Source: Candidatus Nealsonbacteria bacterium RIFOXYB1_FULL_40_15 (GTDB taxonomy: Bacteria; Patescibacteriota; Minisyncoccia; Minisyncoccales; GWA2-38-27). Taken from it: a stretch of DNA of 47,524 nt. The notes under the pieces are model-generated. The model saw only the letters and a list, made by a program, of their open reading frames with translations. It was not told where the DNA came from and did no database searches. Made by a program: the position numbers and the translations under genes. The stretch is taken from NCBI GenBank assembly GCA_001821555.1, contig MHMM01000004.1:1-47524 (forward strand). The letters are read 5' to 3'. The first letter of the stretch is position 1, and every line of letters starts with the position of its first letter. Shown here piece after piece: positions 1 through 47,524 of this stretch.

Positions 1-66
1 ATCCAGAGAGAATACAGATCCTGCAGGGGCTGTTCCGTCCACTATCTTGCAGACAGTGATTTTGCC
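1..66. repeat. Intragenic direct repeat copy A (identical to 682..747)
   Basis: 66-nt identical sequence atccagagagaatacagatcctgcagg...gtgattttgcc; offset 681 nt = 227 codons, in frame. Confidence 0.95.
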
Positions 67-840
67 TGGAAGAGCAGGAATCTCTTTAGTCCCGAAATTG
101 TATCCTGAAAGATTAGCATCGGTTATTGAAATTGAGTGGCATGCTGAAGGATACGTTTGCTCCCATCCTGAAACAGGGTCAAGACAAACCTGATAGTTTC
201 CCGGAACAATGCCGGAAATCAAATAATTGCCCGACTCATCGCTTATGGCTGTATCTTTAAGAATATCTCCGTCTTTTAACACAAGTGTCCTACCCTGGAT
301 TCCCGCTTCAGAATCATCTACCATATTTCCGTTCAAATCATGGAAGATCTTTCCTGAAACATTGAAACTTTCTGCTCCTTGAAAAGAGTTCAAAAGCGCC
401 AAAGTCCTTTCCGGTCTGGCCTCATCCACCTTGATTATCCCGTTAGAGTTCTCATTGGCTCCGAATTCAAAGAAGTCAGAGAGAGAAGAAACAGGAGTGT
501 CCCACTGGTCGTTGTACAGAGGAGTCTGCCATCCTGAAGGATAGGCCTCCTGAAGGTAGGCGTATTCTGCGTAAGGAAGATTGTCGTAGGAAATGCACTG
601 TGCATCGTTTACTCCGTCAGATCCCAAGAAATCTGCATTTAAGGTTAATGGCGTGGTAAAGACTGCTGTGTCAAATCCTAGATCCAGAGAGAATACAGAT
701 CCTGCAGGGGCTGTTCCGTCCACTATCTTGCAGACAGTGATTTTGCCGGGACAACAATTAGCTAGAGCTGGCTGAAAGGACAAAACCATGCCCAACAGAA
801 CAAATGCGAACAAAATAAGTATGCTTTTTGTTTTGGTCAT
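1..840 (-). CDS. Secreted/surface protein with prealbumin-like and SdrD-B-like domains; partial, continues past left edge
   Basis: Hand translation from ATG at 840: MTKTKSILILFAFVLLGMVLSFQPALANCCPGKITVCKIVDGTAPAGSVFSLD... with signal peptide; open for 280 codons to base 1; SdrD-B-like KIFHDLNGNMVDDSEAGIQGRTLVLKDGD...GNYLISGIVPGNYQVC. Not in ORF track because the stop is outside the window. Confidence 0.85.
   Translation of the reverse strand, partial: MTKTKSILILFAFVLLGMVLSFQPALANCCPGKITVCKIVDGTAPAGSVFSLDLGFDTAVFTTPLTLNADFLGSDGVNDAQCISYDNLPYAEYAYLQEAYPSGWQTPLYNDQWDTPVSSLSDFFEFGANENSNGIIKVDEARPERTLALLNSFQGAESFNVSGKIFHDLNGNMVDDSEAGIQGRTLVLKDGDILKDTAISDESGNYLISGIVPGNYQVCLDPVSGWEQTYPSACHSISITDANLSGYNFGTKEIPALPGKITVCKIVDGTAPAGSVFSLD
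682..747. repeat. Intragenic direct repeat copy B (identical to 1..66)
   Basis: Exact match to 1..66. Confidence 0.95.
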
Positions 841-1093
841 AAATAAGTTCTTTGTTAATAATTCGACCATTTGAGAAATAATCTAAAACAGACTAATAGT
901 TTTTAGCTTGATTTCAGACTATTTTAATGATCTCCCCTTGTCTCGCCATAGCTTTGTTTAGGCGGACTGTCGAGAAAGAACTTATGAAGAACCAAAGAGC
1001 TATTTAGAAAAAGGACTGTTTAGGGGATGTTTTATCGACGTCTCCATATTATGCACGGAAAGATTCTTATGTCAACCTTTTTGGCCAAAAGGG

Positions 1094-1121
1094 TTGATTT
1101 TTCCATAGCATATGATAGTAT
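1094..1121 (+). promoter_or_regulatory. Putative sigma70-type promoter for rpmE (TTGATT-N16-TAGTAT)
   Basis: -35 TTGATT 1094-1099, -10 TAGTAT 1116-1121, 33 nt before the rpmE ATG. Confidence 0.45.
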
Positions 1122-1154
1122 GGCAATATTAACATAGACGGGGTTTAAAGAATT

Positions 1155-1433
1155 ATGAAAAAAGACATACATCCCAAATATTATGAGAACGCAACTGCAA
1201 CCTGCGCCTGTGGGAAGATTTTTGAAATAGGATCCACCAAAGAGCATCTGAATGTGGAAATCTGCTCAAACTGCCATCCATTCTACACAGGCAAAGAGAA
1301 AATAGTTGACACATTAGGAAGAGTGGAGAAATTCAGGAAGAAGCTGGAAAAAAAGTCAAAGATCCAGGTCTCAAAGAGAGAAAAGAAAGAGGCAAAATTA
1401 AAGAAAAAAGCAGAAAAAAAAGCAAAAAAATAA
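1155..1433 (+). CDS. rpmE: 50S ribosomal protein L31 (bL31) with Lys-rich C-terminal tail
   Basis: [49 protein letters not shown] is a canonical bL31 signature with zinc-binding Cys pairs. Confidence 0.95.
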
Positions 1434-1440
1434 AAGAAGA

Positions 1441-1466
1441 GGAGTGCGCGAACGCACTCCTTTTGT
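1441..1466 (+). terminator. Rho-independent terminator after rpmE
   Basis: GGAGTGCG-CGAA-CGCACTCC followed by TTTTGTT. Confidence 0.85.
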
Positions 1467-1485
1467 TGTAGACGAGGGAGAGATA

Positions 1486-1761
1486 TCACACCCTCTCAAC
1501 TCTCTCGATTGTCCCGCCATATACACTGTCCCAGAAACCAATCCGGATCAGTGTTTGGCGGATTTCTTGATCCATCATCTCACTCGGATCGAGATCATCC
1601 GGCCAATTATAGACCGGCTGGAGCCGATCGTTGCCATGGACAACGCGCCCCTGCGCGATTGCGTTATGACTAAGAAGGATGTCCCTTCTCGCTCCAATGA
1701 TGATCGGCGTATTAGCCGAGCCATCATTCACAGTCCAAACTTGCACCGAACAGCCAGTCAT
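1486..1761 (-). CDS. Hypothetical small protein (91 aa)
   Basis: ORF preceded by GAAAGGGACAAATC-ATG and a consensus promoter upstream. Confidence 0.65.
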   Translation of the reverse strand: MTGCSVQVWTVNDGSANTPIIIGARRDILLSHNAIAQGRVVHGNDRLQPVYNWPDDLDPSEMMDQEIRQTLIRIGFWDSVYGGTIERVERV

Positions 1762-1818
1762 GATTTGTCCCTTTCTCTATACGGGAAACAATGAACTTTC
1801 CGTTTCTACGATACTTTA

Positions 1819-1846
1819 ATTATAGCATATTGTATCTTTTTGTCAA
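1819..1846 (-). promoter_or_regulatory. Consensus sigma70 promoter TTGACA-N16-TATAAT
   Basis: Minus strand reads TTGACAAAAAGATACAATATGCTATAAT; exact -35 and -10 hexamers. Confidence 0.8.
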
Positions 1847-1884
1847 TAGTTTACTGACACAGGTTATTCTGTTATTATATCCTT

Positions 1885-2934
1885 ATGGCAGATATTGAAG
1901 AGATAAAAAAAGAATACGATTCTGTGATAGAAGAACTCTCTGATCCAGAGGTTGTTTCTGATTGGCAAAAGTTTGAGGAACTTTCCAAAAAAAAGAAATC
2001 CTTGGAAAGATTAGTTGAGAAATTCAAAGAAATTGAAGATATAGAAAAGAAAATTAAAGAAAACAAAGCTATAATATCTTCCCAGCTAGATCCAGAACTG
2101 GTTATCCTTGCAGAAGGAGAACTCCCCCATCTTGAAAAAAGAGAATCCGAACTGAAGAAAGACCTAGAAAACCTCTTGAAAGAGGATTCTTCTGCGTCTT
2201 CATACGACGCCATATTGGAGATAAGAGCAGGGGCAGGAGGAGATGAGGCGTCTCTTTTTGCCGCCAACCTTTACAAAATGTATGCGAGATTCGCTGAATC
2301 TAAAGGGTGGCCCCACAAAGTCTTAGAATCCCACCCTACAGAGCTGGGAGGATTCAAAGAGATAATATTTGAAATAAACAGCGAAGAGGCTTTTTCAAAA
2401 CTCAAGTACGAGGGAGGAGTCCATAGAGTCCAAAGAATTCCTGAAACAGAAAAGCAGGGAAGAATACATACGTCCACCGCTTCGGTTGCCGTTCTTCCAA
2501 AGCCAAAGAAATCAGAATTCAAAATAAAGCCGGATGAACTTAAAATAGACGTTTACAGGTCTTCGGGGCCCGGAGGGCAAAACGTAAACAAAAGAGAAAC
2601 CGCCGTGAGAATAACCCATGTTCCGACAGGAATGGTTGTAAGCTCCCAAACCGAAAGAAACCAAGCCCAAAATAAAGAAAATGCCCTAGCCATACTCTCT
2701 GCCCGCCTGATGGAGCAGGAAGAAGAAGAGAGAACCAAAAAACTAGGAGGAAAAAGAAACGAGCAAATTGGCTCTGCCAAAAGGGCAGAAAAGATTAGGA
2801 CTTACAATTTTCCCCAAGACAGGATTACCGACCACAGAGTCAAGAAATCCTGGCATAATATTGAAGAAACAATGGCAGGCAGACTGGATGAGCTTCTCAA
2901 TGATGTTGCCGAAGAACTTAAGCCAAATACTTAA
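1885..2934 (+). CDS. prfA: Peptide chain release factor 1
   Basis: GGQ motif SSGPGGQNVNKRETAVRITH; RF1-type VHRVQRIPETEKQGRIHTSTASVAVLP. Confidence 0.95.
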   Translation: MADIEEIKKEYDSVIEELSDPEVVSDWQKFEELSKKKKSLERLVEKFKEIEDIEKKIKENKAIISSQLDPELVILAEGELPHLEKRESELKKDLENLLKEDSSASSYDAILEIRAGAGGDEASLFAANLYKMYARFAESKGWPHKVLESHPTELGGFKEIIFEINSEEAFSKLKYEGGVHRVQRIPETEKQGRIHTSTASVAVLPKPKKSEFKIKPDELKIDVYRSSGPGGQNVNKRETAVRITHVPTGMVVSSQTERNQAQNKENALAILSARLMEQEEEERTKKLGGKRNEQIGSAKRAEKIRTYNFPQDRITDHRVKKSWHNIEETMAGRLDELLNDVAEELKPNT

Positions 2935-3133
2935 ACCTCGGGACAATTTTTCCGTTAAGCTCAACGTTTTCTAAAAACATCTTTTCGGGCCTTGCCCAGA
3001 TTTTTCCTTTTTCATCTTTATACAAAACCAAACATTCTAAGGTTTCAGAATGCTTAGCTTCCCCCACTACTTCGTAGACATTTCCCTTAAAGTGTCTGTA
3101 TTTGCCTTTTTTAATCATAGAGCTATATCTCAT
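2918..3133 (-). CDS. DUF1653 family protein
   Basis: KKGKYRHFKGNVYEVVGEAKHSETLECLVLYKDEKG...WARPEKMF matches the DUF1653 pattern; tail-to-tail overlap with prfA. Confidence 0.8.
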   Translation of the reverse strand: MRYSSMIKKGKYRHFKGNVYEVVGEAKHSETLECLVLYKDEKGKIWARPEKMFLENVELNGKIVPRFKYLA

Positions 3134-3731
3134 AATGCTCTTTCCATTGGAATCCTTTTTCTTTGAACATCGCCCTTATCCTGCCCTTAACTGCTTCTAA
3201 AAGAGGTTTTAGCGGAGGAAAAGCGTTCACTGCTTCGTCTGCGTATTTAGCAACTAGCTCCGCTCTTTGGTCATCTTTTTCGGAAGCAAAATTAACGCTT
3301 AGAAGATGTATAAGAGTTTCTATCTTGTCCAATGCTCTTGCATACTTGGATTCTTCTGTTGCTCCTTCTTCGTACTCTTTCCAGAGATTATACAAAAAAG
3401 AACCCGCAGGAAGCTTCTCTTTTATGCTGGCCATTGCATCTTCTTCCGTTCTTTGCTTTTCAGACTTGGTTATTTCTCCCAACTTAATCCTATAAGCATC
3501 AATATCTCCTGTAATTGATTCTGCAAGGTCATGAACAAGCAGAAGCTGGACAGCCCTTTGAGAGTCTATTCCTTTTACCTCTTCTGAAATAACCAGGGCT
3601 ATAAAAGCTGCCTTCCATGAATGATCCGCAGATCTATCCCTTACATATTCCGGGCAAGTGCTGTATCTGAAAGTTTTCTTCAGAGATTCGGTTTCAATAA
3701 AAAAGTCTATTATTTTTTCCAGTTTAAGCAT
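3123..3731 (-). CDS. HD-domain phosphohydrolase (YfbR/HDDC2-like)
   Basis: RSADHSWKAAFIAL...LLVHDLAESITGDI HD-domain motif. Confidence 0.85.
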   Translation of the reverse strand: MLKLEKIIDFFIETESLKKTFRYSTCPEYVRDRSADHSWKAAFIALVISEEVKGIDSQRAVQLLLVHDLAESITGDIDAYRIKLGEITKSEKQRTEEDAMASIKEKLPAGSFLYNLWKEYEEGATEESKYARALDKIETLIHLLSVNFASEKDDQRAELVAKYADEAVNAFPPLKPLLEAVKGRIRAMFKEKGFQWKEHYEI

Positions 3732-4275
3732 TTGTTTTGTTTATCATGTCCTGCATCAGGTCTCCGTACTTGGCATCAACTATTTCAAAATCAGGCATGA
3801 TCTTCTGCATAAGACTGATGCATTCCTCTCTGGCTTTTCTTATTTCGGAATCTGAAACAATAAGTTTTTCAATTTCTATAAAGTCTCCCAACAAATCAAC
3901 TCTGTCAACTGCAATTGAGAAATCTCTATGCTTATAATTCTCCCTTGTTTTTGAAAGAGTAAAAGCTTCTTTAAAGTTTAGCCTGCTAAGAAATTTTGTT
4001 CCTGATTCTATACTGTTTAGTCTTGACTCTATTTCCAGTCCTCCCCCTTTTCTTATAATCTCCTTGAAAGTGAGCTCTATATCGTTATCAACCTGCCTTA
4101 TTCTTGCGCTATATCCCCCTTCAATAACTTTTGTATTTTCATCTAAAAAAATGGGGTTCCCGAATATCTTGTCCGTTTGTTTTTGAGTATTTATATAAAC
4201 AGCTCCGATCTTATTCAGAGAAACTTTTAATAATTCTATGTTTTTTATTCTGCTTTTTACTTCTACTTCAATCAT
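3724..4275 (-). CDS. CYTH-domain protein (class IV adenylate cyclase / triphosphatase-like)
   Basis: N-terminal ExExK motif (MIEVEVK) and CyaB-like body; 8-bp overlap with the HD gene. Confidence 0.75.
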   Translation of the reverse strand: MIEVEVKSRIKNIELLKVSLNKIGAVYINTQKQTDKIFGNPIFLDENTKVIEGGYSARIRQVDNDIELTFKEIIRKGGGLEIESRLNSIESGTKFLSRLNFKEAFTLSKTRENYKHRDFSIAVDRVDLLGDFIEIEKLIVSDSEIRKAREECISLMQKIMPDFEIVDAKYGDLMQDMINKTNA

Positions 4276-4897
4276 TATCTTTCAAATATTCAGCTGTTTC
4301 TCTCTTTATTCTTTCTTTCACGTCTTCCCATTTTATATCCTCCAGCATCACTGGCACTGGATCTTTTTCCGCCTCATCAAAATAGAAAAGGCTTTTCAGT
4401 AAATGCATGCGGTTGTATTTTATCCCTTCATACTTTTTATCAAACAAAGTCAAGAGTTCTTTGAGGGAAATCTTGTTTAAAATAAAATACAAGTCAACAA
4501 AATCTTTTTTGCTTCCTCTGGATGAGATCACATCTATTTTCATGCAGGCGATATCCCTGAAATCAGCTATTTTTACCCCCTTATATTCCGCTAACGGAAA
4601 TAAAAGCTTGTATGGATACTTAAAAAAGCTAACCAGGACCCCGTTCAAACTGCAATTCAGGGTGTCCTCTTCCGTTTTACTATTAATTTTCAAATCCCCC
4701 AAAGCCGATAATCTTTCTGTGAGCTTTGCTGTTGAAAAAGGCGCAGGATTGAAAAAATCCAAATCAATGGATTTTCTGTGGCCGAACTGTAAAGCCAGGC
4801 CGGTGCCTCCGGCGAGATAAAAATCATTTAAGCATTCGGATTCGGCTATCTTCTCCCAAACATGCTTTGTTTTTGCTTCAAGAGCTTTTTCCTGCAT
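4268..4897 (-). CDS. AbiEii/AbiGii-like nucleotidyltransferase
   Basis: FYLAGGTGLALQFGHRKSIDLDFF signature; ATG at 4897 preferred over the TTG at 4936 used by the ORF track. Confidence 0.8.
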   Translation of the reverse strand: MQEKALEAKTKHVWEKIAESECLNDFYLAGGTGLALQFGHRKSIDLDFFNPAPFSTAKLTERLSALGDLKINSKTEEDTLNCSLNGVLVSFFKYPYKLLFPLAEYKGVKIADFRDIACMKIDVISSRGSKKDFVDLYFILNKISLKELLTLFDKKYEGIKYNRMHLLKSLFYFDEAEKDPVPVMLEDIKWEDVKERIKRETAEYLKDND

Positions 4898-5148
4898 GAA
4901 AATAGGCTTATTGGTATATTGAATACATTGCTCCAAAAACTTAAGTTTTTATTGCTTGTATAACAGGTTTTCTTTGATGTTTCCTTTATTTTCCTTATTC
5001 CATAAATCTTCTTAATGGTCTTGTAGTCCTCTACATCTCCGTAATTCAGAACTCTTGAGATTATAAAATCCGAGTCTTTCAAATAGCCCAGATCATCAGA
5101 ATTCACATCCCAGAAAAGCTCTTTATTCAAAGAAATCTTCTTGTTCAT
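4846..5148 (-). CDS. Small DUF6922-like protein; putative partner of the AbiEii-like nucleotidyltransferase
   Basis: LFWDVNSDDLGYLKDSDFIISRVLNYGDVEDYKTIKKIYG...NLSFWSNVFNIP resembles small proteins commonly encoded directly upstream of AbiEii-type genes. Confidence 0.6.
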   Translation of the reverse strand: MNKKISLNKELFWDVNSDDLGYLKDSDFIISRVLNYGDVEDYKTIKKIYGIRKIKETSKKTCYTSNKNLSFWSNVFNIPISLFSCRKKLLKQKQSMFGRR

Positions 5149-5192
5149 TTAATCTAATTATACCACAAAACTGCCTCAAAAAGAAGCACCTT

Positions 5193-5594
5193 TTATAAAT
5201 TGAGGATGCTATAAATGTCCAAAACTGCTCCCAATATCAAAGCTATTAAAGACAAAAGGAATATGAGGCCCGAGTTCCACCTGGATTTAGATGTTAAGCT
5301 GGTTTCAACCAGATAATGAAGAGCTTGTTTTCTATTCTTCTCTATTTGAGAAATTTCTACTGCTTCCACAAGATTATACTTCTTTACCAGTTCTGCCCTT
5401 TTCTTCGCCACCTGATATCTGTGCCAGAAATAAAGAACAAATCCTGCGGTGCCAATATACCATGCTATATCCACCCACAAAGAACTGTAAATGTTTAAGA
5501 ATATTATTATCCTATAAGCGACTGTAGCTATTATTCCGGTCCAAAAAAAGAAAATCCTGGCTGCTTTTGGGCTTGGCTCTATAATATTGTCCAT
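5193..5594 (-). CDS. Hypothetical membrane protein
   Basis: 133-aa ORF with three hydrophobic segments. Confidence 0.7.
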   Translation of the reverse strand: MDNIIEPSPKAARIFFFWTGIIATVAYRIIIFLNIYSSLWVDIAWYIGTAGFVLYFWHRYQVAKKRAELVKKYNLVEAVEISQIEKNRKQALHYLVETSLTSKSRWNSGLIFLLSLIALILGAVLDIYSILNL

Positions 5595-5714
5595 TAGAAT
5601 ATATTACCACAACTGTTTTCAAATGTCCCTGTTGAAATATTTTTTAATTAAGAGTATGGTGGAATAATTGCACATTAACAACATTCCTAACCAATTTTTC
5701 TTACGGAGGCCGAT

Positions 5715-6665
5715 ATGGAGAAGCAAGAACTTGCGACAGCGGAACAAGAAAAAGGAGCTGGAGATTTTATTTTAGCGCCAATCGCACAGATAAGGAGATG
5801 CTTAAGCCAGCCAAGAACTTTTTTTAGTCCGAAAAAGTTAGCAGAACTCGCTGAAAGCATAAGGACCAACGGCCAAATTCAACCTGGGATAGCCAAGAGA
5901 ATACATGATGGACAGTATAGGTTTGAATTGGTTGATGGAGAAAGGAGATGGCGAGCACTGCAGATGATTAACAGAAAACACATGAAGTTGGTAATTTCAG
6001 AAGTGGCAGTGGATGAACAAAGCCAATTCACCGCTTCAATAGTTTCCAATTTCGGCGGGGAAGACCATACACCTTTAGAGATTGCCGCCGCCATAAAAAA
6101 ATTCCAGAATTGGGGCGTAACCCTGGATCAGATTGCAAGCAGGTTCGTTAAGTCGATTTCATGGGTTTCGCAGCATTTAAGAATCTTACAGCTTTCTGAT
6201 GAAGTCCTGGAGCTAATGGATCCCGAGCTTCCCGAAGACGAACAGCTGACCTATTCTATCGCAATAGAGCTGGCGTGTCTGCCAAAAAAACTTCAATTTA
6301 ATGCAGCTAGGATAATTATGTCTCGCGAAATGAAGCTGGCAGCGGCAAGAAATTTCATCCGAGACGAAGCGGATAAAGCAGGAGCTCCATGCGTTGAAAG
6401 AAGGAAAAGAAGGCCCGATGATGAGTACAGGGTTCTTTCAAGCTTCCTAAAAAGAGTGGAGAGAGACATTAATCTTCATTCGCAGAGAACGCAAGAATTC
6501 TATGATAGCATGTTTAGTTTCCGTAGCCAGCAAGACCCCATGGATTCGATAATGGCAGCAACAAGAATAAAGGAAAAGATGGATCTGCTCTCTTCGAAGA
6601 TCAGGGAATCTGTGGAAAAACAAAAAGCCAGATACAAAAGCCAGAAAGCTCTGCGATCGGCTTAG
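5715..6665 (+). CDS. ParB/Spo0J-family protein (orphan)
   Basis: RYRFELVDGERRWRAL-type ParB N-domain motif (QYRFELVDGERRWRALQM) and HTH (LDQIASRFVKSISWVSQHLRILQLSDEV). Confidence 0.88.
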   Translation: MEKQELATAEQEKGAGDFILAPIAQIRRCLSQPRTFFSPKKLAELAESIRTNGQIQPGIAKRIHDGQYRFELVDGERRWRALQMINRKHMKLVISEVAVDEQSQFTASIVSNFGGEDHTPLEIAAAIKKFQNWGVTLDQIASRFVKSISWVSQHLRILQLSDEVLELMDPELPEDEQLTYSIAIELACLPKKLQFNAARIIMSREMKLAAARNFIRDEADKAGAPCVERRKRRPDDEYRVLSSFLKRVERDINLHSQRTQEFYDSMFSFRSQQDPMDSIMAATRIKEKMDLLSSKIRESVEKQKARYKSQKALRSA

Positions 6666-6690
6666 CTGGAGTCAATACTCCAGCTTTTTT
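6664..6690 (+). terminator. Rho-independent terminator after the ParB-like gene
   Basis: AGCTGGAGT-CAAT-ACTCCAGCT + T-run. Confidence 0.88.
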
Positions 6691-7453
6691 ATTCCACGCC
6701 TTCGCTTAAGGAAACTATGGAATATCCTTGAGAAATAATTTCAGAGAATACCTCGTCCAGTATATCCCCCGTTATATCATCCCCTATATGCATCAGATAT
6801 ATGGTTCCGGGCTTTAAATTATCCATAATCCTGGCTTTTGACTGTTCTTTTGTAAATCCCTGATCCTCTTTCCAATCCAGAACATCAATTGTCCAGTAAA
6901 CAGCTCTGTATCCTGCAAAGAAAGCTTTCTCAAAAACCCTAGCATCTCTGTCTCCGTAAGGGGGCCTGAAGTACGGCTTAGTGGAAACTCCTGTTATTTG
7001 ATATATTATTTCATCTGCCATATTCAGCTCCTCTATAATCTTTTCGTCTTCTGTTCTGGTCAGATAAGGGTGGCTGTAGGTATGGTTGAATATCTCGTGT
7101 CCAGCAGAAGAAATCCTCCTTAAAGATTCGGGGTTCTGCTCAGCCCATTTCCCGGTTATGAAAAATGTGCCTTTCAATTCATATTTTTCAAGGACAGAAA
7201 GAATTCTGTCCAAAGATTGAATCCCAGAGCCCGCGTCAAAGGTGAATATAACCTGTTTCTTATTCCTATTTCCCCATACTATTTCAGGTAAAACTTCCGG
7301 AGGATTTTCATCTTTCGGAGATTCTTTTGGTTTCTCTTGATTTTTTTCGGGTTTTATATATATAAAAAGCTCTTCAGGATCTGCCAGATTGGCATAATAG
7401 CCTGCCGACAAAAGAAGAACAAGACAGAATATTAAGAAAATGGACTTTTTCAT
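6689..7453 (-). CDS. Polysaccharide deacetylase (NodB homology domain), membrane anchored
   Basis: VIFTFDAGSGIQ...KGTFFITGKWAEQNPESLRRISSAGHEIFNHTYSHPYLT; start MKKSIFLIFCLVLLLSAGYY (signal/TM) preferred over the upstream start at 7531. Confidence 0.88.
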   Translation of the reverse strand: MKKSIFLIFCLVLLLSAGYYANLADPEELFIYIKPEKNQEKPKESPKDENPPEVLPEIVWGNRNKKQVIFTFDAGSGIQSLDRILSVLEKYELKGTFFITGKWAEQNPESLRRISSAGHEIFNHTYSHPYLTRTEDEKIIEELNMADEIIYQITGVSTKPYFRPPYGDRDARVFEKAFFAGYRAVYWTIDVLDWKEDQGFTKEQSKARIMDNLKPGTIYLMHIGDDITGDILDEVFSEIISQGYSIVSLSEGVE

Positions 7454-7508
7454 ACGATAATACATTATCTTTTTTGATAAAAAAGTAAAGCAGCAGGTTA
7501 AAAATATA

Positions 7509-7541
7509 AAGCCGCAACGCCTGTGCAACATTGCGGCTTTT
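7509..7541. terminator. Hairpin AAGCCGCAA...TTGCGGCTTTTT (possible bidirectional terminator)
   Basis: 7-bp GC-rich stem flanked by A-rich and T-run sequence. Confidence 0.6.
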
Positions 7542-7628
7542 TATGGAGGCCTGTGGCAATCACAGGGAAAATACGCGTCGTGCTGATCTTACTATACCGC
7601 AACACAATGTTTTAGTCAATAGCGGCTG

Positions 7629-7781
7629 TTATTTTTTCACCCTCTCATGGAGATACTCGTTTATTCTCCCCTTTCCCTTACATTTATGGCATTTTCCGTT
7701 TTTGCATACGGAGCACCCCTGACCATTGCAGTTTCTGCAATTTCCGGACCCATTGCAGGTCGGACAGGTTTTATCATCCAT
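7629..7781 (-). CDS. 50-aa zinc-finger protein with four packed CxxCxGxG-like units (DnaJ central-domain-like)
   Basis: Hand translation: MDDKTCPTCNGSGNCRNCNGQGCSVCKNGKCHKCKGKGRINEYLHERVKK*; SD AAGGAG upstream of ATG. Below the ORF track length cutoff. Confidence 0.8.
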   Translation of the reverse strand: MDDKTCPTCNGSGNCRNCNGQGCSVCKNGKCHKCKGKGRINEYLHERVKK

Positions 7782-7802
7782 AGAAAATTCTCCTTAAAAG
7801 AA

Positions 7803-9614
7803 CTATGGGTTATCTCTTTTTGCTTTTTTCGCTTCTATTTCAGTCAGATAAAGCTTTCTTATTCTTATGCTTTTAGGAGTCACTTCAACTAGCTCGTCCT
7901 CTCCTATAAACTTTAAAGCATCCTCAAGCTCCATTGTCTTGGGAATATTAAAATGCTCCGACACTCCCTCTCCTTTGGATCTCATATTTGAGAGATGCTT
8001 TTCTTTGCAGACGTTTACCCTTATATCCCCTCCTTTGGAATTCTGCCCGACAACCTGCCCCTCATAAACATTGACTCCCGGCCCGAAAAAGAGAATTCCT
8101 CTGTCCTGGACGTTTCTTAAACCGTAAAGGTTGGTAGGCCCTGTTTCATGAGCCACAAGAGAACCGTGAATTTTATCTTTCCATCCTCCGGGATCTTTTG
8201 CATATTCGTGAAAGCATGTATTTATAATTCCAAGCCCCTTGGTGTCCGTTAGAAAATCGCTCCTGTAGCCGAGTAAGCCCTTTGTAGGAATTAAGAACTC
8301 CAAAAAAGCTATGCCGTCTTGAGTTTTCATATCCTTAAGCTCTGCTTTTCTCGTTCCTAGCTTCTCAAGAACTACTCCTTGGTATATTTCAGGAACTTCT
8401 ATAAAAACTTTCTCAAAAGGAACCGTCCTTTCCCCTTTTATTTCTTTTTCTATGACCTTAGGCATAGAAACCTGAAACTCATAACCCTCTCTCCTCATTC
8501 TTTCTATTAAAATTGAAAGGTGGAGCTCCCCTCTTCCCGATACTGCCCATTTCCCATCGGGCATTCCTTCAATTCTTAAAGCCACGTCTGTTTCCAATTC
8601 CTTGAACAGCCGTTCTTTTATCTGGCGAGATGTGGTATACTGCCCCTCTTTTCCCTTAAAAGGAGAGTCATTGACCATAAAAACCATTTTCACTGTGGGC
8701 TCTTCCACATCTATCAGAGGCAATGGCTTAGCATCTGAAGAGTCTGCAATCGTTTCTCCTATGTTTGCTTCGGGGATTCCGGCCAAAGCCGCTATGTCTC
8801 CCGCTGAAACTTCTTCAACTTCAACCCTGTTCAGTCCCGAATAAGTCATAAGAGAAATTAATTTGCGCTTTTTTATAACCCCATTCCTGTCTATATGGGC
8901 TACCTCTTGGCCTTTTTTTATTTTTCCGTTATGAACTCTCCCGATGACAATCCTTCCCTTGAAATCATCTCCTGCCAGAGAAGTAATAAGGAGCTGGAGA
9001 GGTTCTTTAGGATCTCCCAAGGGAGCAGGAATATGTTTCATGATTTCCTCAAAAACAGGAAATATGTCTTTCATTTTGGAAATATCAGCATCTTTTCCTG
9101 CTTTTCCTTCTTTTCCGGAAGCGTAAACAACAGGAAAATTCAAAGAATTCTCCCCTGCTCCCAGGTCTAAGAATAAATCCATTGTTGCATTCAAGGCATA
9201 ATCAGGCCTTGCTCCTTTTTTGTCTATTTTGTTTATAACAACTATTATCTTGTGCCCCATTTTCAAAGCTTTCTTCAAAACAAATCTTGTCTGGGGCATA
9301 GGACCTTCTTTGGCGTCAACCAAAAGAAGGCATCCGTCAGCCATATTCAAAACTCTTTCCACTTCTCCGCCAAAATCAGCATGGCCAGGCGTATCTATTA
9401 TGTTTATTTTTACATCTCCATACATAACAGAAGCATTCTTTGAAAATATTGTAATCCCTCTTTCCCTTTCTATTTCGTTGCTGTCCATTATGCATTCTTT
9501 TCCGACTAAATCCTTGCTTAAATTGCTTTTTGACTGCCTAAGCAAAGAATCCACGAGAGTTGTCTTTCCGTGGTCCACATGGGCTATTATTGCTATATTT
9601 CTTATATCTTCCAT
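7803..9614 (-). CDS. typA: GTP-binding protein TypA/BipA
   Basis: MEDIRNIAIIAHVDHGKTTLVDSLLRQS, translational GTPase motifs, TypA-specific C-terminal domain; full length. Confidence 0.95.
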   Translation of the reverse strand: MEDIRNIAIIAHVDHGKTTLVDSLLRQSKSNLSKDLVGKECIMDSNEIERERGITIFSKNASVMYGDVKINIIDTPGHADFGGEVERVLNMADGCLLLVDAKEGPMPQTRFVLKKALKMGHKIIVVINKIDKKGARPDYALNATMDLFLDLGAGENSLNFPVVYASGKEGKAGKDADISKMKDIFPVFEEIMKHIPAPLGDPKEPLQLLITSLAGDDFKGRIVIGRVHNGKIKKGQEVAHIDRNGVIKKRKLISLMTYSGLNRVEVEEVSAGDIAALAGIPEANIGETIADSSDAKPLPLIDVEEPTVKMVFMVNDSPFKGKEGQYTTSRQIKERLFKELETDVALRIEGMPDGKWAVSGRGELHLSILIERMRREGYEFQVSMPKVIEKEIKGERTVPFEKVFIEVPEIYQGVVLEKLGTRKAELKDMKTQDGIAFLEFLIPTKGLLGYRSDFLTDTKGLGIINTCFHEYAKDPGGWKDKIHGSLVAHETGPTNLYGLRNVQDRGILFFGPGVNVYEGQVVGQNSKGGDIRVNVCKEKHLSNMRSKGEGVSEHFNIPKTMELEDALKFIGEDELVEVTPKSIRIRKLYLTEIEAKKAKRDNP

Positions 9615-9662
9615 ATAATTAAAAAACTGCAGCCGAAGAACTGTAGAATAAGAAGCTTAAAG

Positions 9663-11066
9663 CTACTTTATCTTCTGGATATCCGCCTCGTATTGCTTGG
9701 TCAAAGCCATAACCGGGTATCCATAATCTCTCAAATAAACGTTTTTATTCTTAGATTGATACCATCCGGGACCGGCGAAATAGCTCAAAGCGGCATTCAA
9801 TTCTCCCTCATAGTTTTGTTTCTTGGCTCCGTAGCCAGAGAGATATAGGCCCGCGGCCAAGAAAGCATCTCTAATATTCCATGGATCGGCAGGCTTTCCG
9901 TTTATTTCTGCGAGTCTTTCCCTGTATATTATCCATGTTCTAGGTATAAATTGGGCAGGCCCCATAGCCCCTCCCCAGCCATAGCTCATAGGGCAAGAGA
10001 CGGGAGTGGCGTAAGGATCTCTTCCCAATTCCTGGGTTATTGTGAGGAAATGCTTAATATCATTAGTCGGACTCATTACTTTTGAAACCACCTTTCCGGA
10101 CTTGATAACAATTCCCGATCCCGTGGCAGGATCTTTCAAATAACATTGTCCGACATTTTTACCCAAATTTGATTCTTGGGTCAGTATTGCCAGCAGAAAA
10201 GCGGGCCTCACTCCGGTTAATTGCTCTACCTGCTTTGCTATTTCATAGGCCTCTCCAAATGTAGGAGCCTTGGAAACGCCTATAAGATCAAATATCCTGG
10301 CTCTTATTTCAGACGCCTTCTTATCAACCTCCTGTTTCTGGGAAAGGTATTTCTGATATTCCTGCTCTGTCAGTTTTAAATACTGCTCTTGTTCTTTTTT
10401 TGCCTTGTCTGATTCTTGCTTTTGAAGAGTTTGTATTTCAACCATTCTTTCTAGGTCTCCTTTTTCTTCGTCAAGCGAAGTCTTTTGCCCCTCTAAATTT
10501 CCTTTCAGCATTTTTATGGTGGATAAAAACTCTTTTCCCTTAAGGTTTAATCTCTCTAGAGCGACGACGTTATCAAAAAATCCTGAAAGATTATCTTCTG
10601 CAAACATAATTTCCACTATCGGTCTCTGGTCTTCCTCGTTAATCTGCCTCAAAACAGCAGAAAGATTCTTCTTTTGTTCTTCTATTTTTTCATTGGTTTT
10701 TTCTATTGAAAGCTCTGTGTCTCCTATTTGAATCGTCAGGTCCGTGATTATAAGGTTGCTTTGCTTTATCTGATAATTTAGATTCTGTATTTTCTTTTGC
10801 AAAGAGGATATCTTGCTCTGGAGAGTTTTCTTTTCTTCCCCTGTTTTACTTAAATCCTCTGCTATTTCACTGCTTAAGTTTGCGTAATAAGATTCGCATT
10901 TTTCAAGAAGCTTCCTGCAGTCAGCAGAACTTAAAGTCTTGCAGCTACTCTCTATAGCCGATATTTCGCAGGTTTTTGAAAGATCTTCTTGAGAATAAGA
11001 AAAACCCGGCAAGAATAAAGCCAGGGCTATTGAAAATAATACTGTTTTTTTGATTATTGTCCTCAT
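9663..11066 (-). CDS. Secreted coiled-coil protein with lytic-transglycosylase-like domain
   Basis: Signal peptide, long coiled coil (CwlO-like), then AILTQESNLGKNVG...YGWGGAMGPAQFIPRTW transglycosylase motifs. Confidence 0.82.
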   Translation of the reverse strand: MRTIIKKTVLFSIALALFLPGFSYSQEDLSKTCEISAIESSCKTLSSADCRKLLEKCESYYANLSSEIAEDLSKTGEEKKTLQSKISSLQKKIQNLNYQIKQSNLIITDLTIQIGDTELSIEKTNEKIEEQKKNLSAVLRQINEEDQRPIVEIMFAEDNLSGFFDNVVALERLNLKGKEFLSTIKMLKGNLEGQKTSLDEEKGDLERMVEIQTLQKQESDKAKKEQEQYLKLTEQEYQKYLSQKQEVDKKASEIRARIFDLIGVSKAPTFGEAYEIAKQVEQLTGVRPAFLLAILTQESNLGKNVGQCYLKDPATGSGIVIKSGKVVSKVMSPTNDIKHFLTITQELGRDPYATPVSCPMSYGWGGAMGPAQFIPRTWIIYRERLAEINGKPADPWNIRDAFLAAGLYLSGYGAKKQNYEGELNAALSYFAGPGWYQSKNKNVYLRDYGYPVMALTKQYEADIQKIK

Positions 11067-11704
11067 TTTTCTCCCTCTTGCTTTTCTTCTTCTGAAACTT
11101 CCTCTTTCTTTTCAGCAGATTCTACTTTTTCAACATCCTCTTCAATGGGCTTTTCAAGCTCTTCTTCTACTTTTTCGGGGGCTGCCACCATCGCCACTAT
11201 GTCTTCGGGATTTTTTGAAACAGAAACATTGGCGGGCAAAGCCAAGTCTTTTACCAAGATTTCATCTTCAAATGTCTTTAGATTTGAAATATCCACCTTA
11301 ATTTCGTGGGGCAAATTCTGGGGGAGAGCTTTCACTTCTATTTCCTGAATCTCTTTGACTAAGGTTCCTCCTAGCTCCTTGACTGCCGGAGATTCTCCTT
11401 CAAAGATTATTTCTACCGAAGCTTCTACTTCCTCGGTTAATATCGGCTGGTAAAAATCAACGTGAATGAAGCTGTTTGTCAAGGGATCAAGGTCTGTTCC
11501 GTATATAAGAACTGGGTATTCTTTTCCCGAAACAACCACATTAATAAGAGAGCTTTCTCCCGCTTCGTTATAAAGTTTTTCAAATTCTTTGGCGTTTATC
11601 TCCAAAGAGATATTCTTAACTTCAGGCCCATACAAAACAGCAGGAACGAAGCCTTGCTTCCTCTTCATGCCCGGCTCTCTTTTTTCAGCCTCTATGTTAA
11701 GCAT
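11063..11704 (-). CDS. rplY: 50S ribosomal protein L25 (bL25/Ctc) with acidic C-terminal tail
   Basis: KQGFVPAVLYGPEVKNISLEI...HVDFYQ; TL5-type C-terminal domain. Confidence 0.9.
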   Translation of the reverse strand: MLNIEAEKREPGMKRKQGFVPAVLYGPEVKNISLEINAKEFEKLYNEAGESSLINVVVSGKEYPVLIYGTDLDPLTNSFIHVDFYQPILTEEVEASVEIIFEGESPAVKELGGTLVKEIQEIEVKALPQNLPHEIKVDISNLKTFEDEILVKDLALPANVSVSKNPEDIVAMVAAPEKVEEELEKPIEEDVEKVESAEKKEEVSEEEKQEGEK

Positions 11705-11708
11705 AGGG

Positions 11709-11921
11709 CTATTCTAGCATAATGCAACGGACTGGGCAAGAGTCTTGAGCTTGTTTATTGCATTCTTCTTCTTTTTCAACCACTAATTCGTAAAAATCCC
11801 CCATTAATTCCCCTCCTATGGGCCTTGCCTTTCCGTCTTCTGCAAATTCCCATCTTTTAGGGCAGACAGAAACGCATACTCCGCATCCTATGCATTTTTT
11901 ATGTTCTTGTTTTATTTTCAT
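11709..11921 (-). CDS. 4Fe-4S ferredoxin
   Basis: CIGCGVCVSVCP and distal CPVRCI ligand. Confidence 0.88.
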   Translation of the reverse strand: MKIKQEHKKCIGCGVCVSVCPKRWEFAEDGKARPIGGELMGDFYELVVEKEEECNKQAQDSCPVRCIMLE

Positions 11922-11928
11922 ATAATCT

Positions 11929-12666
11929 CTAATCTATTATAGTTCCATCATATACCATAATTTCGTCTAATTTTCCAGTAAAAACAGAGAACCCTCCGAA
12001 ATAGATTCTATAATTAGGAGTATTTCTTATCGGTCCCGAACAACTACTGCTAAATCCTATTTCCCTTCCGTCTATAAAAATTTTAAAAATATTAACGCCG
12101 TCATAAGTCATAAGAAAATGATGCCATTTTCCGCTTCCTAAATGAGTAGTAGAATATTGTATAAAGCATACTTCATTGTTTGCTGTGTATAAAAACGAAG
12201 TAAGCAATCCGGCATCATTTTTAATATAATAATCTATATGGACTTGAGAATTTGGGTTACATCTTAAAACGGGGGTTGTATTGCCCATCCAATCAATATT
12301 TATCATAAACTGAATCGTAAGAGCGCCTGTTTTAGAGTCCAGCTTGGAAGAAGGATTTGCATAAATTCTTCCGTTTTGAATATTCAGGGCTCTTCCAAAA
12401 ATTCCATTTGTATAAGTTATGCCCGTCCCCGAAAAAACTATCCCGTTTCCAGATTCATCTATCAAAGAATCATTTGAAAACCCTAAATTTGAAATGGATT
12501 CTGATCCGATGCGACTATGAACGCTTCTGTGAAATACCTGAAGTTTGGCTATTTCGGCTTTCTCCCTGGCCGATCTTAAAGAAACAAAGATAATAGCCGC
12601 AAGCAGCCCGATTATAGAAATAACTACTAATAATTCTATTAGCGTAAAAGCTGACTTTCTATTCAT
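11929..12666 (-). CDS. Type IV pilin-like (prepilin) protein with C-terminal LamG/ConA-like domain
   Basis: N-terminal methylation motif SAFTLIELLVVISIIGLLAAIIFVSL; C-terminal LamG-like ...LGSGKWHHFLMTYDGVNIFKIFIDGREI...YRIYFGGFSVFTGKLDEIMVYD. Confidence 0.85.
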   Translation of the reverse strand: MNRKSAFTLIELLVVISIIGLLAAIIFVSLRSAREKAEIAKLQVFHRSVHSRIGSESISNLGFSNDSLIDESGNGIVFSGTGITYTNGIFGRALNIQNGRIYANPSSKLDSKTGALTIQFMINIDWMGNTTPVLRCNPNSQVHIDYYIKNDAGLLTSFLYTANNEVCFIQYSTTHLGSGKWHHFLMTYDGVNIFKIFIDGREIGFSSSCSGPIRNTPNYRIYFGGFSVFTGKLDEIMVYDGTIID

Positions 12667-12670
12667 CTTG

Positions 12671-13114
12671 CTACTTTACTATAAAGTTATTTGAAAAAAA
12701 GCTTTCTTGTTCTTTGAATTTTTCATTTACAGAGCATCCGAGACAAGCTGATATTTGGATCCTATGGGGGCCGGAATTGATATTGGGAAGAACTATCTCA
12801 AAAGCTTTCTTATCATCAGGATCTATGCATTTTTCAACCATATCCTCCTTATTGCATTCCTCATAATTGTAATTGAGCCAGTCTCCATTTTTCTTTTGCA
12901 ACATATAGGGGTAGCAAGACGAAAAGCATATTCTATCTTTCTTATGGTTTTCAATTTTAATCTTCAGAGAATCTCCCGCAGAATACTCAGATTTATCTGT
13001 TAGGATAAGAACATTCTCTGCTTCCGCCTTTTTGGGAAGATAAAAAGAAACGACAACAAGAATAATGATAAATGCAAGGCCTGAAAGAATGATGTAGAAA
13101 TCTTTCTTTTCCAT
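12671..13114 (-). CDS. Hypothetical membrane-anchored extracytoplasmic protein
   Basis: N-terminal TM, Cys-containing beta-rich ectodomain. Confidence 0.6.
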   Translation of the reverse strand: MEKKDFYIILSGLAFIIILVVVSFYLPKKAEAENVLILTDKSEYSAGDSLKIKIENHKKDRICFSSCYPYMLQKKNGDWLNYNYEECNKEDMVEKCIDPDDKKAFEIVLPNINSGPHRIQISACLGCSVNEKFKEQESFFSNNFIVK

Positions 13115-13947
13115 TATATTTTGTTAAAACTGCCGAATATTTTAATTTTCTCTTCGACCTTTTTCTGAACCGCTTTTTGGGCAAATTCTAATACATTATA
13201 CGGCTTTTGCTCTCCTTCTTTTATCCTTAAGGATATTTCTTCGGCCCATGCAGACCTTATTTCAGTATTTACATTAATCTTCACTATGCCTAAACTTATA
13301 GCTTTTTTGAGCTGTTGCTCATCTATTCCTGATCCTCCGTGCAAAACCAAAAATGCATCCGTCAAAGAAGCGATCTTTTCAAGTCTTTCAAAATCCAATG
13401 AGGGTAATCCGGCATAAACCCCGTGGGCAGAACCTATCGCAATCGCAAGACTATCCACTTTTGTTTTTTTTACGAATTCTTCGGCCTGTTCAGGATCAGT
13501 AAGACTTTCTTTATTCACAACTAAGATTTCTTTGTGAACGGAAGAATCTCCGGATATGACACCTATTTCTCCCTCGGTAAGAACTTTCTTTTTAGAAGCA
13601 TATCCTACAACTTTCTTCGTAATCCTTATATTTTCACTAAAAGAAAGTTTTGAACCGTCAAAGTGCACTGCAGAATACCCGCATTTTACCGCCTCTTTTA
13701 TCCAATCCAAATTTTTTCCGTGATCAAGATTCAAAAAAGCATTCTTAGCATTCTTAGCTAGAAAAGATATTGTCTCTAGCCCCAAATATCTGCTCTCCCC
13801 CTCCGAAGTGCCTAATATGACAGGACTTTTCATGTTTTCTGAAGCTACCAAAATGCCCCTAAGCTGATCTAGCGTGGAAAAATTAAACTGCCCTATGGCC
13901 CACTTTTCCTTTTTAGCTTTTTTAAGATAATATTTTAGATTTTGCAT
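13114..13947 (-). CDS. fba: Class II fructose-bisphosphate aldolase
   Basis: FLNLDHGKNLDWI, GEIGVISG, IAIGSAHGVYAG, LVLHGGSGI motifs; start MQNLKYYLKKAKKEKWAIGQFNF. Confidence 0.9.
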   Translation of the reverse strand: MQNLKYYLKKAKKEKWAIGQFNFSTLDQLRGILVASENMKSPVILGTSEGESRYLGLETISFLAKNAKNAFLNLDHGKNLDWIKEAVKCGYSAVHFDGSKLSFSENIRITKKVVGYASKKKVLTEGEIGVISGDSSVHKEILVVNKESLTDPEQAEEFVKKTKVDSLAIAIGSAHGVYAGLPSLDFERLEKIASLTDAFLVLHGGSGIDEQQLKKAISLGIVKINVNTEIRSAWAEEISLRIKEGEQKPYNVLEFAQKAVQKKVEEKIKIFGSFNKI

Positions 13948-14945
13948 TTGCAGTTTTCTCCCAGGCACAATTCTTTTTTAATTTCTGCTTTTTTGAACGG
14001 CTGTCCCTTTCTTAAAAGGCCTTCTTTGGCTCCCCACATCTTTAGACAAGATACGCTGTTAGCCATTCCAAGCTGAATGGATTTTTCTATGTCTCCATTA
14101 GAACGGATGAACCCCGAAACGAATCCTGATCCAAAAGCATCTCCGGCTCCCGTATTGTCTATTATCTTCTCTTTTGTCCCCCCTGTTGAATAAAGAAGCT
14201 TTCCGTCCGAAACCGAAAGTCCTTCCGGGCCCTTCGTCATTATGGCGATGCCGGGACAAATATCATCTATTTTTCTAAAGATTTCCTTTTCTTTATTATA
14301 CGGCAATCCAGTCAAAATAGAAGCTTCCTCTTGATTAAGAATCAAAACATCAACCTTCTCTATTATTTTTAAAAGCTCTTCTTTAGGCAGAGAAAGCTGT
14401 GAATTGCCGGGATTAAAGGATATTCTTATGCCGTTTTTATGGGCAAACCCGACTATATCCTTAGTAATCCTGGCCAGGTTTCCAGATAAAGGGGCCAGGT
14501 AAAACCATTTGGCTTCTCTGATTTTTTCCCATTCTATGTCCTTTTTCTTAAGAAGTTCTGACGCTCCCCTATAGACAAGAATTGTTCTTTCGTCTCCGGT
14601 ATTTATCTTAATAACAACTGAATAGTTAGTCGGCTTCTCTTTTGTTTTAGGAACAAGAGCATAAATTCCCTTCTTTTTTAATTCTTCTAAAACCTGCTGT
14701 CCTGGAATATCGTTCCCGACCATTCCGCAAAAAACAGTTTTAAATCCCTGAAGAGCAAAGGTGGCTGCCGTATTGGTCCCTCCGCCCCCGGAAAAAGAGA
14801 ATATTTCCTCTATGTCTATTTTTGATCCTAAATTAAAGCAAATTCCTTTTTCAGAAATAAATTCTTTGCTCCTTACGGCAGATATGTTCTTAGATCTCAT
14901 AAACACATCCCAGCTTGCCGATCCAAATGTTGCTATGTCAACCAT
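13935..14945 (-). CDS. PfkB-family carbohydrate kinase
   Basis: GGGGTNTAATFALQGF and DNTGAGDAFGSGFVSGFI motifs. Confidence 0.88.
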   Translation of the reverse strand: MVDIATFGSASWDVFMRSKNISAVRSKEFISEKGICFNLGSKIDIEEIFSFSGGGGTNTAATFALQGFKTVFCGMVGNDIPGQQVLEELKKKGIYALVPKTKEKPTNYSVVIKINTGDERTILVYRGASELLKKKDIEWEKIREAKWFYLAPLSGNLARITKDIVGFAHKNGIRISFNPGNSQLSLPKEELLKIIEKVDVLILNQEEASILTGLPYNKEKEIFRKIDDICPGIAIMTKGPEGLSVSDGKLLYSTGGTKEKIIDNTGAGDAFGSGFVSGFIRSNGDIEKSIQLGMANSVSCLKMWGAKEGLLRKGQPFKKAEIKKELCLGENCKCKI

Positions 14946-14947
14946 AA

Positions 14948-17302
14948 TTATTTAGAAAGTTGCATTATTGTTTTAACAACCGTATCAGGGTTTAAAGATA
15001 TGCTCTCTATCCCCTCTTCTTTCAGAAATTCTGCGAATTCAGGGATATCTGAAGGCGCCTGGCCGCAGATTCCGCAGTATTTGTTTTTCTTTTTGCAGGC
15101 CTTTATGACATCTGATATCATTTTTTTAACAGCGGGGTTGGTTTCATTTCCAATATACGATATGCCTCCATTGTCTCTGTCTAATCCCAAAACAAGTTGG
15201 GTAAGATCATTGCTTCCGATGCTCATTCCATCAAATATCTTTAGAAATTCGTCAGCCAGAATAACATTAGAAGGTATTTCGCACATTACATATACTTTTA
15301 TCTTTTTGAGGCCGAATTTGGCTATAAGGTTCAAAACTTTCTTTCCTTCCTCCACTGTCCTGCAAAAAGGAACCATGACAGAAATGTTATCTAATCCGAA
15401 AACTTTCCTTGCCCTCTTAATCGCTTCGCATTCCATCTTAAAGGCCGGCTGGAAAGATTCATCAATATACCTTGAAGCACCCCTAAAACCAAGCATAGGA
15501 TTGGATTCTTCGCCCTCAAAAAGCTCTCCTCCTATCAAATTCCTGTATTCGTTGGTCTTGAAATCAGAGAATCTAACTATAGTTTCTTTGGGATACACCG
15601 AAGAAGCTATTTGGGCAACTCCCTCAGCTAATTCTTTCACAAAATACTCCCTTTTGTCTTTGTGCTCTAAAGTGAGTTCTGATATTCTTTTCTTGAGCTT
15701 TTTATCTTTCAATGTTTTGAAATGATAAAGCGCCAAAGGATGTATTTTTATCTTTTCGGCTATTATAAATTCTTCTCTTGCCAATCCTATGCCGTCAACA
15801 GGCAAAAAAGAAGTCTTAAAAGCAATCTCTGGAGCTCCGACATTCATAGTAATCTTGGTTTTGAGATTGGGAATCTTCTTCAAATCATATTCTTTAACTT
15901 TGTAAGGCAGCTTTCCCTCGTAAACTCTCCCTAAAAGCCCTTGAGTGCAATCCACAGTCACTTCCTGGCCTGTCTTTAATATTTCGGTTGCATTCTTTGT
16001 CCCAACTATAGCAGGCACTCCCAGCTCCCTTGAAACAATGGCGGCATGGGCTGTCTTTCCCCCCTCGTCGGTTACTATTGCAGAAGCTATCCTCATTATC
16101 GGAACCCAATCAGGATCTGTCATTTTAGTCACAAGAACTTCTCCTTTTTGGAATTCATTTATTTTTGAAACATCTGATACTATTCTTACCTTGCCCAATC
16201 CGATCTTATCCCCTATGGCTATTCCTTTCAAAATAGGATCTTTGTTTGTTTCTATCTTATATTCAATATACTTTCTGCCAGTCTGGGGAGCATGCACCGT
16301 TTCAGGCCTTGCCTGGACTATAAAAAGCTGTTTTGTTTTTCCGTCTTTGGCCCATTCTATATCTTGATGCTTGCCGTAGTGGTCCTGTATTTTCAACGCC
16401 CAATCGGCTAAAATAAGAACTTCTTTGTCTGTCAATGAAAACTTTATCTGGTCTTTTTCTTTAACTCTTTCTTCTTTCAATCCTCCGTCTTTAGAATAAA
16501 TGTATTTTACAGTTTTTCTACCGAGATTCTTTAAAATAATAGACTTAAATCCTTTTTTAAAAGTTGGTTTATGGATGTAGAATTCGTCGGGAGTTATCTT
16601 TCCTTTGACTATAAGTTCTCCGATTCCCCATATAGAATTTATCAGCACCACATCTTCAAATCCGGTTTCGGTATCTAGGGTAAACATTACTCCCGAAGAA
16701 GCAAGATCGGATCTTATCATTTTTTGGACTCCCACTGACAAAGCGATTTTAAGATGATCAAACCCCTTCTCTTCTCTATATGCTATGGATCTATCTGTAA
16801 ATAGAGAAGCAATGCATTTTTTAACTGCTCTTAAGAGCTGGTCTTCCCCTCTCACATTAAGGAATGTTTCCATTTGCCCGGCAAAGGAGGCCGTAGCCAG
16901 ATCTTCGGCTGTAGCAGAAGATCTTACTGCCACATCCGTATTGGCTTCTCCATATTTTTTGGAAAGTTTTTTGTAGGACTTGAGTATTTTCTTTTCCAGG
17001 TCTTTTGGAATTTCAGAATCCATGATAAGTTTTCTGACAGCTCTGCCTGTTTCCGTAAGACTGTTTATATCGTCTTTCTTAAACTTCCCGAAAAGATCTT
17101 TTATTTTTACATCTATTTGATTTTCTCTAAGAAAATACCAGAATGCCCTAGAAGTTAAAGCGAATCCGTCCGGAAGATTAACTCCTTTGCCTTTTAAATT
17201 GCAGTACATTTCTCCCAAAGAAGCGTTTTTGCCCCCGACCAAAAGACCGTCTGATTTATTGATCTCTCTATACCAAAGAATATGCTTTAGTTTTTTAAAC
17301 AT
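14948..17302 (-). CDS. ppsA: Phosphoenolpyruvate synthase
   Basis: VGGKNASLGEM, TDEGGKTAHAAIVSRELGVPAIVGT (catalytic His), GSNDLTQLVLGLDRDN, CGICGQAPS. Confidence 0.95.
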   Translation of the reverse strand: MFKKLKHILWYREINKSDGLLVGGKNASLGEMYCNLKGKGVNLPDGFALTSRAFWYFLRENQIDVKIKDLFGKFKKDDINSLTETGRAVRKLIMDSEIPKDLEKKILKSYKKLSKKYGEANTDVAVRSSATAEDLATASFAGQMETFLNVRGEDQLLRAVKKCIASLFTDRSIAYREEKGFDHLKIALSVGVQKMIRSDLASSGVMFTLDTETGFEDVVLINSIWGIGELIVKGKITPDEFYIHKPTFKKGFKSIILKNLGRKTVKYIYSKDGGLKEERVKEKDQIKFSLTDKEVLILADWALKIQDHYGKHQDIEWAKDGKTKQLFIVQARPETVHAPQTGRKYIEYKIETNKDPILKGIAIGDKIGLGKVRIVSDVSKINEFQKGEVLVTKMTDPDWVPIMRIASAIVTDEGGKTAHAAIVSRELGVPAIVGTKNATEILKTGQEVTVDCTQGLLGRVYEGKLPYKVKEYDLKKIPNLKTKITMNVGAPEIAFKTSFLPVDGIGLAREEFIIAEKIKIHPLALYHFKTLKDKKLKKRISELTLEHKDKREYFVKELAEGVAQIASSVYPKETIVRFSDFKTNEYRNLIGGELFEGEESNPMLGFRGASRYIDESFQPAFKMECEAIKRARKVFGLDNISVMVPFCRTVEEGKKVLNLIAKFGLKKIKVYVMCEIPSNVILADEFLKIFDGMSIGSNDLTQLVLGLDRDNGGISYIGNETNPAVKKMISDVIKACKKKNKYCGICGQAPSDIPEFAEFLKEEGIESISLNPDTVVKTIMQLSK

Positions 17303-17305
17303 AGT

Positions 17306-18325
17306 TTATGGAATAAGGATTTTTTTAGCTATCATAAGCTCTTCATTTGACTTTACGACTATTTTTTTTGCGCCATTTAGAAAATCTAGGCCCCTAAGAA
17401 TCATTTTTCTTGTTTTGGGAATTCCCGATCCTATGGCTCCGGTAAATACAATAGCATCTATTCCTCCCAAAACAGCGTAATAGGATCCTATATATTTTTG
17501 TATCCTGTAAACAAACATTTCCAGAGCTAGCTTGGCTTTTTTATCTTTTCTTCTTAGTATCTCAAGCATATCTGAAGTTCCAGAAACAGCCTTCATCCCG
17601 CTTTCGTTGTTGAGCATTTTTCTAACACTTGAGTCAAGATATTTTCTGGAAAGCTCCAGAACAATTCCAGGATCAATATCTCCCGCCCTAGTCATCATCA
17701 TCAATCCTTCCATCGGAGTAAATCCCATTGAAGTGTCAACCGGACGTCCGTTTCTTGCCGCAGTTATACTGCACCCTCCGCCCAAATGACAGGATATAAT
17801 TTTGGAATCCTGTTTCTTGATCCTAGATATAGTTTCCTGAATTGCATATTCATGGGAGATTCCATGGAATCCAAACCTTCTCAAACCCAAAGATTTTACA
17901 AACTTTTCAGGAATAGGATAATAGCGGGCCTTTTCCGGCAAATCCTTATAATATTCTGTATCAAAAACTGCTTTGTGCACAGCATTAGGAAACATTTTCA
18001 TCGCAACCCTTATTCCCATAATATTATATGGATTATGAAGCGGAGCCAATCTGTTAATCCTCTCCAATTCTTTTAAATCTTCTTCTGAAATCGCACTGGT
18101 TTTTCTGAATTTAAGCCCGCCGTGGACTACCCTGTGGCCGGCAAGATCTATATCAAATCTTACTTTCTTCAATTCATTCTTAAGAATCCCCTTGAATCTT
18201 ATCCTGTTTATAATCTCCTCCTCAGATCTCTTGAAACTTATATACCCCTCTTTTTTTAATTTAAGATTTTCATCAAATACTTTCCATTTGATTGATTGGC
18301 TTCCACAGTTTAAAACTAAAATCAT
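17306..18325 (-). CDS. ackA: Acetate kinase
   Basis: MILVLNCGSQSIKWKVFD, AGHRVVHGG, SCHLGGGCSITAARNGRPVDTSMGFTPMEGLMMMTRAGDIDPG. Confidence 0.93.
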   Translation of the reverse strand: MILVLNCGSQSIKWKVFDENLKLKKEGYISFKRSEEEIINRIRFKGILKNELKKVRFDIDLAGHRVVHGGLKFRKTSAISEEDLKELERINRLAPLHNPYNIMGIRVAMKMFPNAVHKAVFDTEYYKDLPEKARYYPIPEKFVKSLGLRRFGFHGISHEYAIQETISRIKKQDSKIISCHLGGGCSITAARNGRPVDTSMGFTPMEGLMMMTRAGDIDPGIVLELSRKYLDSSVRKMLNNESGMKAVSGTSDMLEILRRKDKKAKLALEMFVYRIQKYIGSYYAVLGGIDAIVFTGAIGSGIPKTRKMILRGLDFLNGAKKIVVKSNEELMIAKKILIP

Positions 18326-18882
18326 ATTAAATAGCCGAAAGTCTTCTTATCAACTCCGGCCGAGTTCCCCTCGTCAGCGTCTAGATGCATAACAAGGATA
18401 TAATTATCTTTTATCCTTACTTTAACTTGTTTAAAAACCAATCCTCTTTTTCCCGGGATTTCCACGGATACTGTTTGGTTATTCTTCAGCTTTAGCTTTT
18501 CTGCCTCTTTTTTATTGCAGTGAATGTGCCTTTGGGCAACAATAACTCCGTTATTGATTCTTATTTTCCCGTTGGGGCCTATTAAAAAAGCTCCTGGCGT
18601 ACTTTCTATGCTCCCTGAAACTCTGACAACAGGATCTATGCCCAAACAAAAAGCATCGGTAATGCTTAGCTCAACCTGGGTTTCTTTTCTTTCTGGCCCC
18701 ACCACTCTCAAAGAAAGCTCTCCCCTTTTGGTCTTTATCTTTATCCCTTCTTTAGCGGAAAATTCTCCAGGAAGAGTAAGGTCTTTTAATTTTCTTAGCT
18801 TGTAATCTTTCCCAAAAAGCTTTTCCAGATCCTTTCTGGACAAGTGAACATGCCTAGCTGAAACTTCAACAGGTATTCTCAT
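18322..18882 (-). CDS. PduL-type phosphate acyltransferase (phosphotransacetylase)
   Basis: VEVSARHVHLSRKDLEKLFG, VVAQRHIHCNKKEAEKL, VMHLDADEGNSAG; 4-bp overlap with ackA. Confidence 0.9.
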   Translation of the reverse strand: MRIPVEVSARHVHLSRKDLEKLFGKDYKLRKLKDLTLPGEFSAKEGIKIKTKRGELSLRVVGPERKETQVELSITDAFCLGIDPVVRVSGSIESTPGAFLIGPNGKIRINNGVIVAQRHIHCNKKEAEKLKLKNNQTVSVEIPGKRGLVFKQVKVRIKDNYILVMHLDADEGNSAGVDKKTFGYLI

Positions 18883-18938
18883 TCAGCCATTATACCTTTT
18901 TTAGATTAATCAAAAAAGCTCTTAAGTTGTGGAAAACA

Positions 18939-18960
18939 AAATCCGCCAAGGGCGGATTTA
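18939..18960. terminator. Hairpin AATCCGCC-AAG-GGCGGATT
   Basis: Inverted repeat between gap and pduL. Confidence 0.5.
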
Positions 18961-18991
18961 AAGTGTATTTAGCTTAAATATTTTTCTTGAT

Positions 18992-19981
18992 TTATTTTAG
19001 CTTCTTTCCTATGAATTCTGCGAACTCAACCAATCTCTTGCTATACCCTGCTTCGTTATCATACCAGGCCAATACCTTCACCAGATTTCCATTGACCATG
19101 GTCTCTGAAAGATCAATTATAGAAGAATAGGTATTCCCCTTGTAATCAGAAGAAACAAGGGGCTGTTTTTCTGTTCTGAATATACCTTCAATTTCAGATT
19201 CTTTGAATGCATTATTGACTTCTTCTTTTGACACTGGCCTGCCCAGCTCAACTATCAAATCCAGAATTGAAACAATCGGAGTCGGAACCCTCACGGCTAT
19301 TCCATCTAATTTTCCGTTAAGCGAAGGGATGGCTTTTCCTATCGCTTTTGCGGCTCCAGTGCTTGTCGGAATCATATTCAAAGCCGCAGCCCTGGCCCTT
19401 CTTAAGTCTTCGTGGGGAAGATCTAGTATTCTCTGGTCATTGGTGTAGCTGTGAATGGTAGTCATAAATCCTTTTATAATCTCAAAGTTGTCATTCAAAA
19501 TCTTTGCAACAGGAGCAAGACAATTAGTGGTGCAGGAACCCATATCCATAATATCCGCCTTTTCGGCATTATATTCAGATTCATTCACCCCCAAGATAAA
19601 GGTAGGGATATCATCTCCTTTCGCAGGAGCTGAAATTATCACTTTCTTTGCTCCTGCATTAAGGTGCTTTCCGGCTCCTTTTCTATCTCTGAAGATTCCT
19701 GTGCATTCTAATATAATATCTGCTTTCCAGGGAATCTTTTCGGGATCTTTCTCCGAAAATACCCTGTATTTTACTCCGTCCACAATCAAATTTTGATCGT
19801 CATAAGAAACTTCTCTGCTATAAATCCCATAGTTAGAATCGTATTTCAATAAATGGGCTAGGGTTTTCGTGTCCGTAAGATCATTTATTCCTGTTAGTTT
19901 TAAGTTGGGGTTTTCAAGAATATGCCTAAAAGCAGGACGCCCGATCCTACCAAAGCCATTGATGCCAATTTTTATTGACAT
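18992..19981 (-). CDS. gap: Glyceraldehyde-3-phosphate dehydrogenase
   Basis: MSIKIGINGFGRIGRPAFRH; active site MGSCTTNCLAPVAKIL. Confidence 0.95.
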   Translation of the reverse strand: MSIKIGINGFGRIGRPAFRHILENPNLKLTGINDLTDTKTLAHLLKYDSNYGIYSREVSYDDQNLIVDGVKYRVFSEKDPEKIPWKADIILECTGIFRDRKGAGKHLNAGAKKVIISAPAKGDDIPTFILGVNESEYNAEKADIMDMGSCTTNCLAPVAKILNDNFEIIKGFMTTIHSYTNDQRILDLPHEDLRRARAAALNMIPTSTGAAKAIGKAIPSLNGKLDGIAVRVPTPIVSILDLIVELGRPVSKEEVNNAFKESEIEGIFRTEKQPLVSSDYKGNTYSSIIDLSETMVNGNLVKVLAWYDNEAGYSKRLVEFAEFIGKKLK

Positions 19982-19987
19982 AAAAAC

Positions 19988-20100
19988 TGAATTTCTAATT
20001 TTTAATTTCTAATTTCTAATGAATTTCTAATGATTTAAAATTTTATCTAGAAATTAATCAAATAAAAATTTTATAAAAATTGAAAATTATAAATTGAAAA
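19988..20100. repeat. Low-complexity AT-rich spacer with TTTCTAATT(T) iterations
   Basis: aatttctaatttttaatttctaatttctaatgaatttctaatg visible in sequence. Confidence 0.8.
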
Positions 20101-20349
20101 TTATTCTTTTATATTTAATAATCCGTTTATCTTTTCCCTGTCAAATCCAATTACGATAGTTTCTCCTATCTGTAGCACAGGAACATGCATCTGACCAGAT
20201 TTTTCTATCATTTCATTAAGAGCATTCTGGTCTTGAGAAACATCAATATCCTCAAATTCAAATCCTTTTTCTTTCAGATACTCTTTTAAAGTAACACAGT
20301 AAGGACAGGCAGGAGTGCTGTAGATCTTAACTTTAGGCTGATTCTCCAT
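20101..20349 (-). CDS. Glutaredoxin-like protein
   Basis: VKIYSTPACPYCVTLKEYLKEKG, HVPVLQIGETIVIGFD. Confidence 0.9.
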   Translation of the reverse strand: MENQPKVKIYSTPACPYCVTLKEYLKEKGFEFEDIDVSQDQNALNEMIEKSGQMHVPVLQIGETIVIGFDREKINGLLNIKE

Positions 20350-21080
20350 TAGTTTATGCTGTTAACTAAGTCTTCCAATCCTTCGCAGGCTTCTTCGGGC
20401 TGGTTTTGAGTAAGTTTGCACATCAAGGCGGCTAGATTTTTCCCTTCCGTTTCTTCTCCGGACTGCTCTCCCGACCCTACCCTGTAATACTTGCACCCTA
20501 TAACCAAAGTAGGAATACCTCCGGTGCTGTACTTCTTAAATATATCCTGGTCTGCATCGTTGTCTATATTCTCATGGTAAGCAATCAATCCTTCAAATTT
20601 AGATGCGACACCCCTTATCACTGGCTTCTCCCATACACAGTGAGGACAAGACTCCGATCCGAAGAAATATACAACGGGCTTTCCGTCTTCATAACAGATT
20701 TCTTCCGAAGAAACCGAGAAGTTTCCTACAGTAGTTCCGGTGTTGTCCGCTGGATCTTCAACTTCGGCCAAGTCTATTGTTTGGGGAAAGATAAAAGAAC
20801 CGTCTTTAGTAATTCTCCACTCTGCCTGCTGGCCGGAAACATCAAATTTAACCTTATACACCCCATTCTCTTCAAAAGTGTCTATCAAAGAAGCTGTCGC
20901 CTGTCCCCTTAATATATTATTATTTACAAAATCAATTAGCTTATTCCCTGCGTCTGCAGAAGATATGATATTCGCCCCGCCAGAACTCACCGTACACTTT
21001 GAATAGCTGTTATACGCTAAAGCTCCCCCTATAATCAAGGCGGCTAATATAACAACCAGAGGTATAATGAATTTATTCAT
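20349..21080 (-). CDS. Membrane-anchored thioredoxin-like protein
   Basis: N-terminal TM; VVYFFGSESCPHCVWEKPVI CxxC active site; GIPTLVIG cis-Pro loop. Confidence 0.8.
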   Translation of the reverse strand: MNKFIIPLVVILAALIIGGALAYNSYSKCTVSSGGANIISSADAGNKLIDFVNNNILRGQATASLIDTFEENGVYKVKFDVSGQQAEWRITKDGSFIFPQTIDLAEVEDPADNTGTTVGNFSVSSEEICYEDGKPVVYFFGSESCPHCVWEKPVIRGVASKFEGLIAYHENIDNDADQDIFKKYSTGGIPTLVIGCKYYRVGSGEQSGEETEGKNLAALMCKLTQNQPEEACEGLEDLVNSIN

Positions 21081-21129
21081 ATATTATGCTTTAGTAATAA
21101 TGTTTTGATTATACCAAACGAAAATCCTT

Positions 21130-21819
21130 TTACAAGGCCATTTCGTTTATCTTTTTTTCTTTTAAATTCAGCTTACCGTCAAAATTGTATTCAATGAGCC
21201 CCCCGAACGCTATTTCAAGATTAATAATATCTTTATCGGGTATCTTTTCTATATATTTTACAATAGCTCTCAAAGAGTTATGACTTGAAACCACCAGGAT
21301 ATTTTTACTATTCATAAGATCTTTTTCCACATGCTTTTTATAAAAAGGAATGGTTCTTTTGAAAACATCTCTTAAAGACTCTCCTCCTGGAGGCCTCACA
21401 TTATAACTTCTCCTCCAAAATCTAACTTTTTCCTCTCCATACTTTTCAATAGTTTCTTTTTTATCAAGGCCCTGCAGTTTTCCATAAAATCTTTCATTCA
21501 GTTTTTCGGTGACATAAACGGGAACATCATTATTGTTTAAATCCGTAAATTTGCCCCAACTTTTCATCTTTCCCTTATTAAAATGAATGAAAATAGGATA
21601 CTTTTGATTGTTTTTTTCTAGAATTTCGGCTACTGTATCCATATTTCTAAACAAAGAAGAAGAATAGATCGCATCTATCCTATTCTTAAAAATCTCTTCG
21701 GAGCATATTTTAGCCCTGTTTCCCTGATTCTTAGCCAATGGAACATCAACCCAGCCGGTAAATCTATTTTCTTCGTTCCATTGGGACTTCAGGTGGCGCA
21801 AAAGAAATAATTTAGACAT
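21130..21819 (-). CDS. gpmA: 2,3-bisphosphoglycerate-dependent phosphoglycerate mutase family
   Basis: LFLLRHLKSQWNEENRFTGWVDVPLA, LNERFYGKLQGLDK, RRSYNVRPPGGESLRD, SSHNSLRAIVKYIE. Confidence 0.85.
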   Translation of the reverse strand: MSKLFLLRHLKSQWNEENRFTGWVDVPLAKNQGNRAKICSEEIFKNRIDAIYSSSLFRNMDTVAEILEKNNQKYPIFIHFNKGKMKSWGKFTDLNNNDVPVYVTEKLNERFYGKLQGLDKKETIEKYGEEKVRFWRRSYNVRPPGGESLRDVFKRTIPFYKKHVEKDLMNSKNILVVSSHNSLRAIVKYIEKIPDKDIINLEIAFGGLIEYNFDGKLNLKEKKINEMAL

Positions 21820-21856
21820 TAAGATATTATAGCAAATAAACCGCTGAAGTGAAATC

Positions 21857-21884
21857 TTGACACAGAGGCAAAAAGTACTAATCT
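21857..21884 (+). promoter_or_regulatory. Putative promoter TTGACA-N16-TAATCT
   Basis: -35 21857-21862, -10 21879-21884, upstream of the lipoprotein ORF. Confidence 0.55.
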
Positions 21885-21930
21885 TAAAATCAGAACGTTT
21901 CTTTAACCCGTTTCTCGAAAGGAGAGACAG

Positions 21931-22281
21931 ATGAAAAGGTTAAGTGTCGCGTTGCTGATTGTTTTGGCAATCCTCCTGGGGGGCTGCGGATCAGGAGCTC
22001 AGTTTGAAAAGGGCTTCTTTCAGAGGAAAATTGTCTTTACTCTCACCCCCGAAGCCCAGCAGTCCGTCGGGAACATCGTAAGTCTGCTGGAACAGTCCTA
22101 CGGAGAGACTGGCATAGAGCCTCCCTTGCCGGACAGTATTATCTTGCCTGTCTATGTGGCCGCTGACCTGAACAGAGACCATGAAATTTCAGACAAGGAG
22201 GCCAGGATTTTTGAAAAACAGGGGATCCTGATTTTCGAAGACCAACTGGGAGGAATGCGGTTCAGGTCGCAGACAAAGTAA
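21931..22281 (+). CDS. Small lipoprotein with an EF-hand-like loop
   Basis: Lipobox LLGGC; SD GGAGAGACAG-ATG; DLNRDHEISDKE fits the DxNxDxxIxxxE loop. Confidence 0.75.
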   Translation: MKRLSVALLIVLAILLGGCGSGAQFEKGFFQRKIVFTLTPEAQQSVGNIVSLLEQSYGETGIEPPLPDSIILPVYVAADLNRDHEISDKEARIFEKQGILIFEDQLGGMRFRSQTK

Positions 22282-22288
22282 AAGACAG

Positions 22289-22316
22289 GGCCGGATAGCT
22301 AATTATCCGGCCTTCT
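22289..22316 (+). terminator. Rho-independent terminator
   Basis: GGCCGGATA-GCTAAT-TATCCGGCC + TTCT. Confidence 0.75.
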
Positions 22317-22321
22317 CTATT

Positions 22322-23482
22322 TTATAATCTATGGCTTTTGCAATATTTCTCTATCCTTAAAAGCCGTTTGTATTTTACCATCCTCTCTTTTTTGGAAGGA
22401 GCCCCTGATTTTATAAAATCAGAGCCGGTTCCGGCCGCCAGGTCGGCTATAAAGTCATCCATGGTTTCTCCCGACCTGTGGGAAACTATAGTTTTCCATC
22501 CAAAGGATTTGGCCATTCTTAAGGCTCTCAAAGTCTCCGTAACAGTGCCTATCTGATTCGGCTTTATTATAGCTCCATTGCAGTCTTTTTTGGATGATTT
22601 TATCCTTTCTATATTTGTAGTAAGAAAATCGTCTCCGATTATTCTGACCCGGCTCCCCAATTCTTCTGTTATTTTTCTAAAGCTTTCTTTATCTTCTTCT
22701 CCAAAAGGATCTTCAAGAAAGATTATAGGATACTTTGAGACCAGTTCCTTAAAGTATTCCACATTATATCTATTCTTTTGATCTTTTGAAAATTGACTGG
22801 CTGCAACGTCTAGACCTATTTCAAAATTAAGATCTCCCGCTGATTGTATTACAAAGTCCAACGCTTCTTCAGCAGAAGAAAGATTGCACGAAAACCCTCC
22901 TTCGTCTCCTAGCGATACGGCTTTAAACTTTTTATCAAGCTTTTTACCTAATTTTTTAAATATTTTTCTAGCAGCTTTCAGGTTCTTTGAAAAGCTCTCG
23001 TAGGAGGGAATAACCATGAATTCTTGGATATCAATGCTGTTTTTGGCATGCGCTCCTCCATTTATAATATTGAAGCAGGGCCTAGGCATTGATACTAAAA
23101 CTCTTCCCCGGTATATTTTGCTGATATAAGAAAAAAGCGGAAGATTTTCGGATCCAGATCCTGCCCTTAAAACAGCTATTGAAACAGGAAGGATGGCGTT
23201 TGCGCCTAATTTTCTCTTATTTTCGGTTCCGTCAAGCTCTATCAAGAGCTCATCCAGCTCTTCCTGCTTTTTTTCATCTAAACCTCTGACTGCAGGACCT
23301 ATAATTTTTGATATATTTTCCAAAGCTTTTTTAGTTTCCACGACAAAAGCCTCGTTCTTGCCAGTGGAAGCTCCAGAAGGACAGGAAGATTTAAAAACTC
23401 CTTTGTCGGTTTTCAATATTGCTTCTACGGTTGGCTTTCCCCTGGAATCAAGAATTCTTTTTGCCCTTAAGCTCTTTATCAT
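22322..23482 (-). CDS. eno: Enolase (short, 386 aa)
   Basis: GGAHAKNSIDIQEFMVIP, LGDEGGF, FLEDPF, IIKPNQIGTVTET, VSHRSGET. Confidence 0.93.
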   Translation of the reverse strand: MIKSLRAKRILDSRGKPTVEAILKTDKGVFKSSCPSGASTGKNEAFVVETKKALENISKIIGPAVRGLDEKKQEELDELLIELDGTENKRKLGANAILPVSIAVLRAGSGSENLPLFSYISKIYRGRVLVSMPRPCFNIINGGAHAKNSIDIQEFMVIPSYESFSKNLKAARKIFKKLGKKLDKKFKAVSLGDEGGFSCNLSSAEEALDFVIQSAGDLNFEIGLDVAASQFSKDQKNRYNVEYFKELVSKYPIIFLEDPFGEEDKESFRKITEELGSRVRIIGDDFLTTNIERIKSSKKDCNGAIIKPNQIGTVTETLRALRMAKSFGWKTIVSHRSGETMDDFIADLAAGTGSDFIKSGAPSKKERMVKYKRLLRIEKYCKSHRL

Positions 23483-24393
23483 ACTCGTATGTTTTTCTTT
23501 TTGATATAGTGATAGGCGGATAAAACAGCTTTGGCCCCGTCGCCTGCGGCTATTATTATCTGCTTAAAAGAAGAGGCGCATATATCTCCTGCAGCAAAAA
23601 GCCCTTCTTGGCTTGTCATACAGTTAGAATCAACTATCACTTCTCCGTTGCCGTTTAAATCAGCTGTTCCTAATAAAAACTTAGATGCGGGGATATATCC
23701 TGTCTCAATAAAAACTCCCTGGACTAGAAGCTCTTTTTTGACTCCATTTTGATTAAAAATAATAGATTCAACAAATTTCCCCCCTTTGATCTCCTTTAGT
23801 TCTGCTCCTGTTATTACCTCAACCTTTTTGGAAGATCTGGCTATGTCTTGAAGCTCGCCAAAAGATTTTGGCTCTTCTGAAAACTCAAGAATGTATATCT
23901 TTCTTGCTATATTAGTTAAAAAAACAGCTGTTTCAAATCCGGCGTTTCCTCCGCCTATTACGGCTACGTCCTTTCCCTTAAAAAGAGGCCCGTCGCAGAC
24001 AGAACAGGCGCTTACGCCCTTGCCTAAAAATTCTTTTTCTCCCGGAATATTGAGAGATTTGGGAGCAGATCCTGCGGCTACAACCACCGATATTGCCTGA
24101 AACTCCTTGTTCTTAGTAAAAACGGAAAAATCTTCTTTTTTCTCAATTCCTATAACTTCTCCTTGAAGAATTTCAGCATTAAGACTTCTTAAGTGATCTT
24201 CCATCTGCTTTGCGAGTTTTACCGCCTCCGCAGATTTTATTCCGGGCCAGTTTTCTATAGCAACAGCTTTATTGTATATCTGCCCCCCGAGATTCTTCGT
24301 TATAATTAATGACTTTAAGTTTAATCTTGAAGCATAGATACCAGCCGTAATTCCGGCAGGACCTCCTCCTATAATAATCAAATCATACTTCAT
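23479..24393 (-). CDS. trxB: Thioredoxin reductase
   Basis: IIGGGPAGITAGIYASR; CSVCDG redox site; FAAGDICASSFKQIIIAAGDGAKA. Confidence 0.93.
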   Translation of the reverse strand: MKYDLIIIGGGPAGITAGIYASRLNLKSLIITKNLGGQIYNKAVAIENWPGIKSAEAVKLAKQMEDHLRSLNAEILQGEVIGIEKKEDFSVFTKNKEFQAISVVVAAGSAPKSLNIPGEKEFLGKGVSACSVCDGPLFKGKDVAVIGGGNAGFETAVFLTNIARKIYILEFSEEPKSFGELQDIARSSKKVEVITGAELKEIKGGKFVESIIFNQNGVKKELLVQGVFIETGYIPASKFLLGTADLNGNGEVIVDSNCMTSQEGLFAAGDICASSFKQIIIAAGDGAKAVLSAYHYIKKKNIRV

Positions 24394-24456
24394 ATCTCAA
24401 TTATACAGAAATTTTTGGAAATTAAAAAGCCAAGCGCTGGCTTTTCTGCATTTTCA

Positions 24457-25335
24457 TTATTTTATCTTGAGATCTTTTACAAATTGCCTTATTTCGGCTC
24501 CGTATTTGGGGTGGAAAAGAGAAAAATATATATTAGACTTCATCCATTTGGGTTTGTCTCCGCATTCCAGCCAATTGCCTGAAATTTCGCATCCATAGAT
24601 AAGCTTGCCTTCTTTTATCATTTGATTGCTTATAACCTCGGCTAGTATTATTTCTCCTTTTGCTGTCGGCTTTGCTTTTTTTAGATATGAAAAGATTTCC
24701 GGGGTAAGAATATATCTTCCGCATATTGAGAGGTTTGACGGCGCTTCTTGCAAAGAAGGTTTTTCAATTATTCTCTTAATCTTATATATCTTATTCGCTA
24801 TCTTCTCAACCCCTGCTATTCCGTAGCATGAAATCTTGCTTTCTGAAACAGGGTAAAGAGCGATTACCGGCTTCTGGCATGTTTTAAAAACATTTGACAG
24901 CTGTTGGATCACGGGCTCTTCTGCGTCAAAAACATCATCCGAAAACATACAGGCGACCGGTTCGTCTTTTGCATATTTTGCGGCCTGAAGTATGGCGTGT
25001 CCATCCCCTAAGGGCTTCTTCTGCAAAACATATGAAAAAGAAATTCCTTCAAGCGATTCTTCAAGGATTTTCAGTTCTGATAAAATATCTTCTTTCTTTT
25101 TTTCTTTGAGCTCTTTTTCAAGCTTTAAAGAGGGCTTTAAATACTCAAGAGCTTTTTTATTATCCTGTCTTACAACAAAAATAATCTCTTTTACTCCCGA
25201 GTTTTTGGCTTCTTCTATCGCATATTGGACTAGGGGTTTGTCAGCCAAAGGCAAAAGCTCCTTTGGAACAGCTTTTGACAAAGGAAGAAATCTTGTTCCC
25301 AGTCCTGCTATCGGAAGAATTGCCTTATTCATCAT
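24457..25335 (-). CDS. galU: UTP-glucose-1-phosphate uridylyltransferase
   Basis: AILPIAGLGTRFLPLSKAVPKELLPLADKPLVQYAIEEA. Confidence 0.92.
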   Translation of the reverse strand: MMNKAILPIAGLGTRFLPLSKAVPKELLPLADKPLVQYAIEEAKNSGVKEIIFVVRQDNKKALEYLKPSLKLEKELKEKKKEDILSELKILEESLEGISFSYVLQKKPLGDGHAILQAAKYAKDEPVACMFSDDVFDAEEPVIQQLSNVFKTCQKPVIALYPVSESKISCYGIAGVEKIANKIYKIKRIIEKPSLQEAPSNLSICGRYILTPEIFSYLKKAKPTAKGEIILAEVISNQMIKEGKLIYGCEISGNWLECGDKPKWMKSNIYFSLFHPKYGAEIRQFVKDLKIK

Positions 25336-26636
25336 TTATCTTTTCTTCTTAATATTGCGGGGGTTTCCCAAGCGCTTTCCTTATCAAGAAGCTCCCTTTC
25401 TTCTTCCTGGATTACCTTTCTGACCTCAAGGGCTGTCCTCCTTACCTTTTCCGGCTGCTTTTCTTCGGGTTTTTCTTCTTTGGCCGGAACGACAACGGGC
25501 TTCTTGGGCTTCAAGATTATTTTTTGCTCTTGTTTTTCTGCCTTTTTTTTCACGGTTTTATTTTTATCAGGTTTTTCTTTTTTGAGCAAGTCATGCCCCG
25601 ATCCGCATCCGACGGCAAGAAGAGCTATTCTTATCCTGTTCTTTAGTTTTTCGGTCTGATTTATCCCGAATATGATTTTAGCCGAAGGATTAATAGCTTC
25701 TGAAATAAATGTGGAAAGCTTTGAAACATCGGAGAGGCATAATGATTTTCCTCCTGTAATATTATAAAGAATTCCTTTGGCTCCCTTTAGGGTATAAGGA
25801 TAGAGAGAAGTTGAAACTACTTTCCTGGCGGCTTCCTCCTTTTGAGATTCTTCTATCTCAACAGCATTCAAATAGCAAAGCTTACCGTATCCCGAAAGAA
25901 TAGTTTTCAGGTCCGCAAAGTCTATGTTTATAAGGCCGGTAGAATAAATCATTTCCATCAGCCCTTCCAGATTGCTTACAAGCCTCCTGTTTATAGCCGA
26001 GAGTGCTTCTTGAAGGGGCGTATTCTTATCTATTATTTGGAATATTCTTTCATTCGGAATGATCGCAAAGACATTAAAATAAGGCTTTGACTTAATCAAC
26101 GCTTGATCGGCTATCTCCGCCTTTTTTTCGCCCTCAAAACTGAAAGGAAGGGTAAAAATACCGAAAGTCATGCAACCCGCTGCCTTGGCCATCTTCGCAA
26201 GAATATGAGTGGCTCCGGAGCTTGTTCCTCCGCCAAGGCACGAGATTATTATGCAAAGATCCTGCCCTTCAAAAACCTTCTTTAGCTTTTCTTTATCTTC
26301 CAGAGCGGCCTGTTCTGCAAGCTCCACATTCATGCCAGTACCCAGCCCGTTTGTATGGTTTTGCCCAAACTGGATTTTCTTTATTTTAGAATTAAGACTT
26401 CTTAGGGCTCTTGCGTCGGTATTAACCGCCGCAAAATCAGCCTTCCTTATTCTTGAAGCTATTTCTGAAATAATAGATCCTCCTCCCCCCCCCACTCCTA
26501 TTATCCTTATCTTTGCGTCATGCACTCCCTTATATATATCTTCTTTTTGCAAAGCGACTATGGGAGTCTTTTTCCTAGGACTTCTTTTTTTTAAGGATTT
26601 TTGCTGCTTCTTCTTTAAGAATGACTTCCGGCGCAT
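25332..26636 (-). CDS. Divergent FtsZ-like tubulin-superfamily GTPase
   Basis: IRIIGVGGGGGSIISEI, FAAVNTDARAL, CLGGGTSSGATHILAKMAK (altered tubulin signature), long C-terminal Lys/Glu-rich extension. Confidence 0.82.
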   Translation of the reverse strand: MRRKSFLKKKQQKSLKKRSPRKKTPIVALQKEDIYKGVHDAKIRIIGVGGGGGSIISEIASRIRKADFAAVNTDARALRSLNSKIKKIQFGQNHTNGLGTGMNVELAEQAALEDKEKLKKVFEGQDLCIIISCLGGGTSSGATHILAKMAKAAGCMTFGIFTLPFSFEGEKKAEIADQALIKSKPYFNVFAIIPNERIFQIIDKNTPLQEALSAINRRLVSNLEGLMEMIYSTGLINIDFADLKTILSGYGKLCYLNAVEIEESQKEEAARKVVSTSLYPYTLKGAKGILYNITGGKSLCLSDVSKLSTFISEAINPSAKIIFGINQTEKLKNRIRIALLAVGCGSGHDLLKKEKPDKNKTVKKKAEKQEQKIILKPKKPVVVPAKEEKPEEKQPEKVRRTALEVRKVIQEEERELLDKESAWETPAILRRKDK

Positions 26637-27078
26637 CTTTTTTTATTTTTTTTAATATTTCAAAGGGATGGCTATGGCAATAGTCCCCAAAAACTGTTTC
26701 TTTTGTTTTTTTCTGGAAGTCTTTGGGAAGCGCTTCAAAAACCTGGTTGTGGAAAAATTCGGGGGAAAAAAGATAGACCGAATCAAACTTATGCCTTTGC
26801 CTTATATCCTTCATAGCAGTTTTAAGCTCTCTTAGGAAGTCTTTCATAATTTTTTCCTTAGGAAACTCCAGAACCGAGCCCGATCTTATAACCCTCCCGC
26901 CTGTCCTGGTCTTAAAGAATCCTTCTTTGTCAGAATATTTAGAATTGGGTATTTCTATTTCTTCTATCTTATCTATTTTTCCATTTTCTGCCACATATAT
27001 ATCGGCCTCCTGCCTTCCAGTGACTATAAAGAGGGCCTTGAAGTTTTTGAATTGGGTAAGATCTCTTGATATCTTCAT
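26575..27078 (-). CDS. Host-attachment/baeRF-like small protein
   Basis: FKALFIVTGRQEADIYVAENGKI...GGRVIRSG...FDSVYLFSPEFFHNQVFEALPKD resembles the Host_attach/baeRF layout. Confidence 0.5.
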   Translation of the reverse strand: MKISRDLTQFKNFKALFIVTGRQEADIYVAENGKIDKIEEIEIPNSKYSDKEGFFKTRTGGRVIRSGSVLEFPKEKIMKDFLRELKTAMKDIRQRHKFDSVYLFSPEFFHNQVFEALPKDFQKKTKETVFGDYCHSHPFEILKKIKKDAPEVILKEEAAKILKKKKS

Positions 27079-27209
27079 ACTCTTATTATACCAAATCTTA
27101 AAAACAAAAAAAGGCGGGAAAAGAAATTTAATATCCCCGCTTCAAAACGAATATCTATGGTAATAAATTTCTACCATATGGCAAGAATTTATTACCTTGC
27201 TCAATACTT

Positions 27210-27809
27210 TCATAATCTTTCGGGATAATCGGATATTATTCCGTCAATTCCGAATTCCTTAATTCTTTTTATATCTTTCTCTTTGTTCACCGTCCACGCA
27301 ATCGCCTTTAACCCTTGAGAATGTATAAGCTCTATTATAATTCTGCTGGCAATTTTTAAAGAGATATTAATTGAAAATGCTCCGACATTCTTTGCAAATT
27401 CAAGCCAACCTCCTTTATCTTTCTTAATAAGGACTCCTATTCTAATTGAAGGAAGGGATTTTTTGAATCTTTTAAGCTCTTCTAAATTAAAAGAAGATAC
27501 CAAAATATTTTCTTCTTTCCACCCCCTTTTAATATATTTTTTTATCAAAAAAGCAACGGGCTCTGCCGTATTTTCTCCTTTGAGTTCAATGTTCAGTCCG
27601 GCTCTCTTTCTTACAAGATCAAACACTTCTTCAAGCAAAGGAGTAGAGTCGTCCATGTTTTCTATGTCATGAACAACATAAATTAAGCCGTCTTTAGAAT
27701 GAACGTCCAATTCAATCATATCAGCTCCAAGCTCTATGGCCTTCTCAAAAGATGCCAAAGTATTCTCTTTTTCATATCCCATGGCCCCCCTATGGCCTAT
27801 TTTTATCAT
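27210..27809 (-). CDS. Glycerophosphodiester phosphodiesterase
   Basis: MIKIGHRGAMGYEKENTLASFEKAIELGADMIELDVHSKDG...VVHD; GDPD motif. Confidence 0.9.
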   Translation of the reverse strand: MIKIGHRGAMGYEKENTLASFEKAIELGADMIELDVHSKDGLIYVVHDIENMDDSTPLLEEVFDLVRKRAGLNIELKGENTAEPVAFLIKKYIKRGWKEENILVSSFNLEELKRFKKSLPSIRIGVLIKKDKGGWLEFAKNVGAFSINISLKIASRIIIELIHSQGLKAIAWTVNKEKDIKRIKEFGIDGIISDYPERL

Positions 27810-27858
27810 TAGTCCATAATACCAAAAAGAAAAGGATTTATAAAGCATGAGTTTAATT

Positions 27859-27884
27859 AAAAAGGCGGATATTTATCACCGCCT
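27859..27884 (-). terminator. Rho-independent terminator overlapping the stop of the 25-aa ORF
   Basis: Minus: AGGCGG-TGATAAATAT-CCGCCT-TTTTAATT. Confidence 0.75.
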
Positions 27885-27953
27885 AGAACGAAACAGCCAC
27901 ACCACAATAGGAAACCCCCAAAGAACAAATACCACAGAAAGACAAAGAATCAT
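27876..27953 (-). CDS. 25-aa putative membrane peptide
   Basis: Minus GAAAGGAGAAGCT-ATG...; MILCLSVVFVLWGFPIVVWLFRSRR*; preceded by TTGAAA-N16-TATAAT and followed by a terminator. Confidence 0.6.
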   Translation of the reverse strand: MILCLSVVFVLWGFPIVVWLFRSRR

Positions 27954-27979
27954 AGCTTCTCCTTTCAATAATAGAGCTG

Positions 27980-28007
27980 ATTATAGCTGAAATTCAATAA
28001 ATTTCAA
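27980..28007 (-). promoter_or_regulatory. Putative promoter TTGAAA-N16-TATAAT
   Basis: -35 at 28002-28007, -10 at 27980-27985 on the minus strand. Confidence 0.7.
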
Positions 28008-28017
28008 CTATTTTCTT
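27990..28017. repeat. 28-bp direct repeat, copy 1 (AAATTCAATAAATTTCAACTATTTTCTT)
   Basis: Identical to 31266..31293. Confidence 0.95.
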
Positions 28018-28056
28018 CAAATGCATTCAAAAGTATATGTTTGGTTCTTTCTTGAG

Positions 28057-28082
28057 ATTGGAAAAGTAGCTACTTTTCCAAT
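28057..28082. terminator. 26-bp perfect palindrome, likely terminator-type hairpin
   Basis: ATTGGAAAAGTA-GC-TACTTTTCCAAT. Confidence 0.55.
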
Positions 28083-28166
28083 TTATTCTTTATTATTTCG
28101 GCTAATTTAGTTGAGATAGTTTCGGTTTAAGCTTTGCAACACATAAACATAGAACATAATATATCT

Positions 28167-29363
28167 CTAATGAGATTTTGCCACCCCGCTTCCTCTGAAT
28201 TCGGGGGGCAGGTTTTTTAAGTTCAGGGCTCTGTTCCCAAGGACGACATTTAAAGGCAATTCAATAAAGAAGGTTGAACCCTTGCCTTCGCCTGCGGATT
28301 CAGCCCAAATCTTTCCCTTGTGGCCTTCTATTATTCTTGAAGTGATCCAAAGCCCTATTCCCCTGCCAGTGGCAAACATCTTCATCGCTCCTTCGCCCCT
28401 TTCAAAAAGTTTGTTGAATAAATCTTTTTGATATTCTTTTGGAATACCGGCTCCCGTGTCTTGGATGGTAAGCAATAATTTATCTGCTTTAGTTTGAATT
28501 TTTACCGCAACACTACCATGCTGGGTGTATTTTACCGCATTGTCAATTATGTTGTAGACAGCCACTTTTAATTTTTGGGGATCTGCCTTGATATCGGGAA
28601 GATTATCCTGAACTTCCATGGTTAGGGATATTCCTTTCTTTTCGGCTTCCAATTTTACATCTTCTATGGCCTCTTTTATCATTTTATCTATTTTGATATT
28701 TTCCTTGGGTAATACTACCTGCCTGCCCAACTGGAATTGGGAAATATCCAATAAATCATTTACTATCTTTATTTCATTGCTCGTTGAGGCAGTAAACTTG
28801 TTTATCACATCTTGTATCTTTTTAGGAATCTTTCCGTAACTTCCGCCTTTTAATAAATCCAAGTATCCTGACATTGAAGTCAATGGCGTTCTTAAATGGT
28901 GCTGGGTAGCCATAATAAATTGGTTCTTGGCATCGTTTGTTTTTTCCAGCGTTTGTCGGGCTTCTTTTTCCACCTCGTAGGCCTTGCGGATTTCTTTTGT
29001 TTGTTCCCTAACCCTTTTTTCAAGATTTTTATTCAATTCCCCCAGCGCTTCTTTTGCTTTTTTTTCAGAAAAATTAGCTCGGATAATTTTATCTGTGCTT
29101 TTATTAAAAAAATAGCCATAAACAACGGATAATATAAAAACGGAAATAATCACTAATTCTGAGACTCTTCCATAAATTAAAAAAGATGCGCCAAAGAAAA
29201 TAATAATTAAAACTATGCTTATTATCTGATAATGCAGGAACAAACAATTACGAAACTTTAAATCACAAAATTGACAACGGCCATAAGGAGCATATCCAAG
29301 AGCATTGACCAGCCAGCAGTTTTTGTTGAAACATTTAGAGCAATTTTTTGTTTCTATTTTCAT
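28167..29363 (-). CDS. Sensor histidine kinase with Cys-rich N-terminus and two TM segments
   Basis: HisKA box QHHLRTPLTSMSGYL, N box DNAVKYTQHG, G1 DTGAGIP, G2 GRGIGLWI; N-terminal CSKCFNKNC...CQFCDLKFRNC. Confidence 0.92.
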   Translation of the reverse strand: MKIETKNCSKCFNKNCWLVNALGYAPYGRCQFCDLKFRNCLFLHYQIISIVLIIIFFGASFLIYGRVSELVIISVFILSVVYGYFFNKSTDKIIRANFSEKKAKEALGELNKNLEKRVREQTKEIRKAYEVEKEARQTLEKTNDAKNQFIMATQHHLRTPLTSMSGYLDLLKGGSYGKIPKKIQDVINKFTASTSNEIKIVNDLLDISQFQLGRQVVLPKENIKIDKMIKEAIEDVKLEAEKKGISLTMEVQDNLPDIKADPQKLKVAVYNIIDNAVKYTQHGSVAVKIQTKADKLLLTIQDTGAGIPKEYQKDLFNKLFERGEGAMKMFATGRGIGLWITSRIIEGHKGKIWAESAGEGKGSTFFIELPLNVVLGNRALNLKNLPPEFRGSGVAKSH

Positions 29364-29776
29364 TTTCTAATAAAAACCCTTTTGAAAAAAACATACATTA
29401 AAGTAGCTATGCAAAACCCCGCAAAGCAAGCCAAAAATATTAAAAAATCTACAACCAAAAGATATATCCAAGCGAAATTCACAAATTTATCTAAATAAAT
29501 AAGCAGGAATCCGATGAGTAAAAGAAGCGCCGTCATCCCTGCAACAAAATTAAGTTCCGCTAATTCCTTCTGAATTGATATAGATTTTCTATTTAAAATC
29601 AGGGCGTGAAATTGATATGGAATATTGAGTTTTATTGAAATAACTCCGAAAATCATTAGAACAGCAGTTGTTAAAACCAGCCATTCATTATGTATAAAAA
29701 AGGCTACTAAAACCATTAGTCCGTAAATAGCACGAGAGAATCTAAGGGAACTGTTATGGATTGAGCATTGTTTCAT
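29360..29776 (-). CDS. Membrane protein (DUF4395-like)
   Basis: Multi-TM 138-aa ORF, 4-bp overlap with the kinase gene. Confidence 0.6.
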   Translation of the reverse strand: MKQCSIHNSSLRFSRAIYGLMVLVAFFIHNEWLVLTTAVLMIFGVISIKLNIPYQFHALILNRKSISIQKELAELNFVAGMTALLLLIGFLLIYLDKFVNFAWIYLLVVDFLIFLACFAGFCIATLMYVFFKRVFIRK

Positions 29777-29798
29777 ATTATCTTTTTATATTTAATTA

Positions 29799-31181
29799 TT
29801 ATTTTTTAAAACTTTTTCGTAAATAGCTTAAAAGGTTTTTCTTTTCTTTCGGCTGGACCGAATAAACACATTTTTTAACGCACGAACAGGCAATTTTAAC
29901 GTCTTTGATATTGTTGTATATATAAAAACTCAACCTGCAACTTGCGGCAGGGTTTAATCCATAATAATGATGCGCCAATGTGGCGCAATGGCAGCCGGCC
30001 CTTGATTCTACATTCATAATGCTTAGATCTTGGGCAATTTTAAACGGATCTTTGTTTTCACAAGTAAAAGCTACCAATGCCGTTCTCTTTCCGGCCGTAT
30101 CGGGACCGTAAATTTTTAATGATGGAATTCCTTTTAAAATCTTTAGTGCCTCATCGATTAAGATTCTTTCGTGGTTTTCCACTTTTTCCATAGCCCTTTT
30201 TACATCCGATAATTCTAATTTTTTATCGGTCATAAAATAAACAAATTTGCCAGGATTCAAAGAAAAATCCATTATCAATCTCACGGCTTGGGCTGAAAGA
30301 ATTGTTCCTAAGATATTTGGCGTTCCGGCTGTAAATTTCCATGGAAGCTTATTGTATCCGACTTTATCCGGGGAAACCTCCCCCTCTGCAATCATATCTC
30401 CACCATAAAGAAACGGCCTAATATTTGAAAGCAATTCCTCCTTCGCATATAACGCTCCTACCCCGAAGGGAGCAAGCATTTTATGAAAAGACCAAACAAG
30501 AAAATCTACATCCAAATCTTTAACATCGGTTAAAAAATTTGGCACCATCTGCGCTCCATCAACTAGCAAGTAAGACTTTTTTTCTCCGCTTGGCTGAATA
30601 TATCCTGAAGTATTTGCAATTTCTCTTATTTCTTTTATCGGATTCTTGGTTCCTAAAAAATTTGAAGCCCCAGAGCAACAAACTATCTTTGTTTTTTTAT
30701 CTACCAGAGATTTTAATTGATTCAGATCAAGCTCTCCTGTTTCTTTGTCAAACTTTGCCAATCTGCATTCAACCTTAATCCCAAACTTTGGTAAAATCTC
30801 TTTGCACAATCCATACCATGGAACATAATTTGAATTATGCTCCATAAAAGTAGTTACAATATTGTCCCCTTCTCTAAATTCTGTCATTAAAGAATACATG
30901 ACCGAATTAATCGCTTCGGTAGCATTTCGATATAAAACAATGCTCTTTCGCGAAGGAGCATTGATAAATTGAGCGATTGTGTCATAGGAAGCTTCGAATA
31001 GTTCGGTGGTCAATATAGAAAACTTAGATTGTCCGCGATGAACATTATCATACTGAACTACAAGTTTATTTAATAATTCTAAAAGCTGAATCGGAACTTG
31101 AGTGCTCGCCGCATTGTTAGAAATAATCCTGCCAGCCCTGATAGCAGGAAAAAAATTTCTTATCTTCTGTGTTTCAATCAT
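29799..31181 (-). CDS. Class V aminotransferase / cysteine desulfurase-like protein
   Basis: NNAASTQVP, MEHNSNYVPWY, LLVDGAQMVPN, VWSFHKMLAPFGVGALY (PLP Lys), ESRAGCHCATL. Confidence 0.85.
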   Translation of the reverse strand: MIETQKIRNFFPAIRAGRIISNNAASTQVPIQLLELLNKLVVQYDNVHRGQSKFSILTTELFEASYDTIAQFINAPSRKSIVLYRNATEAINSVMYSLMTEFREGDNIVTTFMEHNSNYVPWYGLCKEILPKFGIKVECRLAKFDKETGELDLNQLKSLVDKKTKIVCCSGASNFLGTKNPIKEIREIANTSGYIQPSGEKKSYLLVDGAQMVPNFLTDVKDLDVDFLVWSFHKMLAPFGVGALYAKEELLSNIRPFLYGGDMIAEGEVSPDKVGYNKLPWKFTAGTPNILGTILSAQAVRLIMDFSLNPGKFVYFMTDKKLELSDVKRAMEKVENHERILIDEALKILKGIPSLKIYGPDTAGKRTALVAFTCENKDPFKIAQDLSIMNVESRAGCHCATLAHHYYGLNPAASCRLSFYIYNNIKDVKIACSCVKKCVYSVQPKEKKNLLSYLRKSFKK

Positions 31182-31265
31182 TAATTTAATATACAATAAA
31201 TCCGTAAATAGCGGAACTGGGACCGGTTAAAAAAGCAGATTTATCACCATCCTTCAACATAACTT

Positions 31266-31293
31266 AAATTCAATAAATTTCAACTATTTTCTT
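31266..31293. repeat. 28-bp direct repeat, copy 2
   Basis: Identical to 27990..28017; overlaps the 3' end of the DUF167 gene. Confidence 0.95.
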
Positions 31294-31476
31294 TTTTGAG
31301 GAAAAACCCGAAATAATCCTTGCCTCGGATTTAAAATGGCGCCTCAACGCTTTTAGAATAGCCTCGTTTGCAAGGCCTTTTTCGGGCATGGCTTTCACTG
31401 AAACTATATAAAATCCTTCTTTCTCTTCAATTGACTCTTTTTTTGACCCTGCCCTTGCCTTCACGGATATTTTCAT
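31270..31476 (-). CDS. DUF167/YggU family protein
   Basis: MKISVKARAGSKKESIE...YIVSVKAMPEKGLANEAILKALRRHF. Confidence 0.9.
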   Translation of the reverse strand: MKISVKARAGSKKESIEEKEGFYIVSVKAMPEKGLANEAILKALRRHFKSEARIISGFSSKKKIVEIY

Positions 31477-31793
31477 TTGACTATGGATCCATTCAAAACT
31501 TCCTTGTCCGGAACCAGCAATACCGGCTCCCCTTGGTTGTCAGCGGCCAGTATCATCCCCTGGCTTTCAATACCCATAAGCGTTTTCGGCTCCAGATTGA
31601 CGACAAACGGAATCTGCTTTCCTTTTAAATATTCAAGGTCATAGCTCCTGCCGATTCCGGCCACTATCTGCTTTGTTTCCTCTCCGAATCCGACTTGAAG
31701 CTTCAAAAGCTTATCCGACCCCTCTATTTTTTCGGCATTCAATATTTCTCCTACCCTTATGTCTATTTTCTTAAAATCTTCAAAGTTTATCAT
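31473..31793 (-). CDS. Standalone tRNA-binding (MetRS beta / Arc1-like) protein
   Basis: FKKIDIRVGEILNAEKIEGSDKLLKLQVGFGEETKQIVAGIGRSY...VVNLEPKTLMGIESQGMILAA. Confidence 0.9.
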   Translation of the reverse strand: MINFEDFKKIDIRVGEILNAEKIEGSDKLLKLQVGFGEETKQIVAGIGRSYDLEYLKGKQIPFVVNLEPKTLMGIESQGMILAADNQGEPVLLVPDKEVLNGSIVK

Positions 31794-32031
31794 TTTCTTC
31801 TTTCAAAAGCTTTATTTTATTCTCTTTTCCCCTGTTATACCCTCCCGGGATTCCGGAGCTTTTTATAACCCTGTGGCAAGGAATTTCAAGATTGTAATTC
31901 TTCTTCAGAATGTTTCCGACAGCTCTCCATGCCCTAGGCCTGCCAGCTTTTTTAGCCACCTCTTTATAGCTCGCAGTCTCCCCTTTCTTGATCTTTTTGA
32001 CTTCTTCAAACACCTTTTCCTTAAAATTCAT
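31780..32031 (-). CDS. MGMT/Ogt-like DNA-binding domain protein
   Basis: KGETASYKEVAKKAGRPRAWRAVGNILKKN...IPCHRVIKSSGIPGGYNRG with active-site PCHR. Confidence 0.88.
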   Translation of the reverse strand: MNFKEKVFEEVKKIKKGETASYKEVAKKAGRPRAWRAVGNILKKNYNLEIPCHRVIKSSGIPGGYNRGKENKIKLLKEENDKL

Positions 32032-32732
32032 AATCCTATTATTTTTTTGCCTAAAATTCCCACTCCCCAGCCAGCCAAGGCCGCAATGCCCGCAATTAGA
32101 AAAAGTTCGGCTCCCGATTTCAGCCAGTTTCTTCCGGTTATGAGAGACGTAATAGCGCCCAGGAGAAAAAGACTCGCCAAGGAAATGGCTGCGGACGCAA
32201 ACATGGCATAAAAGATAGGCAGGAAAGCATAAGGCAAAACGGGAAATACTCCTCCCAAAACATAGAAAAAGAACATCAATATGCCTGCCCTTACTGGATT
32301 TTCATTGTCTTTCAGAACTGTTCCAAGTTCTCTGTAAGACATTTCTTTTAGAAACAAACTATTTTTTGCAGAAGCTTCCTGGACCATCCTTGTCGCCATG
32401 TCTTTGCTCCACCCATCTTTGATGTAAAAATCGAAAAGTTCTCTTTTTTCAGATTCGGGATCGGTTTCAAGCTGTTTTTTTTCTTCGGAAAGAATCTTTT
32501 TATGGAACTCTTTTTGGGATCTTGTGGAGAAATAAGAGCCTATGCTCATTGAGAAAGCCTCCACCAAAACTATTATTATGCCTGAAAAAATAACAAAAGA
32601 ACTCGCCTTAGAACCCACCGCAATGCCAGTCAGAGCCCCTAAGGTTGAAACTATGCCGTCTTCAATTCCAAAAGTTATTTCTCTTAAATTGGAAAGGATT
32701 TTAAAATTTTTATGGTGGATATATTCTTTCAT
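32028..32732 (-). CDS. VIT1/CCC1-family transporter
   Basis: ITFGIEDGIVSTLGALTGIA and VEAFSMSIGSYFSTRSQKE motifs; C-terminal TMs. Confidence 0.85.
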   Translation of the reverse strand: MKEYIHHKNFKILSNLREITFGIEDGIVSTLGALTGIAVGSKASSFVIFSGIIIVLVEAFSMSIGSYFSTRSQKEFHKKILSEEKKQLETDPESEKRELFDFYIKDGWSKDMATRMVQEASAKNSLFLKEMSYRELGTVLKDNENPVRAGILMFFFYVLGGVFPVLPYAFLPIFYAMFASAAISLASLFLLGAITSLITGRNWLKSGAELFLIAGIAALAGWGVGILGKKIIGL

Positions 32733-33226
32733 ACTTCAGCAAAAGCAACTACATAATTCTTGCCGTAATGCTTTGCGCACTTAGGACAGGTAGTATAGAA
32801 AAAGTAAATGTTTTTCATTTCTCTGCCCTTTAATTCTGAATACCTTTTCATTTCTTCGACCCACTTCCCCATATCCTTATAATCCCCCTCAAAAACCCTG
32901 GAGAGAAAGGTTCCTGTTATTTCTACAATATTCTCGCCTTCTATTTTTTTCTCCAAAGCAAAGTAATGTATTCCCCTCCAAAATCCATCCGAAGAAAGCA
33001 CCAAGAATTTGTTAGAGACAGCTTGGTTGTCATTTATCTTTTTCCAGGTCTTTTTCATCATTCTACCCATATTTAGAGGGATATGGAAAAAATTAAAAGT
33101 TTTGCCGACCAAGAAAATCTTTTCTTCAAATATAAAAACCTGGCTGTCCCAAGGAGCAGGATCAAATTTCGGACAGCATCCTGTTTCAGACTGCGTGTTT
33201 ATAGAAGGAGTTTCATTTATATGCAT
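32729..33226 (-). CDS. Conserved hypothetical (annotated as hydrolase in related lineages)
   Basis: GCCPKFDPAPWDSQVFIFEEKIFLVGKT...YFFYTTCPKCAKHYGKNYVVAFA. Confidence 0.65.
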   Translation of the reverse strand: MHINETPSINTQSETGCCPKFDPAPWDSQVFIFEEKIFLVGKTFNFFHIPLNMGRMMKKTWKKINDNQAVSNKFLVLSSDGFWRGIHYFALEKKIEGENIVEITGTFLSRVFEGDYKDMGKWVEEMKRYSELKGREMKNIYFFYTTCPKCAKHYGKNYVVAFAEV

Positions 33227-33253
33227 AGTTTTTATTTATAATACAATTATTAT

Positions 33254-33390
33254 AAAAAAAAGCGAGGGGCATAGGTTGTCCCCCGCCGGGCTGATGAAAG
33301 GTTTTCTCATCAGCTCAGTTATAAGAAGCAAGCTCCTTGTTAAGAGCAAGCTTCTTTGAATGTACTATTTACGTGGCTTAAAACAGCCAC
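33254..33390 (-). ncRNA. Candidate structured RNA (leader/attenuator or sRNA), ~137 nt, unclassified
   Basis: Three hairpins then a GC-rich hairpin plus T8; near-consensus promoter immediately upstream. Confidence 0.6.
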
Positions 33391-33396
33391 AATCGT

Positions 33397-33424
33397 ATTA
33401 TAGCAGTATTTCTTACCAAATCAA
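33397..33424 (-). promoter_or_regulatory. Promoter TTGATT-N16-TATAAT
   Basis: -35 33419-33424, -10 33397-33402 (minus); predicted start ~33390. Confidence 0.7.
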
Positions 33425-33507
33425 GCTTTTGGCTTTTTAAAAATGTTTTAGGAGGGATCCGAGAAGCCGAAAGTCCCCATAGCCTAAGAGAGGGTGATCA
33501 AAGAACT

Positions 33508-33542
33508 GTAATAAAAAAGGGCTTGTCTATGGCAAGCCCTCT
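33508..33542 (-). terminator. Rho-independent terminator for 33584..34336
   Basis: Minus: AGGGCTTG-CCATAGA-CAAGCCCT-TTTTTATTAC. Confidence 0.85.
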
Positions 33543-33583
33543 CTCTTCGCCTGCAGTCGGGAATATCCTGCAAAAACCCTTGT

Positions 33584-34336
33584 TCAGAACCCTAGCCGAA
33601 GCCCCAGCACAATAATGGGACACTGGTCTATCTCAATCTTGTTTGGGAAATCTTGGTTATCCTCGTATTTGATTTCCCTCAACCCCACGCCCGCAGATGC
33701 CTCAAGCGTGAAATCGTCCCCTTGGACAACCGGATAGATAAGACTAAGATTTATCTCGTTTATCTCCGGCGAGTTATCCAAGGGAAAAGAATAGAACCCT
33801 TCAAGTTCCAACGTGAAATCGCCCAGTTCTATTCCAGCAACTCCGCCCACCCTGACAGAGGCCTTGGAGTACGATCGATCCACCAGCCCCACTCCGTCGC
33901 TCAACTTGTAGTGGAACATCAAGACTGACAGATCTGCCCCGGGCGACAGTCTTACCTTTCCTTCTCGGATATCATACAAATATCCGAATGCTAGAGTATC
34001 AAAGGCGAGGTCCGAGAAGAGCTTTTCTCCCTCCAAAAAGCTCTTATTTTGGCTTATTAGGCTATCTCCGAGAAAACACTCTCCCGAAGCCCTTCCCATT
34101 GTTCCTTTGAAAAACCCTGTGTGTCTTCCTTTGTTAAGATAGACACTTCCTCCATACGTCTCCACATCTTCGATCCCGATCTCTTTTAACGTGGGCCTTC
34201 CGCTGCTGCTCGTGCCTTCTTTTCCTCCGCAGGGAGTCTGAAGGCTTCCTTCCACGAAACTGCGAGAATATTGGAAGGAAACTTTCGTATTGCACCCCGC
34301 AACAAGCACGGCCAAAAGAACAAAAATTCTGTACAT
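33584..34336 (-). CDS. Lipoprotein/beta-barrel-like outer-surface protein
   Basis: MYRIFVLLAVLVAGCNTK lipobox; alternating beta-rich C-terminal half ending ...VLGLRLGF; SD GAAAGGAAGG. Confidence 0.55.
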   Translation of the reverse strand: MYRIFVLLAVLVAGCNTKVSFQYSRSFVEGSLQTPCGGKEGTSSSGRPTLKEIGIEDVETYGGSVYLNKGRHTGFFKGTMGRASGECFLGDSLISQNKSFLEGEKLFSDLAFDTLAFGYLYDIREGKVRLSPGADLSVLMFHYKLSDGVGLVDRSYSKASVRVGGVAGIELGDFTLELEGFYSFPLDNSPEINEINLSLIYPVVQGDDFTLEASAGVGLREIKYEDNQDFPNKIEIDQCPIIVLGLRLGF

Positions 34337-34418
34337 AATCCTTCCTTTCGATATAGTTAAAATGTGCTTGGTTTGACTCTAGGGCCAGCTTAATACCTAA
34401 TATTTATATGTCAATACC

Positions 34419-34877
34419 CTAGTTCAATATCCAGATAAAGAGATTAAGATATCCGGCAAAGCTTATCCAGAGAATATACGGAATCAAGAGTATAGCCGCC
34501 GGCCTTGAAGCCTTGTAAAAATAAATTATTGTAAGGAGGACTAAAATCCAGAGGACAATAAGATCAATAAAAGCCATGGAGGGAGATTTCAATCCGAAAA
34601 ATATGACTGACCAAAGAAAGTTGAAAAATAGCTGAACAAAGAATAAAATCATTGCATTTTTTGCATTCTTTTTCCAAATAAGATAAAAGGCGATTCCCAT
34701 TAAAATAAACAATATGGTCCAAACAACTCCGAATGTCCAGTCGGGAGGAACAAGAGAAGGTCTCTGCAATTCCTGATACCATGTTTTTACCGAGGATGCC
34801 GTAAAGAAGGCGCCAGCAAGGCCTGCTATTTGGGGAATAGCCAGAGAAACTATGAACTTAATAATTTTTGTTTTCAT
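34419..34877 (-). CDS. TspO/MBR family protein
   Basis: WYQELQRPSLVPPDWTFGVVWTILFILMGIAFYLIW. Confidence 0.92.
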   Translation of the reverse strand: MKTKIIKFIVSLAIPQIAGLAGAFFTASSVKTWYQELQRPSLVPPDWTFGVVWTILFILMGIAFYLIWKKNAKNAMILFFVQLFFNFLWSVIFFGLKSPSMAFIDLIVLWILVLLTIIYFYKASRPAAILLIPYILWISFAGYLNLFIWILN

Positions 34878-34937
34878 TAAATAATTATACAACACTGTAA
34901 AACAAGAGCAATATTCCCAATTTAATGTTTAAGTAAA

Positions 34938-34971
34938 AAGGCTCTACAACTTATTGTTGCAGAGCCTTTTA
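34938..34971. terminator. Strong hairpin terminator (bidirectional)
   Basis: AAGGCTCTACAAC-TTATT-GTTGCAGAGCCTT + T/A runs. Confidence 0.8.
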
Positions 34972-34992
34972 ATTGCAAAGCACCTTCGGACG

Positions 34993-35136
34993 CTACTTGG
35001 GTCCGCCCGGACCTCGGCACGGCGTCTTGCGGCGACGCTCGACTTCCGGCAACTTCCGAAGATCGAGGTAGAACGAAACTGCAACTGCGATCGGCAAGAT
35101 AATGATAACCGCGAGCGTTCCGATCAATATTAACAT
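34993..35136 (-). CDS. 47-aa small membrane protein
   Basis: SD AAGGAG-AATGAC-ATG; MLILIGTLAVIIILPIAVAVSFYLDLRKLPEVERRRKTPCRGPGGPK*. Below the ORF track cutoff. Confidence 0.7.
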   Translation of the reverse strand: MLILIGTLAVIIILPIAVAVSFYLDLRKLPEVERRRKTPCRGPGGPK

Positions 35137-35184
35137 GTCATTCTCCTTAAGTGCGTGAACGTATGCTTGCGGGATGATCGTTTG

Positions 35185-35625
35185 CTACGAGCATCCTTGC
35201 GACCAATTACAACTGAAGCATTTGACGCAGGTTCCGTTCCTGGTCACTCTCCCTCCGCATTCTGGACAGCGCTCCGGTTCTGGTGAAGCCCAGAATCCCT
35301 GAACTGGGTCAAATGTTTGGACAAAACATTCAACCCTTGCGTTGCGATAGAGATTACAAACGCTGGTCCCTACGCTGAGAGCAAGACGTTGACAGAACCC
35401 AGGAGTCCGCTCGGCCTTATTAAAAAACCCTCCGATCTCGATGATGATTTTCCCACCTAGCCCGTATTGCATGAGATCGGGAACGAATAGGCAAGTCATA
35501 TCTTCTTGGCCGCGAAAACCGAGCTCCCGTATTTTACATACGGCACCCACTATGGTTTGATGCAACCGGTTCAATGCTTCCTCGTTTTGATTCGGAGGAA
35601 GACACCACACTTTGATCACGGGCAT
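35185..35625 (-). CDS. Tautomerase-like (Pro-1) domain fused to C-terminal zinc ribbon
   Basis: Start MPVIKVWCLPP with SD AAAGGAGGGCTAAT-ATG; C-terminal CPECGGRVTRNGTCVKCFSC. Confidence 0.6.
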   Translation of the reverse strand: MPVIKVWCLPPNQNEEALNRLHQTIVGAVCKIRELGFRGQEDMTCLFVPDLMQYGLGGKIIIEIGGFFNKAERTPGFCQRLALSVGTSVCNLYRNARVECFVQTFDPVQGFWASPEPERCPECGGRVTRNGTCVKCFSCNWSQGCS

Positions 35626-35681
35626 ATTAGCCCTCCTTTCAACATGGGTAAATGAAATGTACAAATTCAAACGATAATGCA

Positions 35682-35710
35682 ATTATGCATTTTTTACTTT
35701 GAAAAATCAA
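35682..35710 (-). promoter_or_regulatory. Putative promoter TTGATT-N17-CATAAT
   Basis: -35 35705-35710, -10 35682-35687 (minus). Confidence 0.5.
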
Positions 35711-35720
35711 GGCCGGTGCG

Positions 35721-35825
35721 ACTAAAACCACTTCCGAACTTTGTTTTTCATTCAAAATCAGCTATTTTCTCAAAAACTATCGGATAAATCGCTTGGAAGG
35801 ACTCCTCCCGAGGCGGACAGAAGCT
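35721..35825. repeat. ~105-bp imperfect direct repeat, copy 1, downstream of pncB
   Basis: ACTAAAACCACtTCCGAAC...ATTCAAAA...GGAAGGACTCCTCCCGAGGCGGACAGA shared with 37335..37443. Confidence 0.8.
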
Positions 35826-35915
35826 TTCGAGCCTACGATTGGTTCAAAGCAATACCAGTGCCCGACCTAGCATTGAAAGAAACAAAAGAATTGCTGCTCC
35901 TGGCAAAATAGATGC

Positions 35916-37298
35916 CTATTCCTTGTGAGCATTGTGTTGTTTTCTAACTGTCTCGAGAAGATCCTTAACTTTCTTACTTATTGAAAGCGGAGCCGATCTG
36001 TCCGAATAAATATCTTTATAGAAATCGGGCAGGCTTGCCAACTGATTGGTTGTATAAGTACGAGATTCTTCAAGAGAAGGCACCTTATAGACTTGCTTCC
36101 CTTTTCTAATAACAGGAATTAGCAAAGGATTGCCCAAGCTCTCATCTTCTAACCCAATGATATCTTTTTTAATCTTGCCATTTTTAATTATGCGAAAAAC
36201 CTGTTTTTTGCCAGGTAAGCTTAATTTACCGGGAGAAAACTTTGCCGTATAAGTTATTTCTCCCTTTTTCTCCAGCATGCAAACCTTATATACCGTTTCA
36301 AGAGTCGGAGCATCAGCAGAAGTTATTACTTCGGTTACCACCAAAAAGCTGTCTGCCGGAACGCCCCCTTTTAACATTTTATCTATTTTATATTCATTGA
36401 GATTGCTCGCAACGGATATTTTAACTTTATTAAATCCAGCGGTGTCAAATTTCCTTCTTACCTTTTTGGCAATAGCAGCCAAATTTCCGCTATCTACCGT
36501 TATTCCTCCTAATTCTTTTCCTTGCTGTTTTAATTCTTTGGCAACTTTTATTGCATTTTCAATTCCTTGATCAATGTCATAAGTGTCAATCATCAAGGAG
36601 GCTACGCCCGGAAATTTGTTGGCTATAGTCCTCATTGCTATAATTTCACTTGGAAATGATTTTATATACGCATGATGAGCCACAATAACGGCTAACGATT
36701 TTGTCTTTAATCGTTTTGACATTGCAGCATTTGATACACCCATATTTTCAAAAAAATAACTGTTGCGCCCAGCTCTCCAACCAGCATCTATTCCTTGAGA
36801 TCTGACGAATCCTACACCGATTCTTTTATCTCTTCCTGCTATCCTTACTCTTGCTAATTTTGATAAAAGCATTGTATCAATCGTGGCAAGAGAAATAAGG
36901 ATATCGGTAATTAAATTAGCCTCTACAAGAGGCGCAGTAGTTCTAACCATAGGTTCGCCTGGAAAATAGACAGTTCCCTCCGGCATAGCATAGACATCTC
37001 CGCTAAAAGAAAATTTTCTTAAGTAATCAGCAAAATTAGCACTTATTCTTTTTTCGTCCAATAGATATTTTATTTGTCCTTCGTCATAAGAAAGACCTAT
37101 AAGGTAGTTTATAATAGCTTCTAATCCGCCAGCCAAAAGAAAGTTTCTATGTTTTGGCATGTCTCTGACTAATAAGTCAAAAGTGGCAATCGTGTTATTC
37201 ATTCCCTCGTCATACCAAGAAGAGCACATGCTAAAAATATGCTCCAATGAGTATATGGATAATTCTTTATCGGTTAAGAGTCTTGAGTAATTTTCCAT
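35916..37298 (-). CDS. pncB: Nicotinate phosphoribosyltransferase
   Basis: MPEGTVYFPGEPMVRTTAPLVEANLIT...LMIDTYDIDQGIENAIKVAKEL...GGITVDSGNL. Confidence 0.92.
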   Translation of the reverse strand: MENYSRLLTDKELSIYSLEHIFSMCSSWYDEGMNNTIATFDLLVRDMPKHRNFLLAGGLEAIINYLIGLSYDEGQIKYLLDEKRISANFADYLRKFSFSGDVYAMPEGTVYFPGEPMVRTTAPLVEANLITDILISLATIDTMLLSKLARVRIAGRDKRIGVGFVRSQGIDAGWRAGRNSYFFENMGVSNAAMSKRLKTKSLAVIVAHHAYIKSFPSEIIAMRTIANKFPGVASLMIDTYDIDQGIENAIKVAKELKQQGKELGGITVDSGNLAAIAKKVRRKFDTAGFNKVKISVASNLNEYKIDKMLKGGVPADSFLVVTEVITSADAPTLETVYKVCMLEKKGEITYTAKFSPGKLSLPGKKQVFRIIKNGKIKKDIIGLEDESLGNPLLIPVIRKGKQVYKVPSLEESRTYTTNQLASLPDFYKDIYSDRSAPLSISKKVKDLLETVRKQHNAHKE

Positions 37299-37334
37299 TG
37301 TTTTATTCTAACAAAAATTTATTCTTTTGAGTAT

Positions 37335-37443
37335 ACTAAAACCACCTCCGAACCTTATTTCACATTCAAAAGCATAAGTTTAGTTAAATTTTCTTTCGAG
37401 GCTCCGGGGCATGGAAGGACTCCTCCCGAGGCGGACAGAGGCT
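37335..37443. repeat. ~109-bp imperfect direct repeat, copy 2, upstream of pncB
   Basis: See copy 1. Confidence 0.8.
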
Positions 37444-37667
37444 ATTGATTAGAATTCATCCAAGTGGGCAATGTACACGGACATATGGCGGTTTTGCCTC
37501 GATGGCAGAGAAAAGATACTTGACCCCTTTTATTTATCCGCAATCTTTTTAAGCTCGCAATATCAATTCGTCTTTCGCTAGATTCAATTTTATTGGCTCC
37601 TAAATCAGAATTTTTAACTTTTGAAATTGTTTTGCCGAATTTGATTCATAAATGCAAGAAACGAAAC

Positions 37668-38651
37668 CTAAACTGACGGAACTGCCCGCCCCGCCCTCTC
37701 CGCAGGTTTTCGTTTTTTGGAAATTGAATAAATTGGTATTAAAAATCTTGCGTTAAAATCAATACCCTTTGCGGTTGATGAAATTTCTAATTCCCAATAA
37801 CTCTTATTAAAATTTTTAGACATGTTATTACTCTTGCAATTCTCGGGAATTAAAAAATTTATTTTGACCATTTGGGGTTTTTCCTCTAATATTTCTATAT
37901 TCTTCCGATCATTATAAGTTTGATATACGATAATATCCTGAATATGTTGCCTGCCTCGCTTCACAGATTCGATAGATTCTTCAATAAAACGCAATGTTGC
38001 TATTAATTTATTTCCTTTTTTTATAATTTTTTTGTTAGAAAAATAAACTTCAATTTCTTCTCCTAAAAAATAAGGAAATTTTTTAAATTTTAGATAAGAA
38101 GTGTCATATTTAAATTGTCGGATTAAAAAATAACTAAATCCAATGATAGCAGAACCTAATGCCCAAATAATCACGCCTGAAGCTGCTATTAATATAAACC
38201 ATATTTTTATGTTATTTGTAGCAAAATTGTTAATAAATAAAAAATAGAGGGGCAAAGAAAAAACAGCCGCAAAGCCGAAATATAAAACAATCTTGTATAA
38301 ATTTTTGTAATCATTAAATTCTATACCATCTTGATTCCAGTTATAATCAAACTGCCATGGTTCATAAGGAAATTTTGATTTTCTCTTGTTTCTGTTTTCT
38401 GCTATATATATTTTATAAAATCCTTTTCCTATGAGAAAAAATCCTATCACAGCAAAAATTATAAGAGCGCTAATTACAACTAATGAAGATGATGGATTCT
38501 GATAAGTTGCTTTATTGGTGAACCAAGGGAAAATAAAAATTGTTGGTATAATAAGAGAAATTACGCCAGCGTTAAATGCTTCGCGACTAGACCAACAATC
38601 TCCAATGGGACTATGGTCTTTCAGAATAAGCTTTTCGAGACTTTCTGTCAT
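37668..38651 (-). CDS. Hypothetical membrane protein
   Basis: 327-aa ORF with several TM segments; 4-bp overlap with the upstream gene. Confidence 0.7.
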   Translation of the reverse strand: MTESLEKLILKDHSPIGDCWSSREAFNAGVISLIIPTIFIFPWFTNKATYQNPSSSLVVISALIIFAVIGFFLIGKGFYKIYIAENRNKRKSKFPYEPWQFDYNWNQDGIEFNDYKNLYKIVLYFGFAAVFSLPLYFLFINNFATNNIKIWFILIAASGVIIWALGSAIIGFSYFLIRQFKYDTSYLKFKKFPYFLGEEIEVYFSNKKIIKKGNKLIATLRFIEESIESVKRGRQHIQDIIVYQTYNDRKNIEILEEKPQMVKINFLIPENCKSNNMSKNFNKSYWELEISSTAKGIDFNARFLIPIYSISKKRKPAERAGRAVPSV

Positions 38652-39310
38652 TTTGGCATTCTATTCGCAGGCCAATCATTAAACCACCAATTAAAATCTA
38701 AATTAACAATTGGCTTGCCACTTTCGTCAAAATAACTGTTTGAAATAAGCCAAACCTCATGATCTATTTTCCATTCTCCGCTCTCCCTTATCATTCCTAT
38801 GCCACCCTTATAATTATTGACTGTTTTTGAGGTTACTAACAATATAGCTCTATTGCCACGGATTTCTTGCTCAACATTTGTGATATCACTCAAAGATTGA
38901 TTCATTTTTTTACCTAATAGAAATATCGTTTCTACTTGATTGGAAGGCGTTTCTCTAATCTGTTGCTGATTTTGTTCATAATCTTTAATTGCATATAAAG
39001 AACCATATTTAAGAACAATCGGTTTGTAATCGGCAGAAATTTTCATTTTTTCATATTCACTTTTGTATTCTAAGTACATATCTTTTGGGCTCAACGAGGT
39101 AGACACAATAGTGGGCATGCTAACATCTTCCTTTCCGATATCTTCTTTTGTGGATAAATTTTTATCAGATGTATTCACCGTTTCGGTTGCATTAAAAACA
39201 TCCTTTTCAAACGAGCTTTTGTTTTTAACACTGACTATGACAATTCCAATAATAGCGACCAATGCCAAGGAAATCCCTACTACTAATAATATTTTGTTAA
39301 TTTTTTTCAT
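38648..39310 (-). CDS. Hypothetical membrane-anchored protein
   Basis: MKKINKILLVVGISLALVAIIGIVIVSVK N-terminal anchor; start at 39310 preferred. Confidence 0.7.
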   Translation of the reverse strand: MKKINKILLVVGISLALVAIIGIVIVSVKNKSSFEKDVFNATETVNTSDKNLSTKEDIGKEDVSMPTIVSTSLSPKDMYLEYKSEYEKMKISADYKPIVLKYGSLYAIKDYEQNQQQIRETPSNQVETIFLLGKKMNQSLSDITNVEQEIRGNRAILLVTSKTVNNYKGGIGMIRESGEWKIDHEVWLISNSYFDESGKPIVNLDFNWWFNDWPANRMPK

Positions 39311-39571
39311 AAATTTAATTATCTGATAATTCAATTTAAAAAAGGGGGCAAGTACTTTTTCTAATTCTAACACAAAACTGTCCAAATGGGCAGTTTTTGA
39401 CGTCTCTCGGTCGGGTTAGGGGCGCTCAAGGTTGCTGACCATCGTAGACAACGTTAGAACTATAATTCAGCAACAGAATGAGTATATTTATATCTTAGAC
39501 CTGAACCCCAAAACAATCAATGTATAGTATTTACCCTACCTCGCCGTTCACTATTTTAATTTGACAATCTA

Positions 39572-39600
39572 TTGACTTTTATTTTGTAATATGATATCAT
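39572..39600 (+). promoter_or_regulatory. Putative promoter TTGACT-N17-TATCAT
   Basis: -35 39572-39577, -10 39595-39600. Confidence 0.6.
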
Positions 39601-39655
39601 TGCCATTATAAGTCGTTGCACATTGACATCAACCCACACTGATAGGAGGTGCTTA

Positions 39656-39910
39656 ATGGCACAGAAAGCGACAACACAAAAGTATATGTACGGAAGCGAA
39701 AGCTTCCCCATCCTCTATGAAGATGACAAAATTCGGATTTACAAAAATCCGAGCAACAAAGTCTTCGTTGAGGACAAGGCGTCGGAAACAACGATTCGGT
39801 TGAGTTCTTATCCTCATCACGCTGGCGGACTTCAGTTCACCACCGATGGTCTGGTTGAGCCAATCCGAATCACCAACACAATTGGATGGTGCATCACTCG
39901 CAGACGGTAA
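39656..39910 (+). CDS. Hypothetical small protein (84 aa)
   Basis: SD ATAGGAGGTGCTTA-ATG; MAQKATTQKYMYGSESFPILYEDDK... Confidence 0.7.
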   Translation: MAQKATTQKYMYGSESFPILYEDDKIRIYKNPSNKVFVEDKASETTIRLSSYPHHAGGLQFTTDGLVEPIRITNTIGWCITRRR

Positions 39911-39940
39911 GTTCAACCCCTAACCAAAAGGAGAATCCTT

Positions 39941-40306
39941 ATGGATAAGCTGGAGGCAATCCGTTTGATTGCGTATGCAGACGATGTCGTTGACTCCTCC
40001 AAACTTGCTGGCATTCGGCAAGTTTTGGAAGAAGACGAGGGTTCTGCAAGAGCGATTGCCATCGCCTATTCCAAGCCACGGACTCAAGCCATCAGAGAAA
40101 CGAAAGGCAAGAAAATGAAATGCAAAGAGGAAGGTTGCGGTGGCGAGGTGGATATGAACAAACCCGTTTCTCTGCAAGTGGGTTGCAGGGCGAGCAGAAA
40201 TGCTTACCCCTGCAAGAAGTGCAACAGATTGCACTTCGGAGACGGCTCGCTCGTGTTCACCAGAGGTCAACAGAAGGCATTCTACGAGGGTGGCAGCGTG
40301 AAGTAG
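39941..40306 (+). CDS. Hypothetical protein with four-Cys zinc-ribbon-like C-terminus
   Basis: SD AAAAGGAGAATCCTT-ATG; KCKEEGCGGEVDMNKPVSLQVGCRASRNAYPCKKCNRLHF. Confidence 0.72.
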   Translation: MDKLEAIRLIAYADDVVDSSKLAGIRQVLEEDEGSARAIAIAYSKPRTQAIRETKGKKMKCKEEGCGGEVDMNKPVSLQVGCRASRNAYPCKKCNRLHFGDGSLVFTRGQQKAFYEGGSVK

Positions 40307-40327
40307 CCCTCAAAAAATGCTCAAAAC

Positions 40328-40374
40328 AAAAAGCCCCTGAAAGCTACTCGTAGCTGACAGGGGTTTTCTTTTTA
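40328..40374 (+). terminator. Rho-independent terminator
   Basis: AAAGCCCCTG...CAGGGGTTTTCTTTTT with inner AGCTAC/GTAGCT stem. Confidence 0.85.
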
Positions 40375-40499
40375 CTCAATTCTACCCTACTCCACTACTC
40401 ACTATATCTTTTTGATTTCTTCTAACAATTCTTGCTGGCGTTTTTGGAGCGAAGCGTCAAAAATTATCCTATATTCAAAATCCTTATTGACCCGCTGAA

Positions 40500-40641
40500 G
40501 AAAGTGATAGACCCTCGGGGTCTAACATCTAACATCCCAATATTTATTGGGTTTATAATTAAAATCTATAGAAAGTGATAGACCCTCGGGGTCTAACATC
40601 TAACATCCCAATATTTATTGGGTTTATAATTAAAATCTATA
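40500..40641. repeat. Exact tandem duplication, 2 x 71 bp, each unit with two hairpins
   Basis: gaaagtgatagaccctcggggtctaacatctaacatcccaatatttattgggtttataattaaaatctata repeated at 40500 and 40571. Confidence 0.97.
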
Positions 40642-40673
40642 GAGAGAAAATTTAAAATTCGAATCTTACACTG

Positions 40674-40744
40674 CTCCGGGGCCTGGAATCGAACCAAGAT
40701 TAATGGCTTCAAAGGCCACTGTCCTACCGTTAGACGACCCCGGA
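40674..40744 (-). tRNA. tRNA-Gln (anticodon TTG)
   Basis: TCCGGGG TC GTCTAACGGTAGGAC A GTGGC CTTTGAA GCCAT ...GGTTCGATTCC... CCCCGGA, discriminator G, CCA not encoded. Confidence 0.92.
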
Positions 40745-40748
40745 ATGT

Positions 40749-40997
40749 TTATTTTTCAATTTCTCTAATTATTCTTTCTTTTTCAATTCTTTTTTCTTTT
40801 ATTTTCCTCTCGTAAGCTCTTGCATTTTTTTCTGAATTAAACTTCTTTAAAAATACTAATTTCAAAGGAACATGACATTTAGTAGAAATAACTTGTTTTT
40901 TATTATGCTCCTTTAAACGCTCTTCAATCCTATTGGTGCTTCCTACATAGTACCATCGACATTTTGAACTTTTAAGAATATATACATGCCAAAGCAT
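40749..40997 (-). CDS. GIY-YIG endonuclease-domain protein
   Basis: MLWHVYILKSSKCRWYYVGSTNRIEERLKEHNKKQVISTKCHVPLKLVFLKKFNSEKNARAYERKIKEKR; start at 40997 (upstream part of the ORF reads through the tRNA remnant). Confidence 0.88.
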   Translation of the reverse strand: MLWHVYILKSSKCRWYYVGSTNRIEERLKEHNKKQVISTKCHVPLKLVFLKKFNSEKNARAYERKIKEKRIEKERIIREIEK

Positions 40998-41014
40998 AAT
41001 AGAATAGATATTCT

Positions 41015-41063
41015 CCACTGTCCTACCGTTAGACCTGCCTGCGCAGGCAGGCGACCCCCGGAA
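41015..41063 (-). pseudogene. 5' fragment of tRNA-Gln interrupted by an 18-bp palindrome
   Basis: Minus: TTCCGGGGGTCG-[CCTGCCTGCGCAGGCAGG]-TCTAACGGTAGGACAGTGG vs intact TCCGGGGTCG-TCTAACGGTAGGACAGTGG. Confidence 0.88.
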
Positions 41064-41073
41064 CAAATTTATT

Positions 41074-42168
41074 CTACTGATTTTCTTTCAGAAAGTCAAC
41101 AATGGCCAATTCCAAAGGAAGCTGGGGAATTGAAGAATACTTCATCCTGTTTTCAGCATCCATAAACAAACCCAATGCTTTCTGAAGTCCTCCATATCCT
41201 AGAATTTCGGCTTGATTTTTCATTGTTTCTTTTTCTTCTTTTGAAAATCCTGAAACAACTTCAGGATTAATGCTTAAGATAAGAACATGCCTTAAATAGG
41301 AAACAAGCGTCTTAGAAAGCTCCATGGGATCATACCCTTTTTCTAAGCTCTGCTCTAAGAATTCAAACGCTCCTTTTATATCCCTCTTTGAGAGAAACCA
41401 GGAAAATTCAGACGCCCATGCGGTGTCAGCCAATCCGAGCATCTCCTTTATACTGTCTTTTGTAATATCTGCTTTCCCTGAAAAAGTAAGAACCTGATCC
41501 AAAAGACTTTCTGCGTCTCTGACCGCTCCTTCCGAATGCAGGGCTATAAGCTCAAGGGCGGGCTTTTCTATTTTAGCTCCCTCTTTTTTTGAAATATGTT
41601 CCAATCTCTTGAGTATTTCCTGAAATTCAAGTCTCCTAAAATCAAATCTTTGGCATCTTGAAATTATAGTAGGCGCCATTTTATGGATTTCGGTAGTAGC
41701 AAGAATAAAAACTGCGTGGGAAGGAGGCTCTTCTAAAGTCTTCAAAAGCGCATTCACGGCTTCTTTTGTAAGCATATGGCATTCGTCTATGACAAACACC
41801 TTGTATTTTTCTTTATTGGGAGAGAATCTTATACCCTCTTTAAGCTCTCTCACCTCGTCTATGCCTCTATGGGAAGCAGCGTCTATTTCTATAAGGTCTA
41901 GAGATCTGCCGTCTTTAACCTCAAGACAAGAGGAACACTTGTTGCAGGGTTCTGACTCCCCTTCTTTTCTGTTTCTGCAGTTTAGAGCTTTTGCCAAAAG
42001 TCTAGCAGTGGTGGTCTTTCCTGATCCCCTGGGACCTGAAAAAATATATGCATGAGATGCGTTATTTGAGGAAAGGGCATTCTTTAAAGTCTGTATTATA
42101 TGCTCCTGCCCTATAATCTCTGAAAAAGACTGTGGCCTGTATTTTCTATACAATGCTAGATTATCCAT
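41074..42168 (-). CDS. dnaX: DNA polymerase III subunit gamma/tau (short)
   Basis: YRKYRPQSFSEIIGQEHIIQTLKNAL, FSGPRGSGKTTTARLLAKALNC, CNKCSSC zinc module, VFVIDECHMLTKEAVNALLKTLEEPP. Confidence 0.94.
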   Translation of the reverse strand: MDNLALYRKYRPQSFSEIIGQEHIIQTLKNALSSNNASHAYIFSGPRGSGKTTTARLLAKALNCRNRKEGESEPCNKCSSCLEVKDGRSLDLIEIDAASHRGIDEVRELKEGIRFSPNKEKYKVFVIDECHMLTKEAVNALLKTLEEPPSHAVFILATTEIHKMAPTIISRCQRFDFRRLEFQEILKRLEHISKKEGAKIEKPALELIALHSEGAVRDAESLLDQVLTFSGKADITKDSIKEMLGLADTAWASEFSWFLSKRDIKGAFEFLEQSLEKGYDPMELSKTLVSYLRHVLILSINPEVVSGFSKEEKETMKNQAEILGYGGLQKALGLFMDAENRMKYSSIPQLPLELAIVDFLKENQ

Positions 42169-42614
42169 AATCCTAGTGTGGTTAGAAATAAAACAATTAT
42201 ACCCGAGATGAAAACTCCTAAAGAAATAAGCGGGAAAGCTCTTTTAAACGGAATATTAAAAAGAAAGGCGGCTATGGCCCCTGTCCAAGCCCCCGTAAAA
42301 GGAAGAGGAATGGCAACAAAACCCACCAAAGTTGCCTCCCCCGCTCTTTCAATTTTTGAACCGCTCTTCTTCCTTGTTCTTTCAAACACCCAATCAAAGC
42401 CCTTTTTCATTATGGCCGATCTTCCAGAAAGATATTTAGAAGCAGGGCCCAAAAAAAGAAGAATTAAAACCACAGGAACAATATTTCCCAGAAAGGAAAT
42501 AAAAAAAGCTGTTTGCCAGTCAAGATTATAGATAGTGATTGCAGTGGGAAGAGACAGCCTCAATTCGCCCACCGGAACCATTGCAAGAAAAAATACCTTT
42601 AAGATAGAATCCAT
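42156..42614 (-). CDS. Small multidrug export family protein (COG2426-like)
   Basis: VPVGELRLSLPTAI...GFVAIPLPFTGAWTGAIAAFLF. Confidence 0.82.
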   Translation of the reverse strand: MDSILKVFFLAMVPVGELRLSLPTAITIYNLDWQTAFFISFLGNIVPVVLILLFLGPASKYLSGRSAIMKKGFDWVFERTRKKSGSKIERAGEATLVGFVAIPLPFTGAWTGAIAAFLFNIPFKRAFPLISLGVFISGIIVLFLTTLGLWII

Positions 42615-42660
42615 GATTTCATAATATATTATCCTTATGCCAAAATCAAACCTTAAAAAA

Positions 42661-42725
42661 ATAGGCCTGGCCTATCGCCAAAACCATGAGAAACCATGAG
42701 CCTGGCTCATATGAGCCTGGCTCAT
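42661..42725. repeat. Three 15-nt odd palindromes sharing a GCCTGGC core
   Basis: ATAGGCCTGGCCTAT 42661-42675; ATGAGCCTGGCTCAT 42696-42710 and 42711-42725 (tandem). Confidence 0.9.
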
Positions 42726-42750
42726 TTTAACTGGCTGATTTAAATAAAGA

Positions 42751-42780
42751 AGCTCCTGCAAACATTTGTTTGCAGGAGCT
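42751..42780. terminator. Terminator hairpin
   Basis: AGCTCCTGCAAACA-TT-TGTTTGCAGGAGCT, followed on the minus strand by TCTTTATTT. Confidence 0.8.
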
Positions 42781-42838
42781 AAGCGGAGATTACCGATCAC
42801 AGCGTCCGAGAAGGGAATCCCTGATCGGGACGCTGGAG

Positions 42839-42913
42839 TCACCGTCGCCAGGCTTCCATCAAGGCGACAAGTGTGACCACGCCCAGAGCAAAGAGACAGA
42901 TTTCCACCATCAT
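42839..42913 (-). CDS. 24-aa putative membrane peptide
   Basis: MMVEICLFALGVVTLVALMEAWRR*; starts 4 nt after the stop of 42917..43153; SD GGAAGG upstream. Confidence 0.5.
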   Translation of the reverse strand: MMVEICLFALGVVTLVALMEAWRR

Positions 42914-42916
42914 GAC

Positions 42917-43153
42917 TCAATCCCTTCCAAAGTGGTTACACAAAAACTTATTCAGTCTGCGACGGCATGTGGGACAATCGTTTGCTCCTTCATTAATCAA
43001 GCTTTTCCTCACCTCGTCAAATTTGTCCCACCCCCGAAGAACTTTCACAGTCAAATGCTTATGCCTGAAGCCCCTATGGGCAACCCAAACAATCAAAGCG
43101 ACCAAGAGCGGCAGAAGAACTACGGTATTTTTTGAGAATATGGCTAACAGCAT
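42917..43153 (-). CDS. Small membrane protein with CxxC (78 aa)
   Basis: SD GAAAGGAAGCGCG-ATG; N-terminal TM MLLAIFSKNTVVLLPLLVALIVWVA, CPTC motif. Confidence 0.68.
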   Translation of the reverse strand: MLLAIFSKNTVVLLPLLVALIVWVAHRGFRHKHLTVKVLRGWDKFDEVRKSLINEGANDCPTCRRRLNKFLCNHFGRD

Positions 43154-43202
43154 CGCGCTTCCTTTCGGTTGAGTTAAATCAGAGATAAGAAGAACTGGTT
43201 AA

Positions 43203-43231
43203 AGAATATAACAAGATGTTGATTGTGTCAA
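43203..43231 (-). promoter_or_regulatory. Promoter TTGACA-N17-TATTCT
   Basis: -35 43226-43231, -10 43203-43208 (minus). Confidence 0.7.
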
Positions 43232-43268
43232 TAGTGATTTTCTTTTCTGCTTTATGTATTATAGAGTA

Positions 43269-44636
43269 ATGATCAAACTCTATAACACTCTCTCAAAGAA
43301 GAAACAGGTTTTTAGGCCACTGAAAGATAAGGAGGTCAGATTTTATTCCTGCGGCCCAACCGTATACAACTATGCCCACATAGGAAATCTTAGAACTTAC
43401 ATCTTTAATGACATACTTAAAAGAGTTTTGAGATATAACGGACTAAAAGTAAAGCATGTGATGAATCTGACTGATGTAGGACATCTCACCTCTGACGCAG
43501 ATACTGGAGAAGACAAACTTGAGAAAGCAGCTGAAAGAGAACAGAAAACAGCGTGGCAGATAGCAGAATTCTATACCGAATCTTTCAAAAAAGACCTAAA
43601 GAAGCTGAATATAGAAGAGCCGGATATCTGGGCCAAGGCGACAGACCATATTGAAGAGCAAATAAAGGTTATAAAAATACTGGAGAGAAAGGGCTTTACA
43701 TATAGAATAGAAGACGGCATTTACTTTGACTCATCCAAAATAAAAGATTACGGCAAATTAGAGGGAAAAAAGAAAAAGAACATCATGGCCGGAGCAAGAG
43801 TGGAAATGGCCGAAGGGAAGAAGAACCCTCAAGATTTCGCCCTTTGGAAATTCAGCCCCAAAGATAAAAAAAGGCAGATGGAATGGAACTCCCCCTGGGG
43901 CATCGGTTTTCCCGGATGGCACACCGAGTGCGTCGCCATGAGCAAAAAGCACCTGGGAGTTCCGTTTGATATTCACACCGGAGGGATAGATCATATTGCC
44001 GTTCATCATACAAATGAAATTGCCCAAACGGAAGCTGCTTTTGAAAAAGATTTGGCAATGCTGTGGCTACACGGAGAATTCCTGGATCTCAAAAAAGAGA
44101 AAATGGCAAAATCAGAAGGCAATGTTATTCTGTTGGGAGACATAATCAGAAAAGGATTCGATCCCCTGTCTTTCAGATACTTGTGCCTGACTGCCCACTA
44201 CAGATCAAAGCTTACCTTCTCCTGGAAAGCCCTGGAATCTGCCCAGAAATCCCTGGAAAATTTAAGAGAAAGAATCTTCGGCCTTAAAGACAAGGGAGAA
44301 GAAAAAAAGAAAGAATTCCTAAAATATATAAATGATGACCTGGATATGCCAAAAGCATTGGCTTTTGTATGGAAGATTGTAAAAGAAGAGAAGGCAACGC
44401 AGGAACTGCTTTTTGATTTTGACAGAGTTTTTGGGCTCGGCCTGAATAAAATCAAAGAAGTAGAAATTCCGGAAGAGATTATTGAAATGGTAAAACAAAG
44501 AGAAAAATTCAGAAAAAAAAGCGAATGGGAAAAAGCTGATTTAATAAGAAAAGAAATTGAAAGAAAAGGCTACGCCGTTGAAGACACGGCGAAGGGCTCT
44601 TCTGTCATAAAAAAAATAAGCCCCCGAGCCGTGTAG
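43269..44636 (+). CDS. cysS: Cysteinyl-tRNA synthetase
   Basis: [64 protein letters not shown]. Confidence 0.95.
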
Positions 44637-44652
44637 AAACAGCTACGGGGGC
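44608..44652 (-). terminator. Terminator for 44685..44882, overlapping the cysS 3' end
   Basis: Minus: GCCCCCG...CGGGGGC-TTATTTTTTTT. Confidence 0.8.
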
Positions 44653-44684
44653 CGGAGGCGGACTTAGTAGTCCGGGTTTAGGGC

Positions 44685-44882
44685 TTAGTCGGGAAGTTGA
44701 TCTTGCAGGGCAATGACATTGGCATCGTGCCTTTGTCCCCAGTCTTTGGGGGCAGTATGTCTGATGACAGCTAAGACGCTGTCAACAACTTTTTCGGTTC
44801 CGGCCAACTGGCGATCGGGATAATTCCCTCTCGCTATTGCCCCTTTTGCCGCTCTTACCTTCTCCAACCTGATTCTTCCCAC
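44685..44882 (-). CDS. Small protein, FlgM-like anti-sigma pattern (tentative); GTG start
   Basis: SD AAAGGAGGTTTTT-GTG; LEKVRAAKGAIARGNYPDRQLAGTEKVVDSVLAVI resembles the FlgM C-terminal helix pattern. Confidence 0.55.
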   Translation of the reverse strand: MGRIRLEKVRAAKGAIARGNYPDRQLAGTEKVVDSVLAVIRHTAPKDWGQRHDANVIALQDQLPD

Positions 44883-44933
44883 AAAAACCTCCTTTCAGTT
44901 ACGGGAAGAGAAAAAACCGAATGTACCGTCAGT

Positions 44934-44962
44934 ATAATAGCATACTTTTATATTAAATGCAA
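44934..44962 (-). promoter_or_regulatory. Promoter TTGCAT-N17-TATTAT
   Basis: -35 44957-44962, -10 44934-44939 (minus). Confidence 0.65.
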
Positions 44963-44970
44963 GGGCAAAA

Positions 44971-45013
44971 TAAAAAAGGACTGCCCTCCATGGTGAAAAG
45001 ACAGTCCCTTCTG
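44971..45013 (-). terminator. Terminator for 45028..45243
   Basis: Minus: GGGACTGTC...GGGCAGTCC-TTTTTTATTTT. Confidence 0.78.
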
Positions 45014-45027
45014 GGTTTAGCCTCGTC

Positions 45028-45243
45028 CTAGAAACGAGGACTCGATCCTTGTGCCGGTGGCCCAGCAGGATACTGCTCTTTCAGTCGATCAGCGAATGCT
45101 TTTATCTGCTGATCCGAAGCTCCCAAAGGAAATAGCCTGTTGGAAGCAAATCTCTTCGCCCCCATAAGTCTCAATTCCCTCTTGGCTGCCTCTGAAAGAT
45201 TGATGTTGTCGCAAACCACCGTTCCGCCACTACTCTTTGCCAT
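45028..45243 (-). CDS. Hypothetical small protein (71 aa)
   Basis: SD AAGGAGGTCAGC-ATG; own promoter and terminator. Confidence 0.7.
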   Translation of the reverse strand: MAKSSGGTVVCDNINLSEAAKRELRLMGAKRFASNRLFPLGASDQQIKAFADRLKEQYPAGPPAQGSSPRF

Positions 45244-45293
45244 GCTGACCTCCTTGAAAACCCTAAACCCAAAAAAAAGAACACGTTAATCTT

Positions 45294-45321
45294 ATTTTAA
45301 CCTTTTAAGAACATCTGTCAA
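45294..45321 (-). promoter_or_regulatory. Promoter TTGACA-N16-TAAAAT
   Basis: -35 45316-45321, -10 45294-45299 (minus). Confidence 0.7.
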
Positions 45322-45358
45322 TATTGCTTAAAGACATCTCATTTGATACAAAGAATTA

Positions 45359-47524
45359 ATGGCGAGCAATCTTAAAAGCATGAGTATCCCTCCACAGGAC
45401 CTGGAAGCCGAAAGATGCCTTTTAGGATGTCTTCTCTTAGACAAAAATGCGATTGTAAAAGTAGTGGATTTTCTTCAAGATAAAGACTTCTACAAAGAAA
45501 TCCACAGGCAGATATATATCTCCGTCGCAGAGCTTTTTGAAAAAGGAGAGCCGGTTGACCTTTTGGCTGTCTCTAGCAGGTTGAGAGAAAAAAAGCTTTT
45601 AGAAAGTATGGGAGGAGCAGGATATCTGACCGAACTTATAAATTCGGTTCCTACATCTTCCCATATTTTAAACTATGCTAAGATCGTCCAGAGAAAAAGA
45701 ATCTTAAGGGAGCTTATTGACGCGAGCCAAGAAATCAACACTTTAGGGCACGAAGAACAGGAAGACATAGATGAGTTGCTGGATAAGGCAGAACAAAGAA
45801 TATTCAGCATTTCCCAAAGAAGCTTAAGCCAAAGGTTCCTTCCGATCAAGGATTCCCTGGAACAGGCGTTTGAAAGAATAGATATGCTTTCAAAACACGA
45901 AGGAAACCTAAGAGGCGTCTCAACAGGATTCAAAGACCTGGATAATATTCTTGCCGGTTTTCAGAAATCAGACTTAATCATACTGGCCGCAAGGCCCTCC
46001 ATCGGAAAATCCGCCCTGGCTGTTAATTTCGCAGCCAATATAGCAATAAATAACAAGCTTCCTGTCGGAATATTTAGTCTTGAAATGTCCAACGACCAGA
46101 TAATAGACAGATTAATAGCATCAATCGCAAATATAGACTTATGGAAATTAAGAACCGGGAAGCTTTCTTCTGAAGGAGAAAACAATGACTTTGAAAGAAT
46201 CCAGCATGCAATGGGAATCCTGTCTTCAACTCCGATATTTATAGATGATGCGGCTTCTTCCAATGTTTTGCAAATGAGGGCTATGGCAAGAAGGCTTCAG
46301 GCAGAGCACGGCTTGGGCCTTTTGGTTATAGACTACCTCCAGCTGGTAGAACCCAGAAATTCCAACGCCAGCCCTGTCCAGCAGGTTTCTGAAATATCCA
46401 GATCCCTAAAGGGCCTTGCAAGAGAGCTGAATATCCCTGTCCTGGCCCTATCCCAGCTTTCGCGTGCCGTAGAGCATAGGGTGCCCCAAATACCAAAACT
46501 GGCCGATCTTCGTGAATCAGGATGTCTCACAGGCGATACCCTTATAACCAGAGCCGATACCGGAGAAAGAACTCCCATTAAAAACCTAGTCGGCAAAGCA
46601 AACATACCAATACATGCTTTAGATGAAAATTTAAAAATTAAAACACATTTTATTTCGAAAGTTTTTTCGAGCGGGCAAAAAATGGTTTATGAATTGAAAA
46701 CCAAAAGCGGATTTAAAATCAAAGCCTCTGCAAATCATCCCTTTAAAAAACTGGATGGCTGGCATCAATTAAACAACCTCAGACCCGGCGATCATATTGC
46801 CACTCCGCGCCAAATAAAGATTTCGACGCCTTTAAAGATGGATGACAATGAAATTATTTTACTGGCTCATTTATTGGGAGATGGTTGCGTGCTGCCAAAG
46901 CAACCCATTCATTATACAAGTGCAGATCATGAAAACATTAAGATTGTTAAAAACGCCGCGAAAACTTTGTTTAGAATCAATTCAAGAATCGTAAAGCAAG
47001 AAAATTGGTGGCACGTCTATCTTCCAAGTCCGTACAGACTGGCCCGTGGGAAACATCATCCCATAATAAATTGGTTTAATGAGTTAAAGATTCACCCCGT
47101 TCGTTCTTATGAAAAAGAAATTCCGGAAAAGATTTTCTCTTTAAGCGAGCAACAAACTGCTTTGTTCTTAAAGCATCTTTGGGCCACTGACGGAAATATT
47201 TCTATTAAAAAGTTGCTGGGAAGAAAAGACAGCGGGAATATTTATTATGCAACAACAAGCGATAAATTAGCTGAAGGGGTTAAATATCTTCTTTTGAGAT
47301 TGGGAATAAGAAGCAAGATAGGCGGAGTCAAAAAAGAAAATTATAGAATTTGTTATCATGTAAGCATTCAGGGCAAAGAAGAACAATTGAAATTTTTAAA
47401 TCTTGTGGGATGTTATGGAAAAAGAGGAAAATTAATTCCTAAATTAATCAGAAATATAGAAAAGATAAAATCCAATACAAATATAGATATTATTCCCAAG
47501 GAAGTCTGGCATAAAATAGGAAAA
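45359..47524 (+). CDS. dnaB: Replicative DNA helicase DnaB, intein-containing, partial at right edge
   Basis: Hand translation: PPQDLEAERCLLGCLLLD..., Walker A AARPSIGKSAL, LLVIDYLQLVEPR, ALSQLSRAVEHR, LADLRESG then intein CLTGDTLI... Open for 722 codons to the window end. Confidence 0.95.
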   Translation, partial: MASNLKSMSIPPQDLEAERCLLGCLLLDKNAIVKVVDFLQDKDFYKEIHRQIYISVAELFEKGEPVDLLAVSSRLREKKLLESMGGAGYLTELINSVPTSSHILNYAKIVQRKRILRELIDASQEINTLGHEEQEDIDELLDKAEQRIFSISQRSLSQRFLPIKDSLEQAFERIDMLSKHEGNLRGVSTGFKDLDNILAGFQKSDLIILAARPSIGKSALAVNFAANIAINNKLPVGIFSLEMSNDQIIDRLIASIANIDLWKLRTGKLSSEGENNDFERIQHAMGILSSTPIFIDDAASSNVLQMRAMARRLQAEHGLGLLVIDYLQLVEPRNSNASPVQQVSEISRSLKGLARELNIPVLALSQLSRAVEHRVPQIPKLADLRESGCLTGDTLITRADTGERTPIKNLVGKANIPIHALDENLKIKTHFISKVFSSGQKMVYELKTKSGFKIKASANHPFKKLDGWHQLNNLRPGDHIATPRQIKISTPLKMDDNEIILLAHLLGDGCVLPKQPIHYTSADHENIKIVKNAAKTLFRINSRIVKQENWWHVYLPSPYRLARGKHHPIINWFNELKIHPVRSYEKEIPEKIFSLSEQQTALFLKHLWATDGNISIKKLLGRKDSGNIYYATTSDKLAEGVKYLLLRLGIRSKIGGVKKENYRICYHVSIQGKEEQLKFLNLVGCYGKRGKLIPKLIRNIEKIKSNTNIDIIPKEVWHKIGK
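46523..47524 (+). mobile_element. Intein with LAGLIDADG homing endonuclease within dnaB (partial)
   Basis: Block A CLTGDTLITRADTGERTPIKNL; block B SGFKIKASANHPFKKLDGWHQLNNLRPGDHI; LAGLIDADG motifs LLAHLLGDGCV and FLKHLWATDGNIS. Confidence 0.92.

Follow-up and report, generated by a model that had tools for sequence, protein, structure and literature searches.

A candidate orphan small-RNA gene with a predicted promoter and terminator upstream of a hydrolase-VIT1 operon in a Candidatus Nealsonbacteria genome

The stretch of DNA analyzed here (the window) comprises 47,524 nt of contig MHMM01000004.1 (assembly GCA_001821555.1, positions 1 to 47,524, forward strand) from Candidatus Nealsonbacteria bacterium RIFOXYB1_FULL_40_15, whose genome of 761 kb is 99% complete and whose GTDB lineage is Bacteria; Patescibacteriota; Minisyncoccia; Minisyncoccales; GWA2-38-27. 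On the minus strand, an intergenic element of 137 nt runs from 33390 to 33254, and the predicted promoter that precedes it extends to 33424. The gene upstream of the element occupies positions 33584-34336, and between the two stands a terminator-like hairpin, recognized by sequence and folding at 33543-33510 on the minus strand (AGGGCTTGCC...CAAGCCC followed by a T-run). Because the upstream gene ends before this hairpin, the RNA appears, from its sequence context, to be a separate unit.

Downstream, the ATG of an operon on the same strand lies 27 nt past the T-run that closes the element. Its first gene encodes a Bact_hydrolase protein (PF20603, 32729-33226, minus strand) and the next a VIT1/CCC1 family membrane protein (PF01988, 32028-32732, minus strand), followed by an MGMT DNA-binding domain, a tRNA_bind, and a DUF167 protein, with the ORFs overlapping by 4 to 14 nt. 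These gene identities, the overlaps, and the 27-nt distance had been proposed in an earlier note on this DNA, and they are borne out by domain search, the ORF list, and the sequence. By NCBIfam, the tRNA_bind protein is a stand-alone methionyl-tRNA ligase beta-type domain: the product of 31473-31793 (minus strand) passes the cutoff of TIGR00399, which describes the C-terminal part of methionyl-tRNA ligase. Between the terminator and the hydrolase ATG is an AT-rich, perfect 9-bp inverted repeat (TTTATAATA-ATTG-TATTATAAA, 33253-33232, minus strand), a hairpin absent from the earlier note, whose first T is common to the T-run. The repeat may be an operator or a start-region hairpin. It carries TTATAAT and ATTATAA halves resembling those of a PerR-type box, but these stand 6 nt apart, against 1 nt in that box.

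The predicted promoter (33424-33397, minus strand), identified by sequence and by a promoter scan, consists of a -35 hexamer TTGATT at 33424-33419, a 16-nt spacer, and an extended -10 element, TGC-TATAAT, in which TATAAT occupies 33402-33397. The seventh base after the -10 element, position 33390, is both the predicted transcription start and the first base of the first hairpin, in agreement with the start of about 33390 claimed previously, itself a prediction. The window contains four sites that combine TGNTATAAT with at least four of the six bases of TTGACA. Apart from the one at the element, these are at 21831, 21113, and 1824, all on the minus strand, and each shortly precedes an ORF of that strand, with starts at 21819, 21080, and 1761, respectively, which suggests that the promoter type of the element is one employed in this genome.

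The 137-nt RNA has a minimum free energy of -57.0 kcal/mol and is predicted to fold into four separate local hairpins without any multihelix junction. Its dinucleotide-preserving shuffles average -31.2 +/- 3.2 kcal/mol (z = -7.98), and none of the 200 folds as well. The plus strand of the same stretch folds less well (-52.9 kcal/mol, z = -5.2), and G-U pairs, such as those joining RNA positions 85 to 93 and 108 to 126, are confined to the minus strand. When 2370 segments of 137 nt covering both strands were scanned, the two best z-scores (-11.0 and -7.4) both fell on the element. Hairpin 1 (GTGGCT-GTTTTA-AGCCAC, RNA positions 1-18, 33390-33373) has 6 bp with pair probabilities of 0.99 to 1.0 and is followed by an unpaired A+U-rich linker, GTAAATAGTACATTCA, at 33372-33357, the longest single-stranded stretch in the fold. 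Hairpin 2 (RNA positions 35-68, 33356-33323) has 7 bp, a symmetric UU/UU internal loop, a further 6 bp, and an AACA loop; hairpin 3 (GCTGATGAGA-AAACC-TTTCATCAGC, RNA positions 77-101, 33314-33290) has 10 bp. Hairpin 4 (8+2 bp, RNA positions 104-130) is G+C rich and is followed by eight T residues, together forming a predicted intrinsic terminator at 33287-33254. Pair probabilities are mostly above 0.9, falling to about 0.75 for the inner pairs of the terminator, and the same hairpins form in growing prefixes of the RNA, except for a small rearrangement around hairpin 3. The promoter, hairpins, and terminator are thus all present where they had been placed by the earlier reading. A loop-loop contact between GUUUU of hairpin 1 and AAAAC of hairpin 3 is not significant (1.1% when these two loops alone are considered, but 30% when all pairs of unpaired segments are allowed), and an ORF search returned no convincing reading frame belonging to the element.

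At the gathering threshold, Rfam 15 assigns a single tRNA to the entire window and nothing to the element. In a permissive search of the locus, the best match is Thr_leader (RF00506), with 17.4 bits against a cutoff of 55 and an E value of 0.87. This comparison, which the earlier note had called for, places the element in no standard family, and the proposal of a candidate novel structured RNA is upheld, as a description of a sequence feature, by the fold z-score, the scan of the window, and the Rfam result.

Elsewhere in the window, the intergenic stretch at 42640-42920 folds strongly on both strands (z = -6.4 on the plus and -5.9 on the minus strand); a GAGCCTGGCTCAT motif recurs in it alongside long inverted repeats, and it has no Rfam match at threshold and is preceded on the minus strand by a possible 24-aa membrane peptide. 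At 1486-1847 (minus strand) is a small gene in which a TTGACA-N16-TATAAT promoter precedes a 91-aa ORF that no Pfam family matches; its terminator-like hairpin (GGAGTGCG-TTCG-CGCACTCC) runs into a T-rich stretch.

In its own genome, blastn (E <= 0.001) and a covariance model (E <= 10) each detect the element in a single copy. Blastn searches of 14 genomes of the family, which included no other genome of the same genus, 247 of the order, and 380 of the phylum gave no convincing relative, nor did the covariance model in 247 genomes of the order and 384 of the class, the reach of this model being limited by its construction from two copies of one sequence. The inspected matches fall in coding sequence or in unrelated intergenic DNA, or are chance or terminator-like hairpins: among the blastn matches, three lie inside coding sequence and two have no comparable hairpin array, and of the covariance-model matches, the best lies within a 244-aa ORF and another is an intergenic terminator-like hairpin. 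The top three covariance-model matches all skip hairpins 3 and 4. Phage and plasmid collections contain no match, apart from a weak one of 39 nt in a Streptomyces plasmid, and exact copies of hairpin 3 are absent from the viral contigs searched. Fast-evolving small RNAs are commonly without detectable relatives.

The element is accordingly a genuine, well-delimited sequence feature, belonging to no known family and having no relative in the genomes searched, and several of its properties favor, to a modest degree, a lineage-specific small noncoding RNA gene that has a promoter and a terminator to itself. Its folding is exceptional for the window, with the minus strand folding better than the plus; its putative promoter is of a kind also found ahead of other genes in the window; the upstream terminator would isolate the RNA from the preceding gene, and the terminator of the element lies before the operon. 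It contains no convincing ORF, and it has no relative in the genomes searched, the latter being common among rapidly evolving small RNAs. The main rival, distinctly less probable, is a 5' leader gating the hydrolase-VIT1-MGMT-tRNA_bind-DUF167 operon, in which the terminator would stop most transcripts, the 137-nt RNA would be the stopped product, and a protein, RNA, or ligand would permit some read-through. The proximity of the same-strand operon ATG speaks for such a leader, as does the promoter scan, in which no promoter-like site between the T-run and this ATG reached threshold; it is chiefly because no second promoter was found for the operon that we hold the small-RNA reading no more firmly. 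But no alternative fold that undoes the terminator was seen, the other hairpins remaining unchanged, and the 5' arm of the terminator pairs upstream with a mean probability of 0.18, in a test that did not separate the control thr, trp, and his leaders of E. coli from Spot 42 and DsrA and so favors neither reading. Nor does the element contain a junction-type aptamer or a leader peptide with repeated codons (its short frames have no codon runs and no clear ribosome-binding sites), and blastn, the covariance model, and the hydrolase relatives revealed no conserved aptamer common to the leaders of related genes; a classical riboswitch is unlikely. Whereas the earlier note had left the choice between an attenuator- or riboswitch-like leader and a standalone small RNA open, the latter is now the likelier of the two because the fold has only local hairpins and no junction, no antiterminator was seen to outcompete the terminator, and no relative was found in the genomes searched.

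The leader reading is further weakened by relatives of the hydrolase, which occur in 2 of the 14 family genomes and whose upstream stretches, as read directly, contain no such element; for VIT1 itself, the family genomes yield only two matches, both weak and partial. The element does adjoin a VIT1/CCC1 operon, as had been reported, but these hydrolase relatives leave a conserved link to metal transport unsupported. It is improbable that the element represents a new class of leader RNA, responsive to metal or stress, that senses its signal through the hairpins and a possible GUUUU/AAAAC contact and controls the hydrolase-VIT1 operon in this lineage. An unlikely explanation, though less so than this one, is that the region merely insulates its neighbors, comprising a promoter, inverted repeats, and a terminator and yielding an RNA without function. 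The lack of conservation in any genome searched accords with such an insulator, which could have arisen recently from inverted repeats, but four strong hairpins within 137 nt, with the best folding in the window, are hard to explain without selection. Least probable is a strongly diverged housekeeping RNA: the 6S (RF00013) and small SRP RNA (RF00169) models match nowhere in the whole 99%-complete genome, which speaks for such an RNA, but a row of four separate hairpins resembles neither molecule, 6S RNA being a single long bubble-bearing hairpin and small SRP RNA a single hairpin, and Rfam lists neither at the locus even at E values up to 10. The small-RNA reading has its own weak point in that, with no homologue found, selection on the structure gains no support from covariation.

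Under the preferred reading of an independent small RNA, RNA polymerase would start at about 33390 from the extended -10 promoter, transcribe the four stable local hairpins, and stop at the strong intrinsic terminator; the RNA set free would be about 137 nt long. The hairpin at its first base and the terminator hairpin at its 3' end would protect it from decay, and we infer that such an RNA is transcribed, stable, and active in trans. Its function is most likely regulatory, presumably exerted by short base pairing of the A+U-rich linker (33372-33357) or of the loops with other RNAs. Judged by sequence, it is a believable candidate small-RNA gene and, at present, one orphan from one genome. Literature searches returned no study of small RNAs in small-genome bacteria of this type, and a candidate this well delimited by a putative promoter and terminator would be of use when transcripts come to be mapped.

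Among known systems, terminator-type leaders such as Thr_leader (RF00506) and riboswitches share with the element the order of promoter, structured stretch, terminator, and operon. It differs from amino acid attenuators in scoring far below the family cutoff and in having no leader peptide with repeated codons, and from attenuators and riboswitches generally in showing neither a competing antiterminator nor an aptamer junction. From bacterial intergenic small RNAs such as Spot 42 and DsrA of E. coli, it differs in having no sequence similarity in Rfam and in that its expression is here a prediction. It resembles them in possessing, so far as sequence reveals, the promoter and terminator expected of a small RNA gene, in a length within the range of about 90 to 140 nt and its several local hairpins, and in ending with a hairpin that is predicted to serve as a terminator with a U-run.
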